Assembly (NCBI GenBank): GCA_902776195.1
Contig: CACYPF010000020.1
Location: 1-41,126 of the forward strand
Origin: an uncultured Prevotellaceae bacterium
Lineage (GTDB): Bacteria > Bacteroidota > Bacteroidia > Bacteroidales > Bacteroidaceae
Length of the DNA: 41,126 bases
Direction of reading: 5' to 3'
Positions 1 to 41,126 of this stretch are shown here, in pieces. The stretch's first letter is position 1, and each line of letters opens with the position of its first letter. Position numbers and translations under genes: made by a program. Under the pieces are notes generated by a model. The model was not told the DNA's origin, ran no database searches, and saw nothing but the letters and a program-made list of their open reading frames with translations.

Positions 1-116
1 GTCTGCTGAACAGCCTCCACCGATGCCTCGGGGTTAGCGGCCATTACAGGTGAGTACACGCCCAACAAAGAGCACGCACCCATCAGCAGCGCTGTCTTTC
101 TGATTTTTTGATTCAT
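1..116 (-). CDS. Partial SusC-like TonB-dependent transporter (5' end only)
   Basis: The reverse strand from 116 down to the window edge is an open frame starting ATG AAT CAA and encoding a signal peptide (MNQKIRKTALLMGACSLLGV...) plus the first mature residues. From codon 7 onward it is identical to the susC-like gene beginning at 1501; codons 4-6 differ (K-I-R here, A-F-K there). The rest lies outside the window, so the call as a second SusC-like outer-membrane transporter rests on this shared N-terminus. It has a good promoter about 210 bp upstream on the same strand and is therefore the partner likely to be expressed in the present orientation. It could also be a pseudogene further out; that cannot be seen here. 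Confidence 0.75.
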   Translation of the reverse strand, partial: MNQKIRKTALLMGACSLLGVYSPVMAANPEASVEAVQQ

Positions 117-127
117 ACTTAAGTATT
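1..127. repeat. Left arm of the susC inverted repeat
   Basis: Bases 1-99 are the exact reverse complement of 1518-1616, and 108-127 match 1490-1509 apart from the short divergent patch at codons 4-6. The identity runs to the window edge, so the true arm may be longer. The arm covers the start codon, the signal peptide and early mature codons of the left susC. A 12-bp palindrome (ATACTTAAGTAT) straddling the start codon occurs at both ends (115-126 and 1491-1502). Such arms are substrates for site-specific or homologous inversion. Confidence 0.93.
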
Positions 128-326
128 TTTCTTAGATTGATTGGATAAATACATTGTTAGATTTTAGATGAGTGGAGATTGTAAATCCCCTTCCACGCCA
201 AGTCCCTCGGACTCGCAATGGCCGTTTGTCATGATTCTTCTTTATGGCATAGTTTTTGGCTTTAAATTTTAATTTTATGTTAATAGTCGTTTATATGTTT
301 TCTCGTGAAGATACAATTTCACCATG
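117..326 (-). promoter_or_regulatory. Long 5' leader of the left susC (about 200 nt)
   Basis: No gene fits in 117-416. Reading the minus strand from the promoter at 356-327, about 200 nt are transcribed before the start codon at 116. The leader can fold a short hairpin at 215-199 (7-bp stem with one G-U pair and a 3-nt loop). No known riboswitch is recognisable. As the leader lies inside the invertible segment it would be attached to whichever susC is on. Confidence 0.5.
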
Positions 327-356
327 CAAAAATAAAACTTTTTTACGAAACGGCAA
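327..356 (-). promoter_or_regulatory. Outward promoter of the invertible segment
   Basis: On the minus strand TTG (356-354), 19 bp, then TATTTTTG (334-327) match the Bacteroidetes primary sigma consensus (TTTG, 19-21 bp, TAnnTTTG). It reads toward the left susC. No equivalent was found reading toward the right susC. Confidence 0.7.
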
Positions 357-416
357 CGTCTTTTATTGACAATTTTTGATACTTTCTTGCTTTTTTGCCG
401 TTTTTTGAACGGTTTG

Positions 417-1421
417 TTAACAAATCCAACACTTTTTAGTCAATAAGTGTAAAAATGACAATATGATTTTTTTGATAAAAAGATAACCCCGATTGTCTAC
501 CTTTTTTGAAAATATACTACTAAGTCGGAGCTCCAGATGTTGAAAGTCGTTGGTGAGCTTCTTCATGGTGATACGTGCATATATTTGGGTGGTTGTGATA
601 TTTGAATGTCCTAAAATACGACTGACACTTTCAATAGGCACTCCCTGGTTGAGAGCCATAATAGCGAAGGTGTGACGAGCACAGTGGAATGTGACAGGTC
701 TTGTGATACCATTCTCTTTCATGACTTGCCGCAACCGCTTTGCTATGGCATGGTATCCGAGTAGGTCGAATATTCGCTCTTTGAGGGGGTCTGCATAGCG
801 TTCGAGAATGGTGAGTGCCTGCGGCAGGAGTCTTACCTTGAAGGGAATACCTGTCTTATGGCGGGAAGTGATAATCCATTGGTAGCCGTCAATCTCATAG
901 ATGTCAGATTTCCGCAACGCACTGATGTCAACAAAAGACATGCCGGTAAGAGCGGAAAATACAAAGATGTCACGAGTGTAGTTTTGCAGAGGATGGTCGA
1001 AATGACGGATCATCAACCGGTGGAGTTCTTCTTCCGAAAGGTATTGTCGCTCTCGAATGTTTTTGGCAATATGAAACTCTGCAAAGGGGTTGGTGAGTAT
1101 CATTCCTCTTTTGTGTGCTCGTTGCACAACACCTTTCAGCATCATACAGTTGAGCCAGATAGTACCATTTCTGAGTCCTTTTTCAACACTCAAATAGGTA
1201 CTGAACCGATGGATGAAGTCTGGATCTATTGAAGAGAGGGGTATGTCCTTCTTATGTTCCCACGACAATAGAAAATCTGCTACAACTTCTCTCGCGCGTA
1301 CCATAATATTATAAGAGTGCCAAGAACGATCCTTCCCAACCCTGACAGAGAATTGCTCATTGTCACGGTCAAAGGCTTCCAACAAGGTAATCGATTTGTT
1401 TTTTTGATATTTTCTTTTCAT
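417..1421 (-). CDS. Tyrosine recombinase / DNA invertase
   Basis: This 334-aa site-specific recombinase probably catalyses inversion of the segment in which it lies. An N-terminal SAM-like core-binding region (about 10-110) is followed by the catalytic domain. Visible catalytic residues are the beta-hairpin Lys189 (RHKTG), His246 and Arg249 (FHCARHTF), His272 (ILGHSN) and nucleophile Tyr281 (TTTQIYARI). The first catalytic Arg (usually TGLR) is replaced by Ser162 (TGMSFVD), as reported for IntDOT-like Bacteroides recombinases. The hydrophobic, Lys-rich C-terminal tail beyond 310 is unusual. The gene ends 61 bp before the outward promoter, starts 79 bp from the right susC, and has its own promoter at 1485-1455. 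An integrase of an integrative element is less likely because no other mobile-element genes are present. Confidence 0.92.
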   Translation of the reverse strand: MKRKYQKNKSITLLEAFDRDNEQFSVRVGKDRSWHSYNIMVRAREVVADFLLSWEHKKDIPLSSIDPDFIHRFSTYLSVEKGLRNGTIWLNCMMLKGVVQRAHKRGMILTNPFAEFHIAKNIRERQYLSEEELHRLMIRHFDHPLQNYTRDIFVFSALTGMSFVDISALRKSDIYEIDGYQWIITSRHKTGIPFKVRLLPQALTILERYADPLKERIFDLLGYHAIAKRLRQVMKENGITRPVTFHCARHTFAIMALNQGVPIESVSRILGHSNITTTQIYARITMKKLTNDFQHLELRLSSIFSKKVDNRGYLFIKKIILSFLHLLTKKCWIC

Positions 1422-1454
1422 AATTGTAAAAATATTTTATACATTCATTATTCG

Positions 1455-1485
1455 CAAAGATAGTGATTATTAATGGGATATCAAA
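1455..1485 (-). promoter_or_regulatory. Promoter of the recombinase gene
   Basis: Minus-strand TTTG (1485-1482), 19 bp, TATCTTTG (1462-1455) is a near-perfect Bacteroidetes promoter. Transcription would start near 1451, leaving a leader of about 30 nt before the recombinase ATG at 1421. The promoter lies next to the right repeat arm and inside the invertible segment. Confidence 0.75.
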
Positions 1486-1489
1486 ACTT

Positions 1490-1616
1490 AATACTTAAGT
1501 ATGAATCAAGCATTTAAAAAGACAGCGCTGCTGATGGGTGCGTGCTCTTTGTTGGGCGTGTACTCACCTGTAATGGCCGCTAACCCCGAGGCATCGGTGG
1601 AGGCTGTTCAGCAGAC
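1490..1616. repeat. Right arm of the susC inverted repeat
   Basis: The reverse complement of 1-127: 1518-1616 is identical to 99-1, and 1490-1509 to 127-108. It spans the start codon, the signal peptide and codons up to about 39 of the right susC. The sequence after 1616 cannot be compared because the left copy leaves the window. Confidence 0.93.
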
Positions 1617-4599
1617 GGTGGCAACAGGCAATCAGTCAAACTTCAACATCACCCTGCAGGAGGACAATGCCCTGCTGGATGAGGTGGTAGTTGTCGGTTA
1701 CGGTGTCCAGAAGAAGAAACTGGTTACCGGTGCCACTGTTCAGGTAAAGGGTGAGGATATTGCCAAGCTGAACACCACCAACGCCCTGACCGCCATGCAG
1801 GCAAGTTCTCCTGGTGTGAACATCACCCAGAGTTCTTCACAGCCTGGTAAGGGTTTCAAGGTAAACATCCGTGGTGTCGGTACTATTGGTGAGTCATCTC
1901 CGTTGCTGATTATCGATGGTATCAATGCAGGTACCGCAGATAACGGTCTGAACGGTTTGAACCCTAACGACATCGAGAGCATCGACGTGCTGAAGGATGC
2001 TGCCTCCGCAGCCATCTACGGTGCCCGTGCCGCCAACGGTGTTATCTTGGTAACCACCAAGCAGGGTAAGGCAGGTAAGCTGTCTATTCAATATGACGGT
2101 TACGTAGGTTGGTCAAATGCCTACAAGGTTCCTGGTGTGCTGAACGCACAGCAGTTGATGCAGGTTGTTAACGAGACCAACTTCAATACATACGGTACAG
2201 CAACAAACTGGGGCAGTTTGCTTCCTTCTGATATTCTCGCAAAGGTCAATGGCGGATGGAAGGGTACCGACTGGTTTAAGGAGTACGAGAACAAGAATGC
2301 CCTTCAGTTCAGCCACGCTGTGACGCTGAGTGGCGGTTCAGACCGCTCTAAATTCTCTCTGAGTTTGAACTACAGTTCTAACGAAGGTATCATGGGTGGT
2401 GACAATGCATCATCATACAAGCGTTATGGCGGTCGTATCAACTCCGAGCATATCGTCCTGAAAGGTAAAGACCTGCTGGGTGAGGAGCACGACCTGCTGA
2501 CCATCGGTGAGAATGTTTCTTACTGGTATCATAAGAGTCACGACCTTGCTGAGAGCAATGGTTATTGGAATATCATGCAGGCAGCCTATATCGCCTCTCC
2601 ATTTGTGTTGCCTTATAATGGCGATGGTTCTATAACCAGCTATGCGGCTAACCATGCAGGCTATAGTGATATGATCTACGGTCAGCCCCTGAACCACTTC
2701 CTTAATGGTGGTTTCAGCTCACTGAACAAGAACCGTGACTTCGGATTTGGCGCTACCATCTACTGGATAGTTGAACCAATCAAGAACCTGAAGTATCGCG
2801 GTCAGTTCAATACTGGTTTCAGTGGTTCTAACTACCGCAGCATTGGTCTGCCTTACAGTTCCAGTTCTACCTCTGCCAGTGCCAGCTATACCATGAACAT
2901 GAACGAGTATGAGAGCAGTAGCTTCACAATTGAGAATACCTTGTCATACGTTCTTCCTCAGCTGGGCAAGCATACTATCGACGTACTGGTTGGTCAGAGC
3001 TTCGAGCGTTCAAACTGGAGCACTGGAATGTCAATGAATTTTGAGACAGGTGCAGATAACTTGAATTCACTTATTTATAATGGTTGGGACTACAACATTC
3101 CTTCCAACTACGAGAAGGTGACTGGTCACTCTGGTTACGATAATCCCCGTCAGGGCAACATTGCCTCTTTCTTCGGTCGTATTAACTGGAACTACGATGA
3201 GAAATACATGCTGACCGCAATCCTCCGTACCGATGGTAGCTCTAACTTCGCCAAGGGCAAGCGCTGGGGTACCTTCCCATCAGTTTCCGCAGGTTGGGTC
3301 ATCACCAACGAGCCATTCATGGCAAAATCCAGCAAATGGCTGGACTTCTTGAAACTCCGTGCTTCTTGGGGACAGAACGGTAACTGTAACATCGGTAACT
3401 TCTACTATCTGTCTAATATTGCCTTCTCTCCAACGGACTATGCTGACTATGGCTACAAGTTCTCCAGCAGCATGCTGAATACTGTTAATCGTTGGGTCTA
3501 CCAGACAGGTGCATATGCTAAGAATGCTCCTAATGAGGATGTAACATGGGAGACATCTGAGCAGTGGAACATTGGTTTGGATGCTCGCTTCCTCAATGGC
3601 CGCTTGGGACTTGCCTTTGACTGGTATGTGAAAAAGACGAAGGACTGGCTGGTACAGGCTCCTATGAACGAGGTGCTTGGCTATGAGGAACCCGCATATA
3701 TCAACGCTGGTGACGTGAAGAACACCGGTGTCGAGATTGCCCTCTCTTGGCGCGATAAGATTGGTAAGGACTTCAACTACCATGCCAACCTGAACTTCGC
3801 TACCAATAAGAACGAGGTAACCCGTCTGGGTACTGCTTCCGGTAAGATTGGTGACGATGCTCAGAGCTCATTGTTCCAGAACTCTTCTTATGTTTCTCTC
3901 GTTGAGGAAGGTCATCCTATCGGCTACTTCTCAGGAATGTCTTACAGTGGCATCTGGCAGAATCAGGCTCAGATTGACGCTGCCCGTGCAGCAGGCAAGG
4001 CAGTGCTTGCTGATGCTCAGCCTGGTGATCCTATCTGGGACGATTATAATAAGGATGGTCAGATTTCTCTCTCTGAGGACCGTCATGAGATTGGCAACCC
4101 CCACCCGAAAGTTACCCTCGGTGTAAGCCTTGGCTTCGAGTGGAAGGGTATTGACTTCGGTGTAACAGGTTCTGGCGCTTTCGGTCATAAGATCATGCAG
4201 TGCTACCGTACCGCCCTGCTTGCCAACCAGTATCAGAACTATACGGTTGACGTATTCGACCGCTGGCATGGCGAGGGTACCAGCAACACAATGCCCCGTC
4301 TGTCGGTAGGTGCTATCGCTGACCAGTGGGTATCTACCCGCTACATGCAGAAAGGTGACTACTTCAAGATTCAGAACATCACCTTGGGTTACGACTTCAC
4401 CAAGCTTTGGAAGTCTTCTCCTTTCCAGCAGTTGCGTCTCTATGTACAGGCTCAGAACATCGCAACCATTACTGGTTACACAGGTGTTGACCCAGAGGTC
4501 GGTTCTTCTGGTGGTGGTGCAGGCTGGGCACGTGGTATCGACGTAGGTCTGTATCCTTCTGCACGTACATGGATTGTTGGTGCAAGCATTAAGTTCTAA
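1501..4599 (+). CDS. susC: SusC/RagA-like TonB-dependent outer-membrane transporter
   Basis: A 1032-aa outer-membrane beta-barrel that imports a glycan or peptide with its SusD partner, powered by TonB. Seen: a signal peptide ending around VMAA (residue 27), a TonB box EVVVVGYG (61-68), a plug domain with the SusC signature (VNIRGVGTIG, PLLIIDG, IESIDVLKDAASAAIYGARAANGVILVTTK) and a large barrel ending in the typical terminal aromatic KF. The carboxypeptidase-like N-terminal extension of many SusC proteins is absent. The first ~39 codons form one arm of the inverted repeat. No promoter is visible in the 79 bp between it and the divergent recombinase, so it appears switched off in this orientation. 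The susD gene follows after 28 bp. The substrate cannot be told from sequence. Confidence 0.95.
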   Translation: MNQAFKKTALLMGACSLLGVYSPVMAANPEASVEAVQQTVATGNQSNFNITLQEDNALLDEVVVVGYGVQKKKLVTGATVQVKGEDIAKLNTTNALTAMQASSPGVNITQSSSQPGKGFKVNIRGVGTIGESSPLLIIDGINAGTADNGLNGLNPNDIESIDVLKDAASAAIYGARAANGVILVTTKQGKAGKLSIQYDGYVGWSNAYKVPGVLNAQQLMQVVNETNFNTYGTATNWGSLLPSDILAKVNGGWKGTDWFKEYENKNALQFSHAVTLSGGSDRSKFSLSLNYSSNEGIMGGDNASSYKRYGGRINSEHIVLKGKDLLGEEHDLLTIGENVSYWYHKSHDLAESNGYWNIMQAAYIASPFVLPYNGDGSITSYAANHAGYSDMIYGQPLNHFLNGGFSSLNKNRDFGFGATIYWIVEPIKNLKYRGQFNTGFSGSNYRSIGLPYSSSSTSASASYTMNMNEYESSSFTIENTLSYVLPQLGKHTIDVLVGQSFERSNWSTGMSMNFETGADNLNSLIYNGWDYNIPSNYEKVTGHSGYDNPRQGNIASFFGRINWNYDEKYMLTAILRTDGSSNFAKGKRWGTFPSVSAGWVITNEPFMAKSSKWLDFLKLRASWGQNGNCNIGNFYYLSNIAFSPTDYADYGYKFSSSMLNTVNRWVYQTGAYAKNAPNEDVTWETSEQWNIGLDARFLNGRLGLAFDWYVKKTKDWLVQAPMNEVLGYEEPAYINAGDVKNTGVEIALSWRDKIGKDFNYHANLNFATNKNEVTRLGTASGKIGDDAQSSLFQNSSYVSLVEEGHPIGYFSGMSYSGIWQNQAQIDAARAAGKAVLADAQPGDPIWDDYNKDGQISLSEDRHEIGNPHPKVTLGVSLGFEWKGIDFGVTGSGAFGHKIMQCYRTALLANQYQNYTVDVFDRWHGEGTSNTMPRLSVGAIADQWVSTRYMQKGDYFKIQNITLGYDFTKLWKSSPFQQLRLYVQAQNIATITGYTGVDPEVGSSGGGAGWARGIDVGLYPSARTWIVGASIKF

Positions 4600-4627
4600 T
4601 TCAAAACACAAATAAGAATAGAAGAAT

Positions 4628-6472
4628 ATGAAAAAGATATTTTTAATGGCAATCGCAGCCGCTTTCACACTTGCTTCTTGTGATGGTCAGCTCGATTCCG
4701 CAAACTATACGGCAGCGAATACCAGTAACTATCCTGCTTCAGCAGGTGACCTGAACAAGGAGCTGTCAGCACTCTATGGTGTGATGAACCAGATGAGTAC
4801 CAATCCTCTGGAAACTCCATGGTTTGTAGGGTACATCATGTCTGACGATGCCAATGGTGCAGGTGGTACTGGTGACGTGGAGTCGCATGCCATAGGTCAT
4901 TTGATGACCAATAAGGAGTCTCTTTATGATAATGCTTGGCATAATACTTATGTAGGTATTGCCCGTGCCAATGCCATCATCTATGCTGTTGACGCTTTCG
5001 ACTGGACTGGCCAGGAGGCTACCCGTAACCAGCTACTGGGTGAGGCTTATTTTATGCGTGGTCTGTTCTATCTCTGGGGTGTTCAGTTCTGGGGTGATAT
5101 TCCTGCCTATTGGGAAGCTGCCGCTCCTGACCCATGTCCACAGCAGAGTGCCGAGGACGTGATTATGCCACATATCCTTGCAGACTTTACCAGTGCTGCG
5201 AATCTGATGTCACATGGTGCAACCACCAAGGGTGACGGTCATGCCACCAAAGGTGCCGCTGAGGGTTATCTGGCACGTGCCTATATGTTCTACGAGGGCT
5301 TCTATAAGAAGGCTGGTGAGCTTGCCAATGCCTCTCTTGCTGATGTAGCCTTTGACTTCACACAGGAAGGTGCAGGAACGTCTTTGTCAAAAGCTCAGGT
5401 TGTCTCCTTCCTCGAGGATGCCATTAACAATGGTGGTTATAGCCTTGTAGAGGACTTCCGTCTGCTCTGGCAGTACACCAACGAGTTAACTGCTCCTACT
5501 TATAGTTTTGTAGCAGATCTTGCTGCTCAGAACAAATATTGGGCTGGTAACGGTAACACTGAGGAGATGTTCCAGGTTCAGTATATGAACTCCAACTCCT
5601 GGAATGGAACAATCGGTATGGGATTCTGTAATCAGGTAGAACTTTATACTGGTCTTCGTTGCGATGATGATGGTGCTGGTCATACCAATGGCGGTCCAGA
5701 GACTTATCCGTTCGGACAAGGCTGGGGACAGGGTACTATCAATGCCAACCTGTGGGATGACTGGCCAAGCAGCGACCCACGTAAGAAAGCAACTATCCTT
5801 GATGTTTCAAGTGAACTCTCTGCATACTATTTCACGACCTCTTGTTCTGAGGATGCAGGTTACTACAATAAGAAATGGATTTGCATTACGGCTCCTGAGT
5901 CTGATGGTACTGGTGGTAGTCACTATCCTTGGTGGGGTGTATGGCGTTGGAAGAACACCTCTACTGAAGCTCCTAACGGTAACTCCTTCCAGGGTGATCA
6001 CTTCTCTGATATGGTATTGCTCCGTCTTGCTGACGTGATGCTGATGCACTCTGAGCTGACAGGTACTGCCACCTATATGAACAGAGTACAGGCTCGCGCC
6101 GGTGTTCCGCAGACAGGATATTCTTGGGCTAACATCAAGAACGAGCGTCGTTGGGAGCTTGCCGGTGAGGGTCTCCGCTTCAATGATCTTCGCCGCTGGT
6201 CTGGTAAGGGCGGTGGAGCCAATTGTGAGGCTGCCGTTGCCCTGCAGAGACAGGAAGGCTCTCGTGTGAACTACACTGGTACATGGACAAAGATGAGCCA
6301 TGGTAAGGGCGTCGGTGGTAGCAGCTGGGCACAGCGTTATGCTGATACCGACGGTTTCCTGCCAAAGCCTCCCGCACAGATCAGTATTGTCAATAATCCT
6401 GAGGTTCTGAGCCAGAACAAGGGTTGGTATGACGATACCAAGTGGAGTATGTCTGGTACACCTGTTTATTAA
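4628..6472 (+). CDS. susD: SusD/RagB-like nutrient-binding lipoprotein
   Basis: A 614-aa surface lipoprotein that forms the substrate-binding lid on the SusC barrel. The signal peptide has a lipobox LASC with the lipidated Cys at 18, followed by Asp-Gly, the acidic start typical of exported Bacteroidetes lipoproteins. SusD-family features are the TPR-like helical N-half with RANAIIYAVDAF, the motif EAYFMRGLFYLWGVQFWGDIP and a late WELAGEGLRFNDLRRWS segment. It is somewhat longer than many SusD proteins. It follows susC by 28 bp and is presumably cotranscribed, so it should share the on/off state of the upstream switch. No glycoside hydrolase accompanies it, so the ligand is unknown. Confidence 0.94.
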   Translation: MKKIFLMAIAAAFTLASCDGQLDSANYTAANTSNYPASAGDLNKELSALYGVMNQMSTNPLETPWFVGYIMSDDANGAGGTGDVESHAIGHLMTNKESLYDNAWHNTYVGIARANAIIYAVDAFDWTGQEATRNQLLGEAYFMRGLFYLWGVQFWGDIPAYWEAAAPDPCPQQSAEDVIMPHILADFTSAANLMSHGATTKGDGHATKGAAEGYLARAYMFYEGFYKKAGELANASLADVAFDFTQEGAGTSLSKAQVVSFLEDAINNGGYSLVEDFRLLWQYTNELTAPTYSFVADLAAQNKYWAGNGNTEEMFQVQYMNSNSWNGTIGMGFCNQVELYTGLRCDDDGAGHTNGGPETYPFGQGWGQGTINANLWDDWPSSDPRKKATILDVSSELSAYYFTTSCSEDAGYYNKKWICITAPESDGTGGSHYPWWGVWRWKNTSTEAPNGNSFQGDHFSDMVLLRLADVMLMHSELTGTATYMNRVQARAGVPQTGYSWANIKNERRWELAGEGLRFNDLRRWSGKGGGANCEAAVALQRQEGSRVNYTGTWTKMSHGKGVGGSSWAQRYADTDGFLPKPPAQISIVNNPEVLSQNKGWYDDTKWSMSGTPVY

Positions 6473-6498
6473 TAATCACATTAAAAAAGAAAAGCAAT

Positions 6499-7962
6499 AT
6501 GAAAAAATCAATATTATTGTTCGCAGTCGCTTTAGGCATGTTGACGGCTTGTAGCCCCCAGAAGGAGGAGAAAGGCTTCGACGTGACCAATATTACTGCA
6601 GACAAGTTGCTGGATGGTGCTACATTCTCACAATATAATGCTATCAAAGATGAGGCAGGTAATATTACGGGATATGAGGAGGCTGCCGATGGTAACTGGA
6701 TTAAGTACAACATCCCCAGTGTGTCAAGCGTCTACATCTTCTATTTGAAGGCAGATGGCTCTGAGTTTAAACTTTCAAGTGGTGCCGCTGGTGGTATGTT
6801 CAACTTTGTCCCCAAGCGTGGTTCTGATCCTTTGCAGACTGTCTATTTCCGCTATGTTAATCAGGATGGTGAGGAAGTAGTGGCTTCTAAGGAATTCACA
6901 CTTCAGGTAGCAGGTGAACTGGAGATGCCTGTACGTTATCTGGCTTCTAACGAGTATGGTGAGAAGACTTGGTATTGGGATCCTTCTATCACAGGTGCCG
7001 TTTGGGGTAACATGGGTTACCAGCCTGGCACTGGTGAGTCAGTAGGTACCACTGGTAACGGCCAGTGGTGGGGTGTCACCACTTCTGAGGAATTCAACGG
7101 TCAGCTGCAGCATACAGAGGATGGAACTAACCATGGTGATGGTGACCTCAATGCATACATGACATTCTCTGAGGATGGTATCCTGAATGCTTACGATGCC
7201 AATGGTAAAGTTATTCGCACTGACACCTATGCCGTTGAAGGTTGGGATCCCTCCGGTGAATGGAAAGTAGGTGACCTTGTTACAAAAGCCATCTTGTGGC
7301 CGTACGAGATTAACTCTGGTGGTAACATCCCCGGAAAATATGAGATAGTTTACCTGACATCCGACAAGATGACCCTCGTTTATCCTGATGGTGGTAGCCA
7401 AGGTGGATGGGGAGAAGCCTCCTTCTGGCATTTCTGCAGCAACTCAGACCTCATGGGTAACATCGCAGGTTATGAGGATGGAAAGTCCTGGACATGGGAT
7501 CCTTCTGTTACTGGTGCTGTCTGGGGTAACATGGGGTACCAACCTGGTGATGGTGCATCTGTAGGTACCGCTGGTAACGGTCAATGGTGGGGTGTCACCA
7601 CTTCTGAGGAATTCAACGGTCAGCTGCAGCATACAGAGGATGGGACTAACCACGGTGACGGTGACCTCAATGCTTACATGACCTTCGGTACCGATGGTAT
7701 TCTGAAAGCATACGATGCCAATGGCAATGAGATCCGCTCAAGTGCGTATGAGTTTGTACCAGTAGCAGGTAGCGATTGGAAGATAGCAGACTTGAAAACC
7801 ACGTCTATCCTGTGGCCATACGAGATTAACTCCGGTGGTAATATTCCTGGTACCTACGAGGTTGTATACGCAACTGGCAGCCAGATGACACTGGTTTATC
7901 CTGATGGTGGTAGCCAGGGTGCTTGGGGTGAGGCTTCTTTCTGGCACTTCAAGGCAAAATAA
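6499..7962 (+). CDS. SusE/F-position surface lipoprotein with a tandem-repeated domain
   Basis: A 487-aa lipoprotein, third in the susCD operon where substrate-binding SusE/SusF-type proteins usually sit. The start at 6499 is chosen because it gives a clean lipoprotein signal (MKKSILLFAV..., lipobox LTAC, Cys18) and follows susD by 26 bp; an in-frame ATG at 6442 would overlap susD. After an N-terminal region of about 150 residues come two nearly identical domains of about 158 residues, each opening with WDPSxTGAVWGNMGYQPG and ending GGSQGxWGEASFWHF. They are rich in Trp, Gly and Asn, as in carbohydrate-binding modules. The family is not one I can name; glycan binding is an inference from position and composition. 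Confidence 0.85.
   Translation: MKKSILLFAVALGMLTACSPQKEEKGFDVTNITADKLLDGATFSQYNAIKDEAGNITGYEEAADGNWIKYNIPSVSSVYIFYLKADGSEFKLSSGAAGGMFNFVPKRGSDPLQTVYFRYVNQDGEEVVASKEFTLQVAGELEMPVRYLASNEYGEKTWYWDPSITGAVWGNMGYQPGTGESVGTTGNGQWWGVTTSEEFNGQLQHTEDGTNHGDGDLNAYMTFSEDGILNAYDANGKVIRTDTYAVEGWDPSGEWKVGDLVTKAILWPYEINSGGNIPGKYEIVYLTSDKMTLVYPDGGSQGGWGEASFWHFCSNSDLMGNIAGYEDGKSWTWDPSVTGAVWGNMGYQPGDGASVGTAGNGQWWGVTTSEEFNGQLQHTEDGTNHGDGDLNAYMTFGTDGILKAYDANGNEIRSSAYEFVPVAGSDWKIADLKTTSILWPYEINSGGNIPGTYEVVYATGSQMTLVYPDGGSQGAWGEASFWHFKAK
6961..7953 (+). repeat. Tandem in-frame duplication inside the lipoprotein gene
   Basis: Unit 1 (6961-7434) and unit 2 (7480-7953) are offset by 519 bp (173 codons) and share long identical DNA runs, for example the stretch encoding QWWGVTTSEEFNGQLQHTED. 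A 45-bp linker separates them. Nucleotide-level similarity suggests recent duplication or gene conversion. Confidence 0.9.
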
Positions 7963-7984
7963 ATCTATAAACTAATGATTTAAA

Positions 7985-8905
7985 ATGATAAGACTTATGA
8001 ATATCAAGAATTATATAAAAGGTGGGGCTTTCGCTGCCCTGACGATATTTGCCGTTGCTTGTAGCAGTGACGACTCTCCTGCACCTGTGGTTCCCACACC
8101 GGGTTCAACGGGTACGGCAGTCGACCTGGGTCTGAGCGTTAAATGGGCAGACCATAACGTTGGCGCTACTACTGCTGAGGGATATGGTAACTACTACGGA
8201 TGGGGCGACCCGACGGGCACCCTACAGTCTAAGGCTACCGGTGACTATGTAGTTGGTTTGTCTCCAAAGCTGGAAGACCTGTTTGAGTTACAGAAAGGTG
8301 ATATGACTGCTGAGGCTAAGCGAGATACGACGATTATCAATACTTACGATCCTAAAGACTTTGACAAGACTACTGTCGAGGAAGGACAGATTGTCTTCAC
8401 TAAAGACGGAAAAGTCGTTGTAGGTGAGGAGGTCATTACCTATCTCTATAGCGGTGCTGGCTGTCCTGTCTATGCTTACCGTATAGATGGTGAGAGTAAA
8501 TACGATGCCGCTACCGCTAACTGGGGCTCTTCATGGCGTATGCCTACCTCTGATGAGTTGGCAGAGTTGGTAACAATGTGTGAATGGACTCTTGGTACAC
8601 AAAATGGTGTGAAGGGTTATACGGTAACTGGTCCTAACGGCAACAGCATATTCCTCCCATTGGCAGGCTATCGTATCGGCAATGAGATTGTCGGAGCCGG
8701 ACAGAACGGTTTCTACTGGTCTGGTGTGGTTGATGGAGTTTATAACTTCCCTACAGGACCTGAACAGTACAATGGCTCCATCGGTTCTATCACAGCAAGT
8801 AAGAATCCTACAGCCCTTGTAATGAATGAAAAGGGTGGTGCCTTAGACAATATTTTCTTCTATGGCGTGGCTCTTGGTCAGACCATCCGTCCAGTGCAAG
8901 AGTAA
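7985..8905 (+). CDS. Lipoprotein with Fibrobacter-major-paralogous-like domain
   Basis: A 306-aa lipoprotein, last gene of the susC operon, 22 bp after the previous stop. A second in-frame ATG at 7997 (MNIKNYIKGG...) gives an equally good signal peptide; either start leads to FAVACSSDD with the lipidated Cys followed by Ser-Ser-Asp-Asp. The mature part has features of the Fib_succ_major family common in Bacteroidetes surface proteins: VDLGLSVKWADHNVGA near the start, YYGWGDPTG, then WGSSWRMPTSDELAEL, and a late GFYWSG. The biochemical role of that domain is unknown. It probably decorates the cell surface with the SusCD complex. A rho-independent terminator follows at once. Confidence 0.83.
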   Translation: MIRLMNIKNYIKGGAFAALTIFAVACSSDDSPAPVVPTPGSTGTAVDLGLSVKWADHNVGATTAEGYGNYYGWGDPTGTLQSKATGDYVVGLSPKLEDLFELQKGDMTAEAKRDTTIINTYDPKDFDKTTVEEGQIVFTKDGKVVVGEEVITYLYSGAGCPVYAYRIDGESKYDAATANWGSSWRMPTSDELAELVTMCEWTLGTQNGVKGYTVTGPNGNSIFLPLAGYRIGNEIVGAGQNGFYWSGVVDGVYNFPTGPEQYNGSIGSITASKNPTALVMNEKGGALDNIFFYGVALGQTIRPVQE

Positions 8906-8941
8906 TGTGAATCATACTTTATAGTATTTATCTTATTCTAC

Positions 8942-8977
8942 CGCCCCGCATCCATGAAGATGTGGGGCGTTTTTTTT
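8942..8977 (+). terminator. Rho-independent terminator of the susC operon
   Basis: An 11-bp stem (8942-8952 with 8959-8969, one G-U pair) with a 6-nt loop is followed by eight T residues. It lies 36 bp past the last stop of the operon. Confidence 0.93.
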
Positions 8978-9001
8978 GATATAACTGTGTTTTTAAAATT
9001 G

Positions 9002-9093
9002 CGGAAAAAAGTGTCAATCTATCATTTTTTCCGTGTAATCTTTTGTTTGTCAAGTGATTATGGCTTGATAGATGATATGATAGATTGATAGAT
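9002..9093. repeat. Overlapping inverted repeats and GATAGAT cluster
   Basis: CGGAAAAAA (9002-9010) pairs with TTTTTTCCG (9025-9033). TCAATCTATCAT (9014-9025) pairs perfectly with 9077-9088. GATAGAT recurs at 9067, 9079 and 9087. The two stems share bases near 9025 and are mutually exclusive. Function unknown; it may be an operator cluster or RNA structure. Confidence 0.6.
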
Positions 9094-9190
9094 AAAGGCT
9101 GAAATCAAGGTATTTTTGAGATAATATGCCTTGATGGCTGTATGGTTTTACATCAAAGCAGAGGGAGTATCCGGATAATGTAAACTGGTT

Positions 9191-9252
9191 GGTTCCCTTA
9201 AGGAAACCATTGGGTTCCTACGGGGAAACCATCGGTTTCCTTGGCGGAAACC
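9191..9252. repeat. Array of alternating GGTTTCC / GGAAACC half-sites
   Basis: Six 7-mers alternate in orientation: GGTTCCC (9191), GGAAACC (9202), GGGTTCC (9212), GGAAACC (9224), GGTTTCC (9234), GGAAACC (9246). Neighbours can pair in alternative ways; 9224-9230 with 9234-9240 and 9234-9240 with 9246-9252 are both perfect 7-bp stems. It lies about 56 bp upstream of the next promoter. It may be a palindromic intergenic repeat family or a multi-site operator. Confidence 0.75.
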
Positions 9253-9307
9253 TTTGTTTTCTCAAATCCGCACATTCGGTTTCTGGCATCGTTTTTACTT
9301 AAATAAA

Positions 9308-9339
9308 TTTGGTGGGTTCAAAAAGTGTTAGTATCTTTG
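9308..9339 (+). promoter_or_regulatory. Promoter of the DUF6057/CxxCH operon
   Basis: TTTG (9308-9311), 20 bp, TATCTTTG (9332-9339) fits the Bacteroidetes consensus. The expected start point near 9343-9346 leaves only a few bases before the ATG at 9348, so the message may be nearly leaderless. Confidence 0.75.
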
Positions 9340-9347
9340 CAAGGATT

Positions 9348-10997
9348 ATGGCTATGCTAACACGATACTGGAAATGGGGACTCACGATACTGATGGGCAT
9401 CGGAGTGTTGCTGTTCTGGGGGATGGGGTATCCGCATGCCCTGTCGTACCAGGAGCAGTATCAGTTGTTCTTATGGACAACCGACTATTTCCGGGAGCGG
9501 ATCAGTGTGGCAGGAAGTCTTGCCGACTGGCTGGGCGAGTTCATCACGCAGTTCTATTACTATCCCTGGGCAGGAGCCGTGTTGCTGGCTATCCTTTATA
9601 TGCTGGTGCAACAGTTGGTCGCCAAGTTGTTGCCCTCCTCTTTCTACCTGTTGAGTTTCGTCGTTCCCATCCTGCTCTGGTGGCATATGGGTAATGTCAG
9701 TGTGCTGCTGTCGTATGTGATGGCATTGGTGCTGGTGGTAGGGTTGGTAGGTGTTGTAGGGAAGGTAGGTATTGTAGGGAAGGTAGGTGTTGTAGGGGAT
9801 TTGGTGCTGATACCTGTTATCTACTGGTTGCTGGGTCCGATGGTATGGCTGTATGCCATGCTGCGGGTAGCCCTCTACGGGTGGAAATGGAGTTGGGAAC
9901 TGCTGTATGTCGGTGCCGTCATGGTACTGATTTCCGCTTTGATCCTCGTACAATGGCCCATGACGATGATTACCCTCTCGATGACCTATTTCCGTGTACC
10001 GATGGAAATCCCTGTGCTGCAGTGGCTGATCCCTGTGGTGACAGCCGTGATGGTGGGGATAGGCAGGTGTTGTAGGGAAGATAGGTATTGTAGGGAGAGT
10101 AGGTTTAGTAGGTGGATATGGTATGGTTGGCAGGTGGTGCTGCTATTGTTATTGGGATGGTTTGCCTATCAGAAAGGCTATGACAAAGACACCTATGAGC
10201 TGATATGGCAGGACTATCAGATACGCCATGAGCAATGGGACAAGATTATCAAGCGGGCAGGGGAGCGGACAGTGCGCACCCCTTTCTGGTCGAACAGTGT
10301 CAACCTCGCCCTCTCGCAGAAGCGGTTGCTTGCCGAGCGGATGTTCGACTTCTACCAGAGTGGTGACGATGCCCTCATCATGCCAAGGATGCGTGACCTG
10401 ACGAGTAACCTCCCTTCTGCGGAGGCATACTACCGTTTAGGACTCGTCAACTCCGCCCAGCGTTATATGTTCGACATCCAGGAGAGTATCCTCAACGGAA
10501 AGAAAAGCGGTCGCTGCACCAAGCGCATCGTCGAGTGCATGCTGGTGAACGGTCATTATAAGCCCGCCCTGAAGCATATCGACCTGTTGGAGAAGAGTCT
10601 GTTCTATCGGGGTTGGGCAGAGGAGGCACGTCGTGTGGTGACGGCAGATGCCAAGACCCGTGAGCAGCGTATCAATGCCCATCCACAGTTAGGATGGTTG
10701 CGACAGATCCGTTTCAAGGAGAACTTCCTGTATAGCCATGCGGAGAAAGACAAGATTTTCGGGTTGCTGTTTAATGAAAACCATGACAATAAGATGGCAC
10801 TCGACTATTTCATCGGCGAACTGCTGCTGCGAGGAAATGTACAAGGTGTCATGCAGTATATGTCATGGGCAGAGCAGTATGGTGGCTACCGTTATATGCC
10901 GGTAGGTTATCAGGATGCCGTGCAGTGTATCCAGAAACAAGGCAACCTGCCTGGTTCGATGTATGGTGCTTATGTTAAAAGGATGATGCAGCGATGA
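9348..10997 (+). CDS. DUF6057-like multi-spanning membrane protein, copy 1
   Basis: A 549-aa protein with an N-terminal half of about 8-9 hydrophobic segments and a soluble C-terminal half rich in helical, TPR-like sequence (YYRLGLVNSAQRYMFDIQES, RIVECMLVNGHYKPALKHIDLLEK). The conserved N-terminal motif LSYQEQYQLFLW also occurs in the copies at 13143 and 19336. I recognise it as DUF6057-like; function is unknown. The start at 9348 aligns with the paralogue's MSLLSKYWK; an upstream TTG at 9309 would put the promoter inside the gene. It overlaps the next gene by ATGA, suggesting coupled translation. Two loops between membrane segments are built from an 18-bp DNA repeat (VGVVGKVGIVGK and, in another frame, CCREDRYCRESR). 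Confidence 0.85.
   Translation: MAMLTRYWKWGLTILMGIGVLLFWGMGYPHALSYQEQYQLFLWTTDYFRERISVAGSLADWLGEFITQFYYYPWAGAVLLAILYMLVQQLVAKLLPSSFYLLSFVVPILLWWHMGNVSVLLSYVMALVLVVGLVGVVGKVGIVGKVGVVGDLVLIPVIYWLLGPMVWLYAMLRVALYGWKWSWELLYVGAVMVLISALILVQWPMTMITLSMTYFRVPMEIPVLQWLIPVVTAVMVGIGRCCREDRYCRESRFSRWIWYGWQVVLLLLLGWFAYQKGYDKDTYELIWQDYQIRHEQWDKIIKRAGERTVRTPFWSNSVNLALSQKRLLAERMFDFYQSGDDALIMPRMRDLTSNLPSAEAYYRLGLVNSAQRYMFDIQESILNGKKSGRCTKRIVECMLVNGHYKPALKHIDLLEKSLFYRGWAEEARRVVTADAKTREQRINAHPQLGWLRQIRFKENFLYSHAEKDKIFGLLFNENHDNKMALDYFIGELLLRGNVQGVMQYMSWAEQYGGYRYMPVGYQDAVQCIQKQGNLPGSMYGAYVKRMMQR
9746..9799 (+). repeat. 18-bp minisatellite, three units (copy A)
   Basis: Three consecutive units of the form GGTAGGTRTTGTAGGGRA at 9746, 9764 and 9782, preceded by degenerate half-units. 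In this reading frame they encode Val-Gly-rich VGVVGKVGIVGKVGVVGD between two membrane segments. Confidence 0.9.
10062..10115 (+). repeat. 18-bp minisatellite, three units (copy B, different frame)
   Basis: Units at 10062, 10080 and 10098 resemble those at 9746-9799 (for example GGCAGGTGTTGTAGGGAA) but are read in another frame, giving the Cys/Arg-rich GRCCREDRYCRESRFSRW. The corresponding loop of the paralogue at 13143 is shorter and lacks it, which suggests insertion or expansion here. Confidence 0.85.
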
Positions 10998-12469
10998 AGA
11001 GATTTCTTTTGATAGGTTTGGTAGGTTTGGTAGGGATGGTAGGGCTGGTAGGGTGCCGGCAGGAACCTGCCGATGCTGTCCTGGTGAAGCAGCAGCCTGC
11101 TATCTATCCGGACTATATAGATGTGACTGTTCCTGCGGGGATGGCACCGCTGAACTTCAACGTCCTCGGAGAGGGCATCGACAGGGTCGATACACAGGTG
11201 ACAGGTAGCAAGGGTGGTTCCTTGCGTGCCAACGGGGACTATGCCGATTTCGATATGGAGGAGTGGCACCAGTTGACGGAGCAGAACAAAGGTGGTGAGC
11301 TGACCGTCACCGTCTGTGTCCGCAAGGACGGCAAGTGGTTGCAGTATCAGGACTTTAAGATTTATGTCAGTCCCTATGCCTTGGACGACTGGGGTGTGAC
11401 CTATCGCCGTATTGCCCCCGGCTATGAGGTAGGAGGTAATATAGGCATGTACCAGCGTGACATCCATACCTTCGATGAATATGCCATGCTGCAGGAGTCG
11501 GCAGTGCCCGGCCGTTGTATGAACTGTCATACCCCCAACCGCACAGACCCCTCCCGTTTCACCCTTCAGATCCGTGGTGAGGGAGGTGGTACGCTGGTGC
11601 AGATGGACGGCAAGCAGAAATGGTATGATACCAAGACCGACTCCACGAAGGCAGCAGGGTCGTATGCCTATTGGCATCCCTCCGGCAACTATTGTGCCTA
11701 TGCCACCAATGCCGTCCACCAAAGTTTCTTTGTGGGTACAGGACAGCGTATCGAGGGTTATCATAACTTCAGTAATGTGGTACTGCTCGACGTGAATAAA
11801 GACGAGCTCATCCTCACCCCCGAGTTGATGACAGAGACCGACCTGGAGATATTCCCCGCCTTCTCGCATGACGGGAAGCACCTGTTCTATAGTACCTCGA
11901 AAGCATGCAATGTCCCTGCCGAGTATATGAAGGTGAAGTGCAGCATCTGCCGTATTGGTTTTGATGCGGAGAAAGGACAGTTTACCCATGAGGTGGACAC
12001 CCTGCTCAACGGACCCCGTGATGACCGCAGCTATACGCTGGCACGTCCCTCCTATGACGGTCGGTGGATGATGTATAATGTGACCAGTCGCAGTAACTTC
12101 CCCGTCTTCCAGCCCGATGCCGACCTCTGGCTGATGGACTTGAAGACCGGTGAGACACGTCCTTTGAAGGAGGTGAACAGCCATCAGTCGGAGAGTTACC
12201 ATAACTGGTCGAGCGACAGTCATTGGTTTGTGTTCGCCTCGAAGCGGGAGAATGGCATGTATGCACAGCTCTTCTTCGCCTCTGTTGACGACAAGGGACA
12301 TGTCACCAAACCCTTCCTGTTGCCGCAGAAGAACCCCCAGAAGTTCTATCGCGAGATGTTCGACTCGTATAATGTCCCCGACTTCACCAAGGTGAAGGTC
12401 GACTTCGATGCCCGTGAGGCTATCCGGCAGGTGTTTGGGAATGAGCGTGTGAAAGTGAAGATTAAGTAA
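10994..12469 (+). CDS. CxxCH-containing TolB/PD40-like lipoprotein, copy 1
   Basis: A 491-aa envelope lipoprotein. The signal peptide is an iterated Gly-Leu-Val stretch ending LVGC with Cys21. An N-terminal beta-domain (about 30-130, IYPDYIDVTVPAGMAPLNF) is followed by Cys175-Met-Asn-Cys178-His179, a canonical c-type haem attachment motif, and then a PD40-like propeller (YWHPSGNYCAYAT, FPAFSHDGKHLFYST, ARPSYDGRWMMYN, NWSSDSHWFVFASKRENG). If the motif is used, this is a single-haem c-type cytochrome at the outer face of a membrane; the haem is inferred. Proteins of this type have been labelled TolB-like or cytochrome c biogenesis proteins in databases, but I know of no demonstrated function. 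It overlaps the membrane-protein gene by ATGA, as in all three pairs here. Confidence 0.85.
   Translation: MKRFLLIGLVGLVGMVGLVGCRQEPADAVLVKQQPAIYPDYIDVTVPAGMAPLNFNVLGEGIDRVDTQVTGSKGGSLRANGDYADFDMEEWHQLTEQNKGGELTVTVCVRKDGKWLQYQDFKIYVSPYALDDWGVTYRRIAPGYEVGGNIGMYQRDIHTFDEYAMLQESAVPGRCMNCHTPNRTDPSRFTLQIRGEGGGTLVQMDGKQKWYDTKTDSTKAAGSYAYWHPSGNYCAYATNAVHQSFFVGTGQRIEGYHNFSNVVLLDVNKDELILTPELMTETDLEIFPAFSHDGKHLFYSTSKACNVPAEYMKVKCSICRIGFDAEKGQFTHEVDTLLNGPRDDRSYTLARPSYDGRWMMYNVTSRSNFPVFQPDADLWLMDLKTGETRPLKEVNSHQSESYHNWSSDSHWFVFASKRENGMYAQLFFASVDDKGHVTKPFLLPQKNPQKFYREMFDSYNVPDFTKVKVDFDAREAIRQVFGNERVKVKIK
11012..11053 (+). repeat. 9-bp GGTnTGGTA repeats encoding the signal peptide
   Basis: Nine-base units ending TGGTAGG repeat through codons 7-20 and encode GLVGLVGMVGLVG up to the lipobox Cys. 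Similar units occur at 14900-14941 and resemble half-units of the 18-bp repeat at 9746-9799. Confidence 0.8.
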
Positions 12470-12474
12470 AAAGA

Positions 12475-12493
12475 GCTGCGACTTGGTCGCGGC
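12475..12493 (+). other. Short hairpin after CxxCH lipoprotein copy 1
   Basis: GCTGCGAC (12475-12482), TTG, GTCGCGGC (12486-12493) form an 8-bp stem with one G-U pair just after the stop. Nearly the same hairpin follows copy 2 at 16359-16377. No T-run follows, so it is more likely an mRNA-processing or stability element than a terminator. Confidence 0.6.
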
Positions 12494-12511
12494 ATAGAAG
12501 ACGATAATGTT

Positions 12512-13159
12512 ATGAGAAAGATTCTTTTTTTCAGTATGATGGCGGTTGCTGCCATGGTGTTTGTAGCATGTCAAGAGAGTAAGGTCTGCAAGATCCACGG
12601 AACGGTGGTGGGTGAGCAGTATGAGGGTAAGCGCATTTTCCTGGTGCCCTTCAGCGGTCCTGCCACGGCAGAGACTGTCGACAGTATCGAGATCAAGGAC
12701 GGTAAGTTTGAGTTTACTCCCGATTCCATGCAGATATACAAGATTCTGCTGGACTATCACTACCGCTTTGGGACACAGCCGTTGATCGTAGTGGCAGAAC
12801 CCGGTGATATCCAGGTGACGATTGACACCGTCAGCTCGGCAGTGGGAACGCCCCAGAACGACTCCCTGCAGGTATGGAAAGAGATGACGGAGAAGTCGCA
12901 GAAGGAACGTGCTCCACTGACACGGCTCGCCTTTGCCAAGAAGCAACAGAAAGACTCTGTCGGTGCTGCCCAGGTGGAAGAGCAGGTGAGAAAGATGTAT
13001 GTCGCCTATAAGCAGCGCAGTCGTCAGATGGCTGCCAATATGGAAGGTACCATCCTGGGAGATTTCCTGAAAGAGCGGTTCCCGCTGACCTATAAGCGTA
13101 CGATGCCTGACGGTACGGTAGTAACGATGGATGCAGACACCAATGAGCCTGTTAAGTAA
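12512..13159 (+). CDS. DUF4369-like lipoprotein
   Basis: A 215-aa lipoprotein with a signal peptide and lipobox FVAC (Cys20). The mature part begins KVCKIHGTVVGEQYEGKRIFLVPF and continues with VDSIEIKDGKFEFT, the pattern of the DUF4369 domain usually found at the N-terminus of TlpA/ResA-like thioredoxins of Bacteroidetes. Here no thioredoxin domain and no CxxC follow; the C-terminal part is Lys/Gln-rich helix (EKSQKERAPLTRLAFAKKQQKD). It is therefore a DUF4369-only protein or a truncated relative. It lies between the two DUF6057/CxxCH pairs and overlaps the second pair by 17 bp. A role near the redox or envelope complex is suggested by context only. Confidence 0.8.
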   Translation: MRKILFFSMMAVAAMVFVACQESKVCKIHGTVVGEQYEGKRIFLVPFSGPATAETVDSIEIKDGKFEFTPDSMQIYKILLDYHYRFGTQPLIVVAEPGDIQVTIDTVSSAVGTPQNDSLQVWKEMTEKSQKERAPLTRLAFAKKQQKDSVGAAQVEEQVRKMYVAYKQRSRQMAANMEGTILGDFLKERFPLTYKRTMPDGTVVTMDADTNEPVK

Positions 13160-14885
13160 ATATTGGAAGATAGGGGTGTCGCTGCTGTTTGGCGTGGCGG
13201 TGTTCCTGTTCTGGTGGCTTGCCTGTCCTGCCCTGCTGTCATTCCAGGAGCAGTATCAGCTGTTCCTGATGGACGGTGACTATATCGGACAGTTGCTTGC
13301 CGTGCCCGACGGCTTTGCCCGTTGTGTCGCAGAGTATCTGATCCAGTATTATATCAGTCCTGTTTATGGTGCCCTGGTACTTGCCGTACTCTTCGTCATC
13401 ATCCAACGGCTGGTCTGGCGGTTGATGCGTTGTGCCGGTGAGCATGCTGATGTGCATTATGCTTTGAGTTTCGTACCCTCCCTGTTGCTATGGCTTATGC
13501 TGGGTGACGAGAGTGTGATGCTGACCTTTGCTATTGCACTGATTCTTGCCATGTTGGCGATGTGGGTCTATGAGTTGGCAGGGAAGCGCTGTCGCCCATA
13601 CCTTATTCTGTTATGCATCCCTGTCCTCTATTGGATGGCAGGTCCCGTGGTGTTGATGTTTGCCGCATGGGTCCTTATCCGTCAGTGGCAGGTGTCAGAC
13701 TCCAAATGGAAGGGATTCTGCATCGGTGCCTTTGCGGTCATCTGTGCCATCGGGTGTGTCATTGGCAGCTCATGGCTCGTTCCCTATCCCTTGTTCCGCC
13801 TGTTCTACGGTATAGACTATTACCGTTTCGTGGAGGTCTATTACTGGATGTTCCTCATCACGATGGTGCTGAGTGTGGTGATACCCGCTGTCATGTTCTG
13901 GGTACCCATGCTGCGACGGGGTCGCATCACAGGATGCGTTGAGGCAGTGATACTCCTTGCTGCTTTCTTGTTGTTACGCCCCTCGTTCTATGACAGCCGC
14001 AAAGCAGAGGTGATGGAGTACGATTATCTGGTGCGTTGTCAGAACTGGGGTGCTATTCTTGCCAAGGCGGATAAGAAGACACCTGACCTTCCCATGACGG
14101 TATGTGCCACCAATCTTGCCTTAGGTATGTCAGGACAACTGGGTGAGCGTCTTTTTGATTATTATCAGAACGGGATACAAGGACTCGTTCCGCCTTTTGA
14201 ACGTAATTTCGCCTCTATCCTGCTGACAGGTGAGGTATATTGGCAGTTAGGACTTGTCAACAACGCTCAGCAGTTCGCTTTTGAGGCGATGGAGGCGATT
14301 CCTAACTATGCGAAGAGCTGTCGTGCCGTGAAGCGGCTGGCAGAGACCAACCTGGTGAATGGAGAATATGCGGTGGCAAGGAAGTACCTGCAGATGCTGC
14401 AGAAGACACTTGCCTATCATCAGTGGGCAGAGCGTACGCTGCCGTTGCTGGGTAATGAGAAAGCTATCAACGAGCATCCTGTCTATGGTCGGATGCGACA
14501 GATACGGCTGAAGAACGATTTCCTGTTTAGTGAACGGGAACTGGATAAGATATTCGGACAACTGGTGATGCATAACCAGCGTAACGGTCTCGCCCTGCAG
14601 TACCTGTTGGCAGCCCCGTTGCTCAACCGTGATGTCAATACGTTCATGAATTATATGATCTATGTGGACGGACTGCATTTAGGCTATCGCCCCCGCAGTT
14701 GTCAGGAGGCTGTTGTCTTTGCCTATGCACAGCGTAAGCAGCGTCCCCCGCAGGGGTATGTCAGTGATATGGTATTGCGACAGTTCGGGGAGTATGTGAA
14801 TATCTACTCACAAGGTGGAAAAGATGCCCCGCAACTGACTCGTTTCAAGAATACAGCATGGTATTATTTTATGGGTGTGAAATGA
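13143..14885 (+). CDS. DUF6057-like multi-spanning membrane protein, copy 2
   Basis: A 580-aa paralogue of the gene at 9348: the same layout of about 8-9 membrane segments, LSFQEQYQLFLM near the N-terminus, then a soluble helical half with VYWQLGLVNNAQQFAFEAMEA and KRLAETNLVNGEYAVARKYLQMLQK. The start at 13143 (MSLLSKYWK) is preferred to the in-frame ATG at 13131 because it aligns with copy 1; it overlaps the preceding gene by 17 bp. The C-terminus extends past copy 1 and ends FKNTAWYYFMGVK, like copy 3's RFKNTYWYYYDKG, so copy 1 is the shortened one. The VG-rich repeat loop of copy 1 is an ordinary basic loop here (ELAGKRCRPY). The stop overlaps the next start by ATGA. Confidence 0.85.
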   Translation: MSLLSKYWKIGVSLLFGVAVFLFWWLACPALLSFQEQYQLFLMDGDYIGQLLAVPDGFARCVAEYLIQYYISPVYGALVLAVLFVIIQRLVWRLMRCAGEHADVHYALSFVPSLLLWLMLGDESVMLTFAIALILAMLAMWVYELAGKRCRPYLILLCIPVLYWMAGPVVLMFAAWVLIRQWQVSDSKWKGFCIGAFAVICAIGCVIGSSWLVPYPLFRLFYGIDYYRFVEVYYWMFLITMVLSVVIPAVMFWVPMLRRGRITGCVEAVILLAAFLLLRPSFYDSRKAEVMEYDYLVRCQNWGAILAKADKKTPDLPMTVCATNLALGMSGQLGERLFDYYQNGIQGLVPPFERNFASILLTGEVYWQLGLVNNAQQFAFEAMEAIPNYAKSCRAVKRLAETNLVNGEYAVARKYLQMLQKTLAYHQWAERTLPLLGNEKAINEHPVYGRMRQIRLKNDFLFSERELDKIFGQLVMHNQRNGLALQYLLAAPLLNRDVNTFMNYMIYVDGLHLGYRPRSCQEAVVFAYAQRKQRPPQGYVSDMVLRQFGEYVNIYSQGGKDAPQLTRFKNTAWYYFMGVK

Positions 14886-16357
14886 AGAGAGGTTTTTTGA
14901 TAGGGTTGATAGGTTTGGTTGGGCTGGTAGGTTTGGTAGGGTGCCGGCAGGAACCTACTGATGTACAGCTGGTGAAACAGCAGCCTGCTATCTATCCTGA
15001 TTATATAGGTGTGACGATTCCTGTGGGAATAGCGCCGCTGAACTTTGACGTTGTCGGCGAGGGCATCGACAGGGTCGATGCGCAGGTGACTGGCAGCAAG
15101 GGTGGTTCCTTGCGTGCCAACGGGAACTATGCCGACTTTGATTTGGAGGAGTGGCATGCCCTGGTGGAACAGAACAAAGGAGGAGAACTGACCGTCACAG
15201 TATGTGCCCGCAAGGACGGCAAGTGGCTACAGTATCAGGACTTTAAGATCTTTGTCAGTCCCTATGCCTTGGATGAGTGGGGCATCACATACCGTCGTAT
15301 TGCTCCGGGCTATGAGATCTATAGTCATATGGGACTCTATCAGCGTGACCTGTCTAATTTTGACGAGACAGCCATCTTTGATAATACACAAGTGCCGGGA
15401 CAGTGTCTTAACTGCCATATGTCTAACCGTACAGACCCCAGCCATTTCGTGTTCCATGTCCGTGGTGCCCATGGTGCCACCATGATACAGATAGACGGTA
15501 AGCGTGAGTGGCTGAAGGCAAAGAACGACCTGCTGGGTGGTTCGATGGTTTATCCCTACTGGCATCCAAGCGGTGACTATTGTGCCTTCTCTACCAACCA
15601 GACACGACAGGGATTCCACATGAAGCGGGATGAGCGGATAGAGGTGTTCGACCTCTCGTCCGATGTGTTCGTCTATCACCCCGCTACCCATGAGATACTG
15701 ACAGACACCCTGTTACAGACCAAAGACTGGTCGGAGAACTCTCCTGTGTTCTCACCGGATGGGAAGACACTGTATTATCTGACCTGTAAGCAGCAGGAGT
15801 ATCCAGCCCATTATAAAGACGAGAAATACAACCTCTGTAAAATAGCCTTTGACCCCGAGAAAGGAACCTATGGCGATCATGTGGACACGCTGTTTAATGC
15901 TGTTGCAATGGGGAAGAGTGTGACATGGCCCCGTCCTTCCTATGATGGGAAATACATCCTCTTCACACTGATGGACTATGGCTATTTCTCTATCTGGCAT
16001 GAGGAGAGTGAGCAATGGATGCTCGACCTGCAGACGGGTGAGGCTCGTCCTTTGAAGGAGATCAACAGTCCGAGGGCAGACAGCTATCATAACTGGAATA
16101 TCAACTCCCATTGGATCGTCTTTACCAGCCGTCGGGATGATGGTCTGTATTCCCGTCTCTATTTTGCGTCAGTTAATGAGAAAGGACAGTTCACGAAACC
16201 GTTTATGTTGCCGCAACGTCATCCCAAGGAGTATTATGATGAGAGTATTTATTCCTTTAATACCCCTGACTTCACGAAACGGAAAGTGGACTTCAAGGCA
16301 CGTGAGGCTGCCTTTGAGGTGCTGAGTGACAAACGGGTTGAGACGAAAGTAAGATAA
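14882..16357 (+). CDS. CxxCH-containing TolB/PD40-like lipoprotein, copy 2
   Basis: A 491-aa close paralogue of the gene at 10994, with haem motif Cys175-Leu-Asn-Cys178-His179 at the same position and lipobox LVGC (Cys21). The N-terminal 140 residues are nearly identical to copy 1, while the propeller is more diverged, suggesting gene conversion or selection on the 5' half. Propeller signatures include YWHPSGDYCAFST, SPVFSPDGKTLYYLT and WPRPSYDGKYILFT. The start at 14882 is set by the ATGA overlap with the membrane-protein gene and by alignment with copy 1; an upstream in-frame ATG at 14858 would sit inside that gene. It is the last gene of the plus-strand operon. Confidence 0.87.
   Translation: MKRGFLIGLIGLVGLVGLVGCRQEPTDVQLVKQQPAIYPDYIGVTIPVGIAPLNFDVVGEGIDRVDAQVTGSKGGSLRANGNYADFDLEEWHALVEQNKGGELTVTVCARKDGKWLQYQDFKIFVSPYALDEWGITYRRIAPGYEIYSHMGLYQRDLSNFDETAIFDNTQVPGQCLNCHMSNRTDPSHFVFHVRGAHGATMIQIDGKREWLKAKNDLLGGSMVYPYWHPSGDYCAFSTNQTRQGFHMKRDERIEVFDLSSDVFVYHPATHEILTDTLLQTKDWSENSPVFSPDGKTLYYLTCKQQEYPAHYKDEKYNLCKIAFDPEKGTYGDHVDTLFNAVAMGKSVTWPRPSYDGKYILFTLMDYGYFSIWHEESEQWMLDLQTGEARPLKEINSPRADSYHNWNINSHWIVFTSRRDDGLYSRLYFASVNEKGQFTKPFMLPQRHPKEYYDESIYSFNTPDFTKRKVDFKAREAAFEVLSDKRVETKVR
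14900..14941 (+). repeat. 9-bp GGTnTGGTA repeats encoding the signal peptide (copy 2)
   Basis: Codons 7-20 are iterations of a 9-bp unit giving IGLIGLVGLVGLVG before the lipobox Cys, as in copy 1 at 11012-11053. The unrelated-sequence signal peptide of the third paralogue (17822) lacks it. Confidence 0.8.
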
Positions 16358-16358
16358 G

Positions 16359-16377
16359 GCTGCGACACTGTCGCAGC
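16359..16377 (+). other. Short hairpin after CxxCH lipoprotein copy 2
   Basis: GCTGCGAC (16359-16366), ACT, GTCGCAGC (16370-16377) is a perfect 8-bp stem starting one base after the stop. It matches the hairpin after copy 1 in stem and in the following CATAG. Confidence 0.65.
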
Positions 16378-16386
16378 ATAGTGAAC

Positions 16387-16425
16387 AGAAGCAGAACCTA
16401 ATGGAAAGGTTCTGCTTCTTGTTTT
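16387..16425 (+). terminator. Terminator between convergent operons
   Basis: A perfect 12-bp stem (16387-16398 with 16408-16419), 9-nt loop, then TGTTTT on the plus strand. The stem overlaps the last codons and the stop of the minus-strand gene ending at 16398, so it ends the plus-strand operon and may also affect the opposing one, though no T-run follows on the minus strand. Confidence 0.8.
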
Positions 16426-17822
16426 AACAGCTGCTCCACATCAACAGCGTCAAAGGGAATGTCGCCTTTGGAGAGTTCTGGAGCATTGAATGACTTGAGG
16501 GTCTCGTCATAGAATGTCGGAGACTCCTGTGGTAATACGAAAGGCTTGTGGGGCTTCCCGTTGCGGTCGATATAACAGAAATACGGTTTGCCATAGAGCC
16601 CATTGTCACGCTTGGAGGCAAAGACCAGCCAGCGGGAGTTGCTCGACCAGGAATGGTACGTGTCGCTTCGTGGACTGTTGACCACCTTCATCGTATCGAT
16701 ACGTCCTGTTTTCAGGTCCATCATCTGCAGGTCAGACTCCTGATGCCAGATGGGGAAGGTGCCGTAGTCGGCAACGGTATAGACCAGGTATCTGCCGTCG
16801 GGAGAGATACGGGGGTGGCAGACACTCCTTTTATTAAATAAGGTGTCTACCTTGTTACCGATCTTTCCTGTCTTCTCATCAAAGGGAATACGCACCAGGG
16901 CATATTGCAGTTGTTTCAGTTCCATGGGCAGTTCCACATGCTTGGCAGCACAATAGTAAATGTATTTGCCATCAGGTGAGAAGGTGGGGAAGGTCTCGAA
17001 AGTAAGACTGTCGCTCAACAGGGGAGAACGGATGATGCGGTTCTCCTGCAGGTCAGCGGCATAGACATCCGACTTCGTATCGTACACTTCCAACCGTTTG
17101 CTGGCATTGCTGTGGAAAGCTGGGTAGATAATATTCGTAGAGAAGGTGATATACCGTCCCGAAGGAGAGAAACCGTAATAGACAGAGCCGCTGATCATAT
17201 CGCTGGTCTTGATGGCGAGTTTACGTAACTTGCCGTTTTGGTTTAGGATAGCGCCACCCTTGGGACCACGGACATACATCATGGAGAGGTTGGGATTCTG
17301 ACTACCTGTAGCATGGCAGTTCATACACTGGTTGTTGGCGAGGTGGTAGTCACAGAGTGCCTTCTCCTCGAAGTCCTCCACGCAGCGCTGTTTAATCTGC
17401 AGGTTGTTCCATACCTCATAGTCTGGTTCGATGAGGCGGTAGGTGAGAAAGGGGTCTACCTTGTCCTTGACAACCTGCCAGTGAAAAGAACGGTATTCCG
17501 TCCATCTGCCGTCTTTCAGCGTCGTCACCGTTACCTCAATATCATGGTTGCTCTCAAGGAGTTCTCGCCAGTCGTCCTCATCAAAGCACACCTCATTGCC
17601 ATTGGCATTGACCGTCAGTTGTCCTGCCGTCACCTGAACCGCCTCGATGTCATCCCTGACCAGGAAGTTTAGCGGAGCGATATTGACAGGAATCGTCACA
17701 TCAGCATAGTCAGGATAGATAGGGGGTAATGCCTCGCTCTTGGTGACCTTTGAAGGGGTCGGCGTACAGGCGAAGAGGACAAGTAGGGTGATGAGGGAGA
17801 GAAATGTGTGTAGGTATTTCAT
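16398..17822 (-). CDS. CxxCH-containing TolB/PD40-like lipoprotein, copy 3
   Basis: A 474-aa paralogue of the genes at 10994 and 14882, with lipobox LFAC (Cys19) and haem motif Cys166-Met-Asn-Cys169-His170. The order of domains is the same: an N-terminal beta-domain (IYPDYADVTIPVNIAPLNF), the CxxCH, then a PD40-like propeller (FSPSGRYITFST, FPTFSPDGKYIYYCA, ISPDGRYLVYT, WSSNSRWLVFASKRDNGLYG). It is more diverged than copies 1 and 2 are from each other, so it is probably the older form. It overlaps the DUF6057 copy 3 gene by 4 bp and ends the long arg/pro operon. Conservation of CxxCH in all three copies supports real haem attachment, which remains unproven. Confidence 0.86.
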   Translation of the reverse strand: MKYLHTFLSLITLLVLFACTPTPSKVTKSEALPPIYPDYADVTIPVNIAPLNFLVRDDIEAVQVTAGQLTVNANGNEVCFDEDDWRELLESNHDIEVTVTTLKDGRWTEYRSFHWQVVKDKVDPFLTYRLIEPDYEVWNNLQIKQRCVEDFEEKALCDYHLANNQCMNCHATGSQNPNLSMMYVRGPKGGAILNQNGKLRKLAIKTSDMISGSVYYGFSPSGRYITFSTNIIYPAFHSNASKRLEVYDTKSDVYAADLQENRIIRSPLLSDSLTFETFPTFSPDGKYIYYCAAKHVELPMELKQLQYALVRIPFDEKTGKIGNKVDTLFNKRSVCHPRISPDGRYLVYTVADYGTFPIWHQESDLQMMDLKTGRIDTMKVVNSPRSDTYHSWSSNSRWLVFASKRDNGLYGKPYFCYIDRNGKPHKPFVLPQESPTFYDETLKSFNAPELSKGDIPFDAVDVEQLLKQEAEPFH

Positions 17823-19336
17823 ATCTTAGGTGCCTTTCCTTTATCATAATAATACCAGTAGGTGTTCTTGAACCGCACACTACCGCGTTGTTGGTTATAC
17901 TGCATAAATCCTTGGAGGACGTTCGGATCCTTGATATACCGTTGCCAATCTTCCTGAGAAGCCTCTGAGGCTGCCAGCCAGATGCATAGAGCCTCCTGAT
18001 AGAGTCTGCGGATACGAGGGGATTCCGAGCAGTAACGGTCATAGTCGCGCTTGAAACTTTTCACATCTTTCAATAAAAGCGTACTGCACAGGATATAGTC
18101 GAGTGCCACCTCATTCTTGGGATTCGAGTCGAGGAGTTGCATCATAATGGCATGGGCATTGTCGGAGATGTCGATGGTGTCCTGCCGGTTCATGAATTGA
18201 GCTTTCTCTGTATAGTATTTGGTCTGCGTGGCATTCTTCGCCCAGTTGCTCCAGACAAACGTGTGCTCCAGCAGCCCTAAGTATTTCTGTGCGGCAGCGG
18301 TATCGCCCTTGATGAGGCTGCACTCAGCCAGGCGCTTGATCATGCGGTTATTGCGGTTATTGGGTGAGAAGACACATGCCATCAGGGCAGCACGCTCACA
18401 GAACGTCATGTCACCAAGGGCATAGTACAGCTCATTCATATTCTTGATAATCAGCATGGGGGTGTCAGGACCTATCTGATAGAATGTGCCCAAGACGTTG
18501 GGCTGATAGTTGAGCAACACCTCAGGTAATAGTCCTTGTTGGGCTTTCACCAGGTTGTAGAAGAACAGCATCTCCGGAGTTGGACTTTCCTCTTCTTCCA
18601 CGAGCCTCACCACTTTATTCCAATTACCGAAGTAATACTCGTCGTCGACCTGAAACTGTTTCTCCAGATACCAGTTCGGCATGGTCAGTTTGCCGATGCC
18701 AGGATAGCTGTAGAGCTGTTCTGTGGTGAGGAGGAAAGCTCCTTTCAGCATATATACCATAACAGTGGTGATGATACCAGAGGGTAATGCCCATTTCCAG
18801 TTTCTGATGGCAGTGAGGAGAAGGTAAAGCCATGCGCCATAGCCAAACAACCAATAGGCAAGTGGTGTGAGGATGACTGTCCAGAAATTCTTCCGTGGTG
18901 TATGGCAAAAGAGCAGGGCGGCTCCTATTACCGCATAGGTGGAACTTAACCCGAAGTCATAGCGGAGATGGCATATAGCCTCAAGGGTCGTCAGTACGAC
19001 AGCAATAGCGGATGCCCATCCTTTTTTCAGTCCTGTCTTCCGCAAGGCAGCGTAAAGAGTACCCATCAACAGGAGCAGGGAGACCGTCAGGATGGTGCTT
19101 CCCGCAAAGAGATAATAGTAGAACTGTGTCAGGAAATCACCTACCCAGCAGGCAAGCCAGGCTGGTTTGTCGAAATAGGAGAAGAAGTAGTTATTCGTCC
19201 AAAGGAATAGCTGGTTCTGTTCCTTGTAGAAGAAATGATAGGGATAGTATCCTTGGAAGAATACAAAACAGCCGACAGCCCATAGGAGGGCTGTCAGCCA
19301 TGTGTATGGTATTTTAGATAGTTTAGTGTGCATCAT
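17819..19336 (-). CDS. DUF6057-like multi-spanning membrane protein, copy 3
   Basis: A 505-aa third member of the DUF6057-like family. Seen: the N-terminal segment YPYHFFYKEQNQLFLWTNNYF corresponding to YQEQYQLFLW of the other copies, about seven hydrophobic segments, and a soluble helical C-terminal half ending FKNTYWYYYDKG. Met1 or Met2 may be the start (MMHTKL). It overlaps threonine aldolase by 14 bp upstream and the CxxCH lipoprotein by 4 bp downstream, so translation is probably coupled. The fixed pairing with the CxxCH protein in three loci suggests the two products form one envelope complex. Confidence 0.84.
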   Translation of the reverse strand: MMHTKLSKIPYTWLTALLWAVGCFVFFQGYYPYHFFYKEQNQLFLWTNNYFFSYFDKPAWLACWVGDFLTQFYYYLFAGSTILTVSLLLLMGTLYAALRKTGLKKGWASAIAVVLTTLEAICHLRYDFGLSSTYAVIGAALLFCHTPRKNFWTVILTPLAYWLFGYGAWLYLLLTAIRNWKWALPSGIITTVMVYMLKGAFLLTTEQLYSYPGIGKLTMPNWYLEKQFQVDDEYYFGNWNKVVRLVEEEESPTPEMLFFYNLVKAQQGLLPEVLLNYQPNVLGTFYQIGPDTPMLIIKNMNELYYALGDMTFCERAALMACVFSPNNRNNRMIKRLAECSLIKGDTAAAQKYLGLLEHTFVWSNWAKNATQTKYYTEKAQFMNRQDTIDISDNAHAIMMQLLDSNPKNEVALDYILCSTLLLKDVKSFKRDYDRYCSESPRIRRLYQEALCIWLAASEASQEDWQRYIKDPNVLQGFMQYNQQRGSVRFKNTYWYYYDKGKAPKI

Positions 19337-20360
19337 TCAGCGTTTTTTCCAATACTTCCAGTTCCTCTTCCGTGGTTGCCCAGCTGGTCACGAAACGGCA
19401 GATGGTGCGGTGCCCCGGGGCTTGTCCCCAATGGGTGAACTCTATCGTTTTGGAAAGTTTCTCTACCACGGCATCCGGCAGGATGACAAACTGCTGGTTG
19501 GTAGGTGAGTCGATAAAGAACTCAACACCTTTCTGCTGGAAGATGGCTTTCATCTTCATTGCCATCTCAATGGCATGGCGGGAGAGATTGAAATAGAGGT
19601 CGTTCGTAAATAACGCCTCAAACTGCAGACCGATGAGAGCACCCTTGGCGATAACTGCACCATGCTGTTTCTGGATAGAGAAGAAATGCTTATGGGCACG
19701 GCGGTTGGTGAATACGACAGCCTCACCGCACAGGGCTCCGATCTTCGTTCCTCCTATATAGAAAACATCACAATGACGGGCAAGATAGGGGAGGGTGATG
19801 TCGTTCCCCTCTGCCATCAGCCCATATCCCAAACGGGCACCGTCGATGTAAAGAGGTATCTCATAATGTTGGCATACCCGATATATCTCATCCAGTTCCT
19901 TGGCAGTATAGATGGTGCCTAACTCTGTCGGGAAAGTGATATATACCAGTCCGGGGAATACGGCATGGGCGTTATTGCCGTCATGCATGAAATCGTCCAG
20001 GTATTTATCCAGCACCTTCGGATTCATCTTGCCATTATCACCAGGCAGTGTGATGATTTTATGCTCGGTAAACTCCACGGCTCCGCACTCATGGACATTG
20101 ATATGTCCCGTCTCCACACAGATGACACCCTCATATTGATAGAGCATCGAATCAATGGTTGTCGCATTCGTCTGTGTTCCTCCTGTCAGGAAGAAGATCT
20201 GTGCGTCGGGCATACCACATGCCTCTCGGATACGGTCTTTTGCCCTTTCAGAGAATTCATCGAAACCATAGGGAGTGGGCTTGGCTCCGTTGTATTTGAT
20301 TAGGTTCTCCAGAACTTTCGGATGAGCCCCATTATTGTAGTCGCATTCAAAAGAAATCAT
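19323..20360 (-). CDS. ltaE: Low-specificity L-threonine aldolase
   Basis: A 345-aa PLP enzyme cleaving threonine (or allo-threonine) to glycine and acetaldehyde. Family features: SFECDYNNGAHPKVLENL at the N-terminus, FLTGGTQTNATTI (cofactor phosphate region), IDGARLGYGL with the cofactor-binding Asp, and the Schiff-base lysine in YIGGTKIGAL. Length fits the family. It overlaps the upstream carbamoyltransferase by 4 bp and the downstream membrane gene by 14 bp. Its place in an arginine/proline operon is probably convenience rather than pathway logic. Related beta-eliminating lyases are a less likely alternative. Confidence 0.9.
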   Translation of the reverse strand: MISFECDYNNGAHPKVLENLIKYNGAKPTPYGFDEFSERAKDRIREACGMPDAQIFFLTGGTQTNATTIDSMLYQYEGVICVETGHINVHECGAVEFTEHKIITLPGDNGKMNPKVLDKYLDDFMHDGNNAHAVFPGLVYITFPTELGTIYTAKELDEIYRVCQHYEIPLYIDGARLGYGLMAEGNDITLPYLARHCDVFYIGGTKIGALCGEAVVFTNRRAHKHFFSIQKQHGAVIAKGALIGLQFEALFTNDLYFNLSRHAIEMAMKMKAIFQQKGVEFFIDSPTNQQFVILPDAVVEKLSKTIEFTHWGQAPGHRTICRFVTSWATTEEELEVLEKTLNDAH

Positions 20361-21319
20361 AATGATTCCAACATACGTTTAATAACCACTGAACAAGAGA
20401 TCTCACGGTTTGCCGCCTCTGGGATGACGATGCTGTTGGCACTCTCTATGACATCATCCGTCACGATAAGTCCTCGGCGGACGGGCAGGCAGTGCATGAA
20501 CTTGCCATTGTTGGTCCATGACATATGCTCTGTATCCACCGTCCATGACATGTCTTTGGAGGTAATCTTACCATAGTCAGCAGGATTTGTCACACCAGGG
20601 TTGCTCCAGTTCTTTGCATAGATGAAGTCGGCTCCCTCGAAGGCTTTCTTCTGGTCGTACTCCACTCGTGCGTTGCCTACGAACTTAGGATCCAGCTCGT
20701 AGCCCTCCGGGTGGGTGATGACAAAGTCAACATCAGCGGCATTCATCCACTGAGCAAAAGAATTAGGAACAGCCTGCGGCAGAGCACGACAGTGAGGAGC
20801 CCATGTCAGTACCACCTTGGGTCGCTCCACCTTTTTATATTCCTCAATGGTAATCAGGTCGGCAAAAGCCTGAAGCGGATGGACGGTTGCCGTCTCCATG
20901 GCAAAGACAGGTTTGCCACTATATTTAATAAACTGGTTGAGCACCGTCTCGGCATAGTCATACTCCCGGTCGGTAAGACCTGCGAAGGAGCGTACTCCAA
21001 TCATGTCACAGTAACAGCCCATCACGGGAATAGCCTCCAGGAGATGCTCGCTCTTGTCGCCATCCATGATGACACCTCGTTCTGTCTCCAGTTTCCAAGC
21101 ACCGGCATTCACATCGAGCACGATGACGTTCATACCGAGATTCATGGCAGCCTTCTGCGTTGACAAACGGGTACGAAGGGAGTTGTTGAAGAAAATCATC
21201 ATCAGGGTCTTGTTCTTTCCCAGATGCTGATACTTGAAACGGTCGTTCTTAATCTCTTGGGCTTCCGCCAGTGCTTTCTCCAGCGGACCGATATCTTCTA
21301 CGTTAATAAATGTTCTCAT
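20357..21319 (-). CDS. argF': N-succinyl/N-acetylornithine carbamoyltransferase
   Basis: A 320-aa transcarbamylase of the Bacteroidetes type, acting on an N-acylated ornithine with carbamoyl phosphate to give N-acylcitrulline. Seen: the carbamoyl-phosphate loop FFNNSLRTRLST (here SLRTR replaces the usual STRTR), WKLETERGVIMDGDKSEHLLEA, HPLQAFADL, and the terminal HCLPVRRG. From memory, the Bacteroides fragilis enzyme uses N-succinylornithine, and Pro90 in GDKPEH sets that specificity, Glu being found in acetylornithine enzymes; this protein has Ser90. The exact acyl group is therefore open. It begins 21 bp after the proA stop and overlaps ltaE by 4 bp. Confidence 0.92.
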   Translation of the reverse strand: MRTFINVEDIGPLEKALAEAQEIKNDRFKYQHLGKNKTLMMIFFNNSLRTRLSTQKAAMNLGMNVIVLDVNAGAWKLETERGVIMDGDKSEHLLEAIPVMGCYCDMIGVRSFAGLTDREYDYAETVLNQFIKYSGKPVFAMETATVHPLQAFADLITIEEYKKVERPKVVLTWAPHCRALPQAVPNSFAQWMNAADVDFVITHPEGYELDPKFVGNARVEYDQKKAFEGADFIYAKNWSNPGVTNPADYGKITSKDMSWTVDTEHMSWTNNGKFMHCLPVRRGLIVTDDVIESANSIVIPEAANREISCSVVIKRMLESL

Positions 21320-21340
21320 ATTATATATGTGTTTTTTGAA

Positions 21341-22591
21341 TTATGGACGAATCTGTCCCTCACCCTCGATGAGCCACTTGTAGGTGGTGATCTCCTCCAG
21401 TGCCATAGGACCGCGTGGACCGAGTTTCTGGGTACTGATTCCTATCTCAGCACCCAGTCCGAACTGAGCACCGTCTGTGAAAGAGGTCGGTGCGTTCCAA
21501 TAGACACAGGCGGCATCCACCTGTTGCTGGAAGATTCTGGCATGCGCCTCGTTATCAGTGATAATTGCCTCGCTATGACCAGAGCCGTATTGGTCGATGT
21601 GAGCTAACGCCTCCTCCAAGGAAGAAACGGTCTTTATCGCCATCTTATAGTCCATAAACTCTGTACCGAACGAGTCAGAGGTGGCTGGTTGCAAGAGTAT
21701 TTCGGGATAGTGTCCAGTCAATATCTGGTAAGCCGGTGCGTCGGCATAGAGGGTCACTTTATGGTCGAGTAGTGGCTTGACAAGTTCCAGCAAGTCACCT
21801 AAGCGGTTCTCATGGATAATCAGACAGTCGAGGGCATTGCAGACACTCACGCGACGGGTCTTCGCATTGCAGACGATTGCCTTTCCCATTTCCAGATTCG
21901 CCTCTTCATCAAAATAGGTATTTACGACACCGGCACCTGTCTCTATCACGGGAATACGGGCGGTATCACGGACAAAGTCTATCAAGCGTCGTCCTCCCCT
22001 TGGTATACATAAATCGATATATCCCACGGCATTCAGCATCGCCCCCGTTGCCTCATGGGTGGCAGGTAACAAGGTCACCACATCAGTATTGACACCGTAA
22101 CGCTCCAGTACCTCGTGGATCAGCTCTACGGAAGCCTGGTTCGAGAGATCAGCGTCAGAGCCTCCTTTCAGGACGCAGGCATTACCACTCTTGAAGCAGA
22201 GCGAGAAGACATCGAAGGTCACATTGGGGCGTGCCTCGTATATCATGCCGATGACCCCAAAGGGCACAGAGGTCCTGCAGAGACGTAGCCCGTTGGGTAG
22301 TGTCTTTGCTTTGGTGATATGTCCTAAAGGAGTAGGCAGTGATGCTACATTACGCATATCTGCCGCAATATCGTTGAGGCGTTTCTCCGTCAACTGCAGA
22401 CGGTCATAGAGTGGATTCTTCATATCCATCTTCGCCAAGTCTTTCTCGTTGGCAGCCAAGACCCGTTCCTTTAAGTCCACGATGGCATCGGCAACAGCCA
22501 TCAGGATGTCGTTACGTTGTTGGTCGGAGAGTAACGCCAGACTCTTGCTGGCAGTCTTTACTCGTTGAAAGGTTTCAGTCAGATCAATCAT
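21341..22591 (-). CDS. proA: Gamma-glutamyl phosphate reductase
   Basis: A 416-aa NADPH-dependent enzyme that reduces gamma-glutamyl phosphate to glutamate semialdehyde, the second step of proline synthesis. Seen: [18 protein letters not shown], cofactor-binding [18 protein letters not shown], and the catalytic cysteine in [16 protein letters not shown]. The start at 22591 ([16 protein letters not shown]) gives the usual family N-terminus; a longer in-frame extension to 22696 lies inside proB and is not family sequence. It overlaps proB by 8 bp. Confidence 0.95.
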
Positions 22592-23363
22592 GTTTGGTTG
22601 GTATAAAATCAGTATGTGGTATTTCTTGTGGTCTCTCCATGAGGTCGACGAGGATGTTGTCGCGTTCCCCATTGGCAATGATGACACGGATGCCATCCTT
22701 GGACAGTTGACTCGCTGTCATGTATTTGGAATGCATACCTCCTCTTCCGAAAGCGCTCTTCTCCACTTGGATGTATTGGCTGAGGTCGGTGCCAGGCTTC
22801 ACGTCGCGTATCAGTTCTGAACGCTCATCGTCTGGTTGTCCGGTATAGATGCCGTCAATGTTAGACAACAGGATGAGCATGTCGGCATGCATCATGCGGG
22901 CTATCAGTCCCGACAACTCGTCGTTATCGGTAAACATCAGCTCGGTAACGCTGACTGTGTCATTCTCGTTGACTATCGGCAGGACACCATTCTCCAGCAT
23001 CACCGTCATGCAGGCTCGCTGGTTCTCATACTGCTCACCGGGCTGGAAGTTCTCTTTCATCGTCAGCACCTGTCCTACATGGATATGAAACTCACGGAAC
23101 AGGTCGTAGTAAAGTCCGATAAGTTTCACTTGTCCTAAGGCAGAGAATAACTGACGTTGCTCCACGGAGTCAAGGGAGTGGTCCACCTTCAGTTCTCTCT
23201 TTCCGCAGGCTACGGCTCCTGACGATACGAGAATCACCTCGTTGTCATTCCGTATCAGCCAGGCTATCTGGTCAACCAATGCCGACATGCGGGTAACGTC
23301 CAGTTTGCCGTCAGACCTTGTCAATACATTAGAGCCGACTTTTACTACGATGCGCTGTCTCAT
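22584..23363 (-). CDS. proB: Glutamate 5-kinase, short form
   Basis: A 259-aa kinase phosphorylating the gamma-carboxyl of glutamate, the first step of proline synthesis. Seen: [47 protein letters not shown] and a [12 protein letters not shown] nucleotide-binding segment. It lacks the C-terminal PUA domain of the E. coli enzyme (367 aa), as is seen in other short bacterial forms. It overlaps the acyl-CoA synthetase upstream (ATGA) and proA downstream. Confidence 0.95.
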
Positions 23364-25027
23364 TTCTGCTTGTCCTTTTCTCTGATTTCTACTCGGCGGA
23401 TCTTTCCTGAGATGGTCTTGGGCAACTCGTCTACGAACTCGACGATGCGGGGGTACTTATAAGGAGCCGTCTCTTTCTTGACGTGCTGCTGCAGTTCCTT
23501 TACCAAGTCGTCACCAGCCTTGTCTTTCCATTCTTTTCCCAAGACAACGGTAGCCTTGACCACCATGCCACGGATGTCATCGGGGACACCAGTGATGGCG
23601 CATTCTACAACGGCAGGGTGAGTCATCAGGGCACTCTCTACCTCAAACGGACCGATGCGGTAGCCGCTCGACTTAATGACATCGTCAATACGTCCCTCAA
23701 ACCAGTAGTAGCCATCCTCATCACGCCATGCCATGTCACCGGTATGGTAGAGTCCGTCATGCCATGCTTCCTTGGTCAGTTCAGGGTCACGGTAGTATTC
23801 CTTGAAGAGTCCGATGGGTTTCTTGTCACCGACACGTACCACGATTTCTCCTTTCTCACCATCCTCACATGGAGTGCCGTCGGGACGGATGAGGTCGATG
23901 TTATATTGTGCGTTGGGAATACCCATGCTGCCAGGCTTGGGCTTCATCCATGGCATGGTACCTAATGTCATGGTGGTCTCTGTCTGTCCGAAACCTTCCA
24001 TCATCTGGATACCGGTCTTCTCCTTGAACTTGTCGAAGACAGCGGGGTTCAGCGCCTCACCTGCTGTGGTGCAGTATTCGAGGGATGAGAGGTCGTATTT
24101 CGACAAATCCTCACGAATCATGAAACGGTAGATGGTAGGAGGCGCACAGAACGAGGTGACTTTGTATTTCTCTATCTGTCGGAGCAAGGTGTCCGCATTG
24201 AATTTCTCATGATCGAAGACAAAGACGGTGGCACCGGCGAACCATTGTCCGTAGAACTTGCCCCACACAGCCTTGCCCCATCCTGTATCAGCAACGGTCA
24301 GGTGCAATGCCCCTTCATGGAGGTTATGCCAGAAGACACCCGTTGTCAGATGCCCCATCGCATAGAGGTAGTCGTGTGCCACCATCTTCGGCTCACCACT
24401 GGTGCCACTGGTAAAGTACATCAGCATGGTGTCCTCGTTGGTGTTCACGAAAGCTGGTTTGACAAACTGCGGAGCTTGCTTCCATTCCTTCTGCCAGTCA
24501 CGGAATCCCTCAGGGATGGGCTTCCCGTGGTCGGTGATCGTGATATATTGCTTTACCGTAGGACTCTCTGCCTTGGCAGCCTGTATCTGGCTGACCACAT
24601 AAGGATCATCAACACAGATAATCGCCTTGACAGAAGCACGGGTGTTACGATATACGATGTCGTGCTTGGTTAGCATATGGGTGGCTGGGATGACAATGGC
24701 TCCGATCTTATGCAATGCGAGCATCACCACCCACCATTCATAGCGGCGCTTCAGAATCAGCATCACAGGGTCGTTCTTGCCAATACCTAATGACAGCAGA
24801 TAGGAAGCTGCCTGGTCGGTCTGCTCCTTCAGCTGTGCGAAGGTTGTGCGTATCTCGTCACCTAAGTCATTCGTCCAAAGGATGGCGAGTCCCTCTGGTT
24901 TCTCTTTTGCCCATTCGTCCATTACGTCATAGGCGAAATTGAAGTTCTCAGGGATGATGAACTTCAGGTTTTTATTGTAGTCCTCCACGGAAGTGAAGGT
25001 TGTCTGTTTGAGAAATCTCTCTATCAT
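23360..25027 (-). CDS. AMP-forming acyl-CoA synthetase
   Basis: A 555-aa adenylate-forming ligase that activates a carboxylic acid with ATP and transfers it to CoA. Motifs in order: YFTSGTSGEPK (P-loop), EGFGQTETT, YHTGDMAW, GRIDDVIKSSGYRIGPFEVE and the C-terminal catalytic lysine in KTISGKIRRVE. The set resembles medium-chain acyl-CoA or acetyl-CoA synthetase relatives, but the substrate cannot be fixed. The XRE-cupin gene lies directly upstream, 58 bp away, and is a candidate regulator or sensor of the same metabolite. It overlaps proB by 4 bp. An arginine or proline role is not implied. Confidence 0.92.
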   Translation of the reverse strand: MIERFLKQTTFTSVEDYNKNLKFIIPENFNFAYDVMDEWAKEKPEGLAILWTNDLGDEIRTTFAQLKEQTDQAASYLLSLGIGKNDPVMLILKRRYEWWVVMLALHKIGAIVIPATHMLTKHDIVYRNTRASVKAIICVDDPYVVSQIQAAKAESPTVKQYITITDHGKPIPEGFRDWQKEWKQAPQFVKPAFVNTNEDTMLMYFTSGTSGEPKMVAHDYLYAMGHLTTGVFWHNLHEGALHLTVADTGWGKAVWGKFYGQWFAGATVFVFDHEKFNADTLLRQIEKYKVTSFCAPPTIYRFMIREDLSKYDLSSLEYCTTAGEALNPAVFDKFKEKTGIQMMEGFGQTETTMTLGTMPWMKPKPGSMGIPNAQYNIDLIRPDGTPCEDGEKGEIVVRVGDKKPIGLFKEYYRDPELTKEAWHDGLYHTGDMAWRDEDGYYWFEGRIDDVIKSSGYRIGPFEVESALMTHPAVVECAITGVPDDIRGMVVKATVVLGKEWKDKAGDDLVKELQQHVKKETAPYKYPRIVEFVDELPKTISGKIRRVEIREKDKQK

Positions 25028-25061
25028 ATTCTATCTTATTTTTATTTCTTTCTCCCTTCCT

Positions 25062-25077
25062 CCCTCCCTCGGGAGGG
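25062..25077. repeat. C-rich/G-rich intergenic hairpin
   Basis: CCCTCCC (25062-25068) faces GGGAGGG (25071-25077) in the only real gap of this operon, between the XRE-cupin gene and the acyl-CoA synthetase. A related element lies at 40218-40246. Confidence 0.6.
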
Positions 25078-25085
25078 TAGGGACC

Positions 25086-25646
25086 TTACTCAACAGTAAA
25101 CGCAAGGAACTTCACGGCTTTATTGCCAATGGCGAGCATGCCATGAGGCTTGGTGGAGTCAAAATAAATACTGTCACCCTCCTCCAGGACGATGGTCTTA
25201 CCACCGATATAGAGTTCCATGGCTCCCTCCAGTACGAGGTTGAACTCCTGACCGGCATGGGTGTTCTTATAAATAGTACGGGCACCGGGCTTTGGCTCTA
25301 CCGTCACGATGAACACGTCAGCCTTGTGGTTGACAAAACCTCCTACCAGCGACTGGTATTTGTATGCCTTGGTGCGCTCTATGGACATGCCCTGCCCCTT
25401 GCGTGTCACGTAATATGACTTCATGTGTGGTGCCTCGGCAAAGATCAGTTCCTCGGTGGACACACCGTATTTGCGTGCAATCTTCATGAGGTTGGAGATG
25501 GTGATGTCCATCTCGCCAGCCTCTATCTTCTCGTATTTCTCTGTTGAGATACCAATGGTCTCTGCCATCTCGCTCACTGGGATGTCCAGTACGTCACGCA
25601 GTCCGCGCAACCGTTCCCCAATTTGTTTTAGTTGTTCGTCTATCAT
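25086..25646 (-). CDS. XRE-family regulator with C-terminal cupin
   Basis: A 186-aa one-component transcription factor. An N-terminal helix-turn-helix of Cro/C1 type (about 8-65: LRGLRDVLDIPVSEMAETIG, YEKIEAGEMDITISNLMKIA) is joined to a cupin_2 barrel (about 105-186: HAGQEFNLVLEGAMELYIGG, LEEGDSIYFDSTKPHGM), which usually binds a small effector. The architecture matches the PuuR/SutR type. It probably controls the operon or the adjacent acyl-CoA synthetase; this is inferred from adjacency. It overlaps proC by 4 bp. Confidence 0.92.
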   Translation of the reverse strand: MIDEQLKQIGERLRGLRDVLDIPVSEMAETIGISTEKYEKIEAGEMDITISNLMKIARKYGVSTEELIFAEAPHMKSYYVTRKGQGMSIERTKAYKYQSLVGGFVNHKADVFIVTVEPKPGARTIYKNTHAGQEFNLVLEGAMELYIGGKTIVLEEGDSIYFDSTKPHGMLAIGNKAVKFLAFTVE

Positions 25647-26425
25647 ATTTTCATTCCTGCTTTTAGTCCTTTAATAACACTTGATGTGAACCCGGCATGC
25701 TCCATCTCGTTGAGTCCCTTGATGGTTACTCCGCCAGGGGTTGTCACCAGATCGATGGCTGCCTCGGGGTGCAGACCACTTGCCTGCAATAACTCGACAG
25801 CCCCTTTCATGGTCTGCATCACGATCTGTTTGGCATCGTCTGCCTTGAAGCCTAACTCCACGCCCCCCTCTGAGGCGGCACGGATATACCGCATGGCATA
25901 GGCAATACCGCAGGAGGCAAGGGTCGTGCCAGCGGCAAGGTGCTGCTCGTCGGTGATAATCGTCTGTCCCATCTCGTCGAAGATGGCCTTTACCAGCTCA
26001 GTCTGTTGTTGTGACACAGCACCGCATGGTACGATGAAGGTCATCGAGGCGAGCTGGGCGATGGCGATATTGGGAATCATCAGGAACAGTGGGGGACAGT
26101 CGGGCAACCACTCCTTGATCTTCGCAGAAGAGACACCTGCCGCAATCACGATGAGAATCTGTTTCTTGGCATCCAGTACGTCCTTGATACCTTTCAGTAC
26201 CTGCTCTACCAGCCATGGCTTCACACAGACGCAGACGATGTCCGCTCCTTGTGCCGCCAGTTGGTTGTCGGTCGTTACTGACACACCCTGTCGGGAAAAT
26301 TTCTCCACGACTTGCTGGGAGGGGTCTGCTACGGTGATGTCCTCGTTTCTGAAACGCTCACCCTTGATGAGACCCTCTACAGTGGCGCCTCCCATGGCAC
26401 CAGCTCCTATCATTGCTATCTTCAT
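25643..26425 (-). CDS. proC: Pyrroline-5-carboxylate reductase
   Basis: A 260-aa NAD(P)H-dependent enzyme making proline from pyrroline-5-carboxylate. Seen: an N-terminal Rossmann motif MIGAGAMGGATVEGL, the central VIAAGVSSAKIKEWLP, MPNIAI-like MIPNIAIAQLAS, and the C-terminal family signature region AIDLVTTPGGVTIKGLNEME. Length is normal. It overlaps argD upstream and the XRE-cupin gene downstream by 4 bp each. Confidence 0.95.
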   Translation of the reverse strand: MKIAMIGAGAMGGATVEGLIKGERFRNEDITVADPSQQVVEKFSRQGVSVTTDNQLAAQGADIVCVCVKPWLVEQVLKGIKDVLDAKKQILIVIAAGVSSAKIKEWLPDCPPLFLMIPNIAIAQLASMTFIVPCGAVSQQQTELVKAIFDEMGQTIITDEQHLAAGTTLASCGIAYAMRYIRAASEGGVELGFKADDAKQIVMQTMKGAVELLQASGLHPEAAIDLVTTPGGVTIKGLNEMEHAGFTSSVIKGLKAGMKI

Positions 26426-27585
26426 AATGTTGCTAATACTTTCTTAAGTTTCTCGATGAACAGGTCTGCCTCGGTTTTGCTAAGGCAAAGGGGTGGCAGC
26501 AGTCGCAGGATGTTGGTTCCGGCACAGCCGGTGAAACAGTGCTCCTGGTAGATCAGTGGCTGACGCACATCCTTATGGGGGATGTCGAGGTCGATACCGA
26601 TCATTAAGCCGCGGCCGCGGATATCCTGAATATGACTCTCGCCCTTTGACTTCAATTCTTCAGTTCTTAAATTCTTCAATTCTTCCATCAGATAAGTACC
26701 TACCTCATGGGCATTCTCCACCAGATGCTCCTCCTCGAAGATGTCGAGCACGGCAAGGGCAGCGGCACAGGCAAGGTGGTTGCCGCCGAAAGTGGTACCT
26801 AACTGTCCGTAGACGGGCTGGAACTCTGGTGAGATAAGTACACCACCCATGGGGAATCCGTTGGCGATACCCTTTGCCACGGTGATGATATCTGGTTTGA
26901 TGCCCAGCCACTGGTGGGCAAAGAACTTACCGCTGCGTCCGTAACCGCATTGTATCTCGTCGCAGATCAAGGTGACACCGTACCGCTTGCAGGCATAGGC
27001 AAGGTCTTGGGCAAACTGGGGCGTTGCCATCTGGATGCCGCCAACCCCCTGGATACACTCAAGGATGACGGCAGCGACTCCACCTCTTGACAACTCACGA
27101 ACCCATGGCTCGATGTCGTTCAGTGGCAGGAAACGCACGTGGTGGTTGTCGTTCAGCGGTGCTACAATCTTCGGATTATTGGTCGCCTCAACAGCCAAGG
27201 AGGTACGACCGTGGAAAGCCTTCTCGCAGGACAGGATGCGTGTGGCACTGGGGTTCTTGAACGATGCAAGCTTCAAGGCGTTCTCATTCGCCTCAGCACC
27301 GCTGTTGATGAGAAACAGCTGGTAGTCCTCATAACCGCTGATCTTTCCTAAGCGCTCGGCAAACTCCACCTGTAACTTGTTGATGACGGAATTGGAGTAG
27401 AACCCGATCTTCTGGAGTTGCTCCGTTACTTTCTGAATATAATGGGGGTGCGAATGCCCTACGGAGATGACGGCATGACCACCATACAGGTCAAGATATT
27501 CTTGTCCTTTATCATCCCATACCTTACAACCCTGTCCCTTCACGATGTTAACGTCGAACAGGGGATACACGTCAAATAATTTCAT
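26422..27585 (-). CDS. argD: Acetyl/succinylornithine aminotransferase
   Basis: A 387-aa class III PLP aminotransferase making N-acylornithine from the semialdehyde. Seen: LYGGHAVISVGHSHPHY, INSGAEANENALKLA, FHGRTSLAVEATNN, CDEIQCGYGRSG and the Schiff-base lysine in DIITVAKGIANGFPMGG. It is the first gene of the ten-gene operon and has its own promoter at 27646-27616. A surface loop near residues 298-314 (EELKNLRTEELKSKGE) is coded by a short 24-bp-offset direct repeat, suggesting microsatellite expansion. Because the pathway next uses an N-acylornithine carbamoyltransferase, the acyl group may be succinyl. Confidence 0.94.
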   Translation of the reverse strand: MKLFDVYPLFDVNIVKGQGCKVWDDKGQEYLDLYGGHAVISVGHSHPHYIQKVTEQLQKIGFYSNSVINKLQVEFAERLGKISGYEDYQLFLINSGAEANENALKLASFKNPSATRILSCEKAFHGRTSLAVEATNNPKIVAPLNDNHHVRFLPLNDIEPWVRELSRGGVAAVILECIQGVGGIQMATPQFAQDLAYACKRYGVTLICDEIQCGYGRSGKFFAHQWLGIKPDIITVAKGIANGFPMGGVLISPEFQPVYGQLGTTFGGNHLACAAALAVLDIFEEEHLVENAHEVGTYLMEELKNLRTEELKSKGESHIQDIRGRGLMIGIDLDIPHKDVRQPLIYQEHCFTGCAGTNILRLLPPLCLSKTEADLFIEKLKKVLATL

Positions 27586-27615
27586 CTTTGCTAAGTCTTA
27601 ACGTTAAAACGATGG

Positions 27616-27646
27616 CAAAGTTACAAAAAAATGAGTGCAGAACAAA
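27616..27646 (-). promoter_or_regulatory. Promoter of the argD operon
   Basis: Minus-strand TTTG (27646-27643), 19 bp, TAACTTTG (27623-27616), about 30 bp before the argD start. It is the only strong promoter seen for the ten genes down to 16398. Confidence 0.75.
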
Positions 27647-27678
27647 ATAAATCCATCTGTTTTTTTTTAGGATATGGT

Positions 27679-27781
27679 TTTACGTCGCTTCCGATAAGGG
27701 TTTAGGGGGTAAAAGGATTATCTTTTATGGGTTATAAAGATCATCGGAAGCGACGTAAAGTGTTATCGGAAGCGATGTAAA
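27679..27781. repeat. Three copies of a 17-19-bp motif upstream of argD
   Basis: The motif TTTACGTCGCTTCCGATAA lies on the plus strand at 27679-27697 and on the minus strand at 27759-27742 and 27781-27763 (one C-to-T change in the last). Copies 1 and 2 can form a perfect 17-bp stem around a 47-nt loop that holds a smaller 6-bp hairpin (27720-27725 with 27736-27741). Copy 3 contains the final codons and stop of the kelch-AraC gene. Possible roles are a terminator for that gene, an operator for argD, or a repeated intergenic element. Confidence 0.85.
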
Positions 27782-29448
27782 TCTTGTATCCATTCCTTGG
27801 GTGTTTTGCCTGTGAACAACTTGAAGGTGCGGAAGAAAGACTGCTCGTTGGCGAAGCCGGATTCTGATGAAACCGTCGATAATTTCTTCTCTGGGTCTTT
27901 CCGAATTAGTTTTTTTGCATGTTCTACCCGGTAGTCATTGATGAATTGGGTAAAGGTGGTGCCCTTCTGTGAGTTGATGGCATCGGAGATGACATTCCGG
28001 TGTACCATTAAGGTATCGGCGATATCAGTGACTTTCAGTTCACTGTCCAGATAGAGCTTTTCGCTCTCTATCAGTTTGGTGATACGGCTCATCATTTGGA
28101 TGTTAAACTCATCTTTTTCCTTCGGCAATGCGGCAGTACCTGTCCGTGAACGCTTTTTAAATACAAATAGGTAGCAAAGTATACTAATCAGGAGGAGTGC
28201 CAATGGAATGGTCCACATCCATAGTCCCGATGAGGCTTCTGTCTCTTTGGAGTCTGTCCCTACAGGGAAGAGCCAGACGGCTCGGGAGGGTGTGAAGTTG
28301 CTGTTATTGAGCAAGCCGCCCGCTGCCACGATATTGCCCTCCGGGGTGATGATGGGTGAATCGTTGAATGCCTCGCTGATGGGTTGTGTGTAGTAGAGCG
28401 TGAGTGATGCAGCTTTGCCTTTCGCCACCTCGGCGTAGTTGATGGCAAGGATGTAATACTGGATGGGTTTGCCTGGTGATTTGTGAAAATCTTGATTGCA
28501 CCCAAAGAGATAGGCCCGTTGTGACTGTTGGTCGACCAGAATATTGAAGTTGTATTCTATCACGTGGTTCAAGGCCTTCATGGGGATAGGTATGGAGGTG
28601 GAAAGGAGCGAGAAGTCACCTTTCTGATAGGTAGCAATAGCAACCTGTCCTTCTTGGTTGTATACAGGAAAGAGATAGGTGTAATCGCCTTGCTTGCCGA
28701 TAGCAGATACATTGCGACAGGTATGTAATGGATGCCACGTGTCGAACAGGGGGATGTGGATGCTGTCGCCCTTCAGTTGGTAAGCGTATGCTGTGTGTAG
28801 TGTGTCACCTCGGTAACTGTTGTTGCCGAAGATGAGTGCGTCGTCTGGAGCAGTTTGCAGAATAATCGGGGTGGCGCGTGACGTGTTGACATTGCGAAGA
28901 TAATGGAAACGTCGCAGTCGACTGTCAAATACTTCAATACCGTCTTGATGATACCAGTTGCCCGCAATGACTACCTGTCCGCTGTCCAATTCCAATGCAG
29001 AGGCTAAAGTGCGTTTATGTTGCATACTGTTGAAACCGTCGAAAGTATGCGATTTAGGGTCGTAGAGTTCTGACAGGAAGGTTTGTCCGATGCCGATGGG
29101 CTCAGAACTACCTCCTGCTAACAGCACTTTTCCGTTACGAAGCACGATGGCGAGGGCGTTATCATGGTTATAAACCATCTGCAGCGGATGCCATTCGCCT
29201 TCCTTCAGGTATTCTGCAGTTGGGGAAGGAACAAATCCATCTGTATGTCCGCCAGCCACAGTCAGTTCGTCATTGGCATAGAATAATACATGTCCGGCTC
29301 GTGCAATGTTCAGATCGGGCATTTGTTTCGCCTCTATCTTCACCATGGGACATGCATTGACGGAGTCGCTTCTTGGCTTCGCCCCTGCTGTCTGCAATGT
29401 CAAAAGCATTGACAGCAGGCAAATGGTTTGTGGTATGATTCTTTTCAT
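27763..29448 (-). CDS. Kelch-TM-AraC one-component regulator, copy 1
   Basis: A 561-aa predicted inner-membrane regulator. A signal peptide (1-23) is followed by a periplasmic kelch/beta-propeller-like region (about 34-395; repeats with VAGGHTDG, LLAGGSSEP, VVIAGNWYHQDGIEVFD, VAAGGLLNN), one membrane span (about 409-431) and a cytoplasmic AraC-type DNA-binding domain (about 450-556; ISDAINSQKGTTFTQFINDYR, SGFANEQSFFRTFKLFTGKTPKEW). No kinase or receiver domain is present, so the signal should pass directly through the membrane. A paralogue lies at 35630-37297. The protease/secreted-protein operon lies between them and is the obvious target, by inference. Its last codons lie in a repeated DNA motif. 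Confidence 0.88.
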   Translation of the reverse strand: MKRIIPQTICLLSMLLTLQTAGAKPRSDSVNACPMVKIEAKQMPDLNIARAGHVLFYANDELTVAGGHTDGFVPSPTAEYLKEGEWHPLQMVYNHDNALAIVLRNGKVLLAGGSSEPIGIGQTFLSELYDPKSHTFDGFNSMQHKRTLASALELDSGQVVIAGNWYHQDGIEVFDSRLRRFHYLRNVNTSRATPIILQTAPDDALIFGNNSYRGDTLHTAYAYQLKGDSIHIPLFDTWHPLHTCRNVSAIGKQGDYTYLFPVYNQEGQVAIATYQKGDFSLLSTSIPIPMKALNHVIEYNFNILVDQQSQRAYLFGCNQDFHKSPGKPIQYYILAINYAEVAKGKAASLTLYYTQPISEAFNDSPIITPEGNIVAAGGLLNNSNFTPSRAVWLFPVGTDSKETEASSGLWMWTIPLALLLISILCYLFVFKKRSRTGTAALPKEKDEFNIQMMSRITKLIESEKLYLDSELKVTDIADTLMVHRNVISDAINSQKGTTFTQFINDYRVEHAKKLIRKDPEKKLSTVSSESGFANEQSFFRTFKLFTGKTPKEWIQDLHRFR

Positions 29449-29472
29449 TCTCCCCTTTTAATATAACCTTTG

Positions 29473-29503
29473 CAAAGATACACTAAATCTTTGAAAGTAC
29501 AAA
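29473..29503 (-). promoter_or_regulatory. Promoter of kelch-AraC copy 1
   Basis: Minus-strand TTTG (29503-29500), 19 bp, TATCTTTG (29480-29473), about 25 bp before the start codon at 29448. Confidence 0.75.
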
Positions 29504-29578
29504 CTTCCTACTCTCTTTTTTGCATCTTTACACATTTCAGTGTATCTTTATCCAGTTTTCAGTATTTATTAAAAATAT

Positions 29579-29609
29579 GACCTGAGAGAAAGAGGCGTTC
29601 TCTCAGGTC
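29579..29609 (-). terminator. Terminator of the C10 protease operon
   Basis: A perfect 12-bp stem (29579-29590 with 29598-29609) with a 7-nt loop; on the minus strand it is followed by ATATTTTTAA. It lies 30 bp beyond the stop of the 798-aa gene. Confidence 0.85.
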
Positions 29610-29638
29610 AGAGTAGGTGGGGATGATATGTTTCCCTT

Positions 29639-32035
29639 TTAAGGTATATTCAGATCATAGACTATCTGCAAGTCGACATCGGCAGAGCCTGACAGATGTA
29701 CCTGCTTGGTACTGGTGACGGAGGCATTGGGGTGGGCACCCATCGAATTGTCGATATCGATGTTCGACACTCCGTTATAGCAGGTGCAGTCCAGTTGGTA
29801 GGTGCCTTTCTTGCTGAGCGACAGCACGTATGCACCTTCGTCATTGCTCCACGCGAGGTTGAACTCTCCGCTCAACTCATGATGAATGGTGCCGTTGAGC
29901 ATGGGGTTCATGAGGGCGATTATGTTGTTGGCTACTCCATTATGATACATGGTAGCCACCTGTTCCGCAGTTTTGACGTTGTCAGTGTAGTTGGTGCTGA
30001 TGGTGTAGGCGCCTGTGGCGGTCTGTGGTCTGGTGCCTGTTGTGTAGTCTGCAAACTGACCGCTCAACGTCAGCCCGTCAGCACTGTTGATACTGAACCG
30101 CCCTTGGTCGTCGACCTCGAAGTTATTGTTGCTCTGGAACAGGTTCGTCAGGTCGGTGACGGGTACGGTCAAAGGCACAGACATGAACTCGTAGGGCTCA
30201 CCGTCGGCAATGGTGGTGATGGGAACGTACTCTGCGTCGGGCTCGTGGGTGACAGTCTGTTTCTTGAACTGTTTGAACACCAGTCCTTGCAGTTCCTCAT
30301 CATCGGTAGTGGTGAACTGGGCGGCAGGGCTTGCCAACAGTTCTTTACCAAACAACTTGAACGTGGGATATATCGTGTATTTCTCCTCGGCTTTCAGTCC
30401 GCTGAACTCAATGTCAAACTTATTCCATTCCTGCGGGCTGGTGTACGTCCGCCAGTACCATTGCTTATCCACCTCTTTGCCATCCTTGTCGTAGACGATG
30501 AAACCAACAGGACCGCCCACCAGTATGCTACGTGCTAACGAGGCTGAGGCTGTTGTCGTGCCCTTCTTCTTGTCGTACTTCACGCCGACAGCATTGAATT
30601 TTGGTACCAGACCACCCTCGAAATCCCACACCATGTGACTATCCTTGTACTTGTCGAACATCTGCACTTCAGTCTTCCATCCCATGGACGATGCTGACAC
30701 CTTTCCACTTCCGTAGGGTCCCATCTTGATGCTGCCGTCACGGTTCAGTTTGTCGTAGAGCAGGGTCTTCTGGAATTCCATCTGTGTCTCTAGGTCTTCC
30801 ATCGTGATGTCTGCTGATGCCTCCAGACGTAATCCCGACTCGAAGCGTGTGCCAATCTTACCGATACTCTCTGATCCTAATAATAGGTTGAACTCCACAA
30901 ATGGTCCAGCCGACATTGTCACCGTCCCTGCTAATGTCTGGTTATGCGTGTTGGTGAGGTTGCGGAAACTGACGGTTGCCATCGAGTTACCCTCGGCAAT
31001 GCTGTTGTACTGTACTGCGGCATAACCGCTTGACTTGTTGTGCCACTGCTCATAGTACTCCAGTGTGCCGGATGCGCCGAATCCCATGCCTGCCTTCATC
31101 TCAAGCAGGATGGGTGAAGTGCCTAACGGGATAAGCACTGGCGGCATGCTGATATCGAACTGCCCTGCCACTGTGCCCTTGATGTTTGACTCGTAATTGG
31201 TCTCAGTCTCCACACGGGTCAGAATGTCGAAGTTGATACCGTCCCACCAACTGACAGACAGGAAGGCGCGCAGGCTCAGTTTTGGCTGATAGGTGTAGTC
31301 GATTTGTCCGTCGCCACTGAAAGAGAAATTCTCGGACAGGTCGTAACCGACGTTCGATAGGGCAAGATGCCGCTCATAGCCGGGCAGGCCGATGTCGATG
31401 GCATTGCTCTTGTAGCCTGAGCGGCGTCGTGCCTGATTGCTGCTTCCGCCGCCGTCACTGGTTGCCGCGATCTTCACCACGTACTGGTCGAATAGTTCTG
31501 TCAATGCCACTCGCTCACAGGTCACTTGATAGCCTTTCGGTACGGAGGCAAGACTTGCTACCTGTCCGTAAAAACCGTGGGGCAGGTGGGGTCTAGCCTC
31601 TGTCAGTGCCAACTTGTCGCCTACCTTGGGCACCATGCTGATGGGAATACTGCTGGAGAGAGTGAACGTGGTCTGAGCATCGCTCTCAACGACATAGTCC
31701 CATAGGTCGGACGAAAGGGTCACCACATTCTCCTTGTATTTCGTCTCTGGCGTAACGAAGGCAACGCTGTCGATGGCGGAAATAGGTATGCGGAACACGG
31801 AGTCAAGTGCCGTGATCTCTTGCACCACGTAGTCGTCATGCTCTATACCGAGCGTATCTTTGCGACTAAACGCTATCTGTTGGATGTCGGCATAGAAGAA
31901 TCCGTTGAATTTGCCGTCATTACGGTAGATGTAAAGGGCGTCCTGATCAGACTGCTGTGCTTTTGCCGACAACAGTGTGACGATAGCCAAGACGGCTGTC
32001 AGCCCCAGTCTATATAAATAGGTGTTGGTTTTCAT
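29639..32035 (-). CDS. Large secreted protein of unknown function
   Basis: A 798-aa exported protein with a signal peptide (about 1-26, ending SAKA) and no lipobox. Residues about 30-100 (LYIYRNDGKFNGFFYADIQQIAFS, then DYVVQEITALDSVFRIPISAIDSVAFVTPE) form a module I have seen at the N-termini of Prevotella secreted proteins. The remainder is beta-rich with many Gly, Ser and Thr and no catalytic motif. A region near 500-570 resembles an Ig/fibronectin-like fold (FIVYDKDGKEVDK, FSGLKAEEKYTIYPTF). No type IX C-terminal domain is evident. It overlaps the protease gene by ATGA, so the two are cotranslated and probably work together, for example as chaperone, inhibitor or surface partner. I cannot assign a function. 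Confidence 0.8.
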   Translation of the reverse strand: MKTNTYLYRLGLTAVLAIVTLLSAKAQQSDQDALYIYRNDGKFNGFFYADIQQIAFSRKDTLGIEHDDYVVQEITALDSVFRIPISAIDSVAFVTPETKYKENVVTLSSDLWDYVVESDAQTTFTLSSSIPISMVPKVGDKLALTEARPHLPHGFYGQVASLASVPKGYQVTCERVALTELFDQYVVKIAATSDGGGSSNQARRRSGYKSNAIDIGLPGYERHLALSNVGYDLSENFSFSGDGQIDYTYQPKLSLRAFLSVSWWDGINFDILTRVETETNYESNIKGTVAGQFDISMPPVLIPLGTSPILLEMKAGMGFGASGTLEYYEQWHNKSSGYAAVQYNSIAEGNSMATVSFRNLTNTHNQTLAGTVTMSAGPFVEFNLLLGSESIGKIGTRFESGLRLEASADITMEDLETQMEFQKTLLYDKLNRDGSIKMGPYGSGKVSASSMGWKTEVQMFDKYKDSHMVWDFEGGLVPKFNAVGVKYDKKKGTTTASASLARSILVGGPVGFIVYDKDGKEVDKQWYWRTYTSPQEWNKFDIEFSGLKAEEKYTIYPTFKLFGKELLASPAAQFTTTDDEELQGLVFKQFKKQTVTHEPDAEYVPITTIADGEPYEFMSVPLTVPVTDLTNLFQSNNNFEVDDQGRFSINSADGLTLSGQFADYTTGTRPQTATGAYTISTNYTDNVKTAEQVATMYHNGVANNIIALMNPMLNGTIHHELSGEFNLAWSNDEGAYVLSLSKKGTYQLDCTCYNGVSNIDIDNSMGAHPNASVTSTKQVHLSGSADVDLQIVYDLNIP

Positions 32036-35000
32036 CGCTTCATGATTTTATAGGATTTATGATTCACTTTCACGACATAGACGCCTTGTCGGAGGGAGGC
32101 AAGCGACTGGCGGTAGGTGCCGTCATCGGCTACGGTGTGTGCCTGTAGCAGTCTGCCGTCGATAGTATAGAGACTGATGGGAGTGCCCGCTTCCAGTCCA
32201 CTTAGTGTCAGCACACCATCCTTGTAGTCGATGACTTCCTGGTTAGTGTCCACTTCGTCGATGCCCGTCGTGCGCTTTTGGAAGGTGTAGCGCACCACAT
32301 CGCTAAGTGGAATGCTCACGTCTGCATGATTAGCGACAATCTTCAGTTCAGTACCCACTACTGTGATGACGGGCTGCTCTGCTAACTCGTAAGTCTGTGT
32401 CGTGCCGTCCTTCAGCAGCAGGATGAGTGATGTGACGGTGCCCTCGTCGGCAGGGATGTCTGGTTCATCAGGTTCCTCTGGGTCGTCGGGATTCTCTGCC
32501 GGGATGTTGGGGTTGGCAGGGTCGTACTCCACGATATTCTTGAAATCCGCAAATGTGCGGTAGGGCCAGCCTTGCCGATAGGTCTCAGTACACCCCTTGG
32601 GTACATAGACCGTGGTGGTGTTCAGCAGAGAAGTTGGAAACGGCTCGCCTCCGTCGTCATATATCGGCGGCGTGGTGCCCTGACAGATAATGGTCTTCAG
32701 GTTGGTGCAATATTTGAAGGCGTCATAAGAGATGCGGGTCACGCCAGCGGGGATGGTGATGCGCTTCATGTTGCTGCTGAACACTGGGGCTCCAGTTCCA
32801 ATCCATTCCGTTTCGCCTGGCACCACGACCTGTGTGCGTTCCACAATGCCGGTGTTGGTCTGCTGCATGGGAGGACAGACAGTCAGCGCATTGCCGAGGT
32901 ATTCTGTCTTGCTGTAAAACAGCATGCCGTTGGTGCTGTGCATATTGGTGTTGCCTGCTGCTACATTGAAAGCATAGAGGTTGGTGCAGCCTATGAAAGC
33001 GGAGCCATTGTTCATCACATCCTTGGTTATGGTGACGGTCTTGAGTTGGGTGTCGCCCCAGAAGGCACTGCCTTCAATCTGAACGACATGGCGCTGCTTG
33101 CCGTCAATGGTCACCGTGCCGGGAATGGTGATATGTCCGTCGAAGGTCGCCTCGCTGTTGCGGTCGGCTACGTTCGCCCACTCGTCACCGGATATGGAGT
33201 AGCAAAGAGGTCCTTGCAGGTATAGTTCGCTGTCGTCGATATTCTCGAAGTTCTTCCAGACGTTAGCCTGCTGGTAGGTTTCCTTGCTGCCGTGAGGGAC
33301 ATACAACTTGCAACTGGAACCGTATTCGTTGATGGAAGGGGTGAACGTCGTCTCGTCATTGATGACGGGTGGCGTGCTGCCCAGCATATACAGGTGGCGG
33401 AGGGAGCCGCAATTGGTGAACGCACCGTCCATCTGCTTGACAGAAGCAGGAATCTGCACGATGCTAGGACCGTTAGAGAATGCGTGTTCTTCTATCTTGG
33501 TGATACCGGCAGGGATATAGGCAAGGTCACGCTTGATGAGTTGCCTGTCAGATATCTCATAGCAGGGGAAAGCCACCAGTGTCTTTAAGTCCTTTGTGAG
33601 TAGCATGCTGTTGACGCTGACGTAGTTAGAATTGCCTTTCTTGACGGCAAACTCTGCCGCACTGGTGCCCAGACCGAATATGCTGGGGTCGTATTTCTTC
33701 AGTTTCTTGGATAGGATAATGTGGTCGAACTCGCCTGTAACAGCACTTTCATCATACTGGCAGGTGGGCGAGATAATGAAATCGCCTATCAAAACCCCCA
33801 CGCTATGCGAGTGTAGTCTGGCGGCTTTCTCTAAGCCTGTGGCACTAAACTTGGAGTTTGAATTCAAACCTCCTTCCTCTATCTCAAAGCCTTTTCCTGC
33901 GAAAATGACACATCCTATTCTAGTACTACTAAACGCCTCTTTGTCAATGAGACGTAGCGTAGCGGGAAAATTGACGCATGAAGTGAGTGAACGGCAATCG
34001 TAGAAAGCACGTTCTCCGACTTCTTGCAGTGCGTCGCCGAGGCTCACATACCGAAGATGGTCATTATAGACGAAGGCTTCTTTGCCAATATGGGTGACTC
34101 CTTCCAAATCGGCAGTCTCTAATTGTGTGCAACCGTAAAAGGCTTGCTCGGGAATGGTCTTGATCGTGCCTGGAAATGTAAGATTGGTTAGATCTGTTTC
34201 ACGGAATGCCGAAGACCATAGATAGTTGACGGGACGACTCTTTCCGCCTATCTCAACTTGGTTGGTGATGGTGACATCCTGCTTCTCAGCACCAGTGACA
34301 AAAACTTGCTCGCTGCCATTGGCGGTGTACCAGACACCATTGACGCAGGCAGAAGAATTTCCATATGGTGATGGCTTGATATTGGTAATTAATTCGCTTG
34401 ACACGTACTCGCCAAATTTGCCCATACTTAATAACCTGTAGAATCCGTCCGCATCAGAGCCCCAACCAAAATTGATGTGGAAATAGTCATCAGCGTCATA
34501 GCCGTCGCAGACTACGGCATGCTTCTCCCGATAAAGATTCGATGATACTCCCATGTATATTGGTCGCTTTGATGCGAGTTCACTGCGTATCAGGGCTTCA
34601 TCATCTTCGTCAATTTCGCTTCCCTGTTCCGCAGTTAGGTTGTTGACTTTAATACCTTTTTTGTCCATCACATGATGCATGTGCAGTTCACCGCTATAAG
34701 AAAAATTCCTTAAAAGTGCCTGTGCCGCATCAATGGACCAAGTACTACTCTCACTGGACCTATACATCATGTTCATGGCACATCCTACGTCTGCCATCAG
34801 TTGGGCTACGGCATTTGCCTGTACCTCTGTGTTGTCACTGTAGGAATCCAGCATATTATCCCAGTCGTAGGTGGATTGTGAGAAGTCACGTGTCTCATTG
34901 TTATCTGTATTGGTGTGTTTACCATATCCCTGCTTGGGCCATTGCCAATAGTTCATGATCTGGGCAATGGCAGTGGCTACGCATCCCGTAGGACATCGTC

Positions 35001-35499
35001 CTCCGCCTTCGTCTGCGGTGGGGCATTGGTTATTGTAAGGCGTATTCTGGTTCCAACTGGTTTTAAGCAACGGTGCGACAATGATGGCGGCACGTTTGGG
35101 CGCCTTTGATGGGATTGACTCAGAAATCCCAGACTGTCGCAGGTCTTGAATGCTCTTTGTATAGCCTGTCAGAATCGTTTTCGTTGCGTCAGGGGACTTG
35201 TTATAGTCAAAACTGCCCTTGTCGCTATAGGCAAGGATGGTAGGTGATGCGCCATTATCACCTGCCACGATGACCCAGCCGTCACCGTCGGGACGGTTGA
35301 ACACATAGAACTCACTGCCCTCAGGCTGGTAGGTTAGCAGAAGCGAGGCTGCTGCCCGTCGGGCTGTCGAGGGGGTACTGTCGCCCCAGAACTGCACGGC
35401 GATTTGCCGTGCCTGCTCCTCGCTGATGTCCTCGGCGCTTAAACCGAGCGATATCAGTGAGGCTAAAACAATCAGACTGATTTTCTTAATCATATCCAT
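32032..35499 (-). CDS. C10 cysteine protease with BspA-like repeats and T9SS tail
   Basis: A 1155-aa secreted protease. Signal peptide (about 1-22), Spi-type propeptide (ISEEQARQIAVQFWG to about 135), then a peptidase C10 domain like streptopain and interpain: catalytic Cys173 in RCPTGCVATAIAQIMNYW, His327 in KHAVVCDGYD and Trp346 in NFGWGSDADGFY. From about 400 to 1000 come BspA-type leucine-rich repeats (IPEQAFYGCTQLETADL, IGKEAFVYNDHLRYVSL, ITKIEEHAFSNG). A Pro/Glu/Asp-rich linker and a type IX sorting-type C-terminus (ISLYTIDGRLLQ, GVYVVKVNHKSYKIMKR) follow. Known relatives cut host proteins, including complement; the LRR part suggests binding to host or bacterial surfaces. Met1 or Met3 may be the start. 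First gene of a two-gene operon. Confidence 0.92.
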   Translation of the reverse strand: MDMIKKISLIVLASLISLGLSAEDISEEQARQIAVQFWGDSTPSTARRAAASLLLTYQPEGSEFYVFNRPDGDGWVIVAGDNGASPTILAYSDKGSFDYNKSPDATKTILTGYTKSIQDLRQSGISESIPSKAPKRAAIIVAPLLKTSWNQNTPYNNQCPTADEGGGRCPTGCVATAIAQIMNYWQWPKQGYGKHTNTDNNETRDFSQSTYDWDNMLDSYSDNTEVQANAVAQLMADVGCAMNMMYRSSESSTWSIDAAQALLRNFSYSGELHMHHVMDKKGIKVNNLTAEQGSEIDEDDEALIRSELASKRPIYMGVSSNLYREKHAVVCDGYDADDYFHINFGWGSDADGFYRLLSMGKFGEYVSSELITNIKPSPYGNSSACVNGVWYTANGSEQVFVTGAEKQDVTITNQVEIGGKSRPVNYLWSSAFRETDLTNLTFPGTIKTIPEQAFYGCTQLETADLEGVTHIGKEAFVYNDHLRYVSLGDALQEVGERAFYDCRSLTSCVNFPATLRLIDKEAFSSTRIGCVIFAGKGFEIEEGGLNSNSKFSATGLEKAARLHSHSVGVLIGDFIISPTCQYDESAVTGEFDHIILSKKLKKYDPSIFGLGTSAAEFAVKKGNSNYVSVNSMLLTKDLKTLVAFPCYEISDRQLIKRDLAYIPAGITKIEEHAFSNGPSIVQIPASVKQMDGAFTNCGSLRHLYMLGSTPPVINDETTFTPSINEYGSSCKLYVPHGSKETYQQANVWKNFENIDDSELYLQGPLCYSISGDEWANVADRNSEATFDGHITIPGTVTIDGKQRHVVQIEGSAFWGDTQLKTVTITKDVMNNGSAFIGCTNLYAFNVAAGNTNMHSTNGMLFYSKTEYLGNALTVCPPMQQTNTGIVERTQVVVPGETEWIGTGAPVFSSNMKRITIPAGVTRISYDAFKYCTNLKTIICQGTTPPIYDDGGEPFPTSLLNTTTVYVPKGCTETYRQGWPYRTFADFKNIVEYDPANPNIPAENPDDPEEPDEPDIPADEGTVTSLILLLKDGTTQTYELAEQPVITVVGTELKIVANHADVSIPLSDVVRYTFQKRTTGIDEVDTNQEVIDYKDGVLTLSGLEAGTPISLYTIDGRLLQAHTVADDGTYRQSLASLRQGVYVVKVNHKSYKIMKR

Positions 35500-35519
35500 A
35501 ACATTTATTTTTTTTGTTA

Positions 35520-35527
35520 CAAAGTTA
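35520..35527 (-). promoter_or_regulatory. Candidate -7 element of the protease operon
   Basis: Minus-strand TAACTTTG fits TAnnTTTG about 20 bp before the start codon at 35499. No -33 TTTG lies at the normal distance, so the promoter may need an activator such as one of the flanking AraC-type regulators. Confidence 0.45.
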
Positions 35528-35563
35528 AGGTAAAACGGTCATAGTACTATTAACAAAAACCGA

Positions 35564-35599
35564 AAATCGACTGACAATGCGGAATTTGTCAGTCGATTT
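35564..35599 (-). terminator. Hairpin after kelch-AraC copy 2 (terminator-like)
   Basis: A perfect 14-bp stem (35564-35577 with 35586-35599) and 8-nt loop, followed on the minus strand by a T-rich stretch (TCGGTTTTTG). Its 28-bp core (35568-35595) matches 37350-37377 except for two bases, and both copies have the same orientation on either side of the regulator gene. Confidence 0.8.
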
Positions 35600-35629
35600 A
35601 GTGTTGTGTGTTTCTGTGTCACAGCGATT

Positions 35630-37297
35630 TCAGCCTGCCTGGTTTTTCCATTCACCTGGTGTCATGCCTGTGTGAGACTTGAAGGTACGGAAGAAGGAGG
35701 TCTCGTTGGAGAATCCCGACTTGAGATACAACTCGATGGATTTGATGTCGGGCTGTTGGGCAATCAGTTGTTTGGCATGATTGATGCGATAGGTGTTGAC
35801 GAAATGCGAGAAGGTACACCCCTTTGAAGTCTTGATACAATCTGACACGTAACGGCTGTTAGTACCCAGGAGTGCGGCGACATCGGATATTTTCAGTTCA
35901 CTGTTCAGGTACAACTTTTGTTCCTCCATCAACAGGCAGACACGTTGGAATCGCAGTTCGTTGGGATGTACATCCTCTGTCTTTTGCTTGTCAACCGTAT
36001 TCTGTTGCTGGTGGCGGTAAAGTCGGTAGGAGAGGACGGCAAGAATGGCAAGTATCACCAGTCCTGCAGCCCAGAACCAACCGTTCCTGTCGGTTTGGGC
36101 AGCAGTGGGTGTGCCGAAATGTAACAGCCAGACAGTGGCGGACGGTGTATAGTTGCTATGTGCATTTCCATTGGTACCACCTGCGATCAGCAGGTCACCA
36201 TTGGCGGTCAGCATCGGACACCAAAAGCCGATGTCTGGTAGTGGGTCTGTATAATAGAGAGTTACGGCGGCGGGTGTCTTGTTATACTCGATACATATGG
36301 TATAGAGTCGGTTTGTATTGTCCTTGCCTATCATATAACCCCGGTGTGACTGGCGGTCGGCAACAATCGGACTAATGTACTCTATCTTTCCCCATCGGCT
36401 CCTCATCGGGATCGGACAGGTGGTTGGCAACAGGGTGAACGTGGTGTCCTGGACGAGGCATACGGCTATCTGCCCGTGGGTGTCCTGTACGGCAAAGAGG
36501 TTGGCATAGACATTTTTCTCCTCATCACCGATAAAGCAGTCGTCCCTTTGGAAGCCTGTGTCGAAATGCATTGGCTGCCATGCTTCTAATAAAGGGACGT
36601 GGAGCGGATCTCCTTGCAGACGGTCTACTACGGCACTGCTGACGGGCTCGTCGTGAATGCCACGGTTGCCGAGGATGAGGACATCGTTGGGTGCCAATCG
36701 GAAAATGTAGGGTTTGCTGCGTGATACGGTCACATCCTTGATGTAGGAAAACTGGCTGTGTCCGTCATAGCACTCTATACCATCATCGTGATACCAGTTG
36801 CCGGTGATGATGACACGCCCGTCCCCCAACTGGATACCGCCGGTGATGGCTCGTTTCTTGTAAAGGCAGCCGAAACCGTTGAAAGCGTGCTGACTCGGGT
36901 CGTACATCTCAGCAGTGAATGTCTGTCCGATGCCTAAGTGCTTCTCGAAACCGCCAGCCAGTAGGACCTCACCTGACCGCAAGGGAATGGCGGTGCCTGC
37001 GTCATGGGTGTAGACGGTATTTATCAGGTGCCACCGTCCGTCGGCATAGTATTCTGCGGTAGGCGTGGGCACAAATCCTGCGGTATGACCGCCTGCCACC
37101 ACCCATTCGTTATTGGCGGTACGGAATATGCTATGCCCTGAGCGGGGTATGTTCAGGTCGGCGAGCCGCTCAGGCTCTATCTTAACCATCGGACAGGCAG
37201 GTCGCTGGGTATTGTCTGCCAATGTGGTCAGCGGTGTGGTGAGAAGGAGGCTCTCCATGAGTAAGAGCCTGATGAAGTGGACTTTCGTTGTTTCCAT
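35630..37297 (-). CDS. Kelch-TM-AraC one-component regulator, copy 2
   Basis: A 555-aa paralogue of the gene at 27763. The N-terminal signal region is followed by ACPMVKIEPERLADLNIPRSGH, which closely matches copy 1 (ACPMVKIEAKQMPDLNIARAGH), then a kelch-like propeller (VVAGGHTAG, VLLAGGFEKH, VIITGNWYHDDGIECYD, LLIAGGTNGN), one membrane span near 407-428 (WFWAAGLVILAILAVL), and an AraC-type domain (SELKISDVAALLG, FSHFVNTYRINHAKQLI, SGFSNETSFFRTFKSHTGMTPGEW). The AraC parts differ more in the first recognition helix than in the second. Met1 lies only 4 bases from a -7 box, so it is leaderless or starts at Met14 (37258). It probably controls the protease operon downstream. Confidence 0.88.
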   Translation of the reverse strand: METTKVHFIRLLLMESLLLTTPLTTLADNTQRPACPMVKIEPERLADLNIPRSGHSIFRTANNEWVVAGGHTAGFVPTPTAEYYADGRWHLINTVYTHDAGTAIPLRSGEVLLAGGFEKHLGIGQTFTAEMYDPSQHAFNGFGCLYKKRAITGGIQLGDGRVIITGNWYHDDGIECYDGHSQFSYIKDVTVSRSKPYIFRLAPNDVLILGNRGIHDEPVSSAVVDRLQGDPLHVPLLEAWQPMHFDTGFQRDDCFIGDEEKNVYANLFAVQDTHGQIAVCLVQDTTFTLLPTTCPIPMRSRWGKIEYISPIVADRQSHRGYMIGKDNTNRLYTICIEYNKTPAAVTLYYTDPLPDIGFWCPMLTANGDLLIAGGTNGNAHSNYTPSATVWLLHFGTPTAAQTDRNGWFWAAGLVILAILAVLSYRLYRHQQQNTVDKQKTEDVHPNELRFQRVCLLMEEQKLYLNSELKISDVAALLGTNSRYVSDCIKTSKGCTFSHFVNTYRINHAKQLIAQQPDIKSIELYLKSGFSNETSFFRTFKSHTGMTPGEWKNQAG

Positions 37298-37301
37298 GTC
37301 G

Positions 37302-37309
37302 CAAAAATA
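37302..37309 (-). promoter_or_regulatory. -7 element of kelch-AraC copy 2
   Basis: Minus-strand TATTTTTG fits TAnnTTTG, but it ends 4 bases before the ATG at 37297 and no clear -33 element is present at the usual distance. If used, the message is leaderless or translation starts downstream. Confidence 0.5.
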
Positions 37310-37348
37310 GTAAAAAACAACGAGAAACTGACTAACATTTTTTACAAA

Positions 37349-37378
37349 CCGACTGACAATGCGAAAATTGTCAGTCGG
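37349..37378 (-). terminator. Hairpin after argC (terminator-like)
   Basis: A perfect 12-bp stem (37349-37360 with 37367-37378), 6-nt loop, followed on the minus strand by TTTGTAAAAAATG. It lies just downstream of argC and is nearly identical to the hairpin at 35568-35595. Confidence 0.75.
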
Positions 37379-37390
37379 CGTACGGTTATT

Positions 37391-38356
37391 TTAGAAAGCG
37401 GATGCTTTCAGTCGCAGTCCCGCCGCCTCTTCGATACCGAACATCAGGTTCATGTTCTGCACCGCCTGACCGACGGCTCCTTTCAGCAGGTTGTCAATGG
37501 CGGAGGTGACAAGTACCTTTCCATCAAAACAATCGACATGCACCAGTGCCTTGTTGGTGTTCACCACCTGTTTCAGGTCGATGGGCTTGTCGCTATAGTG
37601 GGTAAAGGCGGCTTCTTTGTAGAACTCCTTATAGGTCTCGATAATGTCCTCTGCGGGTGCCTTGGTCTTGATGACGGCGGTGCAGAAAATGCCACGGGCG
37701 AAATCACCGCGATAGGGGATGAAGTCGATAGCGGCATCCAGATAACCTTGTACTTGTTTCAGACTCTGGCGAATCTCGGCGATGTGCTGGTGCGTAAAGG
37801 CTTTGTAGATGCTCAGATTATTGTTGCGCCACGAGAAATGGGTGGTGGCACCGGGCTTCTGACCAGCTCCGGTAGAACCGGTGATGGCATTGACGGCAAC
37901 GTCCTCCTTCACTATATTAAGGTGGGCTGCAGGCAGCAGCGCCAACTGAATAGCGGTGGCAAAGCAGCCGGGGTTAGCGACGTGTTGTGCCTTCTGAATC
38001 TTCTCCTTGTTAATTTCTGGCAGGCCATACACATAATCATGGCCGCCCTGAATACGGAAGTCTTGTGCCAAGTCGATGATCTTCACGTTCTCTGGGATGT
38101 TATGCTCTTTGAGGAAAGCCTCACTCTTGCCATGTCCGAAACAGAAGAATATGACATCCACTTGGTCGAATGGCATCTGGTCGGTAAACCGCAAGTCAGT
38201 GTCGCCGATGAGTCCTTCATGCACGTCACTCACCAGATTACCGGCATTGCTCTCTGAGTTGGCAAATACAATCTCTGCCTCGGGGTGGTTCAGCAACAGG
38301 CGGATGAGTTCTCCGCCTGTATAGCCTGCAGCACCTAAAATCCCAACTTTTATCAT
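37391..38356 (-). CDS. argC: N-acyl-gamma-glutamyl-phosphate reductase
   Basis: A 321-aa NADPH-dependent enzyme reducing N-acylglutamyl phosphate to the semialdehyde. Seen: the N-terminal Rossmann motif VGILGAAGYTGGELIRLL, the catalytic cysteine in VANPGCFATAIQLALLP, and GSTGAGQKPGATTHFSWR. It overlaps argG by 4 bp and ends the argR-to-argC operon at a hairpin. In related Bacteroidales, as I recall, argD follows argC directly; here a 9.6-kb block separates them. Confidence 0.95.
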   Translation of the reverse strand: MIKVGILGAAGYTGGELIRLLLNHPEAEIVFANSESNAGNLVSDVHEGLIGDTDLRFTDQMPFDQVDVIFFCFGHGKSEAFLKEHNIPENVKIIDLAQDFRIQGGHDYVYGLPEINKEKIQKAQHVANPGCFATAIQLALLPAAHLNIVKEDVAVNAITGSTGAGQKPGATTHFSWRNNNLSIYKAFTHQHIAEIRQSLKQVQGYLDAAIDFIPYRGDFARGIFCTAVIKTKAPAEDIIETYKEFYKEAAFTHYSDKPIDLKQVVNTNKALVHVDCFDGKVLVTSAIDNLLKGAVGQAVQNMNLMFGIEEAAGLRLKASAF

Positions 38357-39555
38357 CTCTTCTCGTCCTTATGAATACCATAATACACTCTCAGCGGTGT
38401 GCTGCTGACTTTGATGAAGCCCTTTGCCTCGTCAGCTGTCCATCCAGTCTGAGTCTCACCATACTCTCCGAGTTTCGATTTCGTCAGGTCGTTGACAGAG
38501 TCAATACCTACGGTCTCAAAACTATAGGGGCGCAACTTCAGGATGGCTGTTCCTGTCACGTTGCGCTGACTGCTGGTCAGCATCGCCTCGATATCGGGCA
38601 TGACAGGCTCTAAGTACTGGCTCTCATGCAGGAACATACCGTACCAGTTGGCAACCTGGTCTTTCCAGTACTGCTGCCACTTGCTCAGGGTAGACTTCTC
38701 CAGCAGGCGGTGTGCCTCGATGATGAGTTTGGGGGCGGCTGCCTCGAAACCGACACGTCCCTTGATGCCGATGATGGTGTCACCAACGTTGGCATCACGT
38801 CCGATAGCATAGCTGGCACCGATTTCCTCTATCTTCTGGATCGCCTTAACCTTGTCGTCGAAATGCTCTCCATTGACAGCGACGATCTCACCCTTCTCGA
38901 ACTGTATCTTCAACAAAGACTCTTTCTCGGGGTTGGTGACATGCTTCAGATAGGCGTCCTCGGGCAGTCCCTGGGTGGGGTCGAGCAACTCACCGCCGCA
39001 GATACTGGTACCCCAGATTCCTACATTATAGGAATACTTCAATTTCGTGAAGTCGGCAAAGAATCCATGCTCGTTCAAATAGTCCACTTCCTCTTTGCGG
39101 GTCAGTTTCTTGTCACGGGTGAGGGTGATGATCTCCACACCTGGTGCCATGACGAGGAAAGTCATGTCGAAACGGATCTGGTCGTTGCCGGCACCTGTGC
39201 TGCCATGGGCGATAGCGTCAGCACCGATCTCCTTGGCATAGCGGGCAATGGCGATAGCCTGGAAGATACGTTCTGACGAAACACTGATGGGGTAGCAGTT
39301 GTTACGAAGCACGTTACCGAAGATCATGTATTTCAATGACTTCTCGTAATACTCGTGGGTCACGTCGAGGGTGACGTATGCCTTGGCACCTAACTTATAG
39401 GCGTTCTCTTCGTTGGTTTTCAACTGCTCGGCACTGAATCCGCCGGTATTGGCACAGGCAGCATAAACATCCCAGCCGTCCTGTGTCAGTTTCATTACTG
39501 TGTAAGAGGTGTCAAGACCTCCTGAAAATGCTACTACAACTTTCTTATTAGCCAT
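38353..39555 (-). CDS. argG: Argininosuccinate synthase
   Basis: A 400-aa ATP-dependent ligase joining citrulline and aspartate. Seen: the N-type ATP pyrophosphatase P-loop VVVAFSGGLDTSYTV at the N-terminus, AIAHGSTGAGNDQIRFD, and WGTSICGGELLDP. Length fits the family. It starts 33 bp after the acetyltransferase gene and overlaps argC by 4 bp. In the succinylated route citrulline must first be freed from N-succinylcitrulline by an ArgE-type deacylase that is not in this window. Confidence 0.96.
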   Translation of the reverse strand: MANKKVVVAFSGGLDTSYTVMKLTQDGWDVYAACANTGGFSAEQLKTNEENAYKLGAKAYVTLDVTHEYYEKSLKYMIFGNVLRNNCYPISVSSERIFQAIAIARYAKEIGADAIAHGSTGAGNDQIRFDMTFLVMAPGVEIITLTRDKKLTRKEEVDYLNEHGFFADFTKLKYSYNVGIWGTSICGGELLDPTQGLPEDAYLKHVTNPEKESLLKIQFEKGEIVAVNGEHFDDKVKAIQKIEEIGASYAIGRDANVGDTIIGIKGRVGFEAAAPKLIIEAHRLLEKSTLSKWQQYWKDQVANWYGMFLHESQYLEPVMPDIEAMLTSSQRNVTGTAILKLRPYSFETVGIDSVNDLTKSKLGEYGETQTGWTADEAKGFIKVSSTPLRVYYGIHKDEKR

Positions 39556-39588
39556 ATCTATTCTTTTTTTGTATTTTTACTTTTACCT

Positions 39589-40188
39589 TTAGTCATCAAG
39601 TTTCTTGATGCGTTCTATCACATCTTCTGGGATTTTGGCGGGCAAATGCTCCTCGGGGTCATATAGCATGGCGGTGCAAATACAGTATTTGCGACCGGTA
39701 CGGTGCAGTACGTCTACATTGACGCACCCCTCACAACCTCGCCAGAATGCCTCGTCGTCCGTCAGGTCGGCAAAGGTCACGGGCTGGTAACCCAACTCTG
39801 TGTTCATCTTCATCACGGCGGCACCACTCGTCAGCGAGAATATCTTGGCATGGGGCCAACGGGTACGGGCAAGGGAGAAGGTCATGTCCTTGATCTTCTT
39901 GGCAACACCCAGTCCTCGGAAGTCGGGATGTACAATCAGTCCACTGGTGGTCACATATTGTTTGTTACCCCAGGTCTCTATATAGCTGAATCCAGCAAAA
40001 CGGTCACCACTCAAGGCAATGACAGCCTTCGCCTCCTTCATCTTGGTGGCAAGGTACTCATGGGTACGCTTGGCAATACCTGTGCCACGTACCTTCGCAG
40101 CATCAGCGATGGTCTGCAGGATGGTATCTACGTATATCTCATGTTCTGGTCCTGCTACCACCACCTGTATATTTTTCTCTTTCGTCAT
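39589..40188 (-). CDS. GNAT acetyltransferase, probable N-acylglutamate synthase
   Basis: A 199-aa GCN5-related acyltransferase. Seen: the acyl-CoA-binding core VTTSGLIVHPDFRGLGVAKKIKDM (motif A, with R/Q-x-x-G-x-A as RGLGVA), followed by FSLTSGAAVMKMNTELGYQPV. The Cys-rich CEGCVN and CICTAMLYDP near the C-terminus are unusual. It sits between argR and argG in an operon lacking a classical argA or argJ. As I recall, a homologue at this place in Bacteroides thetaiotaomicron was identified by mutant fitness as the first enzyme of arginine synthesis, so it probably transfers a succinyl or acetyl group to glutamate. Confidence 0.82.
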   Translation of the reverse strand: MTKEKNIQVVVAGPEHEIYVDTILQTIADAAKVRGTGIAKRTHEYLATKMKEAKAVIALSGDRFAGFSYIETWGNKQYVTTSGLIVHPDFRGLGVAKKIKDMTFSLARTRWPHAKIFSLTSGAAVMKMNTELGYQPVTFADLTDDEAFWRGCEGCVNVDVLHRTGRKYCICTAMLYDPEEHLPAKIPEDVIERIKKLDD

Positions 40189-40217
40189 TTTACTATATAT
40201 ATCTGAATTTATGTTTC

Positions 40218-40246
40218 CCCCTCCCTCGAGAGGGACAGGGGAGGGG
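40218..40246. repeat. C-rich/G-rich hairpin between argR and the GNAT gene
   Basis: CCCCTCCC (40218-40225) pairs with GGGAGGGG (40239-40246), and an inner palindrome CCCTCGAGAGGG lies at 40223-40234. It resembles the element at 25062-25077 in the other arginine operon. It may be an intergenic repeat family or tune downstream expression. Confidence 0.6.
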
Positions 40247-40250
40247 TCAT

Positions 40251-40727
40251 CTACTTCATATTCGGCACCACCTCGCTCAAGGCACTGATGACCTCCTCTT
40301 TGCTGACACCTTGTTTGATGACAATAAAGATGGTGTCGTCACCGGCAATGGTCCCGATAATCTCTTCTATATGGTTGTTGTCAATGTTATAAGCAATACT
40401 GCTTGCATATCCCGGACGGGTCTTGATGACACCCATATTGCCGGAAAAGTTGATGCTCAGAAAACCGGGTACCTGCATCATCTCACGGATACTATGGGGC
40501 GTACTGACACGTTTGTACATCGTGTCATTGGGTAATACATATACATAATTGCCACGCATCGATGCAGCCTTGGCAACTTTCAACTGTTTCAGGTCACGAC
40601 TGAGCGTCGCCTGTGTCAACTGGAAACCTTCTTTTTTCAAGGCACTTAACAGCTCTTCCTGACTGCCTAATTCCTGGCTGGAGATAATCATCCGCAGGGC
40701 TTCCAATCGGTCGTTCTTAATTTTCAT
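40251..40727 (-). CDS. argR: Arginine repressor
   Basis: A 158-aa ArgR-family hexameric repressor that binds arginine. N-terminal winged helix (about 1-70: LEALRMIISSQELGSQEELL, GFQLTQATLSRDLKQLKV, with the typical SRDLK-like helix) and a C-terminal arginine-binding oligomerisation domain (about 85-156: INFSGNMGVIKTRPGYASSIA, IIGTIAGDDTIFIV with the GDDT-type effector motif). It is first in the argR-GNAT-argG-argC operon and probably regulates that and the argD operon. Its own start region contains only a weak ARG-box-like sequence. Confidence 0.95.
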   Translation of the reverse strand: MKIKNDRLEALRMIISSQELGSQEELLSALKKEGFQLTQATLSRDLKQLKVAKAASMRGNYVYVLPNDTMYKRVSTPHSIREMMQVPGFLSINFSGNMGVIKTRPGYASSIAYNIDNNHIEEIIGTIAGDDTIFIVIKQGVSKEEVISALSEVVPNMK

Positions 40728-40755
40728 GCTTGGTATATTTATTCAAATTGCGGTG

Positions 40756-40787
40756 CAAAATTATACATTTTCCTGCATATCACCAAA
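40756..40787 (-). promoter_or_regulatory. Promoter of the argR operon
   Basis: Minus-strand TTTG (40787-40784), 20 bp, TAATTTTG (40763-40756), about 28 bp before the argR start. An imperfect ATTCA/TATAT dyad (about 40736-40748) downstream of the -7 box could be a weak operator. Confidence 0.75.
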
Positions 40788-40946
40788 CTTTTTCCTTTCT
40801 TTTTTGATTCTTGCCACTCTCACCACTCACCTCTCACTATGCGAAGCCCTATATAATATAATTAAGGTGTACAGCATGTTGGGTCTTGACAAAAATCAAG
40901 AGGCGACATTTTTTTTGCTGTTTTTTGAAAAAATATGGGAAAAATA
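40788..40946. other. Gene-free divergent intergenic region
   Basis: AT-rich sequence between the argR promoter and the rrn-like promoter. No coding sequence or clear structure is visible. The A/T tracts at 40909-40945 directly upstream of the rightward promoter could act as an UP-type element. Confidence 0.5.
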
Positions 40947-40977
40947 TTTGGTAGTTCAAAAAATAGTCGTACCTTTG
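40947..40977 (+). promoter_or_regulatory. Strong rightward promoter, rRNA-operon-like
   Basis: TTTG (40947-40950), 19 bp, TACCTTTG (40970-40977) followed by CATCCGC, with A/T tracts upstream. The spacing and context resemble promoters of Bacteroidetes rRNA operons. Confidence 0.75.
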
Positions 40978-40983
40978 CATCCG

Positions 40984-41126
40984 CTTTCGGGAAAATCCGT
41001 TGGCAAAGAAGGAGATCTTTGAGAAGTCTTACATAAAACAGAGAAGTAGTAGTACAAGAAGCGAATGTCCTTTTAGGGCATTTGGGTAAAACTTTTACGA
41101 ACCGTCAATGAAGAGAAGGTGCTAGT
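40984..41126 (+). other. Probable rRNA operon leader, running off the edge
   Basis: No open reading frame begins here. The sequence contains GATCTTTGA (41014-41022), resembling the boxA-type antitermination signal of Bacteroidetes rrn leaders, then ACATAAAACAGAGAAGTAG and a hairpin (41064-41070 with 41076-41082). The 16S gene itself is not reached. The identification rests on remembered leader patterns. Confidence 0.6.

Follow-up and report, generated by a model that had tools for sequence, protein, structure and literature searches.

Introduction

In the Hin flagellar switch of Salmonella, a recombinase gene and an outward promoter lie within a short inverting segment that has inverted sites at its ends, and Hin itself is a serine recombinase. 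The locus described here resembles that arrangement in that a recombinase gene and an outward promoter are found inside a segment with inverted ends, but its recombinase is of the tyrosine type and both of its ends face a homologous operon.

In Bacteroides, SusCD regions are known to invert (PMC12632263, PMC12548429 and PMC4747536), in agreement with what the initial annotation of this DNA states on inversion switches of surface proteins in that genus. The targets of Bacteroides fragilis Tsr0667 comprise three SusC/SusD clusters and nine further regions (PMC4747536). Like Tsr0667, the enzyme considered here is a tyrosine recombinase of the Bacteroidales that, judging from sequence, would alter SusC/SusD expression by DNA inversion; unlike Tsr0667 as portrayed there, it is encoded inside the segment, between two operons. 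B. fragilis Tsr19 (BF2766) and similar enzymes (PMC4747536) are likewise tyrosine recombinases located near an inverting promoter of surface genes. The Tsr19 promoters, among them a distant one, turn the operons that they face ON or OFF, whereas here one of two homologous operons would be served in each state. A survey of gut invertons (PMC11892184) places TonB-dependent receptor and SusD genes near invertons, and describes adjacent invertase genes as generally not under the inverting promoter.

The DNA analyzed here (the window) is a stretch of 41,126 nt that makes up the whole of contig C20 in a 42-contig genome (G000) of an uncultured Prevotellaceae bacterium. We propose, with a probability of about 0.75, that positions 117–1500 are an invertible cassette by which one or the other of two divergent SusCD operons is chosen for expression.

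Organization of the locus

The ends of the proposed cassette are named with respect to the recombinase gene, side A being its 5′ side and side B its 3′ side; X is the right operon and Y the left. Both promoters were assigned by motif, on what we take to be the Bacteroidota consensus.

1–127, minus strand: left arm of the inverted repeat, core plus codons 1–38 of susC Y, truncated by the contig edge
117–127, minus strand: end B, 11-mer AATACTTAAGT, proposed recombination site
117–327, minus strand: B leader, about 211 nt up to the core, with a conserved hairpin motif at 197–221
327–357, minus strand: putative outward promoter, TATTTTTG at 327–334 and GTTG at 354–357, spacing 19 nt
417–1421, minus strand: short-form tyrosine recombinase, 334 aa, intact open reading frame with PF00589 and PF13102
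1455–1486, minus strand: putative recombinase promoter, TATCTTTG at 1455–1462 and TTTTG at 1482–1486, spacing 19 nt, adjoining end A
1490–1500, plus strand: end A, 11-mer AATACTTAAGT, proposed recombination site
1490–1616, plus strand: right arm of the inverted repeat
1501–4599, plus strand: susC X, SusC by TIGR04056, on the A side, which is promoterless in the assembly
4628–6472, plus strand: susD X, directly after susC X
6499–7962, plus strand: third gene of the X operon, no Pfam family above cut-off

Positions 1–127 and 1490–1616 form an inverted repeat of 127 nt in which 122 positions (96%) are identical, with 1362 nt between the arms. The exact part, 1–99 against 1518–1616, is 99 nt long, far above the longest exact inverted match of 18 nt (mean 13.0) in 200 simple shuffles of positions 1–6000, and the initial annotation's figure of at least 99 identical bases holds. 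Its placement of the repeat inside coding sequence and in register is equally borne out: both arms are in frame from the ATG, they read MNQKIRK on the left and MNQAFKK on the right with identical residues thereafter, and the signal peptides are kept. Since the window is an entire contig that starts inside the left arm, only 38 codons of the left susC are present and 99 nt is a lower bound; the exact length may possibly reflect a k=99 assembly break at the contig edge.

The left gene was sought elsewhere. With the right SusC as query, G000 yielded a susC on contig C25 that runs to the contig end and is missing its 5′ end. In a second assembly, G035 (RUG037, OMWH01000001.1), a single contig holds the cassette together with both susC genes in full, in the order two genes matching C25 (96% and 93%), a SusCD operon, the recombinase (90%), the X operon, and one further gene matching window positions 9348–10997 at 95%. 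Because of this synteny C25 and C20 are taken as neighbors in G000, with the C25 gene as the left partner, and the end of C25 most likely holds the body of susC Y. The claim of two divergent susC genes thus stands in full on the right, where SusC is followed by SusD, and on the left depends on C25 for all but 38 codons. Between G000 and G035, SusC X is 80% and SusD X 76% identical, and SusC Y 44% and SusD Y 38%, so that the operons vary within a conserved setting. The cassette has the same orientation in both, and G035 by itself is therefore no evidence of inversion.

The similarity between the two susC genes continues past the inverted repeat. In codon alignments, X and Y of G000 agree at 88/90 positions in columns 100–130, past a length difference, and at 66/90 in the next stretch; this renewed identity indicates that the homologous arm extends past 1616. 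X of G000 and X of G035 agree at 86/90 in columns 100–130. In columns 160–200 the X–Y figure within G000 is 68/117, and that for X between G000 and G035 is 114/117. Over the first 40 columns the pair in a third genome, G173, agrees at 104/114, and X of G000 and X of G173 at 94/111; in the same columns X–X identity between G000 and G035 (115/117) exceeds X–Y identity within G035 (60/66), mostly because of codons 4–7. Overall, within-genome paralogues come near or above orthologues only toward the susC 5′ end, and it is there that the genes are homogenized within genomes. Length differences in susC 5′ regions were seen at window positions 1616–1620 and in loci L052, L058 and L094; frame-keeping changes affect X of G000, both G035 genes and one L058 gene.

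The recombinase and its relatives

The annotation of a tyrosine recombinase between the two susC genes was correct. The gene occupies 417–1421, between the ends at 117–127 and 1490–1500, and its PF00589 catalytic domain (tyrosine recombinase/phage integrase family, not serine type) scores 64.4 bits against a cut-off of 27.1. The active-site residues K, H, R, H and Y (K, HxxR, H, Y) are present in all 13 aligned short forms. The position of the first catalytic arginine reads TGMSF, presumably as in IntDOT-type enzymes. Among solved structures the top sequence match was a XerA recombinase; nine NCBIfam models matched, all below cut-off, and none gave a dedicated DNA invertase or XerC/XerD equivalog. 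The arm-binding domain PF17293 is absent by Pfam, and the protein is thus not a long element-type integrase. A scan of viral contigs found no relatives.

Within the genus, 65 of 399 genomes had a match to the recombinase (E ≤ 1e-60), and the 30 family loci examined fall into two length classes, short forms of 204–351 aa and long forms of about 400 aa or more. Where at least 3.6 kb of sequence was present on each side, 13 of 15 short forms were flanked by divergent homologous genes; L057, a member of the family, ends at a contig edge. The two exceptions, L093 and L098, have only one homologous gene left and recombinases broken by stops, and at L101 the recombinase is broken and the gene pair still present. 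Long forms were found between such pairs in none of two loci with long flanks and none of 18 with flanks of at most 1.5 kb; the corresponding short-flank count for short forms, which overlaps the long-flank set, was 7 of 11. Four of the 13 pairs (L099, L100, L101 and L103) are not SusC, and three of these, when checked, matched no Pfam family.

Two long forms examined, L095 and L097, share the catalytic and SAM-like domains of the window enzyme and about half of its residues. Both carry PF17293 and neither sits between divergent homologous genes, the opposite of the window form on each count. In an order-level sample 28 of 247 genomes matched the recombinase, and among the matches listed from outside the genus every open frame was at least 376 aa. 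The short form thus seems to descend from an element integrase that was recruited at the level of the genus.

Promoters and the B leader

Between the inverted sites, a promoter identified by motif faces outward at the B end, and none does at the A end: the outward motif is absent from the 79 nt on side A between the recombinase and SusC X. Across 16 loci an outward TAnnTTTG was found on B in 15 (all but L093) and on A in three (L093, L096 and L101), a contrast that is inflated by the greater length of the B stretches, up to 4.8 kb in L053. On side A the inward motif TTTTG-19-TATCTTTG, which should drive the recombinase, is present in exact form in five of the 16 loci (the window, L052, L092, L094 and L098). 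A promoter of the recombinase's own inside the segment would be in line with what the inverton survey reports of invertase genes (PMC11892184).

The B leader contains, on the minus strand of 117–327, a motif CCATTGCGRGTCC..GGRCTTGGC and a small hairpin, present as a single copy in G000. We considered the hairpin as a structured RNA and set the idea aside, since only one of the 11 pairs predicted shows a change in both partners, with a covariation term of −0.18; Rfam gave two chance-level matches in window positions 1–5000, both far under their gathering scores. In L053 (G173), positions 8004–12263 hold three extra genes between the recombinase and the B leader, among them an AAA/DUF4143 protein and a VapE-like primase-helicase protein.

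The 11-bp element

The initial annotation had placed the exchange inside the coding arms, with everything upstream of about codon 7 being swapped. At other family loci, what both ends share is an 11-mer ahead of the start codon instead of the coding arm; the pattern of codons 4–7, considered below, fits the swap as the initial annotation placed it. ACTTAAGT is present at both ends in six of the eight loci whose recombinase is at least 64% identical (the window and L052–L058), the exceptions being L057, where the contig edge cuts the locus, and L058, with none at end A. In seven loci, the six paired ones and L092, AATACTTAAGT was found at 14 of 14 ends, a count in which ACTTAAGT served as the alignment anchor and the identity of those 8 bases is by construction. 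The B flanks are alike across loci, mostly AAAGAAAAAT or CTAAGAAAAAT, as are the A flanks (CAAAACTTAAT in 5/7), and the outer flanks of the 11-mer are locus-specific. In L054 the 11-mer is common to both ends and the sequence on either side differs, outer flanks included.

Exact copies of the 11-mer number three in G000, two of them at the window locus, unlike the many dispersed sites of a Tsr0667-type shufflon (PMC4747536), which a search for exact 11-mer copies did not reveal in G000. The 16-base B end occurs exactly in eight of 399 genomes, G000 included. ACTTAAGT was also considered as a mark specific to switches and rejected: it stands before susC genes with no recombinase found nearby, directly preceding the ATG in the susC of L121, L122, L123, L131 and L132, where the stretch read yielded none. 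For this reason the argument for the 11-mer as the probable crossover site leans on L054, L055 and L056, in which it is separate from the ATG. L094 carries the palindrome ATACTTAACCGTTAAGTAT at both ends. At the four non-SusC loci (L099, L100, L101 and L103, in G417, G378, G153 and G194) the palindromes at both ends are GTTGSCCGCCAAC.

Position of the leader across species

The comparisons that follow are between different species, never between two strains of one species. In G000 and G035, Y has the B leader and X is on the A side. In G173 the X operon and seven further homologous genes, in order, are on the B side. In G357 a stand-alone X operon has the B leader, the hairpin motif, the core and an MNQKIRK start, and the 18-kb stretch examined yielded no recombinase; its SusC is 83% identical to that of G035 and 78% to that of the window, its SusD 75% and 73%, and three more homologues are arranged in the same order. 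G357 may be a former switch locked with X on.

A tree built on SusC gene bodies, 5′ region excluded, groups X of G000, G035, G173 and G357 with G216 at 100/100 and places Y of G000 elsewhere, also at 100/100; additional lineages are represented by Y of G035 and by the partner in G173, which sits on a long branch. Compared with the X leader of G357, the leader on Y of G000 shows an identity of 0.79; with those of the Y relatives G020 and G018 the values are 0.58 and 0.43. Together with the tree, this places on another operon in G000 a leader that is seen on X elsewhere. Against it, the leader of the X orthologue in G216 is a different one (0.56 identical). The 16- to 18-kb stretches read in G216 and G357 yielded no short-form recombinase. 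The G173 comparison is not clean, as the far flank of that locus is unrelated to the C25 region, which made a flank-to-flank test fail, and as three extra genes separate its recombinase from the leader.

Codons 4–7 read KIRK in all five genes that have the B leader, the CCATTGCG hairpin motif and an ATG abutting the core, namely Y in G000 and G035, X in G173 and G357, and another susC in G033. In G365, where the core abuts the ATG, the leader is of another type and the recombinase is broken, these codons read NLGK. The KIRK pattern fits exchange inside the arm, and would equally fit later conversion. G216 and G365 count against parts of the switch reading. The susC of G033 has a B-type leader in a stretch without a short-form recombinase match, and L058 has no core at its A end; L058 (RUG11506) and L061 (G033) are possible locked derivatives.

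Discussion

Our results suggest, from the position of the leader in related genomes, that flipping of the cassette decides which receptor is made. In the mechanism that we propose, the recombinase, expressed from its own promoter at the A end, would act on the inverted 11-mers just upstream of both start codons, and inversion would shift the sole outward promoter and its ~211-nt leader, at the B end, between the operons. The recombinase gene would travel with the segment, and hence either state could switch back; flipping is presumably ongoing. In the assembled state the left operon Y would be ON and the right operon X OFF, and presumably silent. The near-identical 5′ coding arms would make the signal peptides interchangeable, having been homogenized by exchange or gene conversion. 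As only the outward promoter and leader would move, the likely effect is a choice of operon and not the production of chimeric proteins.

Inversion and homogenization could also come about without the recombinase, if the near-identical susC 5′ arms underwent general homologous recombination. The arms are long, identical over at least 99 nt and homogenized further on, and codons 4–7 travel with the leader, which points to exchange inside the coding arm. We nevertheless regard this as unlikely, since 13 of 15 loci retain, between the two genes, a short-form recombinase with conserved active-site residues, and since the 11-mer of L054 is common to ends whose sequence differs on either side of it. 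That the recombinase is stop-broken at both one-gene loci argues in the same direction, yet L101 has kept its pair with a broken one. It is also improbable that the locus is now fixed, a pair of divergent operons with a leftover integrase in which past rearrangements gave the leader pattern and no switch is active. The single orientation in the window and G035 would agree with a fixed locus, as would relatives that look locked (L058 without its end A; G127 and G365 with a broken recombinase and one susC). Yet both the window and the close relative G035 encode an intact recombinase (90% identity), and the short form is without the PF17293 of long element-type integrases. Finally, an inverted repeat at a contig start might be a false join, and this contig does start exactly where the 99-base exact repeat ends; with arms that differ at 5/127 positions, a separate assembly (G035) that has both susC genes and the cassette on one contig, and further relatives that repeat the design, such an artifact is very improbable.

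Returning to the invertible cassette, we tentatively extend it, at somewhat less than even odds, to the family as a whole. The joint reading is of a portable recombinase-plus-promoter cassette derived from short integrases that were seen in this genus only; at the window locus X would be constant and the second slot refilled by three SusC lineages in three species, and the family loci would be either-or switches of surface-protein operon pairs, with palindromes that vary by locus and 5′ ends homogenized to fit. One member, L096 (G417:C20), has a flanking SusC pair that is 99.5% identical and outward motifs on both sides, and is not accounted for by an either-or switch.

SusCD inversion itself is already known; what would be new here is that a SusCD toggle of two operons in Prevotella has a recombinase of its own within it. 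The initial annotation held a self-contained switch of this kind to be undescribed, and within the literature surveyed that is what we found: a search that included PMC12118408, covering the accessible parts of its sources and with many subscription papers outside its reach, returned no Prevotella toggle of this design, a result that holds for that survey only.

SusCD receptors determine which glycans a gut Bacteroidota cell imports. If the proposed switch is correct, the costs and benefits of receptor choice would become testable at one locus, with one recombinase, two sites and two operons. It would also provide a small tyrosine-recombinase inversion system from rumen Prevotella, and an example of mobile-element integrases recruited as dedicated inverters.
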